Program-made: the position numbers and the translations under genes
The notes under the pieces: model-generated
Told to the model about the DNA's origin: nothing
Databases searched by the model: none
Seen by the model: only the letters and a program-made list of their open reading frames with translations
Shown: positions 1 through 64,000 of the stretch, one piece after another
Layout: the number at the start of each line of letters is the position of its first letter
How positions within the stretch are numbered: the first letter of the stretch is position 1
Origin: Allobranchiibius sp. CTAmp26
GTDB lineage: Bacteria; Actinomycetota; Actinomycetes; Actinomycetales; Dermatophilaceae
Assembly (NCBI RefSeq): GCF_017565405.1
Contig: NZ_JAGEKR010000017.1
Coordinates: 62,001 to 126,000 of the forward strand
Length of the DNA: 64,000 nt
Direction of reading: 5' to 3'

Positions 1-1338
1 GCGGGCGGTCTCCTTGTACTTCACGGACATGTCGCGGCCGGTCTCGCGCATGGTCTTGATCGCCTTATCCAGGCTGACCGTGTGGATTCCGGTGCCGTTG
101 CGGGACAGGCGTGCCGCGTTGATCGCCTTCACGCTGGCGATCGCGTTGCGCTCGATGCAGGGGATCTGCACCAGCCCGCCGACCGGGTCGCAGGTGAGTC
201 CGAGGTTGTGCTCGATGCCGATCTCGGCAGCGTTCTCCACCTGGGACGGCGAGCCGCCCATGACCTCGCACAGCGCGCCCGAGGCCATCGCGCAGGCCGA
301 GCCGACCTCGCCCTGGCAGCCCACCTCGGCTCCGGAGATCGAGGCGCCCTCCTTGAAGAGGATGCCGATCGCGGCGGCGGTCAGCAGGAACCGGACCACG
401 CCGTCGTCGTCCGCGCCGTCGACGTACGTCGTGTAGTAATGCAGCACCGCGGGGATGATCCCGGCCGCGCCGTTCGTCGGCGCGGTGACCACCCGGCCAC
501 CCGAGGCGTTCTCCTCGTTGACCGCCAGGGCCCACAGGTTGACCCAGTCCATGACCCGCAGCGGGTCGTCGCGCAGCTCACCGACCGTGAGCGCGGCGTA
601 CAGGTCGGGCGCGCGCCGGGGCACCTTCAGACCGCCCGGCAGGCAGCCACCGTGCCGTAGCCCGGCCTGGACGCACTCGCGCATGACCTCCCACAGGTGC
701 AGCAGTCCGGCGCGTATCTCGCTCTCCGTGCGCCAGCTGAGTTCGTTGCGCAGCATCACGTCGCTGACGCTCATCCGCTCCAGCTCGCAGATCGCCAGCA
801 GCTGTCCGCCGGTGGTGAAGGGGAACTCGACCCGGGTGTCGTCCAGCACCACCCGGTCGGCCCCGGTCGCCGCGCCGTCGACCACGAAGCCGCCGCCGAC
901 CGAGTAGTAGGTGCGCTCGAGCAGCAGAAGGTCGCCGTCGTACGCCTCGAAGGTCATCCCGTTGGGGTGGGCCGGCAACGACTTGCGCCGGTGCATCACC
1001 ACGTCGTCGTCGGCATCGAAAGCGATCGGGCGCTCACCGCCGAGCGACAGCTCCCCCGCCGTGCGCACGGCCGCGACCTGGCCGTCGGCCGCGTCGGTGT
1101 CGACCGTCTCGGGCACTGCGCCCATCAGCCCGAGGATCACGGCCTTGTCCGAGCCGTGCCCGTGACCGGTCGCGCCGAGCGAGCCGAACAGCTGCGCGCG
1201 CACCCGGGTGACCCGGTCGAAGACGTCGCTGCGGCGCAGGCCCGCGACGAACGTGCCGGCAGCCCTCATCGGACCGACCGTGTGGGAGGAGGACGGGCCG
1301 ATGCCGACGGAGTAGAGATCGAACGCACTCAGAGCCAT
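1..1338 (-). CDS. sdaA: L-serine ammonia-lyase (partial, C-terminus cut by window edge)
   Basis: Deaminates L-serine to pyruvate and ammonia in the cytosol using a [4Fe-4S] cluster. The ATG start at 1338 gives the family N-terminus with [13 protein letters not shown] near residue 12. The substrate and cluster regions are visible further on: GSACAMASG, then [18 protein letters not shown], carrying cysteines expected to bind the cluster. Reading stops at ...[10 protein letters not shown], so only about ten residues of the usual 455-460 should be missing. It is divergent from an Lrp-type regulator, which may control it, although that regulator overlaps the aminotransferase on its other side. Single-chain architecture (alpha and beta parts fused) as usual in actinobacteria and enterics. 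Confidence 0.95.
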
Positions 1339-1473
1339 CCCGCGCCACCTCCTGCATGTCGTGTCGAGCGGGATCCCGTCCGACCTCGCCCCGACCTTCG
1401 CAAAGTACCGCCCAGTACGCTATCTGGCAACGAAATCAGGGTCATAACCCTTGCTTACCTCCGAATTTCGTGC

Positions 1474-1488
1474 AAACCTACCGTCGTG
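1474..1488 (+). promoter_or_regulatory. possible leaderless promoter of the Lrp gene
   Basis: AAACCT (1474-1479) lies six bases before the GTG at 1486, and TTGCTT at 1451 is a possible -35 with a 17-base spacer. No Shine-Dalgarno sequence precedes the GTG. The -10 match is weaker than at other leaderless genes in the window. Confidence 0.35.
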
Positions 1489-1959
1489 AGCGATGCTATT
1501 CGTACATCGCCGATGATGCTCGACGACACGTCCAAGGCCATCATCGCGCGACTCCAGCAGGACGGTCGGGCGGCCTACTCCTCGATCGCCCGCGAGATCG
1601 GCCTGTCCGAGGCCGCCGTGCGCGGACGCGTGCAGCGGTTGCTGGACGCGGAGGTGCTGCAGATCGTCGCCGTCACCGATCCCGCCCAGGTGGGGTTCCG
1701 ACGCCAGGCGATGATCGGGCTGCGCGTCACCGGCGACCTGGGCGACGTCGCCCAGCGCCTGGGCGAACTCCCGGAGATCGCGTACGTCGTGATGACCGCC
1801 GGCCGCTTCGATCTGCTGGTCGAGGTCGTCTGCGAGGACGACGAACACCTGCTGCGCCTCCTCACCGACACGATCCGCACCATGCCGGGCGTCACCGACA
1901 CCGAGACGCTCGTCTACCTCAAATTGCACAAACAACGCTACGACTGGGGCACGAGATGA
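1486..1959 (+). CDS. Lrp/AsnC family transcriptional regulator
   Basis: DNA-binding feast/famine regulator of 157 residues. The N-terminal helix-turn-helix (about residues 10-60) contains SSIAREIGLSEAAVRGRVQRLL. The C-terminal RAM ligand domain (about 75-150) has PEIAYVVMTAGRFDLLVEVV and ends MPGVTDTETLVYLKLHKQRYDW. The GTG start at 1486 is preferred because of its leaderless context; ATG at 1513 or 1516 is possible and would shorten it by about ten residues. Its stop overlaps the start of the class III aminotransferase (ATGA), so the two are translationally coupled and the regulator probably responds to that enzyme's amino-acid or amine substrate. That link is inferred from arrangement. Confidence 0.9.
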   Translation: MSDAIRTSPMMLDDTSKAIIARLQQDGRAAYSSIAREIGLSEAAVRGRVQRLLDAEVLQIVAVTDPAQVGFRRQAMIGLRVTGDLGDVAQRLGELPEIAYVVMTAGRFDLLVEVVCEDDEHLLRLLTDTIRTMPGVTDTETLVYLKLHKQRYDWGTR

Positions 1960-3407
1960 CCACAACTGCGCAAGAGACCACCGCTCACGCCGCGTCCAGC
2001 ACGGGCGCGGGCACCACGCCCGCCGGTACGCCGCGCTACGAGGCGGCCCGCGACCACCTCTGGGGGCACTTCACCCGCCAGTCGGTCTACGAGCCGACGT
2101 CCTCCGGTGGCCAGGGCGCCAACGTGCCCGTCATCGTCAAGGGCGACGGCGCGTACATCTGGGACGCCGAGGGCCGCAAGTACCTCGACGGGCTCGCCGG
2201 ACTCTTCACCGTGCAGGTGGGCCACGGTCGCGAGGAGCTCGCGCAGGCCGCTGCGAAGCAGGCCAAGGAGCTGGCGTTCTTCCCGATCTGGTCCTACGCG
2301 CACCCCTCGGCGATCGACCTGGCCGAGCGGCTCGCGGCGTACGCTCCCGGCGACCTGAACCGGGTCTTCTTCACCACTGGCGGCGGCGAGGCCGTGGAGT
2401 CGGCGTGGAAGCTCGCCAAGCACTACTTCAAGCTGCAGGGCAAGCCCGGCAAGCACAAGGTCATCAGCCGCGCGATCGCCTACCACGGCACCCCGCAGGG
2501 CGCGCTGTCGATCACCGGCATCCCGGAGCTGAAGGAGATGTTCGAGCCGCTGGTACCCGGCGCGTTCCGGGTGCCGAACACCAACATCTACCGCGCGCAC
2601 GACGACCTGCGCGACGACCCGAAGAAGTTCGGCCGGTGGGCTGCCGACCGGATCGGCGAGGCCATCGAGTTCGAGGGTCCCGACACCGTCGCGGCCGTCT
2701 TCCTCGAGCCGGTGCAGAACGCCGGCGGCTGCTTCCCGCCCCCGCCCGGGTACTTCGAGCGCGTCCGCGAGATCTGCGACGAGTACGACGTGCTGCTGGT
2801 CTCGGACGAGACGATCTGCGCGTTCGGCCGGATCGGCGAGATCTTCGCCTGCCGCGACTTCGACTACCAGCCCGACATCATCACCTGCGCCAAGGGCATG
2901 ACGTCCGGTTACTCCCCCATCGGCGCGATGATCGCCAGCGAGAAGCTGTTCGAGCCCTACAAGCACGGCACGACGGCGTTCCCGCACGGCTACACCTTCG
3001 GTGGCCACCCGGTCTCGGCCGCGGTGGCGATGGCCAACCTCGACATCTTCGAGCGGGAGGGCCTGACCGACCACGTGCACCAGAACGCGCCGAAGTTCCG
3101 CGCGACGCTGGAGAAGCTGAAGGACCTGCCCATCGTCGGCGACGTGCGCGGTGAGGGCTTCTTCTACGGCATCGAGCTGGTGAAGGACAAGACGACCCGG
3201 GAGACGTTCAACGAGGACGAGTCCGAGCGGATGCTGCGCGGATTCCTCTCCAAGGCGCTCTTCGACGCCGGCCTCTACTGCCGCGCGGACGACCGCGGCG
3301 ACCCCGTCGTACAGCTCTCGCCGCCACTGATCATCGGACCCACCGAGTTCGACGCGATCGAGGGCATGCTGCGCGACGTGCTGACCCGGGCCTGGGACAT
3401 GCTCTAG
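1956..3407 (+). CDS. class III PLP-dependent aminotransferase (omega-amino acid or diamine type)
   Basis: PLP enzyme of 483 residues with the class III fold. Recognisable parts are FFTTGGGEAVESAWKLA (cofactor phosphate region), VAAVFLEPVQNAGG, LLVSDETICAFGR with the PLP-contacting Asp, and DIITCAKGMTSGYSPIG with the Schiff-base lysine. Family members next to Lrp regulators in actinobacteria often use putrescine, beta-alanine or GABA with pyruvate; the exact substrate cannot be read from sequence. The start overlaps the regulator stop by four bases. A strong hairpin follows 20 bases after the stop, so the unit is bicistronic. About 40 N-terminal residues (Thr/Ala-rich) are poorly conserved in character. 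Confidence 0.88.
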   Translation: MTTTAQETTAHAASSTGAGTTPAGTPRYEAARDHLWGHFTRQSVYEPTSSGGQGANVPVIVKGDGAYIWDAEGRKYLDGLAGLFTVQVGHGREELAQAAAKQAKELAFFPIWSYAHPSAIDLAERLAAYAPGDLNRVFFTTGGGEAVESAWKLAKHYFKLQGKPGKHKVISRAIAYHGTPQGALSITGIPELKEMFEPLVPGAFRVPNTNIYRAHDDLRDDPKKFGRWAADRIGEAIEFEGPDTVAAVFLEPVQNAGGCFPPPPGYFERVREICDEYDVLLVSDETICAFGRIGEIFACRDFDYQPDIITCAKGMTSGYSPIGAMIASEKLFEPYKHGTTAFPHGYTFGGHPVSAAVAMANLDIFEREGLTDHVHQNAPKFRATLEKLKDLPIVGDVRGEGFFYGIELVKDKTTRETFNEDESERMLRGFLSKALFDAGLYCRADDRGDPVVQLSPPLIIGPTEFDAIEGMLRDVLTRAWDML

Positions 3408-3426
3408 ATCTGACGCACGCCCGATC

Positions 3427-3464
3427 AGGGTCGTCGCGCGCTCCATGGGGCGCGCGACGACCCT
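3427..3464 (+). terminator. rho-independent-type hairpin after the aminotransferase
   Basis: Perfect 15-bp stem (3427-3441 with 3450-3464) and an eight-base loop, followed by a short T-containing tail. It ends the Lrp-aminotransferase unit. Confidence 0.85.
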
Positions 3465-3497
3465 CTTCGTTGTGCGGTGCTTGTCGGTGCGTGCCCC

Positions 3498-3512
3498 TAA
3501 CGTTCTGGCATG
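3498..3512 (+). promoter_or_regulatory. leaderless promoter
   Basis: TAACGT at 3498-3503, then six bases, then the ATG at 3510. Transcription would start on the start codon; no ribosome-binding site is present. Confidence 0.6.
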
Positions 3513-4562
3513 TCCCGCGCGGTCACGCATCAGCAGGTCGCCCGGATGCGGCTGGCCGCGCAGTGCCTCGTCGGTCGCTCGCTGGCGACGCCCGAAGACG
3601 TCGTACGGCATCTGACGTGCACCCAGTCCCAGGACTGGCGCGCCTGCCGCGTCGCCCTCGCGGCGCGCACCACCGCGCGGTCAGTGCAGGCCGTCGACGC
3701 GGCGTACGACGCCGGACGCATCGTGCGCTCCTGGCCCGTCCGCGGCACGCTGCACACCGTCCTCGCCGCCGATCTGCGCTGGATGCTGGCGCTCACGGCC
3801 GATCGGATCCGCGCGCAGTACGCCACGCGTCTCGCCGGACTGGGCGTCGACGCTCCGCAACTGGTGGCCGTGCGCGAGCTGACGCGCGAGCTCCTGCGCG
3901 GCGGTGCGGCGCTGACCCGACGTGAGCTGCTGGATATGTGGACCGCCGCCGGCGTCGACGTCTCCGGCCAGCGGGGCGCTCACCTGGTGGTCGACCTGTT
4001 GGTCGACACGATCATCTGCCTGGGACCGATCCGCGACGGGGTCCAGCAGTTCGTGCTGTGCGACGAGTGGCTGCCCGCTGCACAGCCGCCACCCGATCCT
4101 GTCGCGACCTGGGCCAGGCGGCATCTGGTGTCGCACGGTCCGGCGGCTCGCGCGGACTTCCTGTGGTGGACCAAGCTGCTGGTGCGGGAGGTCGCGCCGG
4201 TGTGGGAGCAGATCGTCGACGGTCTCGACGAACTCACGCTGGACGGGGTCACCCTCTACGCGACGCCCGAGGTCGTCGAGGCCGGCATGTCCCGCGCGAC
4301 CCTCACGCCGATCCTCACCGCGGCGTTCGACGAGATCCTGCTGGGGTACGCCGACCGCTCCGCGACCCTGCCACCCGCGTTCGCCGACCACATCGTGCCG
4401 GGAGGCAACGGGGTGTTCCGCCCCGTCGTGCTCGACGGCGGCCGCGCCGTGGGCACCTGGTCGGCGCCGAAGGATCCACGGGAGCCGCCGCGGGTCGAGC
4501 TGTTCGAGCACCCGCCGAGCAGACGGCTGTCGGCCGCCCGCCTCATGGTGCCTGCCCGCTGA
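3510..4562 (+). CDS. winged-helix DNA-binding protein, AlkZ/YcaQ-like family
   Basis: Protein of 350 residues of the HTH_42 (DUF1006) group, whose founding members AlkZ/YcaQ are DNA glycosylases that unhook interstrand cross-links. Visible signatures are HLTCTQSQDW near residue 35, a region containing SWPVRGTLHTVLAADLRWML near residue 74, a middle winged-helix region (TRRELLDMW), and a C-terminal domain with DEILLGYADRS and FRPVVLDGGRAVGTW. Many actinobacterial members are uncharacterised and may have other DNA-related roles. It is transcribed alone from a leaderless promoter, followed closely by another leaderless gene. Confidence 0.8.
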   Translation: MSRAVTHQQVARMRLAAQCLVGRSLATPEDVVRHLTCTQSQDWRACRVALAARTTARSVQAVDAAYDAGRIVRSWPVRGTLHTVLAADLRWMLALTADRIRAQYATRLAGLGVDAPQLVAVRELTRELLRGGAALTRRELLDMWTAAGVDVSGQRGAHLVVDLLVDTIICLGPIRDGVQQFVLCDEWLPAAQPPPDPVATWARRHLVSHGPAARADFLWWTKLLVREVAPVWEQIVDGLDELTLDGVTLYATPEVVEAGMSRATLTPILTAAFDEILLGYADRSATLPPAFADHIVPGGNGVFRPVVLDGGRAVGTWSAPKDPREPPRVELFEHPPSRRLSAARLMVPAR

Positions 4563-4596
4563 CGAGTCACCGGGTGGAGCTCGGCGGCGGGATCGA

Positions 4597-4612
4597 TAGC
4601 CTTCGGTCCATG
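4597..4612 (+). promoter_or_regulatory. leaderless promoter
   Basis: TAGCCT at 4597-4602, seven bases, then ATG at 4610, with no Shine-Dalgarno sequence. It lies inside the short gap after the AlkZ-like gene. Confidence 0.6.
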
Positions 4613-5857
4613 CCAACTCCCCGTGACCAACGCGAGCTCGACATCGTCCTCTTCGGCGCCACCGGCTTCGTGGGCAAGCTCACCGCCGAGCACCTGGCGG
4701 CGTACGCCCCGGCAGGTGTGCGTATCGGCCTCGCTGGGCGCAACACCGCCAAGCTCGAGGACGTCCGCACGTCCCTGGGCCCCTCGGCCTCGGACTGGCC
4801 TCTGATCAGCGCGGATTCGAGCGATGACGCCTCGCTGGCGGCGCTCGCGGAGCGGACTCGCGTGGTCATCACCACCGTCGGCCCTTACGCGAGGTACGGC
4901 CTGCCTCTGGTGAAAGCCTGCGCCGAGGCCGGCACGGACTACGTCGACCTGACCGGCGAGGTGCTCTTCGTCCGCGAGTCGATCGACCTTTACCACGCCG
5001 CCGCTGTCGCGTCCGGGGCGCGCATCGTGCACTCGTGCGGATTCGACTCGGTGCCCTCCGACCTCGCCGTGCTGACCCTGGCCGAGCGAGTCGCGGCGGA
5101 CGCCGCGGGTGAGCTCACCGACACCACGCTCTTCGTCACGATGAAGGGCGGGGCCAGTGGCGGGACGCTGGACTCGATGAAGGGTCAGATCGACGAGGTG
5201 CGCTCCGACAAGGCCAAGCGTGCGGTCGCCGTCGACAAGTTCGCGCTCTCCCCCGACCGTTCGGCGGAGCCGCAGGGCGAATGGCGCGACAGCGTGTCCG
5301 TGCGCTACGCCCCCGAGGTGAAGGCGTGGACCGGGCCCTTCGTGATGTCGACCTTCAACACTCGGATCGTGCGGCGCAGCAACGCCCTTCGCGGTCACGA
5401 CTACGGCAGCGCGTTCCGTTACCGCGAGGTGCAGAAGACCGGCGCGGGTCTCGCGGGACGCGCCACGGCATACGCGCTGGCCGGTGGACTCGCGGCCGCC
5501 TTCGGTGCGCTGAGCCTGTCGCCGTTGCGGCCGCTGGTCAACCGTGCGCTGCCCAAGGCGGGTGAGGGTCCGAGCGCCGAGGCGCGCGCCAAGGGCTTCT
5601 TCAAGGTCGACGCCCGCACGACCACCACCGACGGCAGGGCGTACCGCAGCGTCGTTGCGGCACAGGGCGATCCGGGTTATGCGGCCACCTGCGTGATGCT
5701 CGGCGAAGCCGCGCTCGCGCTGGCGACCCAGCGCGAGCAGTGCCCGCTTCCCGACGGCCTGACCGGTGGGGTGCTGACCCCGGCCACGGCGCTCGGCGAC
5801 GTGTACGCCGCGCGGCTGCGCGACCGCGGCTTCACCGTGCAGGCCGAGCGCGTCTGA
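4610..5857 (+). CDS. saccharopine dehydrogenase-like / trans-acting enoyl reductase family protein
   Basis: NAD(P)-dependent oxidoreductase-like protein of 415 residues. The N-terminus holds a Rossmann motif, DIVLFGATGFVGKLTAEHL, and downstream come VVITTVGPYARYGLPLVKAC, GTDYVDLTGEV and IVHSCGFDSVPSDLAVL, characteristic of the mycobacterial trans-acting enoyl reductase group. A hydrophobic stretch (about residues 280-310, TAYALAGGLAAAFGALSL) may associate with the membrane. Mycobacterial relatives reduce polyketide lipids such as phthiocerol precursors, but most homologues outside mycobacteria are of unknown substrate; a lipid role is inference. The ATG at 4610 is supported by the leaderless promoter. 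Confidence 0.8.
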   Translation: MPTPRDQRELDIVLFGATGFVGKLTAEHLAAYAPAGVRIGLAGRNTAKLEDVRTSLGPSASDWPLISADSSDDASLAALAERTRVVITTVGPYARYGLPLVKACAEAGTDYVDLTGEVLFVRESIDLYHAAAVASGARIVHSCGFDSVPSDLAVLTLAERVAADAAGELTDTTLFVTMKGGASGGTLDSMKGQIDEVRSDKAKRAVAVDKFALSPDRSAEPQGEWRDSVSVRYAPEVKAWTGPFVMSTFNTRIVRRSNALRGHDYGSAFRYREVQKTGAGLAGRATAYALAGGLAAAFGALSLSPLRPLVNRALPKAGEGPSAEARAKGFFKVDARTTTTDGRAYRSVVAAQGDPGYAATCVMLGEAALALATQREQCPLPDGLTGGVLTPATALGDVYAARLRDRGFTVQAERV

Positions 5858-5866
5858 CTCCAGGGG

Positions 5867-7765
5867 TCACGGACCGCGCAGCACCGGGGCCAGTGCGTCG
5901 AGCACCGCCGTGTCCTCGATCGTGCCGGGCACCTGCGGGTCGTCGCCGTCGGCGAGCTGGCGCATCGTGCGGCGCAGGATCTTGCCCGACCGGGTCTTCG
6001 GCAGCGCCGCCACGATGTCGACCCGCTGCAGACCGGCGATCGCGCCGACCTGCTCGCGGACCAGCTGGGTGAGTTCGGTACGGATGCGCTCCTGCTCCTC
6101 CTCGGACGGCTCGTCGGCGCCCTTCAGCACCACCAGTGCTCGCGGCACCTGACCCTTCAGCTCGTCGGCGACGCCGATGACCGCGCACTCGGCGACGGCC
6201 GGGTGACTCGCCACGACGGCCTCGAGGCCGCCGGTCGAGAGACGATGCCCTGCGACGTTGAGCACGTCGTCGGTGCGCCCCATCACCCAGACATACCCGT
6301 CGTCGTCGATGTACCCGCCGTCGCCGGTCAGGTAGTACCCGTCGTACGCCGACAGGTAGGACTCGACGTACCGGTCGTCGTCGCCCCACAGCGTCGCCAG
6401 GGTGCCGGGCGGCATCGGCAGCTTGATGCACAGCGCGCCCTCCTGGCCCGGTGCACACGGCTCGCCGTCGGCGTCGAGCACGCGGACGTCGTACCCCGGG
6501 CTCGGCATCGTCGCCGACCCGGGCTTGATCGGGAAGAGCTGCGTGCCGATCGGGTTCGCGCAGATCGGCCAGCCGGTCTCGGTCTGCCACCAGTTGTCGA
6601 TGACCGGCACCTGCAGCCGGTCGGTCGCCCACTGCCAGGTGTCGGGGTCGGTGCGCTCCCCCGCGAGGAAGAGGGTGCGCAGACTCGACAGGTCGCGTCC
6701 GGCGATCAGTGCGCCCTCCGGGTCTTCCTTCTTGATGGCGCGGATGCCGGTCGGGGCGGTGAACAGCCCTGCGATCCGGTGCTGTTCGATCATCCGCCAG
6801 AACGTCGACGCATCGGGTGTGCCGACCGGCTTGCCCTCGAGCAGCACGGTCGTGCAGCCCGCGAGCAGCGGCGCGTAGACGATGTAGGAGTGGCCGACCA
6901 CCCAGCCGACGTCGGACGCGGTGAACCACACGTCACCCGGCTGCATCCCGAAGATGTGCGTCATCGACCAGTGCAGCGCGACCGCGTGGCCACCGGTGTC
7001 GCGCACGATCCCCTTGGGTCGGCCGGTGGTGCCGGAGGTGTGCAGGATGTACAGCGGGTCCGACCCCAGCATCGGCACGCAGCCCGCGGCCCCGACACCG
7101 TCGGGGCGCATGGCCGTTCGCCAGTCGATGTCCCGCTCGCCCATCGGGGCCTCGGCCTGCGGGCGCTGGAGTACGACAACGCTCTCCGGCGGGTGCTGCG
7201 CACGCTCGATCGCCGCGTCGACCATCGGCTTGTACTCCACCACGCGGGTGCGCTCGACCCCGCACGAGGCGGTGATGAGCACCTTCGGGCGGGCATCGTC
7301 GATCCGCGCGGCGAGCTCGGCCGGGGCGAACCCGCCGAAGACCACCGCGTGCACCGCGCCGATCCGCGCGCAGGCCAGCATGCTGACGACTGCCTCGGGG
7401 ATCATCGGCAGGTAGATGACGACGCGGTCGCCCTTCTGCACTCCCAGTGCCGTGAGCATCCCGGCGGCCCGCCCGACCAGGTCGAGCAGCTGCGCGTACG
7501 TGTAGGTGCGGCTGTCCTGCGTCACCGGGCTGTCCCATATCACCGCGGGCTGGTCGGCCCGCCCGGCGATCACGTGACGGTCGAGCGCGTTGAAGCAGGT
7601 GTTCATCCGGCCGTCGGGGAACCACCGGTACAACGGCGCGTGGGAGTCGTCCAGCACGGTCTTGGGGAAGTTGATCCAGTCGATGCCGCGCGCGGCATCA
7701 GCCCAGAACGCCTCCGGGTCCCGCATGCTCGCTTCGTATGCCGCCTCGTACGCGCCGCTGCTCAT
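5867..7765 (-). CDS. prpE: propionyl-CoA synthetase (acyl-CoA synthetase, AMP-forming)
   Basis: Activates propionate (possibly acetate) to its CoA thioester through an acyl-AMP intermediate; cytosolic, 632 residues, normal for PrpE. Adenylate-forming signatures are present: YILHTSGTTGRPKGIV (P-loop), DNWWQTETGWPI, YYLTGDGGYIDDDGYVWVMG and the C-terminal LPKTRSGKILRR whose lysine carries out adenylation. The N-terminus YEAAYEASMRDPEAFW matches the family. I place the start at 7765, ten bases after GGAG; an in-frame ATG at 7774 sits only one base after it. Together with ramB, aceA and aceB elsewhere in the window it fits use of short-chain fatty acids. Confidence 0.92.
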   Translation of the reverse strand: MSSGAYEAAYEASMRDPEAFWADAARGIDWINFPKTVLDDSHAPLYRWFPDGRMNTCFNALDRHVIAGRADQPAVIWDSPVTQDSRTYTYAQLLDLVGRAAGMLTALGVQKGDRVVIYLPMIPEAVVSMLACARIGAVHAVVFGGFAPAELAARIDDARPKVLITASCGVERTRVVEYKPMVDAAIERAQHPPESVVVLQRPQAEAPMGERDIDWRTAMRPDGVGAAGCVPMLGSDPLYILHTSGTTGRPKGIVRDTGGHAVALHWSMTHIFGMQPGDVWFTASDVGWVVGHSYIVYAPLLAGCTTVLLEGKPVGTPDASTFWRMIEQHRIAGLFTAPTGIRAIKKEDPEGALIAGRDLSSLRTLFLAGERTDPDTWQWATDRLQVPVIDNWWQTETGWPICANPIGTQLFPIKPGSATMPSPGYDVRVLDADGEPCAPGQEGALCIKLPMPPGTLATLWGDDDRYVESYLSAYDGYYLTGDGGYIDDDGYVWVMGRTDDVLNVAGHRLSTGGLEAVVASHPAVAECAVIGVADELKGQVPRALVVLKGADEPSEEEQERIRTELTQLVREQVGAIAGLQRVDIVAALPKTRSGKILRRTMRQLADGDDPQVPGTIEDTAVLDALAPVLRGP

Positions 7766-7780
7766 GCCCGTCATTCTCCA

Positions 7781-7844
7781 CGCCGACTGCGCATGTCGGG
7801 TCCCGATTCACCCCGGATCGGGCACGCGACATGCGCAGTCGGCG
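7781..7844 (-). terminator. long hairpin between the secreted protein gene and prpE
   Basis: Arms of about 27 bases (7781-7807 and 7817-7844) with only a few mismatches enclose a short loop. It starts ten bases after the upstream stop, so it can terminate that gene, and it ends just before the prpE ribosome-binding site. No T-run follows. Confidence 0.6.
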
Positions 7845-7854
7845 GGTCGGTCGG

Positions 7855-8343
7855 TCAGTAACCGCCCTCGCAGATCAGGTGCAGGTTGGAACGCAGCGAC
7901 GCCGGCACCGCGCAGCCCACCCCCGCCGTGCCGAGGGTGACGACGGTCCACCGGCCCTTGACGCGGTGCAGCGCGACGCTCGCGTCATCGGTGCGCTGGT
8001 CGATCGGGTGCACCACGGCCGAGGCCCACGAGGCATTCGTCGACGCGACCCGGATGGAGCGCACAGCGACGTCGGACGCCGGCACGTCCCCGAGCAACGG
8101 GCTGTGCTTGATGGCCGCGGTGATCGCGGCGTTCGTCGAGCTCGTCGAGCTCGTCGAGCTCGTCGACCGCGTCGTGATCCCCCGATGGGTCACGATGGCG
8201 GGCGACGTCCGGTGGCTGACGGCGTTGTTCAGGCTCGTCACGCTCTTCACCGAGTGCGCGGCCGGGGCCGCCTGGGCCACCGACACCGCCCCCGCCGCCG
8301 CGATCGCCACTGCTGCCGGAATCACACACACCGCACGCTTCAT
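7855..8343 (-). CDS. secreted protein of unknown function
   Basis: 162 residues starting at ATG 8343, which has a good AAGGAG site. Residues 1-29 are a signal peptide (basic start, alanine-rich hydrophobic core, AQAAPAA cleavage region). The mature part begins with a Ser/Thr-rich low-complexity segment, TTRSTSSTSSTSSTN, coded by a 9-base tandem repeat. The remainder (SDVAVRSIRVASTNASWASA... VALHRVKGRWTVVTLGTAGVGC... LICEGGY) looks like a small folded domain with two cysteines that could pair. No family recognised. It is monocistronic, upstream of prpE but separated from it by a long hairpin. Confidence 0.8.
   Translation of the reverse strand: MKRAVCVIPAAVAIAAAGAVSVAQAAPAAHSVKSVTSLNNAVSHRTSPAIVTHRGITTRSTSSTSSTSSTNAAITAAIKHSPLLGDVPASDVAVRSIRVASTNASWASAVVHPIDQRTDDASVALHRVKGRWTVVTLGTAGVGCAVPASLRSNLHLICEGGY
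8132..8166. repeat. 9-bp tandem repeat coding a Ser/Thr linker
   Basis: Unit CTCGTCGAG, about 3.5 nearly perfect copies, inside the secreted-protein gene. It encodes repeated Ser-Thr-Ser triplets and could vary in copy number by slippage. Confidence 0.8.
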
Positions 8344-8498
8344 CTGCTGTCCTTCTCCTTGCTCTGCGACCGGTTGGTCGCTCCCCGAGTACGCCGGTGA
8401 TGTCCACCGGCACTTGGGCAGACGTACGAGCACTCGATTCGGTTGTCTCGGGAGGCGGTTCGAGACCGAACCGTGATCCCGACCGGCAGGATGGCCTC

Positions 8499-9596
8499 GT
8501 GGGCACCGGGGAGATCACCAGCAGTCGGGCGTTGCGCAGCAGGATCGCCCGCGGAGAGTCGTTGAAGGGGCTGCGCCTGCAGGACATCGACCTGCGCGAC
8601 GCGATGCCCGATCTGCTGACGATGTCGGACCTGACGGGTCTGGTCGTCCTCGGCGGCGTGGTTCCCGACGCGCTGATCGCGCACCTGCGCGCGGCGGGTG
8701 CGCTGGTCTTCCCGCCCGACCCGTCGTTGCCGGTGAATCCCTACCGCTCGCGGCTGTACGAGCCGCGCGAGCTCTACGCGGGGCTGGCGGCCCACGGGTA
8801 CGTCGGCACTCCGGACCGTCGCGCGTACGACTGGCTGCTCGACCCGGCCACGACGCGCGACGCCTACGCGACGGTGATGCGGGCGATCCACGACGATTCG
8901 ATCGGCGATGCCCTCGACGAACGGCTCGACGGCCACCACGTCGTAGGAGTGATGGGCGGGCACGACGAGCTGCGCAGCAGCCCGGCGTACGCCGACGCCG
9001 CGGGTCTCGGGCGCACGCTGGCCGAGGCGGGCTGCCTGGTGCTCACCGGTGGCGGTCCCGGCGCGATGGAGGCAGCGAGTCTCGGCGGCTGCGCGACCGA
9101 CGCCGCCGGTCTGCGGGCTGCCCTGGTGGAGCTCGCGAGCGTCCCGTCGTACCGGCCGGACATCGGGCGCTGGGCGCGGACGGGTCTGGCGGTGCGCGAC
9201 CGCTACACGGACGCGGAGCATCGGGCCCGGGTCATCGGCGTGCCCACCTGGTACTACGGCCACGAGCCGCCGCACGTCTTCTGCGCCGGCATCGCGAAGT
9301 TCTTCAGCAACGCACTGCGCGAGGACACCCTGCTCGCACGCTGCGACGCCGGGGTCGTGGTCCTGCCCGGCGCGGCAGGCACCGTGCAGGAGATCTTCCA
9401 GGCCGTCACCCGGATGTACTACGCGGCGTCGCTGGCTTCTCTGCCGCCGCTGGTGCTCGTCGGCGAGCGGCAGTGGACCCGCGATGTGCCGGTCTGGGAC
9501 CTGCTCACGGCACTCGCCGCCGATCGCCCGATGGCGAGCGCCGTGCACCTGGTGGACTCGACCGAGGCCGCGGCAGACGTCATCCTCGGCGCTTGA
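8499..9596 (+). CDS. LOG-family Rossmann-fold nucleotide-binding protein
   Basis: 365 residues starting at GTG 8499, preceded by an AGGA site seven bases away. The core has GVMGGHDE near residue 151, LVLTGGGPGAMEAASLGG near 185 and VVVLPGAAGTVQEIFQA near 287, the lysine-decarboxylase-like/LOG signature with PGAAGT in place of the usual PGGxGT. Characterised LOG proteins release the base from nucleoside monophosphates (cytokinin activation in plants and some bacteria). This one is much longer than the 180-200 residue enzymes, with about 140 extra N-terminal residues, so it belongs to the long uncharacterised bacterial group. Substrate unknown. Confidence 0.8.
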   Translation: MGTGEITSSRALRSRIARGESLKGLRLQDIDLRDAMPDLLTMSDLTGLVVLGGVVPDALIAHLRAAGALVFPPDPSLPVNPYRSRLYEPRELYAGLAAHGYVGTPDRRAYDWLLDPATTRDAYATVMRAIHDDSIGDALDERLDGHHVVGVMGGHDELRSSPAYADAAGLGRTLAEAGCLVLTGGGPGAMEAASLGGCATDAAGLRAALVELASVPSYRPDIGRWARTGLAVRDRYTDAEHRARVIGVPTWYYGHEPPHVFCAGIAKFFSNALREDTLLARCDAGVVVLPGAAGTVQEIFQAVTRMYYAASLASLPPLVLVGERQWTRDVPVWDLLTALAADRPMASAVHLVDSTEAAADVILGA

Positions 9597-9605
9597 CCAC
9601 CTGTC

Positions 9606-10772
9606 TCAGGCGGTGGAGGCCGCCAGTTGCCCGCAGGCCCCGTCGATGTCCGAGCCACGCGTGTCGCGCACCGTCGTCGGGATGCCACGCGCGCGCAGCC
9701 GCTCGACGAACTGCTGCTCGACGCCGTGCCGCGACGCGGTCCACTTCGAGCCGGGCGTCGGGTTGAGCGGGATCGGGTTGACGTGCACCCACCCGCTGCC
9801 GCGGGCGGCGAGCTTCTCCCCCAACAGGTCCGCGCGCCAGGCGTGGTCGTTGATGTCGCGGATGAGCGCGTACTCGATGGACACCCGCCGTCCGGTCTTC
9901 TCGTAATAGCGGTACGCCGCATCGAGCGCCTCGTCGACCGACCACCGGTTGTTGATCGGCACCAGCTCGTTGCGCAGCTCGTCGTCCGGGGCGTGCAAGG
10001 ACAGCGCCAGCGTGACCGGGATGCCCTCCGCCGCGAGCTTGTCGATCGCGGGCACCAGCCCGACGGTGGACATGGTGATGTGGCGGGCGCTCATCCCGAG
10101 ACCGGACGGCGGCGGCTCGACGAGCCGGCGGATGGCATCGATCGCGCGTCGGTAGTTCGCCAGGGCCTCCCCCATGCCCATGAACACCACGTTGGACACC
10201 CGCAGCGGCGACTCACGATCCTCGTCGACGCCGCCCGGCAACTGCCCGGCCCGCAGCATTCGGGCGCCCGCGACGACCTGCTCGACGATCTCGGCGGTCG
10301 ACAGATTACGGGTCAGGCCCTCCTGACCGGTGGCGCAGAACGGGCAGTTCATCCCGCACCCGGCCTGGCTGGAGATGCACATGGTCACCCGACCGGGGTA
10401 GCGCATCAGCACCGACTCGACCAGCGCACCGTCGAAGAGGCGCCACACGCTCTTGATGGTCTGACCGTCGTCGGCCTCCAAAGTGCGCACCGGCGTCAGC
10501 AGCGGCGGCATCAGCTCCTGCACCAGGCTCGCCCGCTCCGCCTTCGGCAGATCGGTCATCTCGGCGGGGTCGTCCACGAAGTGTTCGAAGTAGTGGGTCG
10601 ACAGTTGCGCCGCGCGGAAACCCTTGTGTCCCAGTGCCTCGACGGCCGCCTTCCGGCCGGCCGGGTCCAGGTCGGCCAGGTGCGTCGGCGGCTTGGAGCG
10701 CCGGGGCGCGGTGAAGGTCAGCTGCCCCGGCGTAGGACGGGGGGTCGGGGCGGGCAGGTCGACGGTGGGCAT
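9606..10772 (-). CDS. rlmN: 23S rRNA (adenine2503-C2)-methyltransferase
   Basis: Radical-SAM enzyme that methylates A2503 of 23S rRNA and A37 of some tRNAs; 388 residues. The cluster motif [11 protein letters not shown] is clear near residue 138, following [12 protein letters not shown]. Later come [26 protein letters not shown] and the C-terminal [33 protein letters not shown]. The partner cysteine that forms the methyl-adduct intermediate is in [19 protein letters not shown] at the end. It follows cdsA on the same strand, as is common in actinobacteria, and converges on the LOG-family gene with a ten-base gap. Confidence 0.96.
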
Positions 10773-10827
10773 ACGACCATCGTCCCAGGTGCGGGCCGAG
10801 CCGCGAAAACTCGCAGCGCTCGAAGGG

Positions 10828-11739
10828 TCAGGAGACGAACGGCGTGAGGATCGCCCAGACGACGGGCACGGTGATCAGCAGCGAGTCCAGCCGGTCCATC
10901 AGGCCGCCGTGACCCGGGATCAGGTTGCTCATGTCCTTGATGCCGAGATCGCGTTTGATCATCGACTCGCACAGGTCACCGACGGTCGCGGTCACGACCG
11001 CGAGTGCCCCGAGCAGCGCACCGATCCACCAACGACCGTCGAGCAGCAGGGCCACTGACAGCGCGCCGGCCAGGATGCAGCAGCCGACCGAGCCGGCGAA
11101 GCCCTCCCACGACTTCTTCGGCGAGACGCTCGGCGCCATCGGGTGCTTCCCGAAGACGACCCCGACCGCGTACCCGCCGACGTCGCTGGCGATGGTCACC
11201 AACACGAAGGTGACGATGCGCAGCGGGCCGTCGTGCTCGTGGAGCAGCAGCATCGCGAATCCGACGAGGGCCGGCACGTAGAGCACCACGAAGGTGCCAC
11301 CCGCCGCGTCCGGGACCGCCGACTCCTCCTCGCCGAAGGACCGCCACACGACGACGACCAGCACGGCAAGGACCACGGACGACGCGAGCGCGACCGGACC
11401 CCACAGGTAGGCGATGACCGGTACGGCGGCCGCCGCGACCAGCGTCGGCACCGCCGGCGGGTAGATCCGACCGTGCTGCATGGCACGCAGCAACTCCCAC
11501 ACGCCGACGACCGAGGCGAGTGTCGCGAGAGCGACGAAGAACTCCTGTCGAACGAAGAGGGAGGCCAGCACGAGCACGCCGAGCAAGACGCCCACGCCGA
11601 CCGCGGCGTACAGGTTGCGGCCCGCGCGAGGGGTGGGGTTCCCGCGGTCCGGGGTGGCGCCGACGGGGGCAGCCGGGGAGCGGCCCGCTCGCGCGTCCCG
11701 GCGGGTCAGCGGTCGAGGGGAGGGTGATTGATCGGGCAT
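10828..11739 (-). CDS. cdsA: phosphatidate cytidylyltransferase (CDP-diacylglycerol synthase)
   Basis: Integral membrane enzyme making CDP-diacylglycerol from phosphatidate and CTP for phospholipid synthesis. 303 residues: a basic, proline-rich cytoplasmic tail (1-40), then seven or eight membrane segments. The family signature is near the C-terminus: [20 protein letters not shown] followed by [32 protein letters not shown] supplies the conserved mid-protein motif. It lies 22 bases after frr in the conserved pyrH-frr-cdsA-rlmN order. Confidence 0.95.
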
Positions 11740-11761
11740 GGGAGGGGTCGGGCGGAACCGC

Positions 11762-12328
11762 TCAGACCGAGAGCAGCTCCGACTCCTTGCTCTTCATCAG
11801 CTCGTCGACCACGTCGACGTACTTCTTGGTGGTGCTCTCCAGCTCCTTCTCGGCGCGGGAGCCCTCGTCCTCGCCGACGTCGCCGTCCTTGACATGCTTG
11901 TCGATCTCTTCCTTCGCGCGACGGCGCACGTTGCGAATCGACACCTTGGCGTCCTCACCCTTGTTCCGGGCGAGCTTGATGTAGTCGCGGCGCCGTTCCT
12001 CGGTCAGCTGCGGCAGCTGGATCCGGATCAGGTTGCCGTCGTTGCCGGGGTTGACGCCCAGGTCGGACTCACGCAGCGCCTTCTCGATGGCGGCCATCGA
12101 GCCCTTGTCGAAGGGCTGGATCAGCACGGTGCGCGCTTCGGGCGTCTGGAACGACGCGAGCTGCTGCAGCGGCGTCGGCGCGCCGTAGTAGTCCACCAGG
12201 AGCTTGTTGAACATCCCCGCGTTGGCCCGACCGGTGCGGATACCGGAGAAGTCCTCCTTGGCGACCTCGACGGCCTTCTCCATCTTCTCCTCTGCCTCGA
12301 AGAGACTCTCGTCGATGCTGCCGTCCAT
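11762..12328 (-). CDS. frr: ribosome recycling factor
   Basis: Splits post-termination ribosomes together with EF-G. 188 residues, close to the usual 185. Domain I helices appear as [33 protein letters not shown] at the N-terminus and as [32 protein letters not shown] later; the small domain II spans about residues 32-105 ([24 protein letters not shown]). ATG at 12328 has GGAG nine bases upstream. It follows pyrH by 57 bases. Confidence 0.97.
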
Positions 12329-12385
12329 GGTGGGGAACTCCTTCGTACCGCGCGATTGAGGGTGGGCGTCGTACCGGCGACAGGG

Positions 12386-13117
12386 TCAGGCCGGCGACAC
12401 CAGCGTGCCGATCCTCTCACCCTGCAGTGCCTTGGCGATGTTGCCCTGACCCTCCATGCCGAAGACCACCATCGGCAGCTTGTTCTCGGCGCACAGTGCG
12501 AACGCCGTCTGGTCCAGGACCTTCAGGTCGCGCTCGACCGCTTCGGCGTAGGTGAGTTCGTCGATACGGGTGGCGGACGGGTCCAGCTTCGGGTCGGCTG
12601 TGTAGACCCCGTCGACCCCGCTCTTGGCCACCAGCACCACGTCGCAGCGGCTCTCCAGGGCCCGTTGCACCGCGACCGTGTCGGTGGAGAAGAACGGCAT
12701 GCCCATCCCCGCGCCGAAGATCACGACGCGCCCCTTCTCCATGTGCCGGATCGCGCGCCGCGGGATGTAGGGCTCGGCGACCTGGCCCATGGCGATGGCC
12801 GTCTGCACCCGGGTGTCGACGTCCTCCTTCTCCAGGAAGTCCTGCAGCGCCAGGCAGTTCATCACGATGCCGAGCATGCCCATGTAGTCCGCGCGGACCC
12901 GGTCCATGCCCTTCTGCTGCAACTGGGCGCCGCGGAAGAAGTTGCCGCCGCCGATCACGATGGCGATCTGTACGCCGGACCGGGCCGCGACCGCGATCTG
13001 CTCGGCGATGTCCTTCACGACGTCGGGGTCGACCCCGACGGCTCCCCCGCCGAAAACCTCGCCCGACAGCTTGAGCAGGACCCGGGCCGGGCGGTCGATG
13101 GAGGGCTGGGTGGTCAC
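12386..13117 (-). CDS. pyrH: UMP kinase
   Basis: Phosphorylates UMP to UDP in pyrimidine biosynthesis; hexameric bacterial type, 243 residues. Motifs: [40 protein letters not shown] and [32 protein letters not shown]. The GTG at 13117 has GGGAG seven bases upstream. The 347 bases before it hold a tsf terminator and two direct repeats, so pyrH probably has its own promoter. Confidence 0.97.
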
Positions 13118-13214
13118 GTGACTACTCCCGAGTGATCGGCGTTCAGGGGTCGGTAGATACTTCCACAGATTCTCGGCGGGCAGCCACGCCGACGTCCTGG
13201 GGCAGGGAGTGCGA

Positions 13215-13301
13215 GGTGCAGGAAAGTGACCGCATCGCCCACTCCCTATCCCGGCCGCGCACGGCGGTGCAGGTAAGTGACCGCAGCGCCGATTCCCTAC
13301 C
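13215..13301. repeat. two 36-bp direct repeats upstream of pyrH
   Basis: 13215-13250 and 13266-13301 agree at 31 of 36 positions, 51 bases apart. AGGGAGTG (13204-13211) can also pair with CACTCCCT (13240-13247). The position suggests a leader or operator for pyrH. No known motif recognised. Confidence 0.7.
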
Positions 13302-13315
13302 TCGGGACACAGAAA

Positions 13316-13355
13316 CCGCGCGGTACACGAGGGCTGACCCCCGTGTACCGCGCGG
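13316..13355 (-). terminator. rpsB-tsf operon terminator
   Basis: Perfect 14-bp stem (13316-13329 with 13342-13355) and a 12-base loop, followed on the minus strand by TTTCTGTG. It lies 109 bases beyond the tsf stop. Confidence 0.85.
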
Positions 13356-13366
13356 ATTCACGCGCC

Positions 13367-13479
13367 ACGTGCTTCGTCAGACGCCGAACTTCCTCGGCGC
13401 CCTCCTCACACTCCGCTACGGGCGCACCTCGCTTCGCTCGGCACACCCTGCGCTACGTGCTTCGTCAGACGCCGACCTT
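13367..13479. repeat. direct repeat of the tsf 3' end
   Basis: 13367-13391 copies 13455-13479 at 24 of 25 positions. The second copy contains the last codons and stop codon of tsf. The 63 bases between are GC-rich and contain CTCGCTTCGCTCGG. Confidence 0.8.
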
Positions 13480-14292
13480 GAACCGGACGAAGGCAGAGAT
13501 CTGCACGCCCGCCTCGTCGGCGACCTTGGCGACGGTCTTCTTCGGCTCCTTGGCGAACGGCTGGTCGTGCAGCACGTTCTCCTTGAAGTACCCGTTGACC
13601 CGGCCCTCGACGATGCGCTGCAGGGCCTGCTCGGGCTTGCCCTCCTCGCGCGCCGTCGCCTCGGCGACCCGGCGCTCGTTGGCCACGGTCTCCTCGTCGA
13701 CGTCGTCGCGGTGCAGGACCGTCGGGTTGAACGCCGCGACGTGCATTGCGACGTCCCGGGCGGTCTGCTCCGAGCCGCTCGCACCCACCAGCACACCGAT
13801 CTGCGCAGGCAGGTCCGGGCTGGTCTTGTGCAGGTACGCGGCCACGACCGGCGCCTCGATGCGGGCGACGCGCTTGATCTCGATCTTCTCGCCGATGGCG
13901 GCGTTGGCGTCGTCCAGCAGCTCCTTGACGGTCTTGCCGTCGTCGCCGGACGCCACCAGCAGGCTGTCCGCGTCCGCGGCGCCCGAGGAGACCGCGACCT
14001 TCAGGACGACGGCCGCCAGGTCGCCGAACTTCGGGCTCTTGGCCACGAAGTCGGTCTCGCAGAGCAGCTCCACGAGCGTGCCGACGCCGTCACCGGCGGA
14101 GGCGGCGACGAGGCCGTTCTCCGTGGTGCGGCCCTCGCGCTTGGTGACACCCTTCTGGCCCTTGACCCGCAGGATGTCCGTGGCCTTGGCCTGATCGCCG
14201 TCGGCCTCGTCGAGCGCCTTCTTGACGTCGAGCATTCCGGCGCCGGTCGACTCGCGCAGCGCCTTGATGTCAGCGGCGGTGTAATTCGCCAT
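13465..14292 (-). CDS. tsf: translation elongation factor Ts
   Basis: Nucleotide-exchange factor for EF-Tu; 275 residues. N-terminal UBA-like module with IKALRESTGAGMLDVKKALDEADGD, then VKGQKGVTKREGRTTENGLVA and LVELLCETDFVAKSPKF, which holds the TDFV motif that contacts EF-Tu. The C-terminal dimerisation half ends QPFAKEPKKTVAKVADEAGVQISAFVRFKVGV. It lies 57 bases after rpsB in the standard rpsB-tsf operon. Confidence 0.97.
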   Translation of the reverse strand: MANYTAADIKALRESTGAGMLDVKKALDEADGDQAKATDILRVKGQKGVTKREGRTTENGLVAASAGDGVGTLVELLCETDFVAKSPKFGDLAAVVLKVAVSSGAADADSLLVASGDDGKTVKELLDDANAAIGEKIEIKRVARIEAPVVAAYLHKTSPDLPAQIGVLVGASGSEQTARDVAMHVAAFNPTVLHRDDVDEETVANERRVAEATAREEGKPEQALQRIVEGRVNGYFKENVLHDQPFAKEPKKTVAKVADEAGVQISAFVRFKVGV

Positions 14293-14349
14293 AGCTATGC
14301 CTCGCTCCTTCGCGAAGAGACGTGAAAAGTGGGTACGACGCTCGTGGGC

Positions 14350-15321
14350 TCAGGCGCCCGCGGTGTCGTCGGCCGGTGCGTCGGTGGCCGGGGCCTCGGC
14401 AGCGGCCGGAGCCTCACCGGTGGTCTCGGCGGCAGCAGCCTCGGTGGCAGCCTCCACGCCCGCGGCGTCACCGGTGGTGACGTCGGCGTCGGCGGTCTCC
14501 ACGGCGGCCTCGGCCGTCTGGGTCGGCCCGGCAGCGGTGTCCGTGTCGGCGGCAGCGGTCTGGGAGTTCAACAGCTCCTGCTCCCACTCGGCCATCGGCT
14601 CGGCCGGCTCGCCCTCGCCGGAACGACCCTGCGATCGGGTGATCAGACCGTCGGCGACGGCGTCGGCGACGACGCGGGTGAGCAGCGTGACCGAACGGAT
14701 CGCGTCGTCGTTGCCCGGGATCTTGTAGTCGACCTCGTCCGGGTCGCAGTTGGTGTCCAGGATCGCGATGACCGGGATGTTCAGCTTCCGGGCCTCGGTG
14801 ACGGCCAGGTGCTCCTTCTTGGTGTCCACGATCCAGACGGCCGAGGGGACCTTGGCCATGTCGCGGATACCGCCGAGGGTGCGCTCCAGCTTGACCTTCT
14901 CGCGGTTCATCACCAGAAGTTCCTTCTTGGTGCGACCGGAACCGGCGACGTCGTCGTAGTCGATCTCCTCGAGCTCCTTCAGCCGCGCGAGGCGCTTGCT
15001 GACGGTGCCGAAGTTGGTGAGCATGCCGCCCAGCCAGCGGTGGTTGACGTAGGGCATGCCCACGCGGGTCGCCTGCTCGGCGACCGACTCCTGCGCCTGC
15101 TTCTTGGTGCCGACGAACAGGATCGTGCCGCCGTGCGCCACGGTCTGCTTGACGAAGTCGTACGCCTCGTTGAGGTAGGTCAGCGACTGCTGCAGGTCGA
15201 TGATGTAGATGCCGTTGCGCTCGGTCATGATGAAGCGCTTCATCTTCGGGTTCCAACGGCGGGTCTGGTGCCCGAAGTGGACGCCGCTCTCGAGGAGCTG
15301 GCGCATTGTGACGACGGCCAT
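14350..15321 (-). CDS. rpsB: 30S ribosomal protein S2 with acidic alanine-rich tail
   Basis: Ribosomal protein S2, last to join the 30S subunit. Residues 1-240 are canonical: [77 protein letters not shown]. Residues 250-323 are a low-complexity acidic tail of Ala, Glu, Asp and Thr, absent from E. coli S2 but of a kind seen in actinobacteria. AAGGA precedes the ATG by seven bases. The long upstream region may hold an autoregulatory leader. Confidence 0.96.
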
Positions 15322-15590
15322 GCCGAAGTCCTTCCGTTAAGTGTTTCCAGTTGTCTTCCACCGGCACGGGTGCGCCGGTGAACCTGGTGTCCAGACGACC
15401 CGGACCGCTCGCCCAGCGAGTGCTGCGCGGTCGGACTGACGGGTGCGCCCCGGCATACACCTCCCGAGGAAGGCGCGGCGCCGGACGTGGACACGCGAAT
15501 TCGACCCTCGCAACATCACCCGAGGTGATCTCGCCAAGGCCGTGGATCCAGTGTATGGCGCGCGCAGGCCATGGTGCGAATCGGCCCGCC
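15322..15590 (-). promoter_or_regulatory. rpsB: rpsB leader and divergent intergenic region
   Basis: About 270 bases without a gene. A short hairpin (CACCGGC with GCCGGTG, 15360-15382) lies about 40 bases before the rpsB start, where S2 leaders bind S2 in other bacteria. I do not recognise a named riboswitch. Confidence 0.35.
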
Positions 15591-15606
15591 TAGCATGGCC
15601 GTCATG
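15591..15606 (+). promoter_or_regulatory. leaderless promoter
   Basis: TAGCAT at 15591-15596, seven bases, then ATG at 15604. The in-frame ATG at 15595 overlaps the -10, so it should not be the start. Confidence 0.55.
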
Positions 15607-16785
15607 ACAGCTCCCCCGGTGCCCTCAGCGCCTCTCGCGCCCCTGGTGAGCCGGATGCGCGGCTTCGGCGAGACCGTCTTCGCCGAGATGACCCAGCGGG
15701 CGGCAGCTGCGGCAGCAGTGAACCTCGGCCAGGGGTTCCCCGATGCGGACGGGCCGCAGGAGGTGCTCGACGCCGCGAAGGACGCCATCGACTCCGGCCA
15801 GAACCAGTACCCGCCCGGCATCGGCGTGCCGGTGCTGCGGCAGGCGATCAGCGCCCACCAGCGCCGCTTCTACGACCTGGACGTCGACCCCGACACCGAG
15901 GTACTCGTCACCGCGGGCGCCACCGAGGCCATCGCCGCGACCATCCTCGCGCTCTGCGAACCGGGTGACGAGGTCGTCACCTTCGAGCCGTACTACGACT
16001 CCTACGCCGCCTCGATCGCTCTGGCCGGCGCCGTACGGCGTACGACGCCCCTCACCTTTCCCGACTTCGCGGTGGACGAGGACGCGTTGCGTGCGGCGTT
16101 CTCGCCGCGGACCCGCCTGGTGCTGCTCAACACCCCGCACAACCCCACCGGCAAGGTGTTCACCCGGGCCGAGCTGGAGCTGGCCGCGTCGTTGGCGCGC
16201 GAGCACGACGCGTTGGTGGTGACCGACGAGGTCTACGAGCACCTGGTCTACGACGGCGAGCACATCCCGGTCGCGACATTGCCGGGCATGGCGGCGCGCA
16301 CCCTCACGATCGGGTCGGGAGGCAAGACCTTCGCCACGACCGGCTGGAAGGTGGGCTGGGTGCACGGACCGGCGCACCTGGTGCAGGCGGTGCGGACGGT
16401 CAAGCAGTTCCTGACGTTCGTGGCCAGCGGACCCTTCCAGCCCGCCATCGCCGTCGGTCTCGGACTGCCCGACGGCTTCTTCGTGGAGTTGACCGACACG
16501 ATGAGGCGTCGCCGCGACCTGCTGGTCGACGGGCTGCGGCGGCTCGACGTGCCGGTCAGCGTGCCTGCCGGCGGCTATTTCGTGATCGCCGACCTCGCCC
16601 GCTTCGATCCCGACGCGCTGCGGCTGTGCCGGGCGATGCCGACCGGGGTGGGTGTCGCCGGAGTGCCGGTGAGCGCGTTCCACGACGATCCGGCAGAGGT
16701 GGCGTCCCTGGTGCGGCTCGCGTTCTGCAAGCAGGACGACGTCCTGGCCGAAGGGGTACGGCGACTGGCTCACCTGGCGGACTGA
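15604..16785 (+). CDS. PLP-dependent aminotransferase, DapC/Rv0858c-like
   Basis: Class I aminotransferase of 393 residues. It resembles the mycobacterial protein annotated as N-succinyldiaminopimelate aminotransferase: VSRMRGFGETVFAEM at the N-terminus, NLGQGFPDADGP, NQYPPGIGVPVLRQAI, VTAGATEAIAATIL, LLNTPHNPTGKVF, VVTDEVYEHLVYDG and SGGKTFATTGWKVGW with the Schiff-base lysine. It could act in lysine/peptidoglycan precursor synthesis or as a kynurenine/methionine-type transaminase; the families are hard to separate. The leaderless promoter supports ATG 15604. Confidence 0.82.
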   Translation: MTAPPVPSAPLAPLVSRMRGFGETVFAEMTQRAAAAAAVNLGQGFPDADGPQEVLDAAKDAIDSGQNQYPPGIGVPVLRQAISAHQRRFYDLDVDPDTEVLVTAGATEAIAATILALCEPGDEVVTFEPYYDSYAASIALAGAVRRTTPLTFPDFAVDEDALRAAFSPRTRLVLLNTPHNPTGKVFTRAELELAASLAREHDALVVTDEVYEHLVYDGEHIPVATLPGMAARTLTIGSGGKTFATTGWKVGWVHGPAHLVQAVRTVKQFLTFVASGPFQPAIAVGLGLPDGFFVELTDTMRRRRDLLVDGLRRLDVPVSVPAGGYFVIADLARFDPDALRLCRAMPTGVGVAGVPVSAFHDDPAEVASLVRLAFCKQDDVLAEGVRRLAHLAD

Positions 16786-16792
16786 ACGGGTC

Positions 16793-16807
16793 TACGTTCG
16801 AGCGATG
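16793..16807 (+). promoter_or_regulatory. leaderless promoter
   Basis: TACGTT at 16793-16798, six bases, then ATG at 16805. It starts eight bases after the upstream stop codon, so the gene has its own promoter despite the close packing. Confidence 0.6.
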
Positions 16808-17701
16808 AGCGAGCGCGTAGTCCGAACGGTGCTGTCCGGGATGTCCTACACCGAGTGCCCGCGCTGGCACGAGGGTCGGCTGTGGTTCGTGGACTTCTAT
16901 CTGCACGAGGTGTATTCGGTCCTCGAGGACGGAACGGACCTGCGGGTCGAGGCGCGGGTGCCCGCCCAGCCCTCAGGGCTCGGGTGGCTGCCGGACGGCG
17001 ATCTGCTGGTGGTGTCGATGAGGGACGCCAAGATCCTGCGCCGAACTGCCGACGGGTCGCTCGTCGAGCACGCCGACCTGGCACGTCACGTGACCGGGCT
17101 GCCCAACGACATGGTGGTCGACGGGCAGGGCCGCGCGTACGTCGGCAACTTCGGCTTCGACCTGATGTCCGGTGACGACATCGAGACGGCTCCTCTGCTG
17201 CGGGTCGACCCGGACGGTTCGGTGACGAAGGTCGCCGACGACCTGTGGTTCCCGAACGGCAGCGTGATCACCGACGACGGTGTGCTGCTGGTCGACGAGA
17301 CCTTCGGCAACCGGGTGTCCGCGTTCGACATCGCCGCCGACGGGTCGCTCGGGCCGCGCCGGGACTGGGCGACGTTCGGCGCGTTGCCGACCGCACGGGA
17401 CCTGGCGACCGCCGTACCGGAGGCCGTGGTCGCTCCTGACGGGTGCGGGCTGGATGCCGAGGGGTGCCTCTGGATCGCGGACGCGACCTACGGACGGGTC
17501 GTGCGAGTACGCGAGGGCGGCGAGATCGTCGACGAGGTGCGGCCGGGCACGGGGGTCTTCGCGTGCATGCTGGGCGGCTCCGAGGGCACCACCCTGTTCA
17601 TGTCGTGCGCGCCCGACTTCGACGAGCACGCCCGCAGCGCGGCCCGCGAGGCGCAGATCATGGCCGTCACCGTGTCCGTGCCGCGGGACGGTCGACCGTA
17701 G
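16805..17701 (+). CDS. SMP-30/gluconolactonase/LRE family protein
   Basis: Six-bladed beta-propeller hydrolase of 298 residues, metal-dependent in characterised members (gluconolactonase, luciferin-regenerating enzyme). Signatures: SYTECPRWHEGRLWFVDFYLHEVY at the N-terminus with the ligand Glu-Cys-Pro-Arg-Trp, GLPNDMVVDGQGRAYVGNFGF with the catalytic Asn-Asp, LWFPNGSVITDDG, and CGLDAEGCLWIADATYGRVVRV. It is a cytosolic lactonase, exact substrate unknown. It is leaderless and follows the aminotransferase. Confidence 0.88.
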   Translation: MSERVVRTVLSGMSYTECPRWHEGRLWFVDFYLHEVYSVLEDGTDLRVEARVPAQPSGLGWLPDGDLLVVSMRDAKILRRTADGSLVEHADLARHVTGLPNDMVVDGQGRAYVGNFGFDLMSGDDIETAPLLRVDPDGSVTKVADDLWFPNGSVITDDGVLLVDETFGNRVSAFDIAADGSLGPRRDWATFGALPTARDLATAVPEAVVAPDGCGLDAEGCLWIADATYGRVVRVREGGEIVDEVRPGTGVFACMLGGSEGTTLFMSCAPDFDEHARSAAREAQIMAVTVSVPRDGRP

Positions 17702-17788
17702 GGCGGTTCGTCCACATCCCCCTGCGCTATCCACAGGGGACTCCCGCGTCGATGACCGGGCGGAGCGGCAGCGCGCAGGCTGCCGCCC

Positions 17789-18277
17789 ATGGATCCGATG
17801 CTGCTGTTCGTGACGGTGTGGGCCGTGCTGCTGGGCCAGGGCGCGGCGCCCGCCCCGACCTCCGGTTATGTCTGGCCGCTCGATCCGAGGCCGAGCGTGG
17901 TGCGCGGGTACGACGCGCCACCGCAGCCCTGGGCGGCCGGCCACCGCGGGGTGGATCTGCTGGGCCGCACCGGGCAGCCGGTGCTCGCCGCGGCCGCCGG
18001 TGTGGTCCTCTTTCGCGGGGTGGTCGCGGGGCGCGGGGTGATCACGGTGGCGCACCCGAACGGGTGGCACACGACGTACGAACCGGTCGCCGCGGCGCTG
18101 GCAGCCGGCACACCGGTCCGCGCCGGTCAGCAGATCGCCACCCTCACTCCCGTGCAGAGCCACTGCGCGCCGCGGGTCTGCCTGCACTGGGGTCTTGTGG
18201 TGGCGCCGGGCGTCTACCGCGATCCGCTGACCGTGTTCGAGCCCCGGGTGCCGATCCTGATCCCGCTCGGATCGTGA
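17789..18277 (+). CDS. secreted M23-family (LytM-like) protein
   Basis: Exported 162-residue protein with an N-terminal hydrophobic signal (MDPMLLFVTVWAVLLGQGAA) and one LytM fold. GHRGVDLLGRTGQPVLAAAAG gives the His/Asp metal ligands, and CLHWGLVV the last histidine. The first His of the usual HxH pair is Cys here, so either it is an inactive wall-binding fold or metal binding differs. Family enzymes cut peptidoglycan cross-bridges. An M23 gene beside rpsB is a conserved actinobacterial arrangement. It converges on a wall-protein gene, with a shared terminator. Confidence 0.85.
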   Translation: MDPMLLFVTVWAVLLGQGAAPAPTSGYVWPLDPRPSVVRGYDAPPQPWAAGHRGVDLLGRTGQPVLAAAAGVVLFRGVVAGRGVITVAHPNGWHTTYEPVAAALAAGTPVRAGQQIATLTPVQSHCAPRVCLHWGLVVAPGVYRDPLTVFEPRVPILIPLGS

Positions 18278-18292
18278 GGACCGCGTCTGCGG

Positions 18293-18335
18293 GAGAGCAC
18301 CGGCGCCCTGCCGTACGGCGGGGCGCCGTGCTCTC
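18293..18335. terminator. bidirectional terminator between convergent genes
   Basis: AGAGCAC-c-GGCGCCC pairs with GGGCGCC-GTGCTCT, one bulge, about 14 bp, loop of about eleven bases. It lies between the M23 gene and the NlpC-like gene. Confidence 0.75.
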
Positions 18336-18351
18336 AGTGCTCCCGGTGCCG

Positions 18352-19134
18352 TCAGTGGTTCGCCTGGAACCAGGGCTGGGCCCACCCGACGTACGTCTCG
18401 CCCCACTTGCTCTGGATCTCGGCGATGGTGGTCTTGGTGTAGGTGCCGTTGCCGTGGATGTCGTTCGAGGCGAAGGTCCCGCCCCCGAGGGAGATCATCA
18501 CGTGTCCGAAGCTGCTGGTGTGGAAGAACGCGAGCCCGCCGGCCGGGACCGAGGTGTCGCCGCTGTGCTTGTACTTGGACGGGATGGCCGCCCAGTGCGA
18601 GTTGGCGGACTGGGAGCCGCTGGCACCGAAGCCGTAGGCGAGTGCCACGACGTGGTCGCACCGGTGCGCGTAGTCCGAACTGGTCCGGCCCAGGTGGTTC
18701 CTGGCCCAGGTCACGGCGGCGGCGCACGAGCGCGGGTCGTTGGTCCCCTTCGTCGAGCAGCCCGCGGTGGGCGGCGGGGTCGAGGTCGTGCCGCATTCCG
18801 GCGCGACCCGGCCGTCGCTGCCGGTCTTGACGTAGGTGTCGGAGACGTAGCCCTTGCCGACCTTGTCCCACAGAGTGCTGGTGCCGTACATGCCGGTGAC
18901 CTTCGAGCCATGGGTCTGGCACGAGATCGTCACCTTCGCGCCGTTGGCGTAGCTGCCGGTGCTGCGCGCCGAGGTCGACGCCGACGCACGCGCCGTCAGT
19001 GGTGATCCGTGCGTGTGGACGGTGCCGGCGTGACCCGTGGCGAAGGCCGGCCCGCCGAGGGCCAGCAGGCCGGCGGCACCGATGCCCACGACTGCTCCGG
19101 CGCGGGTGGCGTACTTCGTGATGGTGGTGCTCAT
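18352..19134 (-). CDS. secreted SH3-domain cell-wall hydrolase, NlpC/CHAP-like
   Basis: 260 residues. Signal peptide (1-32, ending GGPAFATG). Residues about 55-105 form an SH3-like module with CQTHGSKVTGMYGTSTLWDK and VSDTYVKTGSDGRVAPEC, the two cysteines at its ends. The C-terminal half (about 120-260) is a cysteine-peptidase-like domain: YAHRCDHVVALAYGF supplies the probable nucleophile and FGHVMISLGGG the histidine, as in NlpC/P60 or CHAP amidases. Role: peptidoglycan remodelling or binding. ATG 19134 has GGGAGA seven bases upstream. It lies 74 bases after a second wall hydrolase. Confidence 0.82.
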   Translation of the reverse strand: MSTTITKYATRAGAVVGIGAAGLLALGGPAFATGHAGTVHTHGSPLTARASASTSARSTGSYANGAKVTISCQTHGSKVTGMYGTSTLWDKVGKGYVSDTYVKTGSDGRVAPECGTTSTPPPTAGCSTKGTNDPRSCAAAVTWARNHLGRTSSDYAHRCDHVVALAYGFGASGSQSANSHWAAIPSKYKHSGDTSVPAGGLAFFHTSSFGHVMISLGGGTFASNDIHGNGTYTKTTIAEIQSKWGETYVGWAQPWFQANH

Positions 19135-19208
19135 GATCGTTCTCCCTTGTGACAGTTCGGATTTCGGGGTTGGTTCGGGGATGTGACGCAGCAAGACGCG
19201 TTCAGGTT

Positions 19209-20060
19209 TCACACAGGTCGCACGACGTACGGCATGAGGTCCGAGCCGGGTGCGCTCAGTGCGGCCTCGCGGACGCTGTGGCTGTCGCGGGGGACGTCGG
19301 CCTCGAGGATGCGGTTCTTGCCGAGGTAGATCGCGACGTGGTGCGTGCTCGAGCCGCTGCCCCAGAAGACGAGATCGCCCCGCTGCATCTGGGAGCGCCT
19401 CACCCGGTGGGCATGCGCGTACTGCGCCGTGGTGTTGGAGCCGACGTCCACCCCCGCGCCCTTCCAGAACGCGTAGAGGGTGAAGCCGGAGCAGTCGAAA
19501 CCGAACCGGTCGGAGTCGTGGTAGCCGCTCGGCGAGGTGCCGACTCCGTACGCCGGTCCGCCCTTGCCGCCCGCGCCCCAGGAGTAGGTCAGACCCTTTC
19601 CGGTCTGTGACCTGGCAGCCGCGATGACCCGATCGACCTTCTGGGCGTGGGTGCCTCCCTGCGGCCCGCGCGGGCCGTCGATCCGGCCGTACTGCTTGGC
19701 GCTCAGGGATCCGTCGTCCTCGGCGCACTTGGTCATCCCGGACACGTAGCCGTCGGTGCCGGTGGTGAGGTACTTGTCGGGCACCCACAGCTTGTCGGTC
19801 GTCTTGTCCCAGAGCGTTCCCGTGTGCGCCGCCTGACAGGTGACCGGCACCTGGTGGCCGGCCTTGTACTTGTCGACGACGGCGCCCTTCGCGGTCGAGC
19901 TGTCCCCGATGTGCTGGCGCCCGTTGAGGGTCACCTTCGCCGGGAAGGACCGGGTGGCGGCCTCGGCACTCATTCCGTGACCGACGGCGGTGACCCCGAT
20001 CGCGGCGGTCAGGCCTGCCGTCGTAAGGATCCGAAGCGGTGTGCTGGTGCGGACGGACAT
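19209..20060 (-). CDS. secreted SH3 + NlpC/P60 endopeptidase
   Basis: 283 residues with a strong AGGAGG site. Signal peptide 1-33 (ending MSAEAATR); a small SH3-type module follows, with VTCQAAHTGTLWDKTTDKLW and YLTTGTDGYVSGMTKC; then a full NlpC/P60 domain (about 140-283) with GLTYSWGAGG, FGFDCSGFTLYAF (catalytic Cys), QRGDLVFWGSG and STHHVAIYLGKNRILEA (His). Expected activity is cleavage of D-Glu-diaminopimelate bonds in peptidoglycan stem peptides. First gene of a two-gene unit with the previous entry. A regulator-like HTH membrane protein is divergent from it. Confidence 0.9.
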   Translation of the reverse strand: MSVRTSTPLRILTTAGLTAAIGVTAVGHGMSAEAATRSFPAKVTLNGRQHIGDSSTAKGAVVDKYKAGHQVPVTCQAAHTGTLWDKTTDKLWVPDKYLTTGTDGYVSGMTKCAEDDGSLSAKQYGRIDGPRGPQGGTHAQKVDRVIAAARSQTGKGLTYSWGAGGKGGPAYGVGTSPSGYHDSDRFGFDCSGFTLYAFWKGAGVDVGSNTTAQYAHAHRVRRSQMQRGDLVFWGSGSSTHHVAIYLGKNRILEADVPRDSHSVREAALSAPGSDLMPYVVRPV

Positions 20061-20254
20061 GCGATGCCTCCTTGGACGCTGCGCCGGATGCGCGGCATGG
20101 CAACGAAGTTCGCAGGCAAGACGTGGTGTTCGACACCCGTGGACGGAACCTGACGACACCTGACACCGTCTTACGGACACGTGCTGCCGTTACATTGCGG
20201 CGGGAGCAACCGTTCGGGGACGGTTGGACGACGCGACGACCGAGGAGCACCACC

Positions 20255-21196
20255 GTGCCGACCAACGACCGTCAGCAGACGGTGCAACGATTCGCCGACG
20301 AGCTGTCCGCCCTCCGCAAATCCGCCGGCAACCCGTCCTTCCGCAAGATGGCCGAGACGTCCGGGTGCATCTCGCACACCACGCTGCACGAGGCCGCCTC
20401 GGGCAACCGTTTCCCGTCGTGGGACACCACCAAGCAGTTCGTCCTGGCGTGCGGCGCCGACCCGGCGCAGTGGGAGGAACGGTGGCACGCGGCGGCTCGT
20501 CATGTCGACCTGTCGACGGAGCGCACCACACCGGCCGCTCCCCCCGCGGCCGCCGAGCCCGTCGCCGCGTCCGCGGCGACCCAACCGACGCCCGACCGAC
20601 CCCGCCATCGCTGGTGGGAGCCGACCTGGGTGCCGGTGGCGATCGTGTTGGTGGCGGCCGTAGCCGTCGCCGGCCTCGTCCTCGCCTTGAGCAGGCGCTC
20701 GTCCCCCGCGAACGCGTCCGGTACGTCGGCCACGGCCGCCCCGCAGGTTCCCACCGGGCAGACCAACCCCGGCCAGTCGGGCGGCAGCCCGACCGGGTGC
20801 GTGGTCTCGAAGGCGCCCGCGTCGGCGATGCCGCCGGTCACCCCCGGCGACTCCTCCACGTTCGGTGCGGACGTCTCCTACCCGGACTGCGCGACAGTGC
20901 AGGTGGGGCAGACGTTCACCAAGCAGTGGCGTCTGGACAACGTCGGCACGGCCACCTGGACCGGTCGCTCGCTCTCGCGGGTGGGAGCGCCCCAGGGCGC
21001 CGCGGACTGTCGGACGCGCAAGCGCGCCATGGTGCCGACCACCGGACCCGGACACTCCGCCGTCGTCTCCATCTCGGTGACCGCGCCCTCGACGGCTCGG
21101 ACCTGTTACGTGAAGTTCGAGATGCTCGACGCGCAGGGGCGTCGCACCTTCCCCGGCAACCGTCCCGTCTACTTCTACGTCTACGTCGTCAACTGA
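20255..21196 (+). CDS. HTH membrane protein with NBR1-Ig-like ectodomain
   Basis: 313 residues, GTG 20255 with GAGGAG seven bases upstream. Residues 1-95: an Xre-type helix-turn-helix ([39 protein letters not shown]). A proline/alanine linker leads to one membrane helix (about 128-150, [21 protein letters not shown]), then a low-complexity stretch and a C-terminal Ig-like domain (about 200-313) with [20 protein letters not shown], the NBR1/next-to-BRCA1 signature, ending [10 protein letters not shown]. Topology puts HTH inside and Ig outside. It may sense wall state and control the divergent hydrolases; that role is inference. Confidence 0.85.
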
Positions 21197-21199
21197 CCC

Positions 21200-22132
21200 T
21201 CAAGCCCGCGGGTGGGCCTGGGTGTACGACGCCCGCAACCGCTCCACCGAGACGTGGGTGTAGATCTGGGTGGTCGACAGGCTCGCGTGGCCCAGCAGTT
21301 CCTGCACCATGCGCAGGTCCGCGCCGCCTTCGAGCAGGTGCGTGGCGGCACTGTGGCGCAGGCCGTGCGGCCCGAGCGCCGGGGCATCGGGCAGCTCGCG
21401 CACCAGTGCGGTGAGGCTGGTGCGCACCGTGCGGGGATCGACCCGGCCCCCTCTACGGCCGAGGAACAGCGCGGGCCCGGATGCCGGGGTCGCCAGCGTG
21501 GCGCGGTGGGAGATCCACCGATGGATGGCGTCCGCCGCCGGCACGCCGAAGGGCACCGTGCGCTCTTTGTCCCCCTTGCCGATCACCCGGACCAGTCCGG
21601 TCGCCAGGTCGAGGTCGTCGAGATCGAGCCCGACGAGCTCGCCCACCCGGATGCCGCTGGCGTAGAGCAGTTCGAGCATGGCGTGATCGCGCACCCGCAC
21701 CGGGTCGCTGTCGTCGGCCGCCGTACCGGCCAGGGTCAGGAGCGCATCCGCCTCCTGACGCCGCAGGACCGCGGGCAGGTGCCGGCCGCGGGTGGGTGAG
21801 ACCAGGCGAAGTGCCGGATCGACCTCGATGCGCCCGGTGTGCCGCGCCCAACGGAAGAAGCCCCGCGCCGCGGCGGCGCGGCGAGCGATGCTGGTGCGGG
21901 CCGCACCCGCCCGGTCCTGCTCGGCGAGCCAGGACCGCAGGTCGGCCAGTCCGATGTCGGCGAGCGCGACCACGCCCGCGCCGGAGAGGAAGTCCGCGAG
22001 ACCGTGCAGGTCGGTCAGATAGGCCCGCACGGTGTGCTCGGAGCGGCCCTTCTCGAAGCGCAGGTGGCGCTCGAACACCGGCAGGCAGCCCAGCAGTTCG
22101 CTGGGTGCCGCGTCCGGTGCTTCGCTCGCCAC
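21200..22132 (-). CDS. xerC: tyrosine recombinase XerC
   Basis: Resolves chromosome dimers at dif with XerD; 310 residues. N-terminal SAM-like core-binding domain ([20 protein letters not shown]), then catalytic residues in order: Arg in [14 protein letters not shown], Lys in [13 protein letters not shown], His-x-x-Arg in [17 protein letters not shown], His in [13 protein letters not shown] and the nucleophile Tyr in IYTHVS. GTG 22132 has a leaderless promoter. It converges with the NBR1-Ig gene, four bases apart. Confidence 0.95.
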
Positions 22133-22144
22133 CCCGCCACGCTA
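22130..22144 (-). promoter_or_regulatory. xerC: leaderless promoter of xerC
   Basis: On the minus strand TAGCGT (22144-22139), six bases, then GTG at 22132. Confidence 0.6.
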
Positions 22145-22183
22145 GCCCGGGCGAGCGTGCACCGAGGCGTGGCTGGCCGACGC

Positions 22184-22243
22184 TGACGGTGTTCGCATCC
22201 GTTGACGGCGTTCGAACACCGTCAACCGTCGCGAACGCCGTCA
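22184..22243. repeat. nested palindrome with four copies of a 13-bp word
   Basis: TGACGGTGTTCGC (22184) and TGACGGCGTTCGA (22203) are direct copies; TCGAACACCGTCA (22212) and GCGAACGCCGTCA (22231) are inverted ones. Outer arms match 12 of 13; the inner palindrome around GTTCGAAC is nearly perfect. It lies between the xerC start and the dprA stop, so it may terminate dprA or bind a protein. Confidence 0.85.
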
Positions 22244-22246
22244 GGG

Positions 22247-23341
22247 TCACCCGGCACGACGCCACCCGTCCGGCGAACGTGCCGCAAGTCCACGCATCTC
22301 CAGCGCACCGAGCCCACCGAGCACGTCCCCCACGGACAACCCGGCCGATCGGGTGAGCTGGTCGACGGTGGAGGACCGACGCACCGGCAGCGCCTCCAGG
22401 ACCCGGCGGTGCACCTCGGGCAGGTCGTCACCGGGCGCCGGCGCCCCCTCGACGCGGGGCGCGAGATCGGTGCCGAGATCGCCGAACAGCTCCGCGCACT
22501 CGGCCGCATCCGTCACCAGGGAGGCGATCCCCTGTCGGATCAGTTCGTTCGTGCCGACACTGGCCGTCGAGGTGACCGGCCCCGGCACTGCGGCGACCAC
22601 CCGGTGCAGCCGCTCCGCGTTGCGGGCCGTGTTGAGCGATCCGGAACGGATGCCCGCCTCGACCACGACGGTGCCCGGTGTCATCGCCGCGATCAGCCGG
22701 TTTCGGGCGAGGAAGCGGTGCCGCTGGGGTGACGCGCCCGGCGGGCACTCGGACAGCACGGCGCCGGTGCGTGCGATCTCCTCGAGAAGGTCGTGGTTGC
22801 CGGCCGGGTAGAGCCGGTCCACGCCACCGGCCATCGCCGCGATCGTCACGCCGTCTCCCGCCAGCGCCCCGCGGTGGGCTGCCGTGTCGATGCCGTACGC
22901 GCCACCGGACACGACGGTGAATCGGCGTACCGCCAGGTCGTGCGCGAGCTCGCCCGCGACGGACTCGCCGTACGCCGTCGCCAGCCGCGCGCCGACCACC
23001 GAGACGCTGCGCTCGAGGACCCGTGCGAGATCCGCCGGGCCCCGCACCCACAGGCACATCGGCGGCATCTCCAGGTCGTCCAGACCGCAGGGCCAGGTGG
23101 GGTCACCGGACACGAGCACCCGGATGCCGAGCCGTTCGGCGGCGTGCAACACCCGGTCGAGGTCCAGATCAGCGACCCGCGCGGCGAACCGGTCGTAGAG
23201 CCCGCCCACATTGCTGGCGATCGCCTCCCAGGCACCGGCCGGTCCCCTCTCCTGGACCAGCGTGCAGATCGTCGGGTCCATCGGCTCTCCGACCTTGGAC
23301 AAGGCGACCCGCGCCGCTCGATCGTCGGCCTGCGTCCTCAC
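22247..23341 (-). CDS. dprA: DNA-processing protein DprA
   Basis: Loads RecA on incoming single-stranded DNA in transformation; in bacteria not known to be competent its role is unclear. 364 residues. The Rossmann core holds SVSVVGARLATAYGESVAGELA, FTVVSGGAYGIDTAAHRGALAGDGVTIAAMAGG and NHDLLEEIARTGAVLSECPPG, then RNRLIAAMTPGTVVVEAGIRSGSLNTA, the DprA signature. A winged C-terminal domain (VDQLTRSAGLSVGDVLGGLGALEMRG) follows. The GTG at 23341 overlaps the comM stop (GTGA). Confidence 0.94.
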   Translation of the reverse strand: MRTQADDRAARVALSKVGEPMDPTICTLVQERGPAGAWEAIASNVGGLYDRFAARVADLDLDRVLHAAERLGIRVLVSGDPTWPCGLDDLEMPPMCLWVRGPADLARVLERSVSVVGARLATAYGESVAGELAHDLAVRRFTVVSGGAYGIDTAAHRGALAGDGVTIAAMAGGVDRLYPAGNHDLLEEIARTGAVLSECPPGASPQRHRFLARNRLIAAMTPGTVVVEAGIRSGSLNTARNAERLHRVVAAVPGPVTSTASVGTNELIRQGIASLVTDAAECAELFGDLGTDLAPRVEGAPAPGDDLPEVHRRVLEALPVRRSSTVDQLTRSAGLSVGDVLGGLGALEMRGLAARSPDGWRRAG

Positions 23342-24867
23342 GCTGCCGCCTGACTGGTGCGCAACGCGAGTGCCCGCAGCAGATGCTCCGGGCCGGGCGC
23401 GTCCAGCTCCTGCAGGTCGGCCAGGGTCCATCCCACGCGCAGACACCGGTCGTATCCGCGCATGGTGAGCGTGCCCGTCTCCAGAGCACGATCGAGCACC
23501 ATGGTGGTCTCGCGCGGCAGCCGCCAGCGGCCGCGCAACGCCGGGCCCGGTGCCGTCCCGTTGATCTGCCATCCGCACCCGTGCCAGCGCCGCGCCTGCC
23601 GCTCGCGCGCCTGCACCACCCGCGCGGCCACCGCGGCGCTCGGCTCGCCACCGGGCCCGGCGAGGCTCGCGCGGGTCACCGGAGCGACCTGCAGGTGCAC
23701 GTCGACCCGGTCCATCAGCGGACCCGAGAGTTTGTTGAGGTAGCCCCGCCGCATCAGCACCGAGCAGCTGCACCCGCCACCCTTGCCGTAGTTCTTTCCG
23801 CACGGGCACGGGTTGGCGGCCAGCACCAGCTGGAAGCGTGCCGGGTAGGTCGCGACCCGGTCCGCCCGGGCGATGGTCACCCGCCCCGCCTCGAGGGGCT
23901 GGCGCAGCGCGTCGAGCACATCGCGCCGGAACTCCGGCGATTCGTCGAGGAAGAGCACCCCGCGGTGGGCCCGGCTCACCGCGCCGGGCCGGATTGGACC
24001 GCTGCCGCCGCCGATCACCGCGGCCATCGAGGCACCGTGATGGGGCGCGACGAACGGCGCCCGATCGATGAGCACCTCGGCGCCGAGCGCACCCAGCACC
24101 GAGTGGATGGCGGTGACCTCCAGCGCGTCCGCACGCTCCAGCGGCGGCAGGATGCCGGGCAGCCGCTCGGCGATCATCGTCTTGCCCGCGCCGGGTGGTC
24201 CGATCATCGCCATGTGGTGTCCACCGGCGGCCGCGACCTCCAGGGCGTGCCGTGCCTCCTCCTGACCGGACACGTCCCGCAGATCGGGCAGCTCCCGTGC
24301 GGCCGCGGTCGCCGGCGGGTCGATCGGCAGGTCGGGCAGCGGGCGTCGTTTCCTGACCAGGTCGTAGCGGACGACGAGCTCCGGGAGGGTGCGCATCGGT
24401 GTGATGAGAACTCCTGGGACGAGCGCGGCCTCCGCGGCGTTCGCGGCGGGTACGACGACGTGGGTGACCCCCGCCGCCACGGCGGCGAGCACCGCCGGCA
24501 GGACGCCGTACACCGGGCGGATCGACCCGTCGAGGGCGAGCTCCCCGAGATGCACGATGTCGCGCACCACCTCGGTGGCGACGACACCGGCCGCGGCGAG
24601 CGCGGCGACGGCGATGGCCAGATCGAACCCGGACCCGTGCTTGGGCAGCGCGGCGGGTGACAGGTTCACGGTGATCCGACCCGAAGGCAGCTCCAGCTCA
24701 CTGTTGCCGCACGCCGCGCGGATCCGCTCCGGCGACTGCCGGCACGCGGCGTCCGGCATGCCGGTGACCGTGAACGCCGGCAGCCCCTGCGAGGCGTTCG
24801 CCTCGACGTCGACCACCGTCCCCTCGATCCCCCGCAGCGTGACGCTGCGGGTGCGCCCGAGACTCAC
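23338..24867 (-). CDS. comM: YifB/ComM family Mg-chelatase-like AAA+ ATPase
   Basis: Hexameric helicase-like ATPase; ComM promotes branch migration during transformation in Gram-negatives. 509 residues: N-terminal Lon-protease-like fold (GLPAFTVTGMPDAACRQSPERIRAA, NLSPAALPKHGSGFDLAIAVA), Walker A GPPGAGKT near residue 217, Walker B GVLFLDE, LAANPCPCG, a C-rich insertion (GKGGGCSCS), and GPLMDRVDVHLQV. It begins with GTG overlapping the yraN stop and ends overlapping dprA, so yraN-comM-dprA is one coupled unit. Confidence 0.94.
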   Translation of the reverse strand: MSLGRTRSVTLRGIEGTVVDVEANASQGLPAFTVTGMPDAACRQSPERIRAACGNSELELPSGRITVNLSPAALPKHGSGFDLAIAVAALAAAGVVATEVVRDIVHLGELALDGSIRPVYGVLPAVLAAVAAGVTHVVVPAANAAEAALVPGVLITPMRTLPELVVRYDLVRKRRPLPDLPIDPPATAAARELPDLRDVSGQEEARHALEVAAAGGHHMAMIGPPGAGKTMIAERLPGILPPLERADALEVTAIHSVLGALGAEVLIDRAPFVAPHHGASMAAVIGGGSGPIRPGAVSRAHRGVLFLDESPEFRRDVLDALRQPLEAGRVTIARADRVATYPARFQLVLAANPCPCGKNYGKGGGCSCSVLMRRGYLNKLSGPLMDRVDVHLQVAPVTRASLAGPGGEPSAAVAARVVQARERQARRWHGCGWQINGTAPGPALRGRWRLPRETTMVLDRALETGTLTMRGYDRCLRVGWTLADLQELDAPGPEHLLRALALRTSQAAA

Positions 24868-25253
24868 CAGACGTCCCGGACGTGCTCGATCACCGGTGCG
24901 CTGTGCGGACGCACGAGGATGCCGACGACGTCGATCCTCACGCGCGCCACACCCACGGGATGCTCGCGCAACCAGGCGTGTGCCAGGTGTCGCAGGCGCG
25001 CAGCCTTGAGTCGGGTGACCGCCTCGACCGGTGACCCGAACGTCGTGGTGCGGCGGGTCTTCACCTCGACGATGACGAGGGTGTCGTGCGCCTCGTCGAA
25101 GGCGATCACGTCCAGCTCACCCTCACGGCACCGCCAGTTGCGCTCGACCACCACCATGCCCTGCGATCGCAGATAGTCCACGGCGTAGTCCTCGCCCGCG
25201 CGTCCGAGCGCGTGACGCGGATCCACCCGCGGCCCCGGTCCTGAACTCTTCAT
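24864..25253 (-). CDS. YraN/UPF0102 family endonuclease-like protein
   Basis: 129 residues with a restriction-endonuclease-like fold. The active-site pattern is visible: GRAGEDYAVDYL, then GELDVIAFD (Glu-x-Asp), then LVIVEVKTR (Glu-x-Lys). The family is of unknown physiological role and is linked here, as often, to comM and dprA. GGAGGTG lies seven bases before ATG 25253. Upstream is a 300-base gap. Confidence 0.92.
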   Translation of the reverse strand: MKSSGPGPRVDPRHALGRAGEDYAVDYLRSQGMVVVERNWRCREGELDVIAFDEAHDTLVIVEVKTRRTTTFGSPVEAVTRLKAARLRHLAHAWLREHPVGVARVRIDVVGILVRPHSAPVIEHVRDVW

Positions 25254-25427
25254 CCGGCATCACCTCCGCCCCCGACCCTGGCGCGGGAGGACCGTCCCGG
25301 CTGCGGCTGCGCAGCCGCCTGTGGACGGGGGCCCAGTCACACGGGGGATGTGGATGAGCGCGGACCCCGGGGCGAACGCCGTTGCGCGGTTACCGCCGGC
25401 CGGGACTCGACCGAACTGCGTCACCGT
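25254..25427. other. intergenic region without a gene
   Basis: Non-coding stretch between yraN and the tandem repeats; GC-rich, with no convincing coding frame. It contains the yraN ribosome-binding site and probably the yraN promoter. Confidence 0.5.
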
Positions 25428-25430
25428 CGC

Positions 25431-25599
25431 TCCGCTCAGTCGGGCAGCTCCATCTCGGTCATCGCTTTCCGGCGAGATGAACCTGCCCCGACCTCGCTCC
25501 GCTCAGTCGGGCAACTCCATCTCGGTCATCGCGTTCTGGCGAGATGGACCTGCCCCGACCTCGCTCCGCTCAGTCGGGCAGCTCCATCTCACGGGCCGG
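25431..25599. repeat. 67-bp tandem repeat copied from the end of the DUF2469 gene
   Basis: Units start at 25431, 25498 and 25565, exact 67-bp spacing. The third, partial unit is the true 3' end of the DUF2469 gene including its stop codon; the first two are downstream copies with few changes. Each full unit contains an inverted repeat (GGGCAG/CATCTC pairing with GAGATG/CTGCCC). Confidence 0.9.
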
Positions 25600-25875
25600 C
25601 AGCTCTTCCACGTTCACGTCCTTGAAGGTGATGACGCGGACCTGTTTGACGAACCGCGCGGGGCGGTAGACGTCCCAGACCCACGCGTCGCTCATCCGCA
25701 CGTCGAAGAAGACCTCGGCACCCTCGCCGCGGACCAGGACGTCGACCTCGTTGCACAGGTAGAACCGGCGCTCGGTCTCGACGACATGGCTGAACAAGCC
25801 CACCACGTCGCGGTACTCCCGGTAGAGCGCGAGCTCCTGCTCGGTCTCGTACTTCTCCAGGTCCTCCGCGCTCAC
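25570..25875 (-). CDS. DUF2469 family protein
   Basis: 101-residue conserved actinobacterial protein of unknown function, always near rnhB. It is acidic with many aromatic residues: [41 protein letters not shown], then [23 protein letters not shown] and [21 protein letters not shown] 25875 overlaps the rnhB stop (GTGA). Its last codons are duplicated twice downstream. Confidence 0.93.
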
Positions 25876-26687
25876 GCCCACTCCTTCATCGCGTCCGATG
25901 CACTCTGCTCGAACGTATCGGCGGCGTCGGCAGGTGCGCCGACGATTGCGCCGTCGGCGCAGTCGCCGACCCCGCCGAACGGCCGCCAGCTGCGCCGGTG
26001 CAGCTCGCACGGTCCGTGCTTCTCGATCGCCGCCAGGTGATCGGGCGCTGAATACCCTTTGTTGCCGGCCCAGTTGAACTGCGGATAGGCCTCGTGGAAG
26101 TCGCGCAGCATCGCGTCCCGCTCCACCTTGGCGAGCACACTGGCCGCCGCCACCGAGGAGCACTTCATGTCGGCCTTGATCATCGTGGTGACCGGCGGGA
26201 TCGGCCGGTCGAGGCCGGGTGCCCGAAGCTGCCCGGCGACCGCGACGTCCGGCCCGAACCCCGCCACCTGCTCCACCGACAGCAGCACGGGTGAGACCTC
26301 GCGGTCGGACAGCCAGTCGTAGTTGCCGTCCAGGATCACCAGGTCGGGCTCCACCTCGAGCATCGCCAGGGCCCGGCGACCGGCGAGACGCAGAGCGGCC
26401 ATGATCCCGATCCGGTCGATCTCGGCGGCACTGGCATGGCCGACGGCGTACGCGACCGCCCACCTGCGCAGCCGGGGCACCAGCCGTTCCCGCGCGGCGG
26501 GGGTGAGCAGCTTGGAATCGCGGACCCCCTGCGGCGCGGTAGGACTGTGCTCGTCGATCACGACGGCGCCCACGGAGACCGGCCCGGCGAGCGCGCCGCG
26601 GCCGACTTCGTCCATCCCGCACAGCAACCGGTGGCCCTCGCGCTGCAGCGCGCGTTCGACGCGCAGGCTCGGTCGAGCGGGCGTCAT
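25872..26687 (-). CDS. rnhB: ribonuclease HII
   Basis: Removes ribonucleotides from DNA and RNA-DNA hybrids; 271 residues. Active-site acids: [15 protein letters not shown] (Asp-Glu-Val-Gly), GVRDSKLL (Asp), and later [11 protein letters not shown] and IIKAD-type [25 protein letters not shown]. The C-terminal extension (from about residue 245) is longer than in E. coli. It sits five bases after lepB and is coupled to the DUF2469 gene. Confidence 0.95.
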
Positions 26688-26691
26688 GACG

Positions 26692-27510
26692 TCACGGTCT
26701 CGGCTTGGGCACGTCGGCGAAGACCGAGCCGTACGTCGGCAGGCCGCCGATCCGACTGATCGGCCAGGCGATCGCGACGACCTGTCCGGTGATGTCGCTC
26801 ATCGGCACGGTCCCGTCGACCCCCTTGCCGTCGATGTTGTGCACCCGCGAGTCGGCCGAATCGGCCCGGTTGTCGCCGAGCACCCACACCTTGCCGGCCG
26901 GCACGGTGATGTCGAACCGGGCCTCGGGTCCGTCGTCGGACTTCTCACCCGGCGGCAGGTAGCGCTCGGTGATCGCGTGCCCGTTGATGGTGAGCTGGTC
27001 GTTGGCGTTGCAGCAGACCACGCGGTCGCCCGGCAGCCCGATCACCCGTTTGACCAGGTGGTCCGGCCCGCCGGGGAGCACTCCCACACCGATCAGGCCG
27101 TCCTTGACGATCCGCTTGAACAAGGTGGGGCTGGACTCGTTCGGCCCCCAGGTGGCCGGCTTGGAGAAGACCACCACGTCGCCGCGGTGCAGCTGCGAGT
27201 GCTGCGGGGTGAACTTGCTGACCAGGATCCGGTCGCCGGTGATGAGCGTGTTCTCCATCGACGGCGACGGAATCGAGAACGGCTGCACCAGGAAGGTCTT
27301 GACCAGGAAGGACAGACCGAGCGCGATGACCACGACGATGGCCAGCTCTCGCAGGAACACCCACCGGTGGCGAGCCCGCGGCTGCCCTTCAGCGGCGGGT
27401 ACCTCGCCGGGTGCGGGCCGGCGGTCGTCCGGGGTGTCCGACTCGGCGTTGCGCTCGGGTCCGTCGGAGGAAGCGCCCTGTGCGGGGCGGTGGCGAGAGT
27501 TGTCAGTCAT
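26692..27510 (-). CDS. lepB: signal peptidase I (second copy)
   Basis: Membrane serine protease that removes signal peptides. 272 residues: cytoplasmic tail (1-50), one membrane helix ([23 protein letters not shown]), catalytic Ser in [20 protein letters not shown] and Lys in [15 protein letters not shown]; box E motif [13 protein letters not shown]. It lies seven bases after its paralogue, so the two are co-transcribed. Tandem copies of lepB are usual in actinobacteria (sipW-X-Y-Z in Streptomyces). Confidence 0.94.
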
Positions 27511-27517
27511 ACGTCCG

Positions 27518-28471
27518 TCAAGGGGAAGGAACCTTCGCGAAGGTCGCGGAGTAGTTGCTGAGCCAGGTTATGCGGTCCAGGGGCCACACCACTGCATCGG
27601 CCCGCCCGGTGACGTCTTTGATCGGCACCGAACCGGTTGCGCCCGAGCCGTCGTCGTGGAAACGCGAGTCCCCCGAATTGCCCCGGTTGTCGCCCATCAC
27701 CCAGATCCGGCCCGCCGGGACGGTGATGTCGAACCGCGGGATGCTCGGTTTGGTGCCCGCCGCCAGGTACGGCTCGGTGATCGAGGCGCCGTTGATGGTG
27801 ATCCGACCGGCGCTGTCGCAGCACTTCACGTGGTCACCGGGCATCCCGATCACCCGTTTGATCAGGTGGTTGTCGCCCGCGGGGTAGAGACCCACGAAGG
27901 ACAGCAGCTTCTGCACCGGTCCGGGATTGGGCGTCGTCCCCTCGTCTCCGAGCCAGTCGTCGGGGTCCTGGAAGACCACGACGTCCCCACGGTGCAGGTC
28001 GAACGGACCCGGGGTGAGCTTGCTGACGACGACACGGTCACCGGGCACCAACCCCGGCTCCATCGACTCCGACGGGATCCAGAACGGTTGCAACAGGAAG
28101 GTCTTGATCAGGAAGGAGAGCAGCATCGCGATGACTATGACCACCACGACCTCGCGGGCGGCCACCAGCCAGCGCGGCGTACGGCGTCCGGGTGCAGATG
28201 CCGTCGCGGGCTCCGGTGCCGCTGGGGATGGAGCGTCCGGAGTCCCGGGAGACGGTGACGGGTGCGGCGTATGCAACCGCAGGCCGATCGTGGGCTCGTC
28301 CGCGGGGTCGACGGGTGTCGCCGGGGTTGCCTTCGGGAGCGGGCCGACCACCTGCTGCGGGCGGGTGGCGCCGGCCGGAAGCCTCCAGGCGTGCGCGCCG
28401 GGGCGCAGCCAGCGTCGCGGTCCGTGTCCTCTGCCCCCCGGATCGGATGTCACCACGCGAGTGTGCCCCAC
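27518..28471 (-). CDS. lepB: signal peptidase I (first copy)
   Basis: Paralogue of the next gene, 317 residues from GTG 28471. It has a long proline/alanine-rich cytoplasmic tail (about 1-100), a membrane helix (VVVVIVIAMLLSFLIKTFLL), catalytic Ser in FWIPSESMEPGLVPGDRVVV, catalytic Lys in HLIKRVIGMPGDHV and box E VMGDNRGNSGDSR. An internal start is possible because the tail is low-complexity; a shorter form from GTG 28456 would still be complete. Both copies keep all catalytic residues. Confidence 0.92.
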   Translation of the reverse strand: MGHTRVVTSDPGGRGHGPRRWLRPGAHAWRLPAGATRPQQVVGPLPKATPATPVDPADEPTIGLRLHTPHPSPSPGTPDAPSPAAPEPATASAPGRRTPRWLVAAREVVVVIVIAMLLSFLIKTFLLQPFWIPSESMEPGLVPGDRVVVSKLTPGPFDLHRGDVVVFQDPDDWLGDEGTTPNPGPVQKLLSFVGLYPAGDNHLIKRVIGMPGDHVKCCDSAGRITINGASITEPYLAAGTKPSIPRFDITVPAGRIWVMGDNRGNSGDSRFHDDGSGATGSVPIKDVTGRADAVVWPLDRITWLSNYSATFAKVPSP

Positions 28472-28534
28472 GAAGATGGGACCCGACGGTGCAGGGACGC
28501 CTTCGCCACGTCGGACGACGACGAGGGTGGACGC

Positions 28535-28572
28535 GACGACGGCGCGAACCCCGGAGGGATCGCGCCGTCGTC
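28535..28572 (-). terminator. terminator after rplS
   Basis: Perfect 13-bp stem (28535-28547 with 28560-28572), loop of twelve bases, between the rplS stop and the first lepB. Confidence 0.8.
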
Positions 28573-28602
28573 GGTGCGTGCGGAGTCGATGACTCGGTCG
28601 GT

Positions 28603-28974
28603 TCAGGCCTTGGCGGTCTTGGCCGAAGGAACGTCGCGCTTCTCCTTGATCTTCGCGGCCTTGCCGCGCAGATCGCGCAGGTAGTACAGCTTCGCGCGGC
28701 GCACGTCACCGCGGGAGGCGACCTCGATGTGGTCGATGACCGGGGTGTGCAGCGGGAACTTGCGCTCCACGCCGACGCCGAAGCTCACCTTGCGGACCGT
28801 GAAGGTCTCACCGATGCCACCACCGTGGCGGCCGATGACGACACCCTGGAAGATCTGCACGCGGGAGCGGGTGCCCTCGACGACCTTCACGTGCACCTTG
28901 ACGTTGTCACCGGCCCGGAAGTCGGGGATGTCGGTCTTCAGGCTGGGGGCGTCGATCGCGTCGAACTGATGCAT
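28603..28974 (-). CDS. rplS: 50S ribosomal protein L19
   Basis: Ribosomal protein L19 at the 30S-50S interface; 123 residues, normal length. Motifs: [60 protein letters not shown] and [28 protein letters not shown] precedes the ATG. A 200-base gap separates it from trmD, with GC-rich inverted repeats that may be an L19 leader. Confidence 0.98.
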
Positions 28975-29175
28975 GACGAGCTACTTCCTCGTGGCGCCAC
29001 AGGTCGCCACCGTTGATGAACGGGGAGTGCGTCGGGCTGCTCGGGCCACATGCCCCGAGGTTCTCGGGCCACGTCCCCCTGTGGCGGGGGTCCGTTGTGC
29101 GTGCTCGACGCAACCACACAGTCTGCCAGACCGGGCGCCAGGCCTGAAATCGAGCTCGGATGCAGACGTCGCAGG

Positions 29176-30336
29176 TCAATCGCGCGGCTTGCGCAGCCGC
29201 ACCGTATGCCCGAACGGCCCCTTCCCCGCACGCCGGTAGCCCGCCCTGCGGTACATCCGCAGCGGGCCCAGGCTGCGTTCACCGGTGAAGAGGCTGTACG
29301 CCGTCGCACCCTCCGGCGCCCGCGCCTCGATCTGCTCCAGCAACCACCCGCCGAGACCCCTCCCGCGCAGGTCGGGAGCAACCATCACGCGCTCGATCTC
29401 CCAGGCGTCCTCGTCCAGTCGCCCGCGGGCGGAGGCGATGAGCCGGCCGTGGGACCGCACGACGTACGTGGAGGTGGTGTGCAGCGACTCGGCCAGCGAC
29501 GCGTAGGTCTCGTGCTGGGCGGGGATCTGCAGGGTGTCGTTCTCGATGCCGGTCGTGAGCCAGCAGGCGTGCGTCAGGGTGAGCAGCTCGCCCACGTCAC
29601 CGGGGCCGGCCGGCACCAAGGCGAGGTCGTCCGGAGCCGCCGCGGCGGAGGCGTGCAGCAGGTCGGGCCGACGCCGCGCGGTGCGCTCGAGCTGCTGGTC
29701 GTGGCGCCAGCGGGCGATCGCGGCGTGGTCGCCGGACAGCAGCACCTCGGGCACCGCCCGGTCCCGCCACTGCGCCGGTTTGGTGTAGACGGGGTATTCG
29801 AGCAGGCCGTCCTCGTGGGATTCCTCCTCGAGGGAGGCGGCGTTGCCGATGACACCCGGCAGCAGCCGCGCGACGGCCTCGATGACGGCGAGCGCGGCGA
29901 CCTCGCCCCCGTTCAGGACGTAGTCGCCCAGCGAGATGACCCGCACGTCCATCCGTTCGGCCGCGTGCTCGTAGACCCGCTCGTCGATGCCCTCGTAGCG
30001 GCCGCAGGCGAAGATCAGCCGCTCCCGGCTCGCCAGCTCACGGGCGGTGCGCTGGGTCAGCGGCTCGCCGCCGGGCCCCGGCACTATCACCAACGGCCGC
30101 GGGTCGCCTTCCCCCACAAGGGAGTCCAACGCCTCGGCCCATGGTTCGGCCTTCATCACCATGCCCGCGCCACCGCCGTACGGCGTGTCGTCGACCGTGC
30201 GGTGCCGATCGTGGGTGAAGTCGCGCAGGTCGTGCACGCGGATGTCGAGCAGGCCGTCGCGCCGCGCCTTGCCGATCAGCGACAGGTCCAGCGGGGCGAG
30301 GTAGTCGGTGAAGATCGAGACGACGTCGATGCGCAC
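29176..30336 (-). CDS. trmD: tRNA (guanine37-N1)-methyltransferase fused to a GNAT domain
   Basis: 386 residues. Residues 1-235 are TrmD, which makes m1G37 in t[67 protein letters not shown] (SAM knot) and a region ending [21 protein letters not shown]. Residues 240-386 add a GCN5-type acetyltransferase: [20 protein letters not shown] is the acetyl-CoA loop and [14 protein letters not shown] the C-terminal motif. Ordinary TrmD has 230-270 residues. It is GTG-initiated, three bases after rimM. Confidence 0.93.
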
Positions 30337-30339
30337 CGG

Positions 30340-30846
30340 TCAGCTCCTCCCGAGGTCGAGCAGGCCGGGTGGGGGGTCGATCTCGATCCGCCCGGCATCG
30401 ATGTCGACGACAGGCACGATCTGCTCGACGAACGGCACGTACGCGGTGCCGCCGCCCTCCAGCGAGATCTCCAGCAGGTCCTGCGCCGGTCGCTGCAGCA
30501 ACGCGACCACGACACCCACGAGGGCGCCGTCGACGTCGTACACCTGCAGGTCGATCAGGTCGTCCTCATACCAACCGTCGTCGTCCTCCTCGTCCGGCGC
30601 CGCCACCAGGCGGGTGTCGCGCAGCCCCTCGGCGCCGGTGCGGTCATGCACCTGCTCGAAGCCGAGGATCCACGTCGTGCCCTGCATGCGCGCCGACCGC
30701 ACCGTCAACTCGCCGATCGACGGTTCGGTGCGGAAGCGCGCACCCGGTGTGAACCGCTCCTGCGGCCGGTCGGTGTGCAACTGGACCGTCACCTCGCCCC
30801 TCAGCCCGTTCGCGCGCCCGATGCGCGCCACCATCACCTCGTCCAT
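30340..30846 (-). CDS. rimM: 16S rRNA processing protein RimM
   Basis: Assembly factor for the 30S head, 168 residues. The N-terminal beta-barrel has VARIGRANGLRGEVTVQLHTDRP; the C-terminal PRC barrel has WYEDDLIDLQVYDVDGALVGVVVAL and ILEISLEGG-like AQDLLEISLEGGGTAYVPFVEQIVPVVD. It is linked to trmD by a three-base gap. In most actinobacteria it directly follows khpA; here a 2.3-kb insertion separates them. Confidence 0.96.
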   Translation of the reverse strand: MDEVMVARIGRANGLRGEVTVQLHTDRPQERFTPGARFRTEPSIGELTVRSARMQGTTWILGFEQVHDRTGAEGLRDTRLVAAPDEEDDDGWYEDDLIDLQVYDVDGALVGVVVALLQRPAQDLLEISLEGGGTAYVPFVEQIVPVVDIDAGRIEIDPPPGLLDLGRS

Positions 30847-30980
30847 GGCGGGAAGTCTCCCAGCTACCGCTCGTCGTCGCGTCGGGCGCGTCCGCCGCGA
30901 TCGACCCGAAGGAGTCTGCTACGTGGTTGGATCGGCGCACGATCAGCCATCCGGCAGCCGTCACACCTTTCGGAGGAAGC

Positions 30981-31319
30981 ATGAGTTACGACCAGTCCGC
31001 ACCCCCGCCCCCGCCCGGCGACTACGGCCAGGGCGGCGGCTTCCAGCAGGGAGGCGGCCCCGGTGACGGCGGGTACGGCGGCGCCCCGCCGCAGCAGAGC
31101 ACCAAAGCAGTGGTGGCTCTCGTGCTCAGCATCCTCGGTGTCTGCTGCTTCGTCTTCCCGATCGTCGGGATCATCCTCGGCGTGCAGAGCAAGAAGGAGA
31201 TCGAGAACTCCGGAGGCCGTCAGAAGGGTGCGGGCCTCGCGCAGGCCGCGATCATCGTCGGTGCCATCCTCCTGGTCCTGGCCGTGATCGGTGACGCGAT
31301 CTACTTCTCGCGTCGCTGA
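30981..31319 (+). CDS. DUF4190 membrane protein
   Basis: 112 residues starting at ATG 30981 with GGAGGA upstream. The first 40 residues are Pro/Gly/Gln-rich and cytoplasmic or unstructured (PPPPPGDYGQGGGFQQGGG). Two membrane segments follow: VVALVLSILGVCCFVFPIVGIILG and AGLAQAAIIVGAILLVLAVIGDAIYF, typical of DUF4190. Function unknown; many actinobacteria carry several. Divergent from rimM. Confidence 0.9.
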   Translation: MSYDQSAPPPPPGDYGQGGGFQQGGGPGDGGYGGAPPQQSTKAVVALVLSILGVCCFVFPIVGIILGVQSKKEIENSGGRQKGAGLAQAAIIVGAILLVLAVIGDAIYFSRR

Positions 31320-31334
31320 ACGTCAGGTCTCGAA

Positions 31335-31373
31335 GAACGGCGGGCACCCGGAAGTTCCAGGTGCCCGCCGTTC
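31335..31373. terminator. bidirectional terminator
   Basis: Perfect 14-bp stem (31335-31348 with 31360-31373), between the convergent DUF4190 and DUF2752 genes. Confidence 0.85.
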
Positions 31374-31390
31374 GTCGTACGCGGACTCGG

Positions 31391-31864
31391 TCATGGAGCG
31401 AGGGCTGCGCCCCAGGGTGTGTTGCGCGCGACCATGAAGACGACCGCGAGGGTGGAGAGCACGTAGGTGAACGTGGTGGCGTGCTGCCGGGCGAAGGGCA
31501 CCCCGACTACCCCGCGCCAGCGGTCGCGTAGGGCCGTGAGCCACCATCCGACGACGACGGGCATCAGGAGCACCACGAAGACATTGCTGGAGAGTGCGGC
31601 CCGCAGGTTGCCGTTGGTGAGGTCGTTGACGGCTCGCAACCCACCGCAACCCGGGCAGTAGATCCCGGTGAGTGCATAGAGCGGGCACATCCCCCACGAA
31701 CCGTGCTGGTGCGGATCCCGGAAGTGCAGCGCCACGGTGGCCGCGCCCACCAGCAGCCCGCCGACGGCGAGCGGGCGCACCCGGCGCCACAGCGACGTGG
31801 GCCCGGCGGCCTCCGCGCCGGGCGTCGCCGACGGATGCACTGGCGCGGCACCGAGCTGGGTCAT
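31391..31864 (-). CDS. DUF2752 membrane protein
   Basis: 157 residues from ATG 31864; an in-frame ATG at 31918 would run into the MFS gene. The family motif is CPLYALTGIYCPGCGGLRAV near residue 70, with two cysteines that may bind metal or form a bond. Three hydrophobic segments: LAVGGLLVGAATVALHF, VFVVLLMPVVVGWWL and FTYVLSTLAVVFMVA. Function unknown. It starts 13 bases after the MFS stop, so they are probably one unit. Confidence 0.88.
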   Translation of the reverse strand: MTQLGAAPVHPSATPGAEAAGPTSLWRRVRPLAVGGLLVGAATVALHFRDPHQHGSWGMCPLYALTGIYCPGCGGLRAVNDLTNGNLRAALSSNVFVVLLMPVVVGWWLTALRDRWRGVVGVPFARQHATTFTYVLSTLAVVFMVARNTPWGAALAP

Positions 31865-31877
31865 GCTCGTCAGTGTC

Positions 31878-33089
31878 TCAAACGGTGGGGACGGCCGGTG
31901 CCGGTTCGGGCTCGGCATCTCGGCGTACGTCGGGCATCACGACGCTCAGCGCGGACAGCACCGCGGCGAGCGCCAGCGGGACGATCAGCGCGCGGGCGAT
32001 GCCGAACGTGTGCACCAGGCCCCCGATGACCCCCGGACCGAGCAGACCCGCGGCGTACCCCATCGAGACCACGATGGACAGCCCGCGTCCACCGGCGAGG
32101 TTGCCCGCGGACCCGTAGATCTGCGGGGCGACCAGCCCCATCCCCAGTCCGACCACGGCCCACCCGAGCAGCAGGAGCCACAACGGTGAGGCGATCACGG
32201 CGATCAGGTATCCCGCTGCGGCGACGGCCGCACCGAAGCGGACGACGGCGCGCCGACCGATCAGGTGCACTGCCGCGTCGCCGAAGAGCCGGATGGTGAC
32301 CATCGTCGCCGAGACCGCGACCACGCCGAGTGCGGCTGTCGAATCAGACACGGTGGCAATGGATTTCACGTCGTACGCCGACCAGTCCATGGCTGTGCCC
32401 TCGGCCACGGCGAAGCAGATGGCCATGACCCCGAGGAGCCATGCGGCACGCGGGATCGCGGAGCGTGCGCCGTGCTCGTCGGCGTGCCCGACGATCTGCG
32501 ACTGCGCGGAGAGTCGTTCCTGGAAGACCAGGCTCACGAGCAGCGCGACACCCACCACCGACATCGCGGCGAGCACCAGTCGGCCACCGGACAGGTTCCC
32601 GCGGCCGAGCAGGAGCACGAGCAAGGACACCGCGAGCGTGCCGACCGAGAAGAACGCGTGCAGCCGACTCATCACGGGTCGCGCGCGGTGCTGCTCGACC
32701 TGGACCGCCAGGGCGTTCATCGACACATCGAGGGCACCGTTGCCGAATCCGAGCAGGACTCCGGCCACGCAGGCCGTCCACACCGATCGGGCCCACGGGA
32801 GCAGCAGCAGACCGAGGCCCATCGCGAGAGTGCCTGCCTGCATGGGCCGCAGGGCACCGTGCGCGTCGGAGAAGCGGCCACCGACGTTGATGCCCACGAT
32901 CGCGGAGAAGCCCAACACCATCAGCAGGACACCGACACCCAGAGCATCGGTGTGCAGCTGCTCGCGAAGCGCGGGCGTCAGTGCGCCGACCGCGCCGTAC
33001 CCGAACCCGTTGGCCACGAACGCGACGAGCACCCCCGCCAGTGCGGAGGAACTCCCGAGCGCGGGGCGGCGGGATGCGGCGGTCGTCAT
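31878..33089 (-). CDS. MFS transporter
   Basis: 403 residues, twelve predicted membrane helices. The loop after helix 2 (GGRFSDAHGALRPMQAG) fits the MFS motif, and the short central loop (QERLSAQSQIVGHADEHGARSAIPRAAW) divides two six-helix halves. FGNGALDVSMNALAVQVEQ resembles members of the FsrA/YbjJ-like subgroup, with unknown substrates. AGGA precedes ATG 33089. It lies between khpA and rimM, so it interrupts the usual operon. Confidence 0.88.
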   Translation of the reverse strand: MTTAASRRPALGSSSALAGVLVAFVANGFGYGAVGALTPALREQLHTDALGVGVLLMVLGFSAIVGINVGGRFSDAHGALRPMQAGTLAMGLGLLLLPWARSVWTACVAGVLLGFGNGALDVSMNALAVQVEQHRARPVMSRLHAFFSVGTLAVSLLVLLLGRGNLSGGRLVLAAMSVVGVALLVSLVFQERLSAQSQIVGHADEHGARSAIPRAAWLLGVMAICFAVAEGTAMDWSAYDVKSIATVSDSTAALGVVAVSATMVTIRLFGDAAVHLIGRRAVVRFGAAVAAAGYLIAVIASPLWLLLLGWAVVGLGMGLVAPQIYGSAGNLAGGRGLSIVVSMGYAAGLLGPGVIGGLVHTFGIARALIVPLALAAVLSALSVVMPDVRRDAEPEPAPAVPTV

Positions 33090-33121
33090 CAGTGGAGTCC
33101 TTCGAGGTGGGGGGAAAACGA

Positions 33122-33162
33122 CGACGCCAGGTGCCCGGGATGTCCCGGGCCACCTGGCGTCG
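33122..33162 (-). terminator. terminator after rpsP-khpA
   Basis: CGACGCCAGGTG and CACCTGGCGTCG arms with an inner CCCGGG/CCCGGG stem; the minus strand continues with TCGTTTTCCCC. It ends the rpsP-khpA transcript before the MFS gene. Confidence 0.85.
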
Positions 33163-33183
33163 CTGGAGTGCTCTTTCAGCCGG

Positions 33184-33426
33184 TCAGCGCACCTGGTCGG
33201 TGTCGACGATGTCGACGCGCACGTTGCGGCCGCTCGCGAGAGCGCCCACGACGGTGCGCAACGCGGACGCGGTGCGACCGGAGCGTCCGATCACCCGGCC
33301 GAGATCGTCGGGGTGCACGCGCACCTCGAGCATCTCGCCGCGGCGGCCGTCCTTGTGCTGGACGACGACGTCGTCATCGTGATCGACGATGCCCTTGACC
33401 AGGTGCTCCAACGCCTCTTCGAGCAA
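33184..33426 (-). CDS. khpA: KH-domain RNA-binding protein KhpA
   Basis: 80-residue KH protein that partners KhpB in Gram-positive bacteria and binds many RNAs. KH signature HPDDLGRVIGRSGRTASALRTVVGALASGR, containing the GxxG loop IGRSG. It begins with TTG at 33426, five bases after the rpsP stop; no ATG or GTG is available. Conserved rpsP-khpA pairing. Confidence 0.95.
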   Translation of the reverse strand: MLEEALEHLVKGIVDHDDDVVVQHKDGRRGEMLEVRVHPDDLGRVIGRSGRTASALRTVVGALASGRNVRVDIVDTDQVR

Positions 33427-33431
33427 GGTGC

Positions 33432-33914
33432 TCAGCTCTCCGAGGGCGCTGCGGAGTCGTCCGCGGCCTTGGTGTCCGCCTTGTCGGCGGCCGGCGCGTC
33501 GTCGGCAGGAGCCGCGGCGGCCTTCTTACGGGTGGTGGTCGCGCTGCCCTTGCCCGCGTCGTCCGACGCGTTCTGGGCGGCGGCCAGTGCGGCCTCGTAC
33601 GCGGCCTTCTTGTCGCGCGGGGCTTCCTTGACGCGCAGCGTGCCCTCGGCACCCGGCTCGCCCTTGAACTTCTGCCAGTCACCGGTCACGCCGAGCAGCG
33701 CACGGACCTGTTCGGTGGGCTGCGCTCCGACGCCGAGCCAGTACTGCGCGCGCTCGGAGTCGATCTCGATCAGGCTGGGGTCTTCCTTGGGGTGGTACTT
33801 CCCGATCTCCTCGATCGCCCGGCCATCGCGCTTGGTGCGCGAGTCCATGACGACGACGCGGTACTGGGGGGTGCGAATCTTGCCGAGTCGCTTCAAACGA
33901 ATCTTGACGGCCAC
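33432..33914 (-). CDS. rpsP: 30S ribosomal protein S16 with charged tail
   Basis: Ribosomal protein S16. Residues 1-85 are canonical ([64 protein letters not shown]). Residues 100-160 are an Ala/Lys/Asp-rich extension ([20 protein letters not shown]), making it about twice the E. coli length; such tails occur in actinobacteria. GTG start. Normally ffh lies just upstream; here 15 kb intervene. Confidence 0.96.
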
Positions 33915-34038
33915 GGTGGTGGTGTCTCCTGTATCTCATTGGTGAGCGCGGCGAGACCGGGTGGGGAACACACGGGGAGCCGATGCTCGGGGTAGGCGCG
34001 CGGGCACAGGGAGGGCCGGCCGCACGCGGGTACGCCGA

Positions 34039-35061
34039 TCAGTCTGCCAGAACGCCGCGCACGGCCGAAATCGTCGAGGGTGCCGGGTAGAGCCCCGCGG
34101 CCCGCGCCCTGCTGCGCGCGAGCCCGAAGAGCATCCGCGCGGTCGGCAGCGGCACCTGTGCCAGCTCCCCCAGCTCGATCACCGCGCCGAGCAGCGCATC
34201 GAGCTCCACCGGCCGCCCCGCGTCGAGGTCCTGCAGCATCGACGTACGGAAGGCCCCGAGCCGCCGGGTGATCCGGTGCCGGTCGGCAGGGTCCTGGTCC
34301 ATCGGCACTCCGAGCGCCCCGCCGAGCGTCTTGGCCTCGAGCATCACCGCGTCGACCAGCTCCATCACCAGCTCGTCGTCGAGGATCGTGTCCATCGTGC
34401 CGGTGGTGAGCAGGCTGACCGGGTTCATGGTCATGTTGCCCCACAGCTTCCACCAGACGTCCCGCTGGATCTGCTCGGACGTGGACGCCGCGAGACCACC
34501 CCTGCCAAGCACCGCCGCCACGCCCTGCGTCACCTCGTCGGCACCGCCCGCGGGATCGCCCAGCACCACACCGTCACCGGTCTCCCACCGGACGACTCCC
34601 GGCGCCGGCGTGCTGGCACCGAGGTGGACGACCGAGCCGATGACCCTCTCGCTCGGCAGTGCTCGAGCGAGCGCTCCCCCGGCGTCCACGGCGCGCAGCG
34701 TACGGCCGGAGGCGGGGCCGCCGAACCCGCCGGCCAGGAACCACCACGGGAGCCCGTTCATCGCGGTGACCACCCGGGTGCGGTCGCCGAGCATGGCGGT
34801 CACGGTCGGGACGACGGACGGCAGCGAGGGCGCCTTGACCGCGAGCACGAGCACGTCCTGCGGGCCGAGCGCGGCGGGGTCGGCGCTCACCGGCAGGGGG
34901 TAGCGCTCGGTGGCCCCGCCGTGCTCGAGCACCAGACCGTCACGGGCGAGCGCGGCCAGGGTGACACCCCGCGCGAGCAGGCAGACCTGCGCTCCGCCAC
35001 GAGCGAACGCCGCCGCGAGGGTGCCGCCGATCGCGCCGGCACCGACCACACACACCCTCAC
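34039..35061 (-). CDS. 2-dehydropantoate 2-reductase (ketopantoate reductase family)
   Basis: NADPH-dependent reductase of 340 residues, panE/apbA family, pantothenate synthesis in characterised members. N-terminal Rossmann motif VRVCVVGAGAIGGTLAAAFARGG, LVLAVKAPSLPSV, AMNGLPWWF, and C-terminal helical domain with WWKLWGNMTMNPVSLLT and RPVELDALLGAVIELG, including the usual catalytic Lys and substrate Asn region. Actinobacteria often hold several paralogues, so the physiological substrate is not certain. GTG 35061 overlaps the stop of a 12-codon leader ORF. Confidence 0.85.
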   Translation of the reverse strand: MRVCVVGAGAIGGTLAAAFARGGAQVCLLARGVTLAALARDGLVLEHGGATERYPLPVSADPAALGPQDVLVLAVKAPSLPSVVPTVTAMLGDRTRVVTAMNGLPWWFLAGGFGGPASGRTLRAVDAGGALARALPSERVIGSVVHLGASTPAPGVVRWETGDGVVLGDPAGGADEVTQGVAAVLGRGGLAASTSEQIQRDVWWKLWGNMTMNPVSLLTTGTMDTILDDELVMELVDAVMLEAKTLGGALGVPMDQDPADRHRITRRLGAFRTSMLQDLDAGRPVELDALLGAVIELGELAQVPLPTARMLFGLARSRARAAGLYPAPSTISAVRGVLAD

Positions 35062-35096
35062 GGGCGCGCCGCGGTCATGGGTCGCGGCTGTCGCAT
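35058..35096 (-). CDS. possible 12-codon leaderless upstream ORF of the ketopantoate reductase gene
   Basis: ATG at 35096 reads MRQPRPMTAARP and stops at TGA 35060-35058, which overlaps the GTG start of the reductase (GTGA). TAGCGT lies exactly six bases before the ATG. It looks like a coupling leader peptide that lets a leaderless mRNA translate the real gene. Confidence 0.45.
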   Translation of the reverse strand: MRQPRPMTAARP

Positions 35097-35108
35097 CCGG
35101 GCACGCTA
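35094..35108 (-). promoter_or_regulatory. leaderless promoter
   Basis: Minus-strand TAGCGT (35108-35103), six bases, then ATG 35096 of the short upstream ORF. Confidence 0.5.
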
Positions 35109-35134
35109 TTGCATGCGCCTAATGGTCCCTCCGG

Positions 35135-36736
35135 TCACGCCGGGGCGTGTCGGTCCAGGAAGCGATAGACCTCGGTGTCGTCGACCCCAGGAAACACACC
35201 CGGCGGCATCGCCGCGAGCAGGTGGGAGTGCGCTCGCGCGCTCGGCCACGCGTTGCCGCTCCACCGGTCCGCGAGGTCGGCGGGCGGCAGGTTGCAGCAG
35301 GTGGGGTCCGGGCAGCGCGACGTGGCCCGGTGGGTCGTCTCGCGCCCGCGCATCCACTTCACGTCCTGGTAGCGCACGCCGACGTTGACCGAGAAAGCCC
35401 CCGCCGGCGTCCGATCGATGGCCGCGGTGCACCAGTAGGTGCCGGACCGAGTGTCGGTGTAGGCGCAGAACGCCTGCGACAGGTCGGGCTGCTCGAACAC
35501 CCGGCGCGCGGTCCACGCCCGGCAGACCCGCTGGCCCTCGATCGCGCCCGTGGCATCGCTGGGGAAGATCACCCCGTCGTTCTCGTAGGCCTTGTAGATG
35601 ACGCCGTCCTGCCCGATCCGCATGAAATGCACCGGGATTCCGAGGTGGCGGGTGGCGAGGTTGGTGAAGCGGTGGGCCGCGGTCTCGTACGAGACCGCGA
35701 ACGCGTCGCGCAGATCCTCGATCGCGATGTCCTTGGCATCCATGGCCTGGCGCAGCAGTTGGACCGCACCCTCCTGGGGCATGAGCACGGACGCCGCGAA
35801 GTAGTTGATCTCCACCCGCTGGGTGAGGAACTCCGCATAATCGACCGGCACGTCGTGGCCGAGTACCAGGTGACCCAATGCCTGCAGCGCGAGGGAGCGC
35901 GAATCGTGCTGTCCGGCCTCGGGTTGGGGCAGATAGATGCGCTTGTGCTGCAGGTCGGTCACCGTGCGGGTGGAGCCGGGCAGGTCACCGGTGTGCACCA
36001 GGGAGAAGCCCAGGTGGGCGGCCATCCGGTCCACGGAGACCCGGCCCACCGGCCCACCGGTGTAATTGATGGCGCTCAGCAGCTGCGCCGCCTCGTCCTC
36101 GATCTCGCCGAAGTAGTTGTCGGCCGCGCGCATCCGCTCCCGCAGTCCGAGGTTGGCGCGGCGCGCGTGCTCGGGGGTGGCCGCGCGCTCCGCCGACGAG
36201 GCGGCGATCGCCTCGTGCAGACCCACCAGGGCTTCCAGCGCCTCGGTCGGCAGCCGCGGACCGATCTTCACCCGCGGCAACCCGAGCGCGTCGTACCCCT
36301 CACCGCGCTGGGCGCGTTCGAGGCGGATCTCCAAGGCGGCACGCCGGGAGGGTGGGGCCGTCGTCAACAACTCCGACAGCTGGGTGCCCAGTGCCTGCGC
36401 GAGCGCGTTGAGCACAGACAGCCGGGGCTCGCGCTTGCCGTTCTCGATGAGCGACAACGCCGACGCCGACATCCCGATCTCCGCGGCGACGTCGCCGAGG
36501 GTGCGCCCGCTCTCCTGGCGCACGTGCCGCAGCCGCCGTCCGACGGTGAGCGGATCGGGGACGTCGGTAGCCCCGACCGCGGCACTCGGTGCGGGGTGCG
36601 GTGAGGTCAACCGACCCGCAGGAGCATCCGCGACGCCGTCGACGTCGGGCGGGATGGCACCGGTGGTGGTCATCTGAACAGACTTGCGTTTCTTGACGCC
36701 CGCGCGGGGGGCGTTCCGGTGGTCAAGACCTGGCAT
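35135..36736 (-). CDS. ramB: RamB-type transcriptional regulator (short-chain fatty acid regulator)
   Basis: 533 residues. Helix-turn-helix near residues 70-125 (VGRRLRHVRQESGRTLGDVAAEIGMSASALSLIENGKREP), a long middle region related to ImmA/IrrE-type proteins (QALGHLVLGHDVPVDYAEF, EINYFAASVLMP), and a C-terminal cysteine-containing domain (CRAWTARRVFEQPDLSQAFC, DPTCCNLPPADLADRW). RamB in Corynebacterium and Mycobacterium controls aceA/aceB and acetate genes. Here it is divergent from aceA, as expected. ATG 36736 is set by a leaderless promoter; ATG 36754 and 36673 are alternatives. Confidence 0.88.
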   Translation of the reverse strand: MPGLDHRNAPRAGVKKRKSVQMTTTGAIPPDVDGVADAPAGRLTSPHPAPSAAVGATDVPDPLTVGRRLRHVRQESGRTLGDVAAEIGMSASALSLIENGKREPRLSVLNALAQALGTQLSELLTTAPPSRRAALEIRLERAQRGEGYDALGLPRVKIGPRLPTEALEALVGLHEAIAASSAERAATPEHARRANLGLRERMRAADNYFGEIEDEAAQLLSAINYTGGPVGRVSVDRMAAHLGFSLVHTGDLPGSTRTVTDLQHKRIYLPQPEAGQHDSRSLALQALGHLVLGHDVPVDYAEFLTQRVEINYFAASVLMPQEGAVQLLRQAMDAKDIAIEDLRDAFAVSYETAAHRFTNLATRHLGIPVHFMRIGQDGVIYKAYENDGVIFPSDATGAIEGQRVCRAWTARRVFEQPDLSQAFCAYTDTRSGTYWCTAAIDRTPAGAFSVNVGVRYQDVKWMRGRETTHRATSRCPDPTCCNLPPADLADRWSGNAWPSARAHSHLLAAMPPGVFPGVDDTEVYRFLDRHAPA

Positions 36737-36748
36737 TGCCGCACCATA
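36734..36748 (-). promoter_or_regulatory. ramB: leaderless promoter of ramB
   Basis: Minus-strand TATGGT (36748-36743), six bases, then ATG 36736. Confidence 0.6.
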
Positions 36749-36750
36749 GC

Positions 36751-36790
36751 GCAATTTGTCAGGATTTTGACATGAAATTTCTTCGTACTT
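36751..36790. promoter_or_regulatory. AT-rich ramB/aceA control region
   Basis: This is an AT-rich island in a GC-rich window. TGTCA-N6-TGACA (36757-36772) is inverted; flanking AATTT and AAATT extend it. TTGACA at 36767-36772 could be an aceA -35. A RamB operator is plausible here, but I do not see the full published consensus. Confidence 0.45.
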
Positions 36791-36871
36791 GCCGGTTTAA
36801 TCCCCCAGGATCGACACCAACGCCGTACCCGATGCGGCCCCCTGAGCACCCCGAAAGGACTGCCCGGAGCC

Positions 36872-38206
<1,335 letters not shown>

Positions 38207-38236
38207 GTCACCCCACGAAGTTCTCCCGCTAGACCA

Positions 38237-38282
38237 CTCAGGGCCCCCACGGCCACCTGGCTCCGGCCGTGGGGGCCCTGAG
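38237..38282 (+). terminator. strong hairpin between aceA and aceB
   Basis: 18-bp perfect stem (38237-38254 with 38265-38282) and a ten-base loop, then TCTCCCC. It may end aceA or attenuate read-through into aceB. Confidence 0.85.
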
Positions 38283-38334
38283 TCTCCCCCTCCATCCCCG
38301 AAATCTCAGCATTCGCAGCAGGGAAGGTCAGATC

Positions 38335-40008
38335 ATGCGCGACACCTACGGCTCACCGAAGATCCGCGGCGCTTTCGGCGATCGTTACGACGAGATCCTC
38401 ACCCAGGACGCCTTGGCGTTCGTCTCCGCGCTCGACGGGGAGTTCGCCGGCCGTCGCGCCGAGCTGCTCGCGCGCCGTCGGGAGCGCGCCCGCGCGATCA
38501 ACGCCGGTGAGGACCTGGAGTTCCAGGCAGACAGTGCGCCGGTGCGCGCCGACGGTAGCTGGCAGGTCGCAGCACCGGGTCCCGGGCTGGAGGACCGCCG
38601 CTGCGAACTGATCGCTCCCGTCTACCGCAACACCGCCATGCACGCGCTGGAGTCCGGGGCCGCCGTCTGGGTCGCCGACCTCGAGGACGCGATGGCGCCG
38701 AGCTGGACCAACCTCATCGAGGGCCAGGTCACCTTGTTCGACGCGGCGCGCGGTGAGCTGAGCCTGCGCCGCGAGGACGGCCAGGTGCGCCGCCAGCCCG
38801 AGCACACGCCGACCATCGTGCTGCGTCCGCGCGGGTGGCACCTGTGCGAGAAGCACATCAGCATCGACGGCCGTCCCGTCTCCGCGACCCTGGTCGACTT
38901 CGGCCTGTACTTCTTCCACAACGCCAAAGCCCTCATCGAGCGCGGCGCCGGCCCGTACTTCTACCTGCCCAAGATCGAGTCGCACGAAGAGGCGCGGCTC
39001 TGGAACGACGTGTTCCGCTTCGCCCAGGACACCCTCGACATCCCGCAGGGCACCATCCGGGCCACCGTCCTGATCGAGACCCTCACAGCGGCGTTCGAGA
39101 TGGACGAGATCCTCTACGAACTGCGCGATCACTGCGCGGGTCTGGCGGACGGCCGCTGGGACTACCTCTTCAGCTACGTGCGCACCTTCGCCCACCGCGG
39201 CGCCGAGTTCGTGCTGCCCGACCGCGACCACATCACGATGGCCACGCCGTTCCTGCGCGCGTACGTCGAGTTGCTGGTCTCCACCTGTCACCGGCGTGGT
39301 GCGTTCGCCATCGCCGGACCGGCCGCGGTCAACCCGACCCGCCAGGACGAGGACGCGCGGGTGCGCGCGCTCGCCCAGGTGCGTTCGGAGAAGGAGCGCG
39401 AGGCAGCCGAGGGCTTCGACGGATCCTGGGTGGCGCACCCCGCGCTGGTCGAGGTCTGCCGGTCGGCGTACGCCGCGGTGCTCGGCACCAAGCACGACCA
39501 GCGCGACATCCAGCGACCGAGCCGCACCACCGCGCGCGACCTGGTCTCGCTCGTCGGGATCCAGCAGACGATCAGCCTGCAGGGCGTGCGCACCAACGTC
39601 TCGGTGGCGCTGCAGTACCTCGCGTCGTGGATCGGCGGCCGTGGCGCCGTCGCGATCGACAACCTGATGGAGGACGCGGCGACCGTCGAGATGGCGCGAG
39701 TGCAGCTGTGGCAGTGGCTGTTCCACAACTCTCAGCTCGCCGAAGGACCGCAGGTGACTCGTGAGCTGCTGGACCGCGTGGTCGAGGAGGAGATCGCGAC
39801 CCTCACCCGTGGGCAGGACGAGGAGACCGTAGCCCGCTACGACGGTGCCCGCGAGATCCTCGAGCGGGTGGCGCTGCAGGAACACCTGCCGGGCTTCTTC
39901 ACCAACTACGGGTACGTGCGGTTCCTGACCGAGACGACGCTGCGCATGCAGCCCGGCGTGGACGAGTCGGAGCTGCACCAGTCCGAGCGGGTGCACGCTC
40001 CCGCCTGA
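38335..40008 (+). CDS. aceB: malate synthase A
   Basis: Condenses glyoxylate with acetyl-CoA to malate, second step of the shunt. 557 residues, typical of the A isoform (about 530-550). Visible: GAAVWVADLEDAMAPSW with the metal-binding acids, TIVLRPRGWHL, YFYLPKIESHEEARLW, IRATVLIETLTAAFEMDEIL, GRWDYLFSYVRTF and the C-terminal VEMARVQLWQWLFHNSQL. GAAGG lies eight bases before the ATG. It is separated from aceA by a hairpin, so levels may differ. Confidence 0.96.
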   Translation: MRDTYGSPKIRGAFGDRYDEILTQDALAFVSALDGEFAGRRAELLARRRERARAINAGEDLEFQADSAPVRADGSWQVAAPGPGLEDRRCELIAPVYRNTAMHALESGAAVWVADLEDAMAPSWTNLIEGQVTLFDAARGELSLRREDGQVRRQPEHTPTIVLRPRGWHLCEKHISIDGRPVSATLVDFGLYFFHNAKALIERGAGPYFYLPKIESHEEARLWNDVFRFAQDTLDIPQGTIRATVLIETLTAAFEMDEILYELRDHCAGLADGRWDYLFSYVRTFAHRGAEFVLPDRDHITMATPFLRAYVELLVSTCHRRGAFAIAGPAAVNPTRQDEDARVRALAQVRSEKEREAAEGFDGSWVAHPALVEVCRSAYAAVLGTKHDQRDIQRPSRTTARDLVSLVGIQQTISLQGVRTNVSVALQYLASWIGGRGAVAIDNLMEDAATVEMARVQLWQWLFHNSQLAEGPQVTRELLDRVVEEEIATLTRGQDEETVARYDGAREILERVALQEHLPGFFTNYGYVRFLTETTLRMQPGVDESELHQSERVHAPA

Positions 40009-40021
40009 GCGGTCCTCCCCG

Positions 40022-40097
40022 CGCCGAGTGGCGTACCTATGTTTCGAGTGGCGCACCTGCTGGTGCGCCACTCGAAACATTTCTATGCCACTCGGCG
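40022..40097. repeat. long interrupted hairpin between convergent genes
   Basis: Arms of about 36 bases (from 40022 and ending 40097) with four mismatches or gaps, tetra-base loop. Each arm contains two copies of a 13-base word, CGAGTGGCGTACC and CGAGTGGCGCACC. It can terminate both aceB and the glucodextranase gene. Confidence 0.85.
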
Positions 40098-40106
40098 GGG
40101 TGGGGA

Positions 40107-43100
40107 CTACGGGATGACGACGTCGGTCAGGGTGACCGGGTTGTGAGCGGTGTAGTCGAGCTCGCCCGCCTGGGTGGTGCCCGCCGGCGTGATCGTGTCG
40201 AGCACCTTCGGCACCGATGCCGGGTCCGCGCTGCACGCCGGCGAGGTGGACGCCGTGGCGCACACCCCGAACGCGTACGGCTGCGGTGTCGCGGCGAACG
40301 CGCGCGTCTGGTCGGTCCCGTGGGTGCCGTCCTGGCCGGTCAGTGCGACCGTGAATCCCCAGCCGGCGTCCGGTGTCCCGCCGAGCGCCGTCTTGTCCAC
40401 CGTGAAGGTGATGTAGCGCGAGACGGAGTTCGCCGAGGTGGTCAGCGCACCCGCCGAGGTGCCGTTCGGCCCGACGAACTTGCTGCCGGAGAAGCCCTGC
40501 ACCTCGATCAGTCGACTCCACTTGGCCGCGTCGGCGATCTGGTAGTTCATGCCGGGGTACGACGGGTTCGTCACCGCGACGGCTGCCGTGGGGTTGTGCA
40601 CGTAGACGTCGACCAGCTGGGCCCCGTTGGGTTGCCCGAAGGTGGCGGTCAGGTCACGCGTCTGCACACGGAAGGTGACGGTGGATCCGGTGTCGTAGAC
40701 CTCGAAACGAGTCAGGTCGAACGCGCCGGGGTGGAAGTCCGAAGCAGTCGGGTAGGCGTAGTTGCCCGGCCCGTTGTCGTCCCCGGTCGGGTCCGTCACG
40801 GAGTAGAGCAGGGTGCCGTCGACGACGTCGCTCACCACGCGGCGTACGACCTGGGCCGTGCCGCCGCTCACCGCCGTGCTGCTCACCGCGATGACGTCGG
40901 TGCCACCGCGGACGGGGACGGCCACCGAGAACGTGCCCCACGCGCCGACGTGCACGGTGCGGACGATCGTCGCGTTGGAGGCGTCCGCGGCCGACACCGA
41001 GATGTCGACGGTCGCACCGGGCGCCGCCCGCCCGCTCACCGTGACGGTCTTGCCCACGGCCGAGCCGTCGGCCGGAGCCGTCACCGTGAGCGGAGTCGTC
41101 TGCTGGTGGTGGGTGACGTAGCGGTCGACGGTGATGCTCGGCTGCTCCAGGCTCCTGCCCGCCGCCAGGTCCGCGGTCAGGCGCACCTGCGCACCGGCGC
41201 CCCAGGTCAGCGGCGACGCCGACCCGTCGGGTTTGCCGTTCACGAAGCCGATGGACGCGGTCGCGGGGTTGCTGCCGTACGGCGATGCCGCGAGTGACGG
41301 GTAGTCCCAGACCTGTTCGGGCACCAGGCCCGGGCCTGAGTTCATCGCGTTGATGGTCGAGAGCAGCTTCAGGGCGCCGGACCGGTCACCGGTGGCGAGC
41401 TCCTGCTGGGCGCGTTCGGCGCCGAGCACCGGCCACGGGTGACCCGTGCCGATGTTGCCGTTGGTCCAGGGCGCGCCGGCGACCGTGCAGCTGCTGGAGG
41501 ACGGGACAGCACAGTCGCCGTACCCGTCGCCGTTGTACCGCAGCCATCCCGGACCGGACGCGGTGTCCTTGCGCAGCACCTTGTCCGCGACGGTGAGGCT
41601 GTTCGCGACGGTGGCGTCGTTCGCCGGGAGCATGCCGAGCCGGACGTACTCCAGGAAGCCCAGGTCCATCACGCTGCGCTGGTCCAGGGTCGGGCCGCCG
41701 TTGCCCACGTTGTAGCTGATGGCGGCGTTCGGGTCACCCGTCTTGGACAGTCGGATGAAGTACGGCGACGACGAGAGTGCCCCCGTCGTGGTCACGCCCC
41801 ACTTCTTGATGCTGCGCTGCCAGGAGTCGGCGGTCGCGAGCCAGATCCGGGCACGGGTCGCGTCTCCCTGGGTGCGGGCGATGGACGCCGCGGCGACCAG
41901 GCCCGCGATCTCGGCGGCGATGGTCGAGGGCGAGTAACCGGTCTGCTCCTCCCACCGCTCGACGCCGTAGCTCGGGCCGTTGGCCACCAGGTAGTCGGCC
42001 TCGGCGCGCACATGCGGGTAGAGCGTCTTGTCCCCCGCGAGGCCGGACTGCCACGCCATCAGCAGCGGGTAGGCGGTCTCGTCCGGCTGGGTGTTGAACG
42101 AGTCGGGCGCCTTCACTCCGTTGAGCAGCGAGTTGCGCGGTTGCGACCCGTCGGGCAGCTGGCTCTTGGTGAGCAGGAAGCGCGCGGTGTCCTGCGCAGT
42201 GGCACGGTCGCCGTCGACGAGCAGCGCTGTGAACGCCTCGTAGAGGTCGCGCGGGAAGACTTCCCAGTAGCTGGTGGTGAACAGGTTGTTCGGGTCGTTG
42301 GCGGGAGTCGACTGCCCCCACGGCTTGTCGATGCCGGCCACGATCGCGCCCGGGAAGGTCTTGTCCTCGGACGCCTTCACCACGTTGGCCGACTGGTAGT
42401 AGTCGCGCACGGCAGTCGGATTGCTGTGCCACCCGCCGCGCAACCGGTCCACCCTGCGCAGGCCGCGGTCGTACGCCGTCCAGCCCGCCGTGTAGCTCGC
42501 GGCGGTGCTCGCGAACGACGTGTGCGCGGACGTCGACGCGGTGGACACCGCGGACGCCTGGGTGGTGCCGAAGCCGAGCGCCAGGGTGAACGACCCGTGC
42601 GCGTCGGGAGCGACCTGGGCGGTCTGCTCGACGTTGCCGTCGGCTGCCGAGGCGTAGGTCGGGCTGAGCGTGTGGGTGGCGTCCAGCTGGGTCAGCCCGT
42701 CGCTCCCCGCGCCGACGAAACCGCTGCTCACCTGGGTGAACGCCCGGTCGCCCGTCAGGGCGAGGAAGGACGGCACGGCGTAGGACCGGCCGGTCGCCTG
42801 GCTCGTCGTGCTGGTGTCGTAGCTGACCGGCACCGGGTGCCCGCTGGAGGTGTCGGTCACCGCGGTGTCCGCGCCGGCGTTGGAGGCGCCGCCACCGCCG
42901 TTGCCGCCGGCGTTCGCATCGAGCCGGACGTAGATCTTGTAGGCCGCGGCAGCCGCGGTGAGCGGCTGGTACTGGGTGTGTGTCACGACCGAATCGCGTG
43001 CGGGGTCAGTGACATACGTCGTCACCAGCCGATACTTGCCGCTCTTCGCCGTCGAGGTGACGGTGCATGCCATCCCGCTCGCGTCGGAGCGCACGGTGTA

Positions 43101-43451
43101 GGTGGTGTCACGGGTCTGCAGGTCCGTGAAGGAGCTCCCGTCGCTCACGATGTACTGCATCGTCTTCACATTGGTGGCGTCGACGGTGGGCGCGAAGACG
43201 TCGGACAGCACGCCGTTCGCGACGGTGTACCAGACCTTCGAGGTCCGGTTGCGGGCCGTGCCCACGCAGTCCTTGCGGGACTGGGCCTGGTAGCTCGCGG
43301 CGCCCGGACCGTCGGATGCCGCGCCCGGGGTCGCGGCACGTGCCGGCGCACCGACGTAGGCGGTGCCGAACGCAAGGGCGGCCGAGGTGAGTCCGACGGC
43401 AGCGCGGCGGACGATCCGGGACCGGGAGGGCGGCGAGGACAAAGAGGACAT
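40107..43451 (-). CDS. secreted glucodextranase-like GH15 glycosidase
   Basis: 1114 residues, exported (signal peptide 1-45, AAVGLTSAALAFGTAYVGAPARAA). An N-terminal beta domain (to about 290) leads to an (alpha/alpha)6 GH15 barrel (about 290-700) with YWEVFPRDLYEAFTALL, QPDETAYPLLMAWQSGL, GTGHPWPVLGAERAQQEL and LVPEQVWDYPS, where the catalytic glutamates are expected. An Ig-like domain (about 720-800, TVTAPADGSAVGKTVTVSGRA) and a glucodextranase C-terminal sugar-binding domain follow. The order matches Arthrobacter glucodextranase, which frees glucose from alpha-1,6-glucans. ATG 43451 has GGAG six bases upstream. Confidence 0.88.
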   Translation of the reverse strand: MSSLSSPPSRSRIVRRAAVGLTSAALAFGTAYVGAPARAATPGAASDGPGAASYQAQSRKDCVGTARNRTSKVWYTVANGVLSDVFAPTVDATNVKTMQYIVSDGSSFTDLQTRDTTYTVRSDASGMACTVTSTAKSGKYRLVTTYVTDPARDSVVTHTQYQPLTAAAAAYKIYVRLDANAGGNGGGGASNAGADTAVTDTSSGHPVPVSYDTSTTSQATGRSYAVPSFLALTGDRAFTQVSSGFVGAGSDGLTQLDATHTLSPTYASAADGNVEQTAQVAPDAHGSFTLALGFGTTQASAVSTASTSAHTSFASTAASYTAGWTAYDRGLRRVDRLRGGWHSNPTAVRDYYQSANVVKASEDKTFPGAIVAGIDKPWGQSTPANDPNNLFTTSYWEVFPRDLYEAFTALLVDGDRATAQDTARFLLTKSQLPDGSQPRNSLLNGVKAPDSFNTQPDETAYPLLMAWQSGLAGDKTLYPHVRAEADYLVANGPSYGVERWEEQTGYSPSTIAAEIAGLVAAASIARTQGDATRARIWLATADSWQRSIKKWGVTTTGALSSSPYFIRLSKTGDPNAAISYNVGNGGPTLDQRSVMDLGFLEYVRLGMLPANDATVANSLTVADKVLRKDTASGPGWLRYNGDGYGDCAVPSSSSCTVAGAPWTNGNIGTGHPWPVLGAERAQQELATGDRSGALKLLSTINAMNSGPGLVPEQVWDYPSLAASPYGSNPATASIGFVNGKPDGSASPLTWGAGAQVRLTADLAAGRSLEQPSITVDRYVTHHQQTTPLTVTAPADGSAVGKTVTVSGRAAPGATVDISVSAADASNATIVRTVHVGAWGTFSVAVPVRGGTDVIAVSSTAVSGGTAQVVRRVVSDVVDGTLLYSVTDPTGDDNGPGNYAYPTASDFHPGAFDLTRFEVYDTGSTVTFRVQTRDLTATFGQPNGAQLVDVYVHNPTAAVAVTNPSYPGMNYQIADAAKWSRLIEVQGFSGSKFVGPNGTSAGALTTSANSVSRYITFTVDKTALGGTPDAGWGFTVALTGQDGTHGTDQTRAFAATPQPYAFGVCATASTSPACSADPASVPKVLDTITPAGTTQAGELDYTAHNPVTLTDVVIP

Positions 43452-43474
43452 GGCTGGCTCCATGTGGTTCGTGG

Positions 43475-43490
43475 TGTGATCTGGATCACG
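43475..43490 (-). promoter_or_regulatory. Crp/GlxR-like operator upstream of the glucodextranase
   Basis: TGTGA-TCTGGA-TCACG, matching the TGTGA-N6-TCACA palindrome at nine of ten fixed positions, 24 bases before the start codon. It suggests cAMP-type control of this exoenzyme. Confidence 0.6.
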
Positions 43491-43539
43491 TACGACGCCC
43501 AAGGTAGACCCTGACGGCGACAGCGCGCGGCAAGACGCG

Positions 43540-44520
43540 TCAGGCGAAAGCGGCGCGCACGCGCAGGGCCAGCCGGATCACGTCGCCCGGCTGAAGAGGC
43601 GCTGACGCGTCGACCGGGGCCGGAGCGTCGGTCCCGTCGTCGTCGAACCGTCCGTCATCGCTCATCCGGGGCACGATCGCCGGGTCGAACCCGGCGCGCT
43701 CCAGCCCTTCGTGCACGGACGCCGCGGCCTCGGGCGACCAGGCGCCCTCGACGACGCCGCCGACCGGCGACGCGGCAAGCAGCCCCCAGATGGCCTCGTC
43801 CGGCACCAAGCCGCGCGGGAAGAGCGGCAGGCCGAGCTCGGCGGCGACGGCGGCCGCCAGCCTCGCGGGCTCCGCTGGACCGGCCCCGCGAATCCCGTCG
43901 ACCAGCAACGCCATCCGGGCGGGACGATGCGCGGCGTACGGCGTCGCCGGCCACTCTCCCCGGTGCACGGCGTACGCGTCGTGGTCGCGCCACTGCGCGG
44001 GTTCGTCGCCGGACTCCAGCAGCAGCATGGAGCGGACGTGCCCCTCGCGTCGGAAGCCGAGCGACCGAAGCACCCCGGCCGAGCGGGTGTTGCCGGGGCG
44101 CACGTTGGCCTCGACACGGTGCAGGTTCATCCCCCGGCCCTCACCGGCGAAGGCCAGATCCACCACCAGGCGCAGCCCCTCGGCGAACAGGCCGCGCCCG
44201 GCGTACGGGTCGTAGGCGTCGTACCCCATGGTGCCGTTCTGGAACCGACCGCGAACGACGTTGCTGACGTTAACCTTTCCGACGATGTCGTGCTCGTCCG
44301 TCGGTTCGGTCGCATGGATCAGGAAGGTGCGGTGCTCGGTGCTCTGGCGTCCGAGGTGCCACTCCAGGTCGACGGCGGAGACCGGGTTCCACGCCCCGAT
44401 GCGGTCCCACGATCCGCGCACGGCGCGCTGGTAACCGGCGAGGTCGTCGTGCACGACGGTGCGGACCCAGACCCGGTCGCCCCGTGCGAGCAGGGAACGC
44501 GGTGGGCGGGCTCGATTCAC
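43540..44520 (-). CDS. RimJ-like GNAT acetyltransferase fused to a degenerate P-loop kinase-like domain
   Basis: 326 residues, GTG 44520 overlapping the amidohydrolase stop (GTGA). Residues 1-185 are a RimJ/RimL-type N-acetyltransferase: NPVSAVDLEWHLGRQS, MGYDAYDPYAGRGLFAEGL (acetyl-CoA loop), HRVEANVRPGNTRSAGVLRSLGFRREG. Residues 190-310 resemble a small kinase domain: MALLVDGIRGAGPAEPARLA aligns with a Walker A, GxxGxGKS, but the lysine and serine are gone; LAAAVAAELGLPLF and VVEGAWSPEA also fit. The second domain would therefore be non-catalytic or regulatory. Substrates unknown. Confidence 0.8.
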   Translation of the reverse strand: MNRARPPRSLLARGDRVWVRTVVHDDLAGYQRAVRGSWDRIGAWNPVSAVDLEWHLGRQSTEHRTFLIHATEPTDEHDIVGKVNVSNVVRGRFQNGTMGYDAYDPYAGRGLFAEGLRLVVDLAFAGEGRGMNLHRVEANVRPGNTRSAGVLRSLGFRREGHVRSMLLLESGDEPAQWRDHDAYAVHRGEWPATPYAAHRPARMALLVDGIRGAGPAEPARLAAAVAAELGLPLFPRGLVPDEAIWGLLAASPVGGVVEGAWSPEAAASVHEGLERAGFDPAIVPRMSDDGRFDDDGTDAPAPVDASAPLQPGDVIRLALRVRAAFA

Positions 44521-45611
44521 AGCACCGCTCTTCCCCGCAGAACGACCTTCTCGGGCGTACCGAGCACTCGTACGTCGGATCGCGGATCGTCCTGATAGAC
44601 CACGAAGTCCGCGCTCTCGCCCTCTTCGAGACCAGGACGGCCGAGCCACGCGCGCGCACCCCACGTGGCGGCGTTCAGGGCCTCCAGCGGGGTCATCCCC
44701 ACCTGGACGAGCTCGGCCACCTCGCGCGCCACCAGTCCGTGCGGCAGCTGCCCTCCGGCGTCGGTGCCCACGTAGATGGAGATACCCGCCTCGTGCGCCG
44801 CCGCGATCGTGGCGTGCCGACGCGCGTAGAGGTCGCGCATGTGGGTGCCGTACGCCGGGAACTTGGCCTCTCCGGCCTCGGCGAACTTCGGGAAGTTCTC
44901 GATGTTGATGAGGGTGGGCACGATCGCGATGCCCTGCCTGGCGAACAGGTCGATGCTGTCCTGCTGCAACCCGGACGCGTGCTCGATGCAGTCGGTCCCG
45001 GCCGCCGCGAAGTCGAGCAGGGACTCCTCGCCGAAGCAGTGCGCGGTCACCCGCGCGCCCTCCTCATGGGCAGCGGCGATGGCGGCGGCGAGCGCCTCGC
45101 GTGGCCAACACGGTGCGAGGTCACCACGATCCCGGTCGATCCAGTCGCCGACGAGCTTTACCCATCCGTCGCCACGGCGAGCTTCCTGACGCACGTAGGC
45201 GACCAGGTCCTCCGGCTCGATCTCGTGCGCGAAGTTGCGGATGTATCGCTTGGTGCGGGCGATGTGCCGACCCGCCCGGATGATCCGCGGCAGATCCTCG
45301 CGCTCGTCCATCCAGTGCGTGTCGACCGGGGATCCCGCGTCGCGCAACAGCAGCGCCCCCGCCGTACGCTCCGCGACCGCGTGCTCCTCGGCCCGCTCGG
45401 GATCCACCCCGCCCTGCGCCTCCAGCCCGACGTGACAGTGCGCGTCGACCAGGCCGGGCAGCACGAATCCGTCCACGCTCTGCACATCGTCGGAACGAGT
45501 CGGGCGGGTGAAGGTGACCGTGCCGTCGACGACCCACATCTCCTCCCGCACTTCGTGCGGGCCGGTGAGCACGGCGCCACGGACGTGCAGGATCGGGGCG
45601 GTCTGCGTCAT
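44517..45611 (-). CDS. amidohydrolase family metal-dependent hydrolase
   Basis: 364 residues of the imidazolonepropionase-like group. Metal ligands: VLPGLVDAHCHVGLE (HxH), the carbamylated-Lys/His region VKLVGDW, ARVTAHCFGEES (His), CIEHASGL (His) and YVGTDAGGQ (Asp). Substrate unknown; relatives are cytosolic amidohydrolases or Xaa-Pro-type dipeptidases. It starts at ATG 45611 from a leaderless promoter and is coupled to the GNAT fusion gene. Confidence 0.88.
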   Translation of the reverse strand: MTQTAPILHVRGAVLTGPHEVREEMWVVDGTVTFTRPTRSDDVQSVDGFVLPGLVDAHCHVGLEAQGGVDPERAEEHAVAERTAGALLLRDAGSPVDTHWMDEREDLPRIIRAGRHIARTKRYIRNFAHEIEPEDLVAYVRQEARRGDGWVKLVGDWIDRDRGDLAPCWPREALAAAIAAAHEEGARVTAHCFGEESLLDFAAAGTDCIEHASGLQQDSIDLFARQGIAIVPTLINIENFPKFAEAGEAKFPAYGTHMRDLYARRHATIAAAHEAGISIYVGTDAGGQLPHGLVAREVAELVQVGMTPLEALNAATWGARAWLGRPGLEEGESADFVVYQDDPRSDVRVLGTPEKVVLRGRAVL

Positions 45612-45624
45612 GGACCCGACCCTA
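45609..45624 (-). promoter_or_regulatory. leaderless promoter of the amidohydrolase
   Basis: Minus-strand TAGGGT (45624-45619), seven bases, ATG 45611. Confidence 0.6.
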
Positions 45625-45729
45625 GTTCGCCGGCGCGTCGTGTCCCACGACCACCGCGACCGCTATCGGCCGTGACGCACGCCACGAGCCGGTCCGGCGC
45701 GCCCGGCCTTACGAGAGCCGTTGTCCCCC

Positions 45730-45746
45730 TAAGCTTCCCGAGCATG
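45730..45746 (+). promoter_or_regulatory. near-leaderless promoter
   Basis: TAAGCT (45730-45735), eight bases, ATG 45744; no ribosome-binding site. Confidence 0.45.
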
Positions 45747-46622
45747 GGAGACGTCTACGTTCGGCGCCGACTCGTGGTGGGGGGTGGAGCGGCTGCGCTG
45801 GCGGGACTGGTCACGTGGCATCCCTTCAAACACGGTGGCGACCTGAACGCCGCTGCGCCCGGTTCGAGGAGCACGCAGCCGATGTCCTCCCGCAGCGGCG
45901 GACGGGTCGACGCGAGCATCCTCGCCCGCGCGATGGATGCCGCCCTCGGGACCCGCGCCGCCGACGTCAGCGCAGCCGCCTACGACCGGAGTACCGGCGC
46001 GACCTTCAGCTACCACCCGACGCTCACCAACATCTGCGCAAGCATCGTGAAGGTGCTGATCCTCGCCAGCGTCGCGCACACCCGACGCGTCGCGGGAGGG
46101 TCGTTGACCGCGACTGATCGCGATCTGGCCGAGGACATGATCACCGAGAGCGACAACAACGCGGCGACCGAGCTCTACCGCCGCGGCGGAGGCGCGCCGG
46201 CGGCGCAACGGGTCGCGAACGCTTTGGGAATGAAGAACACTCGCCCGAACGTCCGGTGGGGCCTCACGACCACCACAGCGACCGACCAGGTGCTGCTGGT
46301 CCGGGCACTGGCCTACGGGCACCCGTTCCTGCAGGCGGCGGACCGGGCATACATCTTCGACCTGATGGGACGGGTCGACCCCGGCCAGAGTTTCGGGATC
46401 GGCACCCTTCCCCAGGGCGTGAAGGGTGTGAAGGTGCAGGTCAAGAACGGCTGGCTGCCCTACAACCCCGGCCTGTGGCACGACAACTCGATCGGCCACG
46501 TGCAGGGCCCCGGCCGCGACTACGCCGCGGCGATCCTCTCGACCCGCAACGCCAGTGACGCAGCGGGCCGAGCGTTGATCACGAAGGCCGCTGCGGTGCT
46601 CTACACCCACCTCGGCCACTGA
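45744..46622 (+). CDS. exported class A beta-lactamase-fold serine hydrolase
   Basis: 292 residues. The N-terminus has paired arginines and a hydrophobic run (VRRRLVVGGGAAALAGLVTW), resembling a Tat signal (RRLVVGG) or an anchor. The penicillin-binding catalytic set is present: Ser-x-x-Lys in ICASIVKVLIL near residue 99, SDN in ITESDNNAATEL, and the KTG equivalent KNG in VQVKNGWLPY. There is no clear Glu166 loop, so it may be a D,D-peptidase or esterase rather than a beta-lactamase. It is followed by a convergent wall-protein gene after nine bases. Confidence 0.85.
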   Translation: MGDVYVRRRLVVGGGAAALAGLVTWHPFKHGGDLNAAAPGSRSTQPMSSRSGGRVDASILARAMDAALGTRAADVSAAAYDRSTGATFSYHPTLTNICASIVKVLILASVAHTRRVAGGSLTATDRDLAEDMITESDNNAATELYRRGGGAPAAQRVANALGMKNTRPNVRWGLTTTTATDQVLLVRALAYGHPFLQAADRAYIFDLMGRVDPGQSFGIGTLPQGVKGVKVQVKNGWLPYNPGLWHDNSIGHVQGPGRDYAAAILSTRNASDAAGRALITKAAAVLYTHLGH

Positions 46623-46631
46623 GCTGTCCGT

Positions 46632-47537
46632 TCAGCAGGTCGGTACGCCGGGGATCCGGGCGTCGTTCGCGCCACCGCTCACGTGGGTGGCGTTGACCCA
46701 CACGTTCGCGTTGCCCGAGTCGTCGTCGGTCTTCAGCCACCAGCCGTTGCGGTAACCGTCGTAATGCACCTCGGAGCCCTTCGCCTGGCAGAAGAAGTAG
46801 TTACGACCGGTGTGCAGCACACCGACCTTCCTCCCTCCCGACGGCTTCGTGTACGACGACGCCTGCGCCCACACGTTCTTGTAGACCTTCGTCGGGCGGT
46901 GCTTCTTCGGCGGCGCCGGCGGCGTGGACGGGGGCGGGGTCCTGCCGCTCCAGATCGCGTCGACCAGCACCTTGGCCGGAGAACTCTCGCCGGTGTACGC
47001 CGAGGGGTACGCCGAGATCTGCACCCGTTGCGCCACCTTCGCGGCGTCGGTGTGTCTCCAACCGCCGTGCGGGTAGTCCGCCAGCATGTGCCGCAGGAAG
47101 GTGCGCGTGGCGTGCTCCGGCGTGCGGCACTGCGCCACGCTCCCCCAGCCCTGCGACGGTCGCTGCTGGAAGAGTCCGACACTGTCGTCGGCGCCGCCCT
47201 TGTGGTTGTGCAGCGTGCTCTCGGCGATCGCGGTCATCAGTGCGATGTACGCCGCTCGCCGGGGCAGCCCGATCGACTTCGTGCCCGCGACGATGGCCCG
47301 GGCGCAGGCGATCTGCTGGGCGTCGACCGAGTCGCCGAGGCGCGCGCCGTGGAAGTGGCCCGACACCTTCCGTGCGAGGTCCGCGTCGCCCGCGTGCCGC
47401 GTGCAGATCTGGGCGCTCGCTGAGGCCGCTGCGGGGTGGTGGCCGACAGCGACCGCACCCGTCGCCATCCCGGTCACCGCAACGCCGGACACGCCCAACG
47501 CCACCACCGACCGTGTCACCATTCTGGAATTCTTCAT
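46632..47537 (-). CDS. secreted lysozyme-like protein with SH3 module
   Basis: 301 residues. ATG 47537 has AGGGAAG six bases upstream; ATG 47543 is possible. Signal peptide to about 42. Residues 45-205 look like a lysozyme/transglycosylase-related domain: IALMTAIAESTLHN has the probable catalytic Glu, SVGLFQQRPSQGWGS is a frequent partner motif, and AYPSAYTGESSPAKVLVDAIW ends it. A Pro-rich linker leads to an 84-residue SH3-like module (VYKNVWAQASSYTK... GVPTC). Role: peptidoglycan cleavage. Second gene of a pair with the next entry. Confidence 0.82.
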   Translation of the reverse strand: MKNSRMVTRSVVALGVSGVAVTGMATGAVAVGHHPAAASASAQICTRHAGDADLARKVSGHFHGARLGDSVDAQQIACARAIVAGTKSIGLPRRAAYIALMTAIAESTLHNHKGGADDSVGLFQQRPSQGWGSVAQCRTPEHATRTFLRHMLADYPHGGWRHTDAAKVAQRVQISAYPSAYTGESSPAKVLVDAIWSGRTPPPSTPPAPPKKHRPTKVYKNVWAQASSYTKPSGGRKVGVLHTGRNYFFCQAKGSEVHYDGYRNGWWLKTDDDSGNANVWVNATHVSGGANDARIPGVPTC

Positions 47538-47578
47538 GATCATCTTCCCTTTCGGAAATGCATGAGGGTTCGAAGGGC

Positions 47579-48484
47579 TCAGCAGGTGCGGACGCCGGGG
47601 ATCCGGGCGTCGTTCGCACCACCGCTCACGTGTGTGGCATTGATCCAGACATTCGCGTTGCCCGAGTCGTCGTCGGTCTTCAGCCACCAGTTGTTGCGGT
47701 AGCCGTCGAAATGCACTTCGGAGCCCTTGGCCTGGCAGAAGAAGTAATTGCGACCGGTGTGCAGCACACCGACCTTCCGGCCATCGGATGCCCGGGTGTA
47801 GGACGGCGCCTGCGCCCAGACGTTCTTGTAGACCTTCTTCGGGTGGTGCTTCGCCGGCGGCGTCGGAGTGGACGGCGGCGTGCTGCCCGTGCCGGCGTAC
47901 CGGTAGATGCCGGTGACGGGCTCGCTCTCGGTGGACAGCCGCTGGGTCGTCAGACCGGCCACGTCGCCCTCGGCCTGCACGACCTTGCCAGCCCCGATGT
48001 AGATCACGGTGTGGCCGGGGTACACCACGACGTCACCGGGCTGCGTGGCGCGGGAGATCTTCTTCCATCCGTGCTGCCGCAACGCTTTTCCCTCCACACC
48101 GGTGTACGCGCCCGCACCGATGTCACGGCCGGTGCCCTGGTAGACGGCCCACCGCACAAGTCCGGAGCAGTCGAATCCGACCTTGTGGGTGTCGTCGTAG
48201 TACTCGCCACCCTCGTTGTAGACCGAGCCGGTGGACTTGCCCGGCTTCGTGTGGTGACCGCCGTTCCACGAGTACTTCGTGCCCTTCTTCAGCTCGGCGC
48301 ACGCCGTGTCGACGATGGCGGTCTGGATCTTGTCGGCCGATCCGTAGACGTGGCAGACGGAGCCGTTACGGGTCGAGGCATGGGCGGCTCCGGAGCCGAA
48401 TGCCACGACTCCGCCGACCGCGATGCCGCTGCTCAGCGCGAGCGCGGTGGTGCCGTGAATCATCTTCTTGGTGACGGTGCTCAT
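47579..48484 (-). CDS. secreted NlpC/P60 endopeptidase with SH3 module
   Basis: 301 residues, the same length as its neighbour. GGAAGAG precedes ATG 48484. Signal peptide 1-36 (SGAAHAST). NlpC/P60 domain about 45-190: KYSWNGGHH, KVGFDCSGLVRWAVYQ (Cys), TQPGDVVVYPGHTVIYIGAGK (His). A Pro/Thr linker (STPPSTPTPPAKHHP) leads to an 84-residue SH3-like module 90% identical to the one in the downstream gene. It starts the two-gene operon. Peptidoglycan stem-peptide cleavage is the expected role. Confidence 0.88.
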   Translation of the reverse strand: MSTVTKKMIHGTTALALSSGIAVGGVVAFGSGAAHASTRNGSVCHVYGSADKIQTAIVDTACAELKKGTKYSWNGGHHTKPGKSTGSVYNEGGEYYDDTHKVGFDCSGLVRWAVYQGTGRDIGAGAYTGVEGKALRQHGWKKISRATQPGDVVVYPGHTVIYIGAGKVVQAEGDVAGLTTQRLSTESEPVTGIYRYAGTGSTPPSTPTPPAKHHPKKVYKNVWAQAPSYTRASDGRKVGVLHTGRNYFFCQAKGSEVHFDGYRNNWWLKTDDDSGNANVWINATHVSGGANDARIPGVRTC

Positions 48485-48681
48485 TGCTCTTCCTTTTCAA
48501 GAACGAGGGCGGCTCTTCCGTCCTTCGATGTCGCCCCGGCATTCCGCTCGGATTCGCTGCGCGCAATCACGCGACGGAAATGTGTGGAGCAATGCTCTGA
48601 CGGGACCGGGGGGCGAGGAGTTCCCTATCGAGCGAAGAAATCGAATAAGTCACGCTGCGCGCAGCCGAGCGGCGTGCGGGC
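48485..48681 (-). promoter_or_regulatory. upstream region of the NlpC/lysozyme-like operon
   Basis: About 200 bases without a gene on either strand. Such genes often carry a c-di-AMP riboswitch in actinobacteria, but I do not see its conserved segments here. Confidence 0.3.
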
Positions 48682-48957
48682 GTGCGGCATCACGTGCTGT
48701 TGTCCATCGTGACCATCGACGCCGTACCTGACAACGGGTACTACCTGGGGAAGGTCGCTCAGGGGCAGCACGGGGAGTCGACCGCCTTCGCGGCGCGCTG
48801 GCCGACGAGGCGACCTTCCGCGGATCACTCGGCACCGCCGACGCGCGGCCCACACCGACGGGTCAACTGGATGCGGATCGAGGGCGGCCGCATCGCGAAG
48901 ATCCGCGTCACATTCGACCCGCGCCCGATCCTCGCAGGCGCTGAGGGCGACAGCTGA
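48682..48957 (+). pseudogene. remnant of an NTF2/SnoaL-like gene
   Basis: An open frame whose last part reads VNWMRIEGGRIAKIRVTFDP followed by RPILAG, the usual C-terminus of SnoaL-like/NTF2-fold proteins. The upstream part (WPTRRPSADHSAPPTRG) does not resemble the family, and the protein would be about 40 residues short. It reads as a decayed gene with a lost N-terminus or a frameshift. Confidence 0.45.
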
Positions 48958-48975
48958 CGCGAATCGGGAGGCTGC

Positions 48976-50571
48976 TCAGTCCTTCTGGCCGAGGAACTTC
49001 TCGAAGCCCTTCGGCAGCTTCACGTCCTCGGCGGGCTCCTCGGCTCCCGCGCCGAACGCGTTGCCGAAGGACCGCTCGCGGGCGTCCGAAGCCTTGGCCA
49101 GTGCGGCCTGCTCCTGCTGCGCACGCTTGGCCGGGTTGCCGCTCTTGCCCTTCTTCTTGACCTGCTGCTTGCCGCGCTTCGCCCCGCCGCCGCCCGGCAT
49201 CCCGCCCATGCCGGGCATCCCCGGCATACCCCCGCCGCGGCGCATCTGGCGCATCATCTTCTGCGCCTGCGTGAAGCGCTCCAGCAATTGGTTGACCTCG
49301 GACACCGTCGTGCCGGAACCGCCGGCGATCCGGGACCGACGCGAGCCGTTGATCGCCTTGGGGTGGGTGCGCTCGAACTTGGTCATCGACTGCACCATCG
49401 CCTCGACGCGGACGAACTCCCGCTCGTCGAGGCTGTTCAACTGGTCGCGCATGCCCGACATGCCGGGCATCATCCCCATGAGCGCCTTGATGTTGCCCAT
49501 CTTCTTGATGGCGTTCATCTGCTCGAGGAAGTCTTCGAAGGTGAAGTCCTCCTCGTCCATGAACTTGCGGGCCATCTCGGCGGACTGCCGCTGGTCGAAC
49601 GCGCGCTCGGCCTGCTCGATGAGGGTGAGGACGTCGCCCATGTCGAGGATGCGCGAGGCCATCCGGTCGGGGTGGAAGACCTCGATGTCCTTCACACCCT
49701 CGCCCGTGGAGGAGTACATGATCGGGCGACCGGTGACCGAGGCCACCGACAGCGCCGCGCCACCGCGGGCGTCGCCGTCGAGCTTGGACAGCACGACACC
49801 GGTGAAGTCGACGCCCTGCTGGAACGCCAGCGCCGTCTCGATCGCGGCCTGACCGATCATCGCGTCGATGACGAAGAGGACCTCGTCGGGCTGGATCGCC
49901 TCGCGGATGTCGGCCGCCTGCTTCATCAACGCCTCGTCGACCGCGAGGCGGCCGGCGGTGTCGACGATGACCACGTCGTACTGACGCACCCTCGCCTGCC
50001 CGACTCCGGCCTGCGCGACCCACACCGGGTCGCCGTACGACGCCGTGCCCTCGGCGCCCTGGGCGGCCCCGCCCTCGTTGCCGCGTTCGGGTGCGAAGCA
50101 GGGCACCCCGGCTCGTTCCGCCACGACCTCGAGCTGGGTGACGGCGTTGGGGCGCTGCAGGTCGGCCGCGACGAGCACCGGGAAGTGGCCCTCGTCGCGC
50201 AGCCGGCGCGCGAGCTTGCCCGCGAACGTCGTCTTACCGGAGCCCTGCAGTCCGGCGAGCATGATCACGGTCGGCGGTCGCTTCGCGAGCGTCAACGGGC
50301 GGGTCTGACCGCCGAGGATCTCCACGAGTTCCTCGTTGACGATCTTCACGACCTGCTGGCCGGGGTTCAGCGCCCTGCTGACCTCGGCGCCGAGCGCACG
50401 CTCGCGCACCCGCGAGGTGAAGTGGCGCACCACCGTCGTCGCGACGTCCGCATCGAGCAGCGCCATCCGGATGTCCCGGATCGTCGCGTTGATGTCGGAT
50501 TCGCTGAGCCGCCCCTTGCCCTTGATGTTCTTGAAGGTGGCCGTCAACCGGTCCGAGAGAGTGTTGAACAC
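48976..50571 (-). CDS. ffh: signal recognition particle protein Ffh
   Basis: SRP54 GTPase that targets membrane proteins with SRP RNA and FtsY; 531 residues. G-domain: VIMLAGLQGSGKTTFAGKLA, VAADLQRPNAVTQL, YDVVIVDTAGRLAVDE, GVVLSKLDGDARGGAALS. The methionine-rich M domain contains MNAIKKMGNIKALMGMMPGM and RRSRIAGGSGTTVSEVNQLL, then a Gly/Met-rich and basic tail. Between APERGN and DPVWVAQAG there is a glycine-rich insertion of about 14 residues. GTG 50571 follows a leaderless promoter. Confidence 0.97.
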   Translation of the reverse strand: MFNTLSDRLTATFKNIKGKGRLSESDINATIRDIRMALLDADVATTVVRHFTSRVRERALGAEVSRALNPGQQVVKIVNEELVEILGGQTRPLTLAKRPPTVIMLAGLQGSGKTTFAGKLARRLRDEGHFPVLVAADLQRPNAVTQLEVVAERAGVPCFAPERGNEGGAAQGAEGTASYGDPVWVAQAGVGQARVRQYDVVIVDTAGRLAVDEALMKQAADIREAIQPDEVLFVIDAMIGQAAIETALAFQQGVDFTGVVLSKLDGDARGGAALSVASVTGRPIMYSSTGEGVKDIEVFHPDRMASRILDMGDVLTLIEQAERAFDQRQSAEMARKFMDEEDFTFEDFLEQMNAIKKMGNIKALMGMMPGMSGMRDQLNSLDEREFVRVEAMVQSMTKFERTHPKAINGSRRSRIAGGSGTTVSEVNQLLERFTQAQKMMRQMRRGGGMPGMPGMGGMPGGGGAKRGKQQVKKKGKSGNPAKRAQQEQAALAKASDARERSFGNAFGAGAEEPAEDVKLPKGFEKFLGQKD

Positions 50572-50584
50572 GCCCTACAGTTTA
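50569..50584 (-). promoter_or_regulatory. ffh: leaderless promoter of ffh
   Basis: Minus-strand TAAACT (50584-50579), seven bases, GTG 50571. Confidence 0.55.
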
Positions 50585-50618
50585 TGGGCCGCTCGGGGTG
50601 CGCCCGGCATCACCCGCG

Positions 50619-52562
50619 TCAGTACGTCGTGCCGTTCGAATAGAAGGTGACGTCGCTCGGTCCCTGGAAGGTCGGGGTGACCGGTGCACCGACCCCGTCG
50701 ACCACGTGGTCGATCGTCCCGGCCTTGTTGAGCGAGATGGTGACCATGTCGTGCATCGCCACCCCGGCCGTGTTCGGCACCTCGAAACCGTTCGCCGCGT
50801 GCAGCGACGGGTTCACGTTGGTGTAGATGTAACTGCCCAGACCGTAGGCCGCGTGGGTGCGTACCGAGTTCGCGACCTTGTAGCCCGGGTAGCCGGGCTC
50901 GCCGTTCTGGCTCCACGCGGCCTGGTTCGGCGCGTCGTAGGGGAGCTCGTTCTGGAAGAAGATGGTTTCGCCGCGTTCGCCGTTCCAGAGGACGTTGTAC
51001 TTCTGGTAGTGCTCGGCGAACAGTCCGGTGGCGGTGACATCGTCGCCGTTCACGACCACGCCGTTGTCGGCGGTGTTCACCGTCCAGCCCACGTCACCCG
51101 GGTTCTGGCCGTGGTCCGCGCGCCAGGACCAGATGTCGTCGAGGATCGTGTGATCGCTGTTGACGACGAGGCCGTCGACGACCCGCCCCACGTGGGCGCC
51201 TCCGACCCTGAAGAAGACGTCCTGCAACGCGGTCGGGTCGGCCGCGCTCGACGCGTGCGGGTTGCCGTGACCGCGACCGGCGTGGTCGGTGCCGACCCGC
51301 AGCAACGCGGAAGACCGCTTCGCGCCGGCGTCGAAGATGATGCCGGCGACGTCGATGCCCGGCACGTCGGCCGTCGTCATGCCGATGTTGCCCGCGTCCG
51401 GCTCGATGGTCGCCAGGCCGAGACCGAGCACCACGGTATTGGCGCGCTTGACGTCGATCGACCGGGTTGTGTTGTAGACACCCGGCGTGAGCAGCAGGTT
51501 CCTGCCCTGCGCCAGTGCCGAGTTGATCTTGCCGATCGAGTCGCTGGGCTTCGCGACGTAGAAACTGCTGAGCGGCAGGGAGCGGCCGGGGGTCTGGCCG
51601 CCCTGCCAGGTGGTGCCCTTGGAGTTGCTCTGCGCCGACGGGACGAACACGCGGTACGTGCCGCGCGCGTCGACGTACAGGTACGGCTTCTCCCGGGAGA
51701 CCGGTGTCGTGTCCAGGGTGGTGTACGGCGCCGCGGCCGTGCCGTCCGGGTTCTTGGTGCCGAAGCTCTGGGGCGGGGCGCCGACGTCGCCGGAGAACAC
51801 CTGGTTCCAGACGCCGTTGCTCCAGCCGCCCATCGAGCTGTTGCGCACGTAGAACTGCTGCTGGCTGCCGTTGATCGGCGTGGCGGCTCCGAAGGACGTA
51901 TCGGCCACGAAACCACCGCTGGCGAACGACGGCCCGGTGCAGTAGTCCATGAACGTCGTGTTTCCGGTGATGTCGATCCGGCGCATCGGGGCCGCCTGCG
52001 ACACCGCCCAGAACTCGGTGTTGGCGTAGCAGCCGTTGGTGCTCCCGTTCCCGCCCGACCCGGTGACCGCGATGTGCAGGTTGGACACCGAGCGCCAGAA
52101 GTTGTCGAGGGCGGTGCCGTCGCTCTGGTTGTAGACGTCGACCGACCCGTTGATCGTGACGTCGTCGGGGTTCTGGCCCAGCCCCGCGACCTCGGTGTAG
52201 AAGCCGACCTGGAACTTCAGCGGGTCGGCGACGCTGCCGTAGGTGCCCGGCTTGAAGAGCAGCGCGTACCGCTGGGTGCCGAACTGGTTGGTGACCTGCT
52301 GGTTGGCGATCGCGTCGACCTTCGCCTGGATCTCCGCAGTCGACATGCTCGGGTCGAAGACGACGACGTTCGGGCCCAGGAGGCTCGCGCTGGCGGGCGG
52401 TCCGGCGTGGCCGAAGTGAACGGGCGCGGCAGCCGCGGCACCGACGGCACCGGCGGTCGCGACCGCCGCGGAGGCGGCGATGGCGGCGGCACGCGTCAGG
52501 GTGCGTCGCATGGAACGGGAGTGGACGGTGGTCGACGTACGGCCGGCAGCACTGGAAATCAC
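50619..52562 (-). CDS. secreted right-handed beta-helix protein, glycoside hydrolase-like
   Basis: 647 residues from GTG 52562 (GGGGA six bases upstream); ATG 52511 is an alternative that keeps the signal peptide. The signal ends near AAAAAPVHF. The body matches a family common in Streptomyces, often misnamed adenylyl cyclase or coagulation-factor protein: VVFDPSMSTAEIQAKVDAI, RYALLFKPGTYGS, EVAGLGQNPDDVTINGSVDV, FWAVSQAAPMRRIDI, QQQFYVRNSSMGGWSNGVWNQVF and LGLGLATIEPDAG. These are pectate-lyase/GH55-like helix coils. Polysaccharide binding or cleavage is likely; the substrate is not known. It interrupts the glnD-ffh order. Confidence 0.82.
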   Translation of the reverse strand: MISSAAGRTSTTVHSRSMRRTLTRAAAIAASAAVATAGAVGAAAAAPVHFGHAGPPASASLLGPNVVVFDPSMSTAEIQAKVDAIANQQVTNQFGTQRYALLFKPGTYGSVADPLKFQVGFYTEVAGLGQNPDDVTINGSVDVYNQSDGTALDNFWRSVSNLHIAVTGSGGNGSTNGCYANTEFWAVSQAAPMRRIDITGNTTFMDYCTGPSFASGGFVADTSFGAATPINGSQQQFYVRNSSMGGWSNGVWNQVFSGDVGAPPQSFGTKNPDGTAAAPYTTLDTTPVSREKPYLYVDARGTYRVFVPSAQSNSKGTTWQGGQTPGRSLPLSSFYVAKPSDSIGKINSALAQGRNLLLTPGVYNTTRSIDVKRANTVVLGLGLATIEPDAGNIGMTTADVPGIDVAGIIFDAGAKRSSALLRVGTDHAGRGHGNPHASSAADPTALQDVFFRVGGAHVGRVVDGLVVNSDHTILDDIWSWRADHGQNPGDVGWTVNTADNGVVVNGDDVTATGLFAEHYQKYNVLWNGERGETIFFQNELPYDAPNQAAWSQNGEPGYPGYKVANSVRTHAAYGLGSYIYTNVNPSLHAANGFEVPNTAGVAMHDMVTISLNKAGTIDHVVDGVGAPVTPTFQGPSDVTFYSNGTTY

Positions 52563-52639
52563 GTTGGTCCCCTATCTAGGCCTGGAATTCGGACTGTACA
52601 TCCGGGGTTCGGCCCGCGCGGCGATCTGAGCGCATCGGG

Positions 52640-52790
52640 ATGTTCGGCCCCGCCGGTAATCACGCGAGGATCGCCATGCTGCAGACGCCGGACGGGACCG
52701 GTCGCCTCGAGCTCTTCGAATACCTGCACCCCGCAGCGATCGAATCCGAGCCCACGATGCCGAACGAGATCGCTGGCACAGGAACTGCCG
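52640..52790 (+). pseudogene. fragment of a VOC/glyoxalase-family gene
   Basis: Reads ARIAMLQTPDGTGRLELFEY then LHPAAIESEPTMPNEIAG, typical of the middle of a VOC-superfamily protein. The first half and everything after PNEI are missing; the frame runs into the end of glnD. Internal fragment, presumably non-functional. Confidence 0.6.
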
Positions 52791-52805
52791 CGGAGCTGAC
52801 CGCGG

Positions 52806-55163
52806 TCAGTTGTCGCAGGCGTCGATCAGGGCCGCGATCACCTGCGCGACGCCCGGCGGCTCCACGGGGCGACCGCCGGCAGCGGTGACGTAGAAGGTGT
52901 CCAGGCTCTGCCCGGCGTAGGTCGCGACGTGCGCCGAGCGGACGGCGAGCCCACACTTGGCGAACGTCATGCCGATGTCGCGCAGCAGCCCGGGTCGGTC
53001 CGCGGAACGCACCTCGATCACGGTGGCGTCCGCCGAACCTCCCGGGATGACCGTGGCGCGGGTGCCCGGCGCGTCCGGCACCGGCGTACGGCGTCGGCGC
53101 TCGAGAGCGCGCAGCGGCCCCCGGTCCCCGGCCGCGAGCAGGCCCAGCCCGCGGGAGACGTCCTGGGGGTTCGGCAGGTCGCCGATCGGGCATTCCACCT
53201 CCCAGGTATTGACGGCGACACCGTCGGCGGTGCGCACCCGCGCGGTGCGCACCACCACACCCGTGGCCGCCAGGAGGCCTACGGTGTCTGCGAACAGGCC
53301 CAGCCGGTCGCGGTCGGCGATCTGGATGGACGCGCCTCGCGCGGTCGGGACCACATGGACGTACGCGATGCCCATGGCCACGTCGTCGACCGCGTCCGGG
53401 CCGAGCAGCGCTGTGGCATCGGCCGGTTCGGCCGGCACGATGTGGTGTTCGCCGAGCTGCGCCCGGGTGTGCCGCACCAGTTCGGCGACGAGGCCGGCCC
53501 GCCACGTCGTCCAGGCCTTGGGGCCGGCGGCGATGGCGTCGGCCTCGGTGAGCACGGCGAGCTGGTCGAGGATGTCGCGACGTCCCTCGACCGCGTCGAC
53601 GAGCGCCCGGACCGTCGCCGGGTCCTGGGCGTCGCGCCGGGTGGCCAGGTCGACGAGCGTGAGGTGCTCGCGCACGAGCAACTCGATCACGTCGACGTCG
53701 TCGCCGACGAAACCCATCCGCCGCGCGATGTTGGCCGCGACGGGCGCTCCTTCGACCGCGTGGTCGTGCACGCCGGCGATCTTGCCGATGTCGTGCAGCA
53801 GAGCGACCACGAGCAGCAGGTCGGGCCGATCGACCTCCGCGCGGGACTGCGAGGCCTCCACCACCGTCTCGATGAGGTGCCGGTCCACGGTGTGCCGGTG
53901 CACCGCGTTGCGCTGCGGGCGGCTGCGGACGGCCTTCCACTCCGGCACCCACAGCGCGACGGCGCCGGCGAGGTCCAGGCTCTCCCAGACCTGACGCAGA
54001 CCCGGCCCGGCTGCGAGCAGGTCGACGAAGGCGTCCCGGATCTCCGGGGTCCACGGGCGGGTGGGCTCGACCAGATCGCGGGTCAGGTTGGCGACAGTGG
54101 CCGGTGCGAGCGGCAGCCGTCGCCGCGCGGACACCGCGGCGGCGCGCAGCGTCAACAGCGAGTCGCCACGAGGTGAGAGACCGGGTCCGAGCACGACCTC
54201 GCCGTCGTGCTCGTAGAGGCCGTACCCGAGCGGGTAGAGCACGGGTCGACGAGGTCCGACGCGCAGGGTGCGGGCCCGCTGACTCTGCGCGGCCCGGCGG
54301 AAGGTGCCGTCGAGAGCGAAGTTGATCGACCGCGCGCACTCGACCACCTCGGTGAGCAGCGCGTCCTGGTCCAGGTGGCCGAGCAGCGCCGCCACACCGT
54401 CCTGATCCTCGCGGCCCAGTCGGTCCCGGCCGCGCCCGGTGACCACGTGCAGCGCGTCCCGGATGTCGAGCAGCCGTCCGTACGCGGCATCCACGTCGCC
54501 GTGTGGCCGATCCGCCAGCCAGGCCGCGGTCAGCGACCGCAGGATGGTCATGTCCCGCAGCCCGCCGCGCGCCTCCTTCAGGTCCGGTTCGACCGAGGTG
54601 GTGAGATCGCCGTGCCGCTGGTGGCGCGCCTCGAGACTCTCGCGCAGCTCGGGCAGCCGCTTGCGGGCGTTGCCGCGCCAGTCGTGCGCGATGCTCGCGC
54701 GGATCCCCGAGACGACCACCGGATCGCCCGCGACCCAGTTCAGATCGAGCATCCCGACCGCCGCCGACAGGTCCGCCGACGCGACCGTGCGGCACTCCCC
54801 CAACGTCCGCACGCTGTGGTCCAGCCGCACCCCGGCGTCCCAGACCGGGTACCAGATGCGGTCCGCGAGCGCCGTCACGTCCGACGAGCTCATCGACCGC
54901 CCGTCATGCACCAGCACCAGGTCGTAGTCGCTCAGCGGACCACCGTCCCCGCGGGCCAGGCTCCCGACGGCCGCGAGCGCGACCCCCTGGTCGTGAACGC
55001 CGCGCATCGATGCGACCGCCTCGTCCCACAGATCGCCGAGCCAGCTGCGGCCGTACGCCGCGAGGCGGGCACGCCGCTGCTCGCCGGCTCCGGGCCGGGT
55101 GAAGTCGCGGGTGCCCGCGAGGTCCAGTCGCTTGCCCGTGTGGTCCACCGGGACGGTTCCCAT
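52806..55163 (-). CDS. glnD: PII uridylyltransferase / uridylyl-removing enzyme
   Basis: Senses glutamine and modifies PII (in actinobacteria usually by adenylylation). 785 residues. Nucleotidyltransferase domain near residues 70-100: AVGSLARGDGGPLSDYDLVLV. HD domain: RHTVDRHLIETVV then LLLVVALLHDIGKIAGVHDH. Two C-terminal ACT domains: IQIADRDRLGLFADTVGLLAA and VIEVRSADRPGLLRDIGMTF. GGGGA lies upstream of ATG 55163. The amt-glnB-glnD order is conserved. Confidence 0.95.
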   Translation of the reverse strand: MGTVPVDHTGKRLDLAGTRDFTRPGAGEQRRARLAAYGRSWLGDLWDEAVASMRGVHDQGVALAAVGSLARGDGGPLSDYDLVLVHDGRSMSSSDVTALADRIWYPVWDAGVRLDHSVRTLGECRTVASADLSAAVGMLDLNWVAGDPVVVSGIRASIAHDWRGNARKRLPELRESLEARHQRHGDLTTSVEPDLKEARGGLRDMTILRSLTAAWLADRPHGDVDAAYGRLLDIRDALHVVTGRGRDRLGREDQDGVAALLGHLDQDALLTEVVECARSINFALDGTFRRAAQSQRARTLRVGPRRPVLYPLGYGLYEHDGEVVLGPGLSPRGDSLLTLRAAAVSARRRLPLAPATVANLTRDLVEPTRPWTPEIRDAFVDLLAAGPGLRQVWESLDLAGAVALWVPEWKAVRSRPQRNAVHRHTVDRHLIETVVEASQSRAEVDRPDLLLVVALLHDIGKIAGVHDHAVEGAPVAANIARRMGFVGDDVDVIELLVREHLTLVDLATRRDAQDPATVRALVDAVEGRRDILDQLAVLTEADAIAAGPKAWTTWRAGLVAELVRHTRAQLGEHHIVPAEPADATALLGPDAVDDVAMGIAYVHVVPTARGASIQIADRDRLGLFADTVGLLAATGVVVRTARVRTADGVAVNTWEVECPIGDLPNPQDVSRGLGLLAAGDRGPLRALERRRRTPVPDAPGTRATVIPGGSADATVIEVRSADRPGLLRDIGMTFAKCGLAVRSAHVATYAGQSLDTFYVTAAGGRPVEPPGVAQVIAALIDACDN

Positions 55164-55226
55164 GGTCGTCTCCCCTTCGTCGACGTACGGCGTTGCCCGC
55201 GAGGCGCGTTCACGCCGGACACGGAC

Positions 55227-55266
55227 GGTGGCCGACGTCCCGTCAGCGGACGGGACGTCGGCCACC
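55227..55266. terminator. hairpin between glnB and glnD
   Basis: Perfect 18-bp stem (55227-55244 with 55249-55266) and a four-base loop, no T-run. It may reduce read-through from amt-glnB into glnD. Confidence 0.85.
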
Positions 55267-55296
55267 TCGTGCGTGATGCTGCTGCCGGCTGCAGGT

Positions 55297-57068
<1,772 letters not shown>

Positions 57069-57212
57069 GGGCGATCACTGTCCGCGAACGGCGTTTCGCC
57101 CAGCCGCACAACGTGTTACGGCCATGTTGCAAGTCGATGCGCGGTGTTAAGGAACCGTTGCGCGAGACGCTTGTCTCAACCGTTGAGATCGCCCGACGGG
57201 AGGTGGGTTCGG
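57069..57212 (-). promoter_or_regulatory. amt: amt upstream region with a 15-bp palindrome
   Basis: TCTCAAC-C-GTTGAGA (57174-57188) is a perfect palindrome about 105 bases before the amt start. Closer in, GCAAC-N6-GTAAC on the minus strand partly resembles a GlnR half-box pair. Either could be a nitrogen-control site; neither is a full match. Confidence 0.45.
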
Positions 57213-57575
57213 CTACGCGAGAGCGAGGACGAGTCCGGCGATGACGAGTACCAGAGCCGTGACCGCGTGGACGCTCACGGCGTGACGCAGGGTCCCGCCG
57301 TTGGTGATCACGATGACGGCGTCCCCGATCGGCGTGAGGGCCGCGGCGACCAACGCCCATCCGAAGGCGTGGTGGCCGGCCGCGGTGAGGACCACGAGGG
57401 GCACCACCCCCGAGGTGATGTCGCGGACGCCCTTGATGCTGGTGAGTGCGCGGACACTGTCCTGCGGGACACCGAATCCGGCCATGGCAACGCGCGGCGC
57501 CATGAGGAAACGGGCGCCGATGAACAGGATGAAGATGCAGCCGACGACGGCGACGATCAGAGCTACGACGGTCAT
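57213..57575 (-). CDS. DUF4267 membrane protein
   Basis: 120 residues with GGAGG seven bases before ATG 57575. Four hydrophobic segments: VALIVAVVGCIFILFIGARFL, SGVVPLVVLTAAGHHAFGWAL, AALTPIGDAVIVI and VHAVTALVLVIAGLVLALA. RALTSIKGVRDITSG is the family motif. Function unknown; members are commonly beside TetR regulators, as here. Confidence 0.9.
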   Translation of the reverse strand: MTVVALIVAVVGCIFILFIGARFLMAPRVAMAGFGVPQDSVRALTSIKGVRDITSGVVPLVVLTAAGHHAFGWALVAAALTPIGDAVIVITNGGTLRHAVSVHAVTALVLVIAGLVLALA

Positions 57576-57605
57576 GGGAATTCCTCCAAGAGATTAACTA
57601 TCAAT

Positions 57606-57660
57606 GTTATATAACGAGAGTAGAGGGTTTACGCTAGGTTGTCTACCATCGTTAGATAAC
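57606..57660. promoter_or_regulatory. TetR operator candidates in the divergent region
   Basis: GTTATATAAC (57606-57615) is a perfect palindrome. GTTGTCTACC-atc-GTTAGATAAC (57638-57660) is a 23-bp inverted repeat, eight of ten arm positions. Both lie between the DUF4267 and TetR starts in a distinctly AT-rich stretch. Confidence 0.7.
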
Positions 57661-57666
57661 AGCTGT

Positions 57667-57681
57667 TACCGTTGTTCCATG
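57667..57681 (+). promoter_or_regulatory. leaderless promoter of the TetR gene
   Basis: TACCGT (57667-57672), six bases, ATG 57679. The operator ends seven bases upstream of it. Confidence 0.6.
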
Positions 57682-58215
57682 CCCCCTCGGTCTGCCCCGG
57701 ACCTCGACGTGCGTCGTGGTCAACTCACCCGCGCCGCCCGCGATATCGCGGAGTCCGAGGGCTGGGCGGCCGTCACGATGCGCCGGATCGCGACAGAGAT
57801 CGGCGTCACGCAACCGGTTCTGTACTCCGCCTTCCCCGCGGGTCGTCAGGCCCTCCTCGACGCGGTGGCGGTCGGTGGGTTCGACGAGATGGCAACGAGA
57901 TTGGAAGCGGTCGACTCCGAGCCCATGGCGCGTATGCAGGCCTACCTCGATTTCGCGACCACCCGGCCCCATGTCTACGAGGCCATGTTCTCGATGCCCA
58001 CGGGACTGCCGTTCGGGGTCGGTGACGGCCCCGCGCCACTGCACCGGGCCTTCGCGGCGATCCAGATCGCGTTTCCCGGCCCTGACGACACCCGGGCGGA
58101 GGTGGCCTGGGCGACCCTGCACGGGTTGGCCACCCTCCTGGTCAGCGGGCGGCTCCCGGCATCACGCGCGCAGGCTCGATTGGAATGCGCCCACTGGGCG
58201 CTGACCGCCGACTGA
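57679..58215 (+). CDS. TetR/AcrR family regulator
   Basis: 178 residues. N-terminal helix-turn-helix (about 15-60): LTRAARDIAESEGWAAVTMRRIATEIGVTQPVLYSAFPAGRQALLD. The C-terminal ligand/dimer domain has AYLDFATTRPHVYEAMFSM and TRAEVAWATLHGLATLLVSG, the TetR_C_33-like pattern. It is likely a repressor of itself and of the divergent DUF4267 gene through the inverted repeats between them; the ligand is unknown. Confidence 0.9.
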   Translation: MPPRSAPDLDVRRGQLTRAARDIAESEGWAAVTMRRIATEIGVTQPVLYSAFPAGRQALLDAVAVGGFDEMATRLEAVDSEPMARMQAYLDFATTRPHVYEAMFSMPTGLPFGVGDGPAPLHRAFAAIQIAFPGPDDTRAEVAWATLHGLATLLVSGRLPASRAQARLECAHWALTAD

Positions 58216-58230
58216 TCGCCCGCGCCGCGG

Positions 58231-58986
58231 TCACCAGGCGGTGAAGCCGCCGTCGACGCGTAGGTCGGTGGCAGTGATGAAGGCCGCTCCCGTACCGAGG
58301 AGGAACAGCACCGGATCGGCGATCTCGTCTACCTGCGCCATCCGCCCCATCGGCGTCTGCCGCGCGAACGTCGCGTTCACCTCGGGTGCGTTGTGGGCGG
58401 TCAGCTCGGTGTGGACGTAGCCGGGGCTGACCGAATTCACGCGGACACCCTCACGCGCCCACTCCACGCCGAGACCTTTCGACAGGTGGATGACCCCGGC
58501 CTTGGCAGCGCCGTACGCGACGTGCGGATCGACCCCGCGGTTGACGATGTGACCCGACATCGACGCGATGTTCACGATGGAGCCGCCAGCACCGCGCATC
58601 GCCTCGTGCTCGGCCTGGCACGCGAAGAAGACGCCGTCGAGGTCGACATCGACCACGCGTTTCCACTCGGCGCCGGTGACCTGGTCGGAGGGAGCGAGCC
58701 CGTCAATACCGGCACAGTTCACGGCGTACCTGACGGGCCCGATCTCGGTCGCCGTGAGGACCACCTGTCGTACGGCGGTCTGATCGCGCACGTCCGCCCG
58801 CAGGATCGCGCACTCGACGCCGTACGACGACGCGGCCGACTGCACGGCGCTGTAGTCCGCATCCGGTCGGTCCAGGCATGCGACCTTCACACCGTTGCCG
58901 AGCAGCCTCTGCGCGACCGCCAGCCCGATGCCGCGGGCACCGCCGGTCACGACGGCCACCACGCCTTGCTCCAACGCCACCGTCAC
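58231..58986 (-). CDS. SDR-family NAD(P)-dependent oxidoreductase
   Basis: 251 residues, classical short-chain dehydrogenase. Cofactor motif VVTGGARGIGLAVAQRL; NCAGIDG; catalytic Ser in IVNIASMSGHIVN, Tyr-x-x-x-Lys in HVAYGAAKAGVIHL; C-terminal LFLLGTGAAFITATDLRVDGGF. The GTG at 58986 sits six bases after GGAGGAG; GTG 58992 would be too close. Substrate unknown. It converges with the TetR gene. Confidence 0.9.
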   Translation of the reverse strand: MTVALEQGVVAVVTGGARGIGLAVAQRLLGNGVKVACLDRPDADYSAVQSAASSYGVECAILRADVRDQTAVRQVVLTATEIGPVRYAVNCAGIDGLAPSDQVTGAEWKRVVDVDLDGVFFACQAEHEAMRGAGGSIVNIASMSGHIVNRGVDPHVAYGAAKAGVIHLSKGLGVEWAREGVRVNSVSPGYVHTELTAHNAPEVNATFARQTPMGRMAQVDEIADPVLFLLGTGAAFITATDLRVDGGFTAW

Positions 58987-59040
58987 GGGCACCTCCTCCT
59001 CAAGGGATGTCGTTGCTGCACCAGCAGGCCCACCGTCCCA

Positions 59041-59361
59041 TTAACCGCCCACTTGCAGGACGAGCGAACCGATGAGCACGAGCGCCAGCCCCACGAGCTG
59101 CGTACGGTCCAGACGGTCGCCGAAGGCGACGGCCCCCACGACCGCGGTGGAGGCGATGCCCGCACCGGTCCACACCCCGTACCCCACGGCCAGCGAGAGC
59201 CCGGCATCCAGGGCCCTGGATACGAACACGACGGAGACCCCGATGCCGAGGAACGTCGAAGCGGTGGGAACCGCCCGCCGCATCCCCCCGGACAGGCGCA
59301 GCGAGGTGATGCCGCCGACCTGAGCGACCACGCCGCCTGCCAGGTAGAGCCAGGCGATCAC
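59041..59361 (-). CDS. SMR-family multidrug efflux subunit (second of pair)
   Basis: 106 residues, four membrane helices. It contains WLYLAGGVVAQVGGITSLRLSGGM, in which the usual membrane Glu of EmrE (position 14) is replaced by Gln, and GYGVWTGAGIASTAVVGAVAFGDRL, the SMR motif. GTG 59361 overlaps the stop of its partner (GTGA). Paired SMR proteins form heterodimers; loss of Glu in one subunit is known in some pairs. Confidence 0.85.
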   Translation of the reverse strand: MIAWLYLAGGVVAQVGGITSLRLSGGMRRAVPTASTFLGIGVSVVFVSRALDAGLSLAVGYGVWTGAGIASTAVVGAVAFGDRLDRTQLVGLALVLIGSLVLQVGG

Positions 59362-59708
59362 GGAATCACGGGAGGGCGACGACGGATGAGCGCGAAGACG
59401 CCGGCGGCCAGTACGACGAGGCCGAGCACCTGCACCAGGGTGAGCGGCTCGTGGAAGACCAACGCACTCAGCAGCGCCGCAGCAGCCAGCCCACAGCCGG
59501 TCAGCGTGCCGTACGCCACCCCCAGCCCGATCCCCCCGGTGATCGCTCGAGCGAAGAAGACCAGTGAGATGCCGTAGCCCAGCAGCACGCCGAGCGCGGG
59601 AGCGGGACGGGTGAAACCGTCGGAGGCACGCAGGCACAGCGTGCCTGCCACTTCGAGCGCGATGGCCAGGGTGAGCAGCAGCCCGGACGGCCACGAGTCG
59701 AGACGCAT
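59358..59708 (-). CDS. SMR-family multidrug efflux subunit (first of pair)
   Basis: 116 residues, four helices. LLLTLAIALEVAGTLCLRASDGF keeps the essential membrane Glu; AYGTLTGCGLAAAALLSALVFHEPL is the SMR signature. ATG 59708 from a leaderless promoter. Together with the next gene it should export cationic compounds, guanidinium derivatives or polyamines. Confidence 0.88.
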   Translation of the reverse strand: MRLDSWPSGLLLTLAIALEVAGTLCLRASDGFTRPAPALGVLLGYGISLVFFARAITGGIGLGVAYGTLTGCGLAAAALLSALVFHEPLTLVQVLGLVVLAAGVFALIRRRPPVIP

Positions 59709-59720
59709 GCCCGAACGGTA
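59706..59720 (-). promoter_or_regulatory. leaderless promoter of the SMR pair
   Basis: Minus-strand TACCGT (59720-59715), six bases, ATG 59708. Confidence 0.6.
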
Positions 59721-59743
59721 GCCGCGACGCCGTCGCCTCGGCT

Positions 59744-59793
59744 GGCCGCATTGGTGCCGCACTAGGGGCGGTGACGCCACCAATGTGGCCGGC
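59744..59793. terminator. hairpin in the SMR/small-ORF gap
   Basis: GGCCGCATTGGTG (59744-) pairs with CACCAATGTGGCC with one mismatch, 13 bp, loop of about 23 bases. It covers the end of the small ORF next listed. Confidence 0.55.
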
Positions 59794-59908
59794 CCGACGT
59801 CGCGGACGTCTGGTCCATCGCCTGATCCAGCCGCTCCATCGCGAACGGCAACCCGCCCATGAGCGATATGACCCCGATGATCACCAGAATGTCCTCAGCC
59901 AGACCCAT
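59762..59908 (-). CDS. possible small membrane protein of 48 residues
   Basis: ATG 59908 to TAG 59762. Reads MGLAEDILVIIGVISLMGGL, then PFAMERLDQAMDQ and a basic tail ending PHWWRHRP. It has one hydrophobic segment, a positive C-terminus and GAGGAG 14 bases upstream (spacing long). It fills an otherwise empty 380-base gap between the SMR pair and the GH15 gene. No homologue recognised. Confidence 0.4.
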   Translation of the reverse strand: MGLAEDILVIIGVISLMGGLPFAMERLDQAMDQTSATSGRPHWWRHRP

Positions 59909-60086
59909 GCCCCTACGACTCCTCGCACGTTGTCGAGTGCTGCGGCGGCCCCGCTCACGGCCGGCCGGCCACTGCTCGGCGCCGCTGTCGCGGCACCGTC
60001 CTCGTAAACATCAACGATGCCAGGGAAGCCGGTCGACCACACCGCCCCTAGGGAGGGAACCCGCACCGCACGTCGTCGCGCAGGAT
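59909..60086. other. intergenic region
   Basis: No convincing gene. It contains the GH15 stop side and the region upstream of the small ORF. Confidence 0.4.
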
Positions 60087-61973
60087 TCAGCCGTCGCCGT
60101 CGGCGAGAGGTGCCTGAGCCCGGTGCTGTTCCTCGCTGTGCACCGTGATGGCCGCATTCATCAGCGCCAGGTGGGACAACGCCTGGGGGAGGTTGCCGCC
60201 GAACGCCCCGGTGCGGGCGTCGATCATCTCCGAGAGCAGGCCGACGTCGTTCAGGCCGCGCACCAACTCGTCCATCAGGTTGCGCGCCTCCTCGAGCCGT
60301 CCCACGAGAGCCAGTGCGGAGACCCGCCAGAACGAGCACGCCGTGAAGGTGAGCTCTTCCTGGTCGGCACCGGAGTACCGGTAGAGGTAGGGCCCGTCGC
60401 TCAGCTGGGCCCCCAGGGCGTCGAGGGTGCGGGACATCCGCTCACCGCGGTCGAAGCCGCTGATCGCGTGCAGCAGGATCGACGCGTCGAGCACGCCGCT
60501 GCCCGGGTACCACTCGTACGCGCCGAGCTCCTCGTTCCAGCAGTGCTCGGAGACCCACTCCGCGATCGCGTTCGCCTCGTGGCGCCAGCGGTCCACGCTG
60601 CCGGGGATCTGACCGATCTCGGCCAGATGCACCGCGTGCTTCAGCGCCTGCCAGCAGCCGAGCTTGGAGGTCGTGTAGTGCTGTTCCTCCGGGAGCTCCC
60701 ACATCCCGGAGTCGCGGCTGCGCCACTGGTCGCACGCCAGGTCCGCGACCGTGGTGAGCAACCGACCGGTGGCCTCGTCCAGCACGTTGCCGTGGTCCAC
60801 GTAGAGCTGCACGATGTTGAAGATGTCGCCGTAGATCCCGAGCTGCAGCTGACCGTCGGCCTGGTTGCCGGACCGCACCGGGCCGACCCCACGCCATCCG
60901 GGCACGTCGTACGTGTGCAGCTCGTCCGGTCGCTGGGTACCGTCCAGGCGCTGCAGCACCTGCGGTTGAGATCCCTGCTCCCGCAGGATCCGCAGCATCC
61001 AGCTGATGGCGCCGTGGGTCTCCTCGCGCACGCCGAAACGGAAGAGCGCGGTCAGCGAGAACGCCGTGTCGCGCACCCAGGAGTAGCGGTAGTCCCAGTT
61101 CTTGTCCTTCGTGAGGGACTCCGGCAACGACGTCGTCGCAGCGGCCGCGAGGGCGCCGGTCGGGGCGAAGATCAGCTGCTTGAGCAGCAACGCGCTGCGC
61201 TGCACCTCCTGCGGCCACGGGCCGTCCCACCCGAAGGCGTCGCTCCAGGCACGCCAGTTGGCGACGGTGCGGTCGATCCCCTCGTCGATCGCCTCCGGCG
61301 TCGGCAGGTAGAGGGGTTCGCTCGCCGTGCTCGTCAGACCCAGCAGATGACGCGAGCCGGGGCTCGTGCGGTAGTCCACCGCGATCGAGCGGGTGGTCAC
61401 CTCGACCGACTCCTCGTGCAGCGTGCGCACCGCCATCGTGAGTCCGTCGAGTCGCAGCACCTTGCCGTGCACCGAGTCGTAGACCCAGGGCGACGCGGTG
61501 TTCAGACAGGTGCCGGGCTCGACACGGGCACGCAGGAGCACGTCGCCCTCGAGACCGTCGATCCGGCGACCCAGCTCGCACCAGGGCAGTCGACCGGCCA
61601 GCCCGGTGTTGAGCGAATCGGTCACCCGGACCCGGCCGCTCTCGGTGGTGTAGGTCGTCTCGAGCACGTTGGTGCCCGGCACGTAGCGCCGTTCGACGCT
61701 CGCCTCGTCCACCGGGGCCAGCGCGATGCGACCACCGTTCGCCGCGTCGAGCAGGGCGGCGAACGGGGGCACCGAGTCGAGGTTGGGCAGCGGCAACCAG
61801 TCGACGCATCCGTCGCGGGCGATGAGGGCGATGGTGCGGCCGTCGCCGATCGAGGCGTAGTCGCGCAGGTCGGCGTACCCCGCATCGTCGCGGCCGTCGA
61901 GCGGGCCGGACACGGGATCGCCCCCGTGCCACGCCGGTTGCGCAGAACTGTTGGCCCATTCGCAACCCGTCAC
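60087..61973 (-). CDS. cytosolic GH15 glucoamylase/trehalase-like enzyme
   Basis: 628 residues, no signal peptide. N-terminal beta-sandwich with [39 protein letters not shown], then the (alpha/alpha)6 barrel: [62 protein letters not shown] (catalytic Glu region) and [21 protein letters not shown]. Closest in layout to actinobacterial GH15 trehalases and glucoamylase-like proteins; the substrate (trehalose or maltodextrin) is undecided. GTG 61973 overlaps the SDR stop (GTGA); GTG 61913 is an alternative. Confidence 0.9.
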
Positions 61974-62863
61974 GGCGTAGGCATACCACCGTTGACATGG
62001 AGGGTTTCGCCCGACACGAAGCTGGACTCGGCGGAGGCCAGATAAACGAACGCCGGCGCGAGGTCGGCCGGCTGTCCGGGGCGGCCGAGCGGGGTGGACT
62101 GCCCGAACTCCGGCAACTCCTCCGGCGGCTGACCCCCCGCGGTCTGCAACGGCGTCCACACCGGACCCGGCGCGACCACGTTCACGCGGATGCCCTTGGA
62201 AGCGACCTGTTGGGCCAGACCCTTGCAGAACGTGTTGATGGCGGCCTTGGTGGTGGCGTACTCCAGCAGGTTCGGAGACGGCTGGTAGGCCTGGATGGAC
62301 GAGGTGCCGATGATCACCGAACCCGGCGTCAGGTGCGGCAGCGCCGCCTTCGCGATCCAGAAGAGCGCGTAGACGTTCGTCTTGAAGGTGTCGTCGAACT
62401 GCTCCGTGGTGAGATCGGCGATGTCCTCGACGTGCTGCTGGCGGCCGCCGTTGGAGACCACGATGTCGATGCCGCCCAGCTCCCGGACCGTCGTCTCCAC
62501 GAGCGAGGTGCAGTAGCTCTCATCGGTCAGGTCGCCCGGGGCGAGCACCGCCTTCCGGCCGGCCTGCTCGACCAGGCCCTTGATGCGCTGGGCATCCTCC
62601 TCCTCCTCGGGCAGATAGGAGATGACCACATCCGCGCCCTCGCGGGCGAACGCGATCACGGTGGCCGCGCCGATCCCGGAGTCGCCACCGGTGACCAGGG
62701 CCTTGCGGTCCTGCAACCGCTTGCTACCTCGGTAGGTCTCCTCGCCCAGGTCGGCCGGGTCGTCCAGCTTCGCGTCGAGCCCAGGGCCTTCCTGGGATTG
62801 CGCTGCCGTCTCGATGTCGGCGTACATGGTCGTGGGATCCGTCAGGGTGTATTGGTCAGCCAT
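61970..62863 (-). CDS. SDR oxidoreductase of the general-stress type (YdaD/YhdF-like)
   Basis: 297 residues. N-terminal extension (about 1-45) then [33 protein letters not shown], catalytic Ser in [11 protein letters not shown], Tyr-x-x-x-Lys in [16 protein letters not shown], and ending [14 protein letters not shown]. It is like Bacillus general-stress protein 39. The start at 62863 may be leaderless (CATACT seven bases ahead). Coupled to the GH15 gene; a joint osmotic-stress or trehalose role is plausible but inferred. Confidence 0.9.
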
Positions 62864-63039
62864 ACATCCGAGTATGGAGAACGGCGGTACGCCGCACTCA
62901 CCTCCCGGGGGCTGGTCGAGCCGACCCGGTACCGCATTGCGAGATGGTCGGGCGCGGAACCTCGCGGTCTCAAGGTCACCGGCGTACATTCTCCGACGAT
63001 CTGCACGGGGACACATCACTGGATTCTCGGGGGTTTTTA

Positions 63040-63807
63040 GTGACGGAACACGCCACGCGCGCCACGACACCGCGGCCGGAATCGATCTGCAACCAAGCGG
63101 ACTTCGTTTTCGAACTGGACCACCTCCGCCGGCGGGCGGCGGCAGGGGCATCTCGGCAGCGCATCGGCCTGGACAGCCTGGTCCGCGCGACCGGAATTCC
63201 CCGGTCATCGCTGCACGGCTATCTGGCCGGCACCTCGCTGCCGCCGGCGGATCGCCTGGACACTCTCGTGCTGGCCCTCGGAGCGACCCCGTCCGAGGCC
63301 CGCGAGTGGGCGCTCGCGCTGGACCGCCTCTTCGACGGCGCCCTCACCCGCCGCATCCGGGTCGACGCCGAGCTGCAGCTACCGACCGAGAACGCGCGGG
63401 TCCGCAGCCGGCGGGCGCGGGGGCTGCACACCGGGCCCGTCCCATTGCCCGACCGGCCCGGCGGCGATGGCGCGAACGGGCCCATCGTCGTCCACGCCTG
63501 CGTCTGCACGACGTGGGCGGGAAGTCACACGTATACCGAGCCGAACGCCGGATCGCGCCGGACCGGGTTCCTGCACGCGGGCAACAACTGGTTCCTCGGC
63601 CAGGCCGGCGGCGGCCCGAATCCCGGCACCACGCACGCGCCGCTCTCGCACATGTGGCTCTACACCCAGGCCGACATCGCCTACGACTCCGACGGCGGGT
63701 GGGGATGGGTGCCGGCCAACGCCGTCGCGAACGCCCAGTGCAACACCCCGCTCCCCGGCCTCCTGCAATGGAAACGTCCGGAAATGTCCGACGCGTCCAT
63801 CGGGTAG
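63040..63807 (+). CDS. HTH protein fused to an SH3-like wall module
   Basis: 255 residues from GTG 63040. Residues 20-105 are an Xre-type helix-turn-helix ([55 protein letters not shown]). After a basic linker, residues 148-245 form an SH3-type module like those in secreted wall proteins: [48 protein letters not shown]. No signal peptide or membrane helix is present, so both parts appear cytosolic. Divergent from the SDR. Function unknown. Confidence 0.75.
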
Positions 63808-63875
63808 CCGACCGCTGCTGATGTGCTGCCCGCGCTCCTCCCCACCAGCAACCGGGACTGCGAAGGCGGCACACC

Positions 63876-64000
63876 ATGACAGGTACGCGGCTCCACCCCC
63901 GGGTCCTCCGACCCAGGATCATCACCGTCCTCCTCGGACTGCTCTTCGCGTCGGTCGCGACGCTGTCCCTCGGATGGACCACCCCCGCGCACGCGGCCGA
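63876..64000 (+). CDS. secreted protein, 5' end only
   Basis: ATG 63876 begins MTGTRLHPRVLRPRIITVLL then GLLFASVATLSLGWTTPAHA, a signal peptide with an Ala-x-Ala cleavage site; the window ends two codons later. AAGG lies nine bases upstream. It follows the HTH-SH3 gene by 68 bases on the same strand and may be its target. Confidence 0.65.
   Translation, partial: MTGTRLHPRVLRPRIITVLLGLLFASVATLSLGWTTPAHAA

Follow-up and report, generated by a model that had tools for sequence, protein, structure and literature searches.

The locus raises the question of why a protein that looks cytosolic, and that begins with a DNA-binding helix-turn-helix (HTH) head, should end in a module of the type carried by secreted cell-wall proteins. 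The gene lies near the end of the window, the whole 64,000-nucleotide stretch of Allobranchiibius sp. CTAmp26 DNA that was analysed. It occupies positions 63040..63807 on the + strand, encodes 255 aa from a GTG start, and is preceded on the same strand by a GGGGG ribosome-binding site at 63029-63033. A longer reading frame starting at 62944 is unlikely, since windows of the DNA upstream are just 55-79% identical between two genomes and contain indels. An SDR oxidoreductase gene, named by eye, is transcribed divergently (61970..62863, - strand, with the start codon read as 62863) and is also the neighbour of the ortholog.

The regulator is confirmed as a real gene, conserved in two genomes of one genus and unusual in its parts. 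Its ortholog occurs in G002, one of the two same-genus genomes listed, with 80% protein identity; both proteins are full length and retain the linker and the module. A two-row profile of the full-length protein matched seven of 186 family genomes at E 1e-8 or better, and full-length matches were confined to two of the 186, the own genome (G000) and G002. A third genome of the genus (G001) gave no match to the regulator profile and none to the downstream hydrolase. Within the own genome (3.7 Mb), a tblastn search up to E 1 found, beyond the proteins of the interval 46632-48484, one weak match to the regulator head (E 0.297). Nei-Gojobori counts against the G002 ortholog give an overall dN/dS of 0.21, with 0.09 for residues 1-100, 0.13 for the linker, where synonymous sites are near saturation, and 0.33 for the module. 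Judging from these ratios, all parts of the regulator are kept under purifying selection, the module being the fastest changing. The order of the SDR, regulator and NlpC/P60 hydrolase genes is identical in the two genomes, which is weak as evidence in such close relatives. An origin from a phage or plasmid was considered and rejected: the full protein has no tblastn match in plasmids (1e-3) or phages (1e-2), and a pattern search of viral contigs did not find the regulator. The locus has no match in PADLOC, and in PHROGs the regulator had no more than weak HTH matches, none better than E 0.04.

The head, residues 13-102 (63076..63345, + strand), is of a kind common to actinobacterial HTH regulators, as indicated by a match to the Pfam family HTH_31 and by 53% identity over the same residues to a regulator at locus L045. 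The HTH_31 match (PF13560; residues 25-90) has an E value of 4.2e-5 and a score of 24.2 bits, which does not reach the cut-off of 27 bits; homologues with the same head do exceed it (45.6 bits at L006, 32.0 at L045 and 32.6 at L046). Against the regulators at L006, L007, L008, L045 and L046 the head shows 36-53% identity, confined to residues 2-105, and pairwise blastp E values for regulators of the L006/L045 type range from 3.7e-20 to 2.4e-11. Those at L006, L008, L045 and L046 have in common a C-terminal domain of about 220 aa that is unlike the tail of the window protein, with blastp matches stopping at residue 105 or earlier. This unnamed domain ends in GIRWEW-like residues. Other relatives of the head (L007, L049 and L134) carry parts that look NTPase-like by eye. 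Because the head relatives bear other C-terminal domains, the tail of the regulator was swapped.

The surroundings of these relatives were also inspected. The regulators at L006, L007, L008, L045 and L046 each adjoin a gene whose product starts with a signal-peptide-like segment, a pattern spotted after the fact and without a base rate. A crude signal-peptide rule found none among the neighbours of the L049 and L134 regulators, but it also missed the clear cases at L006 and L045, so its silence means little. A general rule by which such a regulator shares a domain with the adjacent secreted protein was abandoned, as similarity was not meaningful in the five relatives tested.

Head and tail are joined by an Arg/Pro-rich linker, residues 103-147 (63346..63480, + strand), which has no membrane helix. 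The linker of the window protein contains an 11-residue stretch (letters not shown), and a PVxLPxR stretch is kept in the ortholog, whose linker has fewer prolines.

The tail itself, residues 148-242 (63481..63765, + strand), is a wall-type SH3-like module from which two usual cysteines are missing. The initial annotation had seen in this protein an HTH regulator joined to a wall-type module and had likened the tail to modules encoded at 46632-48484, and both observations hold: alongside the HTH_31 match of the head, residues 128-241 and 131-241 are homologous to two secreted proteins of that interval, with tblastn E values of 5.6e-5 and 0.004. The interval is not a single gene; its minus strand contains two overlapping ORFs. 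One encodes a secreted protein with the module at its C-terminus (46632..47537, - strand; start placed at MKNSRM) and has no Pfam match, and the other a secreted NlpC/P60 protein, supported by a Pfam match, with the module in the same position (47579..48484, - strand). Beside the counterparts of this pair, G002 has a third module-bearing NlpC/P60-like gene (L010, 1991-2863). In blastp and tblastn searches with the window protein, homology to the wall-type family extends over the whole module.

Sequence profiles support an SH3 fold for this module, which is accordingly called SH3-like, although they do not prove it. Profile A2 ranks the PTK6 SH3 domain first in PDB (E 0.0085), and of the 12 PDB matches up to E 10, eight are SH3-containing proteins and four are not; with profile A1 the best match is the SH3 domain of Abl (E 0.077). 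An AlphaFold model of residues 140-255 consists mostly of strands (seven short ones) at a pLDDT of 39. When this model was submitted to Foldseek, the seven highest-ranked matches contained SH3 domains, none with an E value better than 0.41, and the 50 matches shown also included ribosomal proteins. Both structure predictions made were of low confidence and do not suffice as proof of the fold. No Pfam family, SH3_3 (PF08239) included, matches the module of the regulator itself, and the single modules tested had no match in Pfam (E 10) or NCBIfam (E 1). SH3_3 weakly matches two of the 15 rows of A2 (best E 0.017); the hydrolase gene matches Pfam SH3_9 below the cut-off (E 3.5e-5), and its G002 ortholog also matches SH3_3, again below the cut-off (E 0.015).

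Two profiles were used to trace the module. Profile A1 matched six of 396 order genomes and nine of 396 phylum genomes, with the own genome counted in both; its weakest matches (L018, L020 and L033, E 3e-4 to 9e-4) resemble other wall-binding repeats and are probably false. Profile A2 matched at least 235 of 394 genomes at E 1e-5 in a family taken as Streptomycetaceae, a naming that derives from the identity of the DNA of a module ORF in G1228:C5 to Streptomyces curacoi contig NZ_KQ947988.1. The 15 rows of A2 include both regulator modules; as A1 also has the regulator module among its rows, neither search is independent support for the homology of the regulator. Among the best 30 A2 matches, 25 are frames with a Ser/Thr kinase motif, in which a hydrophobic segment usually separates the kinase from the module. 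The remaining contexts are small secreted proteins and M23-like or NlpC/P60 proteins. On transmembrane Ser/Thr kinases of many Streptomycetaceae (L026, L027 and L053-L082), this unnamed module makes up the C-terminus, presumably the outer end. Given that the modules tested fall below Pfam cut-offs, it is a candidate for an undescribed sensor domain on these kinases.

The combination of the module with an HTH head was found only in the two HTH orthologs among all loci examined. In the Streptomycetaceae scan, 13 candidates were scored per genome and 70 matches were opened (the 30 best and 40 chosen ones, mostly shorter frames), so that further HTH fusions may exist. Five frames lacked an upstream hydrophobic peak (L030, L082, L089, L091 and L123) and are taken to be truncated at the end of the stretch or broken in frame.

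The origin of the tail was approached through its closest relatives. By blastp, the regulator module is most similar to small secreted proteins of Streptomyces, Rhizocola and Nonomuraea (34-46% identity). In a 42-row tree of chosen modules it groups with the same proteins, with support of 92/79 on a stem of 1.19; this support is below the 95/80 mark, and the tool warned of long branches, some of which join the large group that includes the regulator. It does not group with the modules from 46632-48484. Copying of the tail from the adjacent hydrolase is not supported either, as the modules of the hydrolase are more distant in both tree and blastp than the small secreted proteins found elsewhere. 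The regulator tail was swapped in, and the present neighbour was probably not its source.

What distinguishes the regulator from other carriers of the module is its apparent location. The initial annotation noted no signal peptide or membrane helix, and hydropathy bears this out for both orthologs: the highest 19-residue mean before the module is 0.86 in the regulator and 0.79 in the ortholog, against about 1.5-2.9 in module proteins with an intact N-terminal part. Export by a signal peptide, or an overlooked membrane helix, was discarded on hydropathy. All other opened module proteins with an intact N-terminal part look secreted or membrane-anchored by the same measure, and the regulator pair thus look like the sole cytosolic carriers of the module among the opened loci.

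This placement is accompanied by a change in cysteines. In the fetched loci, 104 distinct instances of the module were counted, 102 of them not from the regulator; this set of 102 is rich in kinases and thus not a sample of independent instances, and one of the instances lies inside another. Of the 102, 101 have the C-terminal cysteine and 97 that of the WFxC motif; both are absent from the two regulator orthologs. The loss is not total, as a third cysteine, present in 77 of the 102, is kept in both. Among the 22 columns that at least 75% of the 102 modules conserve, 14 are retained in both orthologs and seven are changed in both, namely those of the two cysteines and five more; one further column is changed in the window protein only. 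In the other module proteins the two cysteines would pair as a disulfide, and their loss fits the reducing environment of the cytosol.

The gene that follows gives the regulator a plausible connection to the wall. It begins at 63876 on the + strand, 68 bp after the regulator, runs past the end of the window (63876..64000 within it), and encodes 565 aa with a signal peptide, three tandem modules and an NlpC/P60 domain (Pfam E 1.5e-10), from which the product is predicted to be a wall hydrolase. The adjoining gene had been taken to encode a secreted protein, and the link is in fact tighter than this, as the product is an NlpC/P60 hydrolase with three modules of the same type as the regulator tail. 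At E 1e-30, the hydrolase was found in two of 186 family genomes, the same two as the regulator (G000 and G002). Two further small secreted proteins are encoded after the hydrolase (L011, about 7630-8020 and 8180-8403), and the first of them looks, by eye, like a small secreted protein encoded next to the L045 regulator of another genus. In the Streptomycetaceae genome G948 (L067 / L128, 5436-7364), the three-module NlpC/P60 hydrolase has a close counterpart. No HTH gene of the regulator's kind was present within the 12 kb examined there, and two-component-like genes and a membrane-protein ORF lie upstream of it.

The DNA between regulator and hydrolase is also conserved. A 95 bp block (63783..63877, + strand) spans the gap, with the 3' end of the regulator gene on one side and the start codon of the hydrolase on the other, and has 97.9% identity between the two genomes. 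Identity falls to about 75-89% in the regulator sequence ahead of it and in the hydrolase sequence immediately behind it, and to 55-79% in windows of the divergent promoter region. The gap between regulator and hydrolase is not set apart by high conservation alone: blocks equally or more conserved occur inside the hydrolase gene, in the small gene that comes next and across the gap that separates these two. The block is possibly a leader or an operator. It includes the ribosome-binding site of the hydrolase within a possible hairpin, which is no more stable than shuffled sequences (z -0.66) and hardly varies between the genomes, so that covariation cannot test it. No Rfam match was obtained for 62850-64000 up to E 5, and the own genome contains no convincing second copy of the block (next best match E 0.095). 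A scan limited to sigma-70-type promoters found no promoter-like site in 62800-64000. A shared operator was dismissed, as the conserved upstream regions of four genes have no 9- or 10-base word in common; two gene pairs share one 8-mer each in these regions, reverse complements included.

Several known systems resemble parts of this arrangement. Regulators of the AmpR type are a precedent for cytosolic proteins that respond to peptidoglycan fragments; AmpR is a LysR-type protein of Gram-negative bacteria that is not known to have an SH3-like part, and the window protein differs from it in having no LysR match in Pfam. RodZ has a cytosolic HTH, a membrane helix and a beta-rich C-terminal domain outside the membrane, whereas in the window protein no membrane helix separates the HTH from the C-terminal domain. 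The regulators at L006, L008, L045 and L046 are alike in the head (36-53%) and differ in their C-terminal domain of about 220 aa. The modules of Streptomyces secreted proteins and kinase ends are homologous over about 95 residues and alike in most conserved core columns, but those opened with an intact N-terminal part look extracellular, and nearly all have the two cysteines that the regulator is missing. At the level of the fold, the nearest likeness is to DtxR/IdeR, in which an N-terminal HTH is combined with a C-terminal SH3-like domain that takes part in activation (PMC10317159). The layout is the same and the sequence families differ: the window protein has no DtxR-family match in Pfam or NCBIfam up to E 10, and thus gives no sign of a DtxR-type wHTH or metal-binding dimerisation domain. 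Elsewhere, bacterial SH3 domains are placed beyond a membrane segment, as described for a Synechocystis kinase (PMC1262709) and, beyond a C-terminal membrane segment, mentioned for GTPase-centred systems (PMC7159879). Among the open-access matches listed, judged by titles and the beginnings of abstracts and with most subscription papers outside their coverage, none was on a regulator that is cytosolic and pairs an HTH with a wall-type SH3 module. The initial claim that no regulator of this layout has been described was too strong at the level of the fold, where DtxR/IdeR are a precedent (PMC10317159).

Taken together, the tentatively favoured reading, held with slightly less than even confidence, is that of a cytosolic one-component regulator that arose by domain swap, in which the tail module senses a ligand or partner and tunes the adjacent hydrolase. 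The anatomy of an HTH head, a linker and a small binding domain fits a regulator of this kind. The HTH_31-like head would bind DNA, and a wall-type module would have replaced the other C-terminal domains of the family. This module, without two cysteines yet with most of its core kept, would be the regulatory part, and its binding to a partner protein, or to a ligand that is peptide-like or derived from the wall, would change DNA binding. The target would be the divergent promoter region of the regulator itself, and read-through from this promoter would reach the hydrolase 68 bp downstream, so that the output of a module-bearing wall hydrolase could be tuned from inside the cell. A narrower version, in which an extracellular wall-binding module was internalised as the sensor of the regulator, lost its two cysteines, and now reads cytosolic precursors, recycled fragments or unexported module proteins to set the output of the adjacent hydrolase, is a rather doubtful possibility. 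The interpretation offered initially, that the tail may bind muropeptides or precursors and may control the gene from 63876, belongs here; as a whole, that interpretation is partly supported.

The module could instead be an internal part of the protein, a switch or dimerisation element that packs against the linker or a second subunit, governs dimerisation of the HTH head and senses nothing of the wall. This would be a somewhat unlikely outcome, though one with a model in DtxR/IdeR, for whose SH3-like domain either binding of a proline-rich linker or a change of partner has been proposed (PMC10317159). The linker of the window protein holds the 11-residue stretch (not shown) and the PVxLPxR stretch kept in the ortholog, and a faster-evolving module would fit the loss of a wall ligand; the ortholog's linker, however, is poorer in prolines, and the closest relatives of the module in the tree are secreted proteins rather than regulator domains. 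The higher dN/dS of the module (0.33 against 0.09 in the head), together with the two conserved cysteines and five further conserved columns changed in both orthologs, also bears on the idea that the tail is a leftover of gene fusion which merely stabilises the protein while the HTH head does all the work. This is unlikely, as a ratio well below 1, the retention of most core columns and the full length kept in both orthologs argue against a tail without a role.

Two further alternatives concern the secretory pathway. If the cytosolic module bound the unexported hydrolase through their homologous modules, a build-up of preprotein would lower or raise expression, and regulation would be coupled to export. 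The homology between the modules of the regulator and of the downstream product, and the adjacency and co-occurrence of the two genes, agree with such feedback, but in both tree and blastp the three modules of the neighbour are more distant from the regulator module than are those of other secreted proteins; such feedback is distinctly improbable. That the regulator itself is exported by a non-classical pathway and works at the wall is very improbable: the other opened module proteins with an intact N-terminal part do look exported or membrane-anchored by hydropathy, yet both orthologs have neither signal peptide nor helix, two cysteines are missing, and the HTH head is conserved.

The meaning of the regulator would depend on what its tail recognises. 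If it recognises the same things as its secreted relatives, the favoured reading of a cytosolic one-component regulator would describe a wall sensor that works inside a Gram-positive cell and is built from a wall-type module, and the protein would offer a soluble handle on the ligand of the module that ends many Streptomyces Ser/Thr kinases. If it does not, the regulator would still be a clean case of the exchange of a regulator's C-terminal domain by shuffling.
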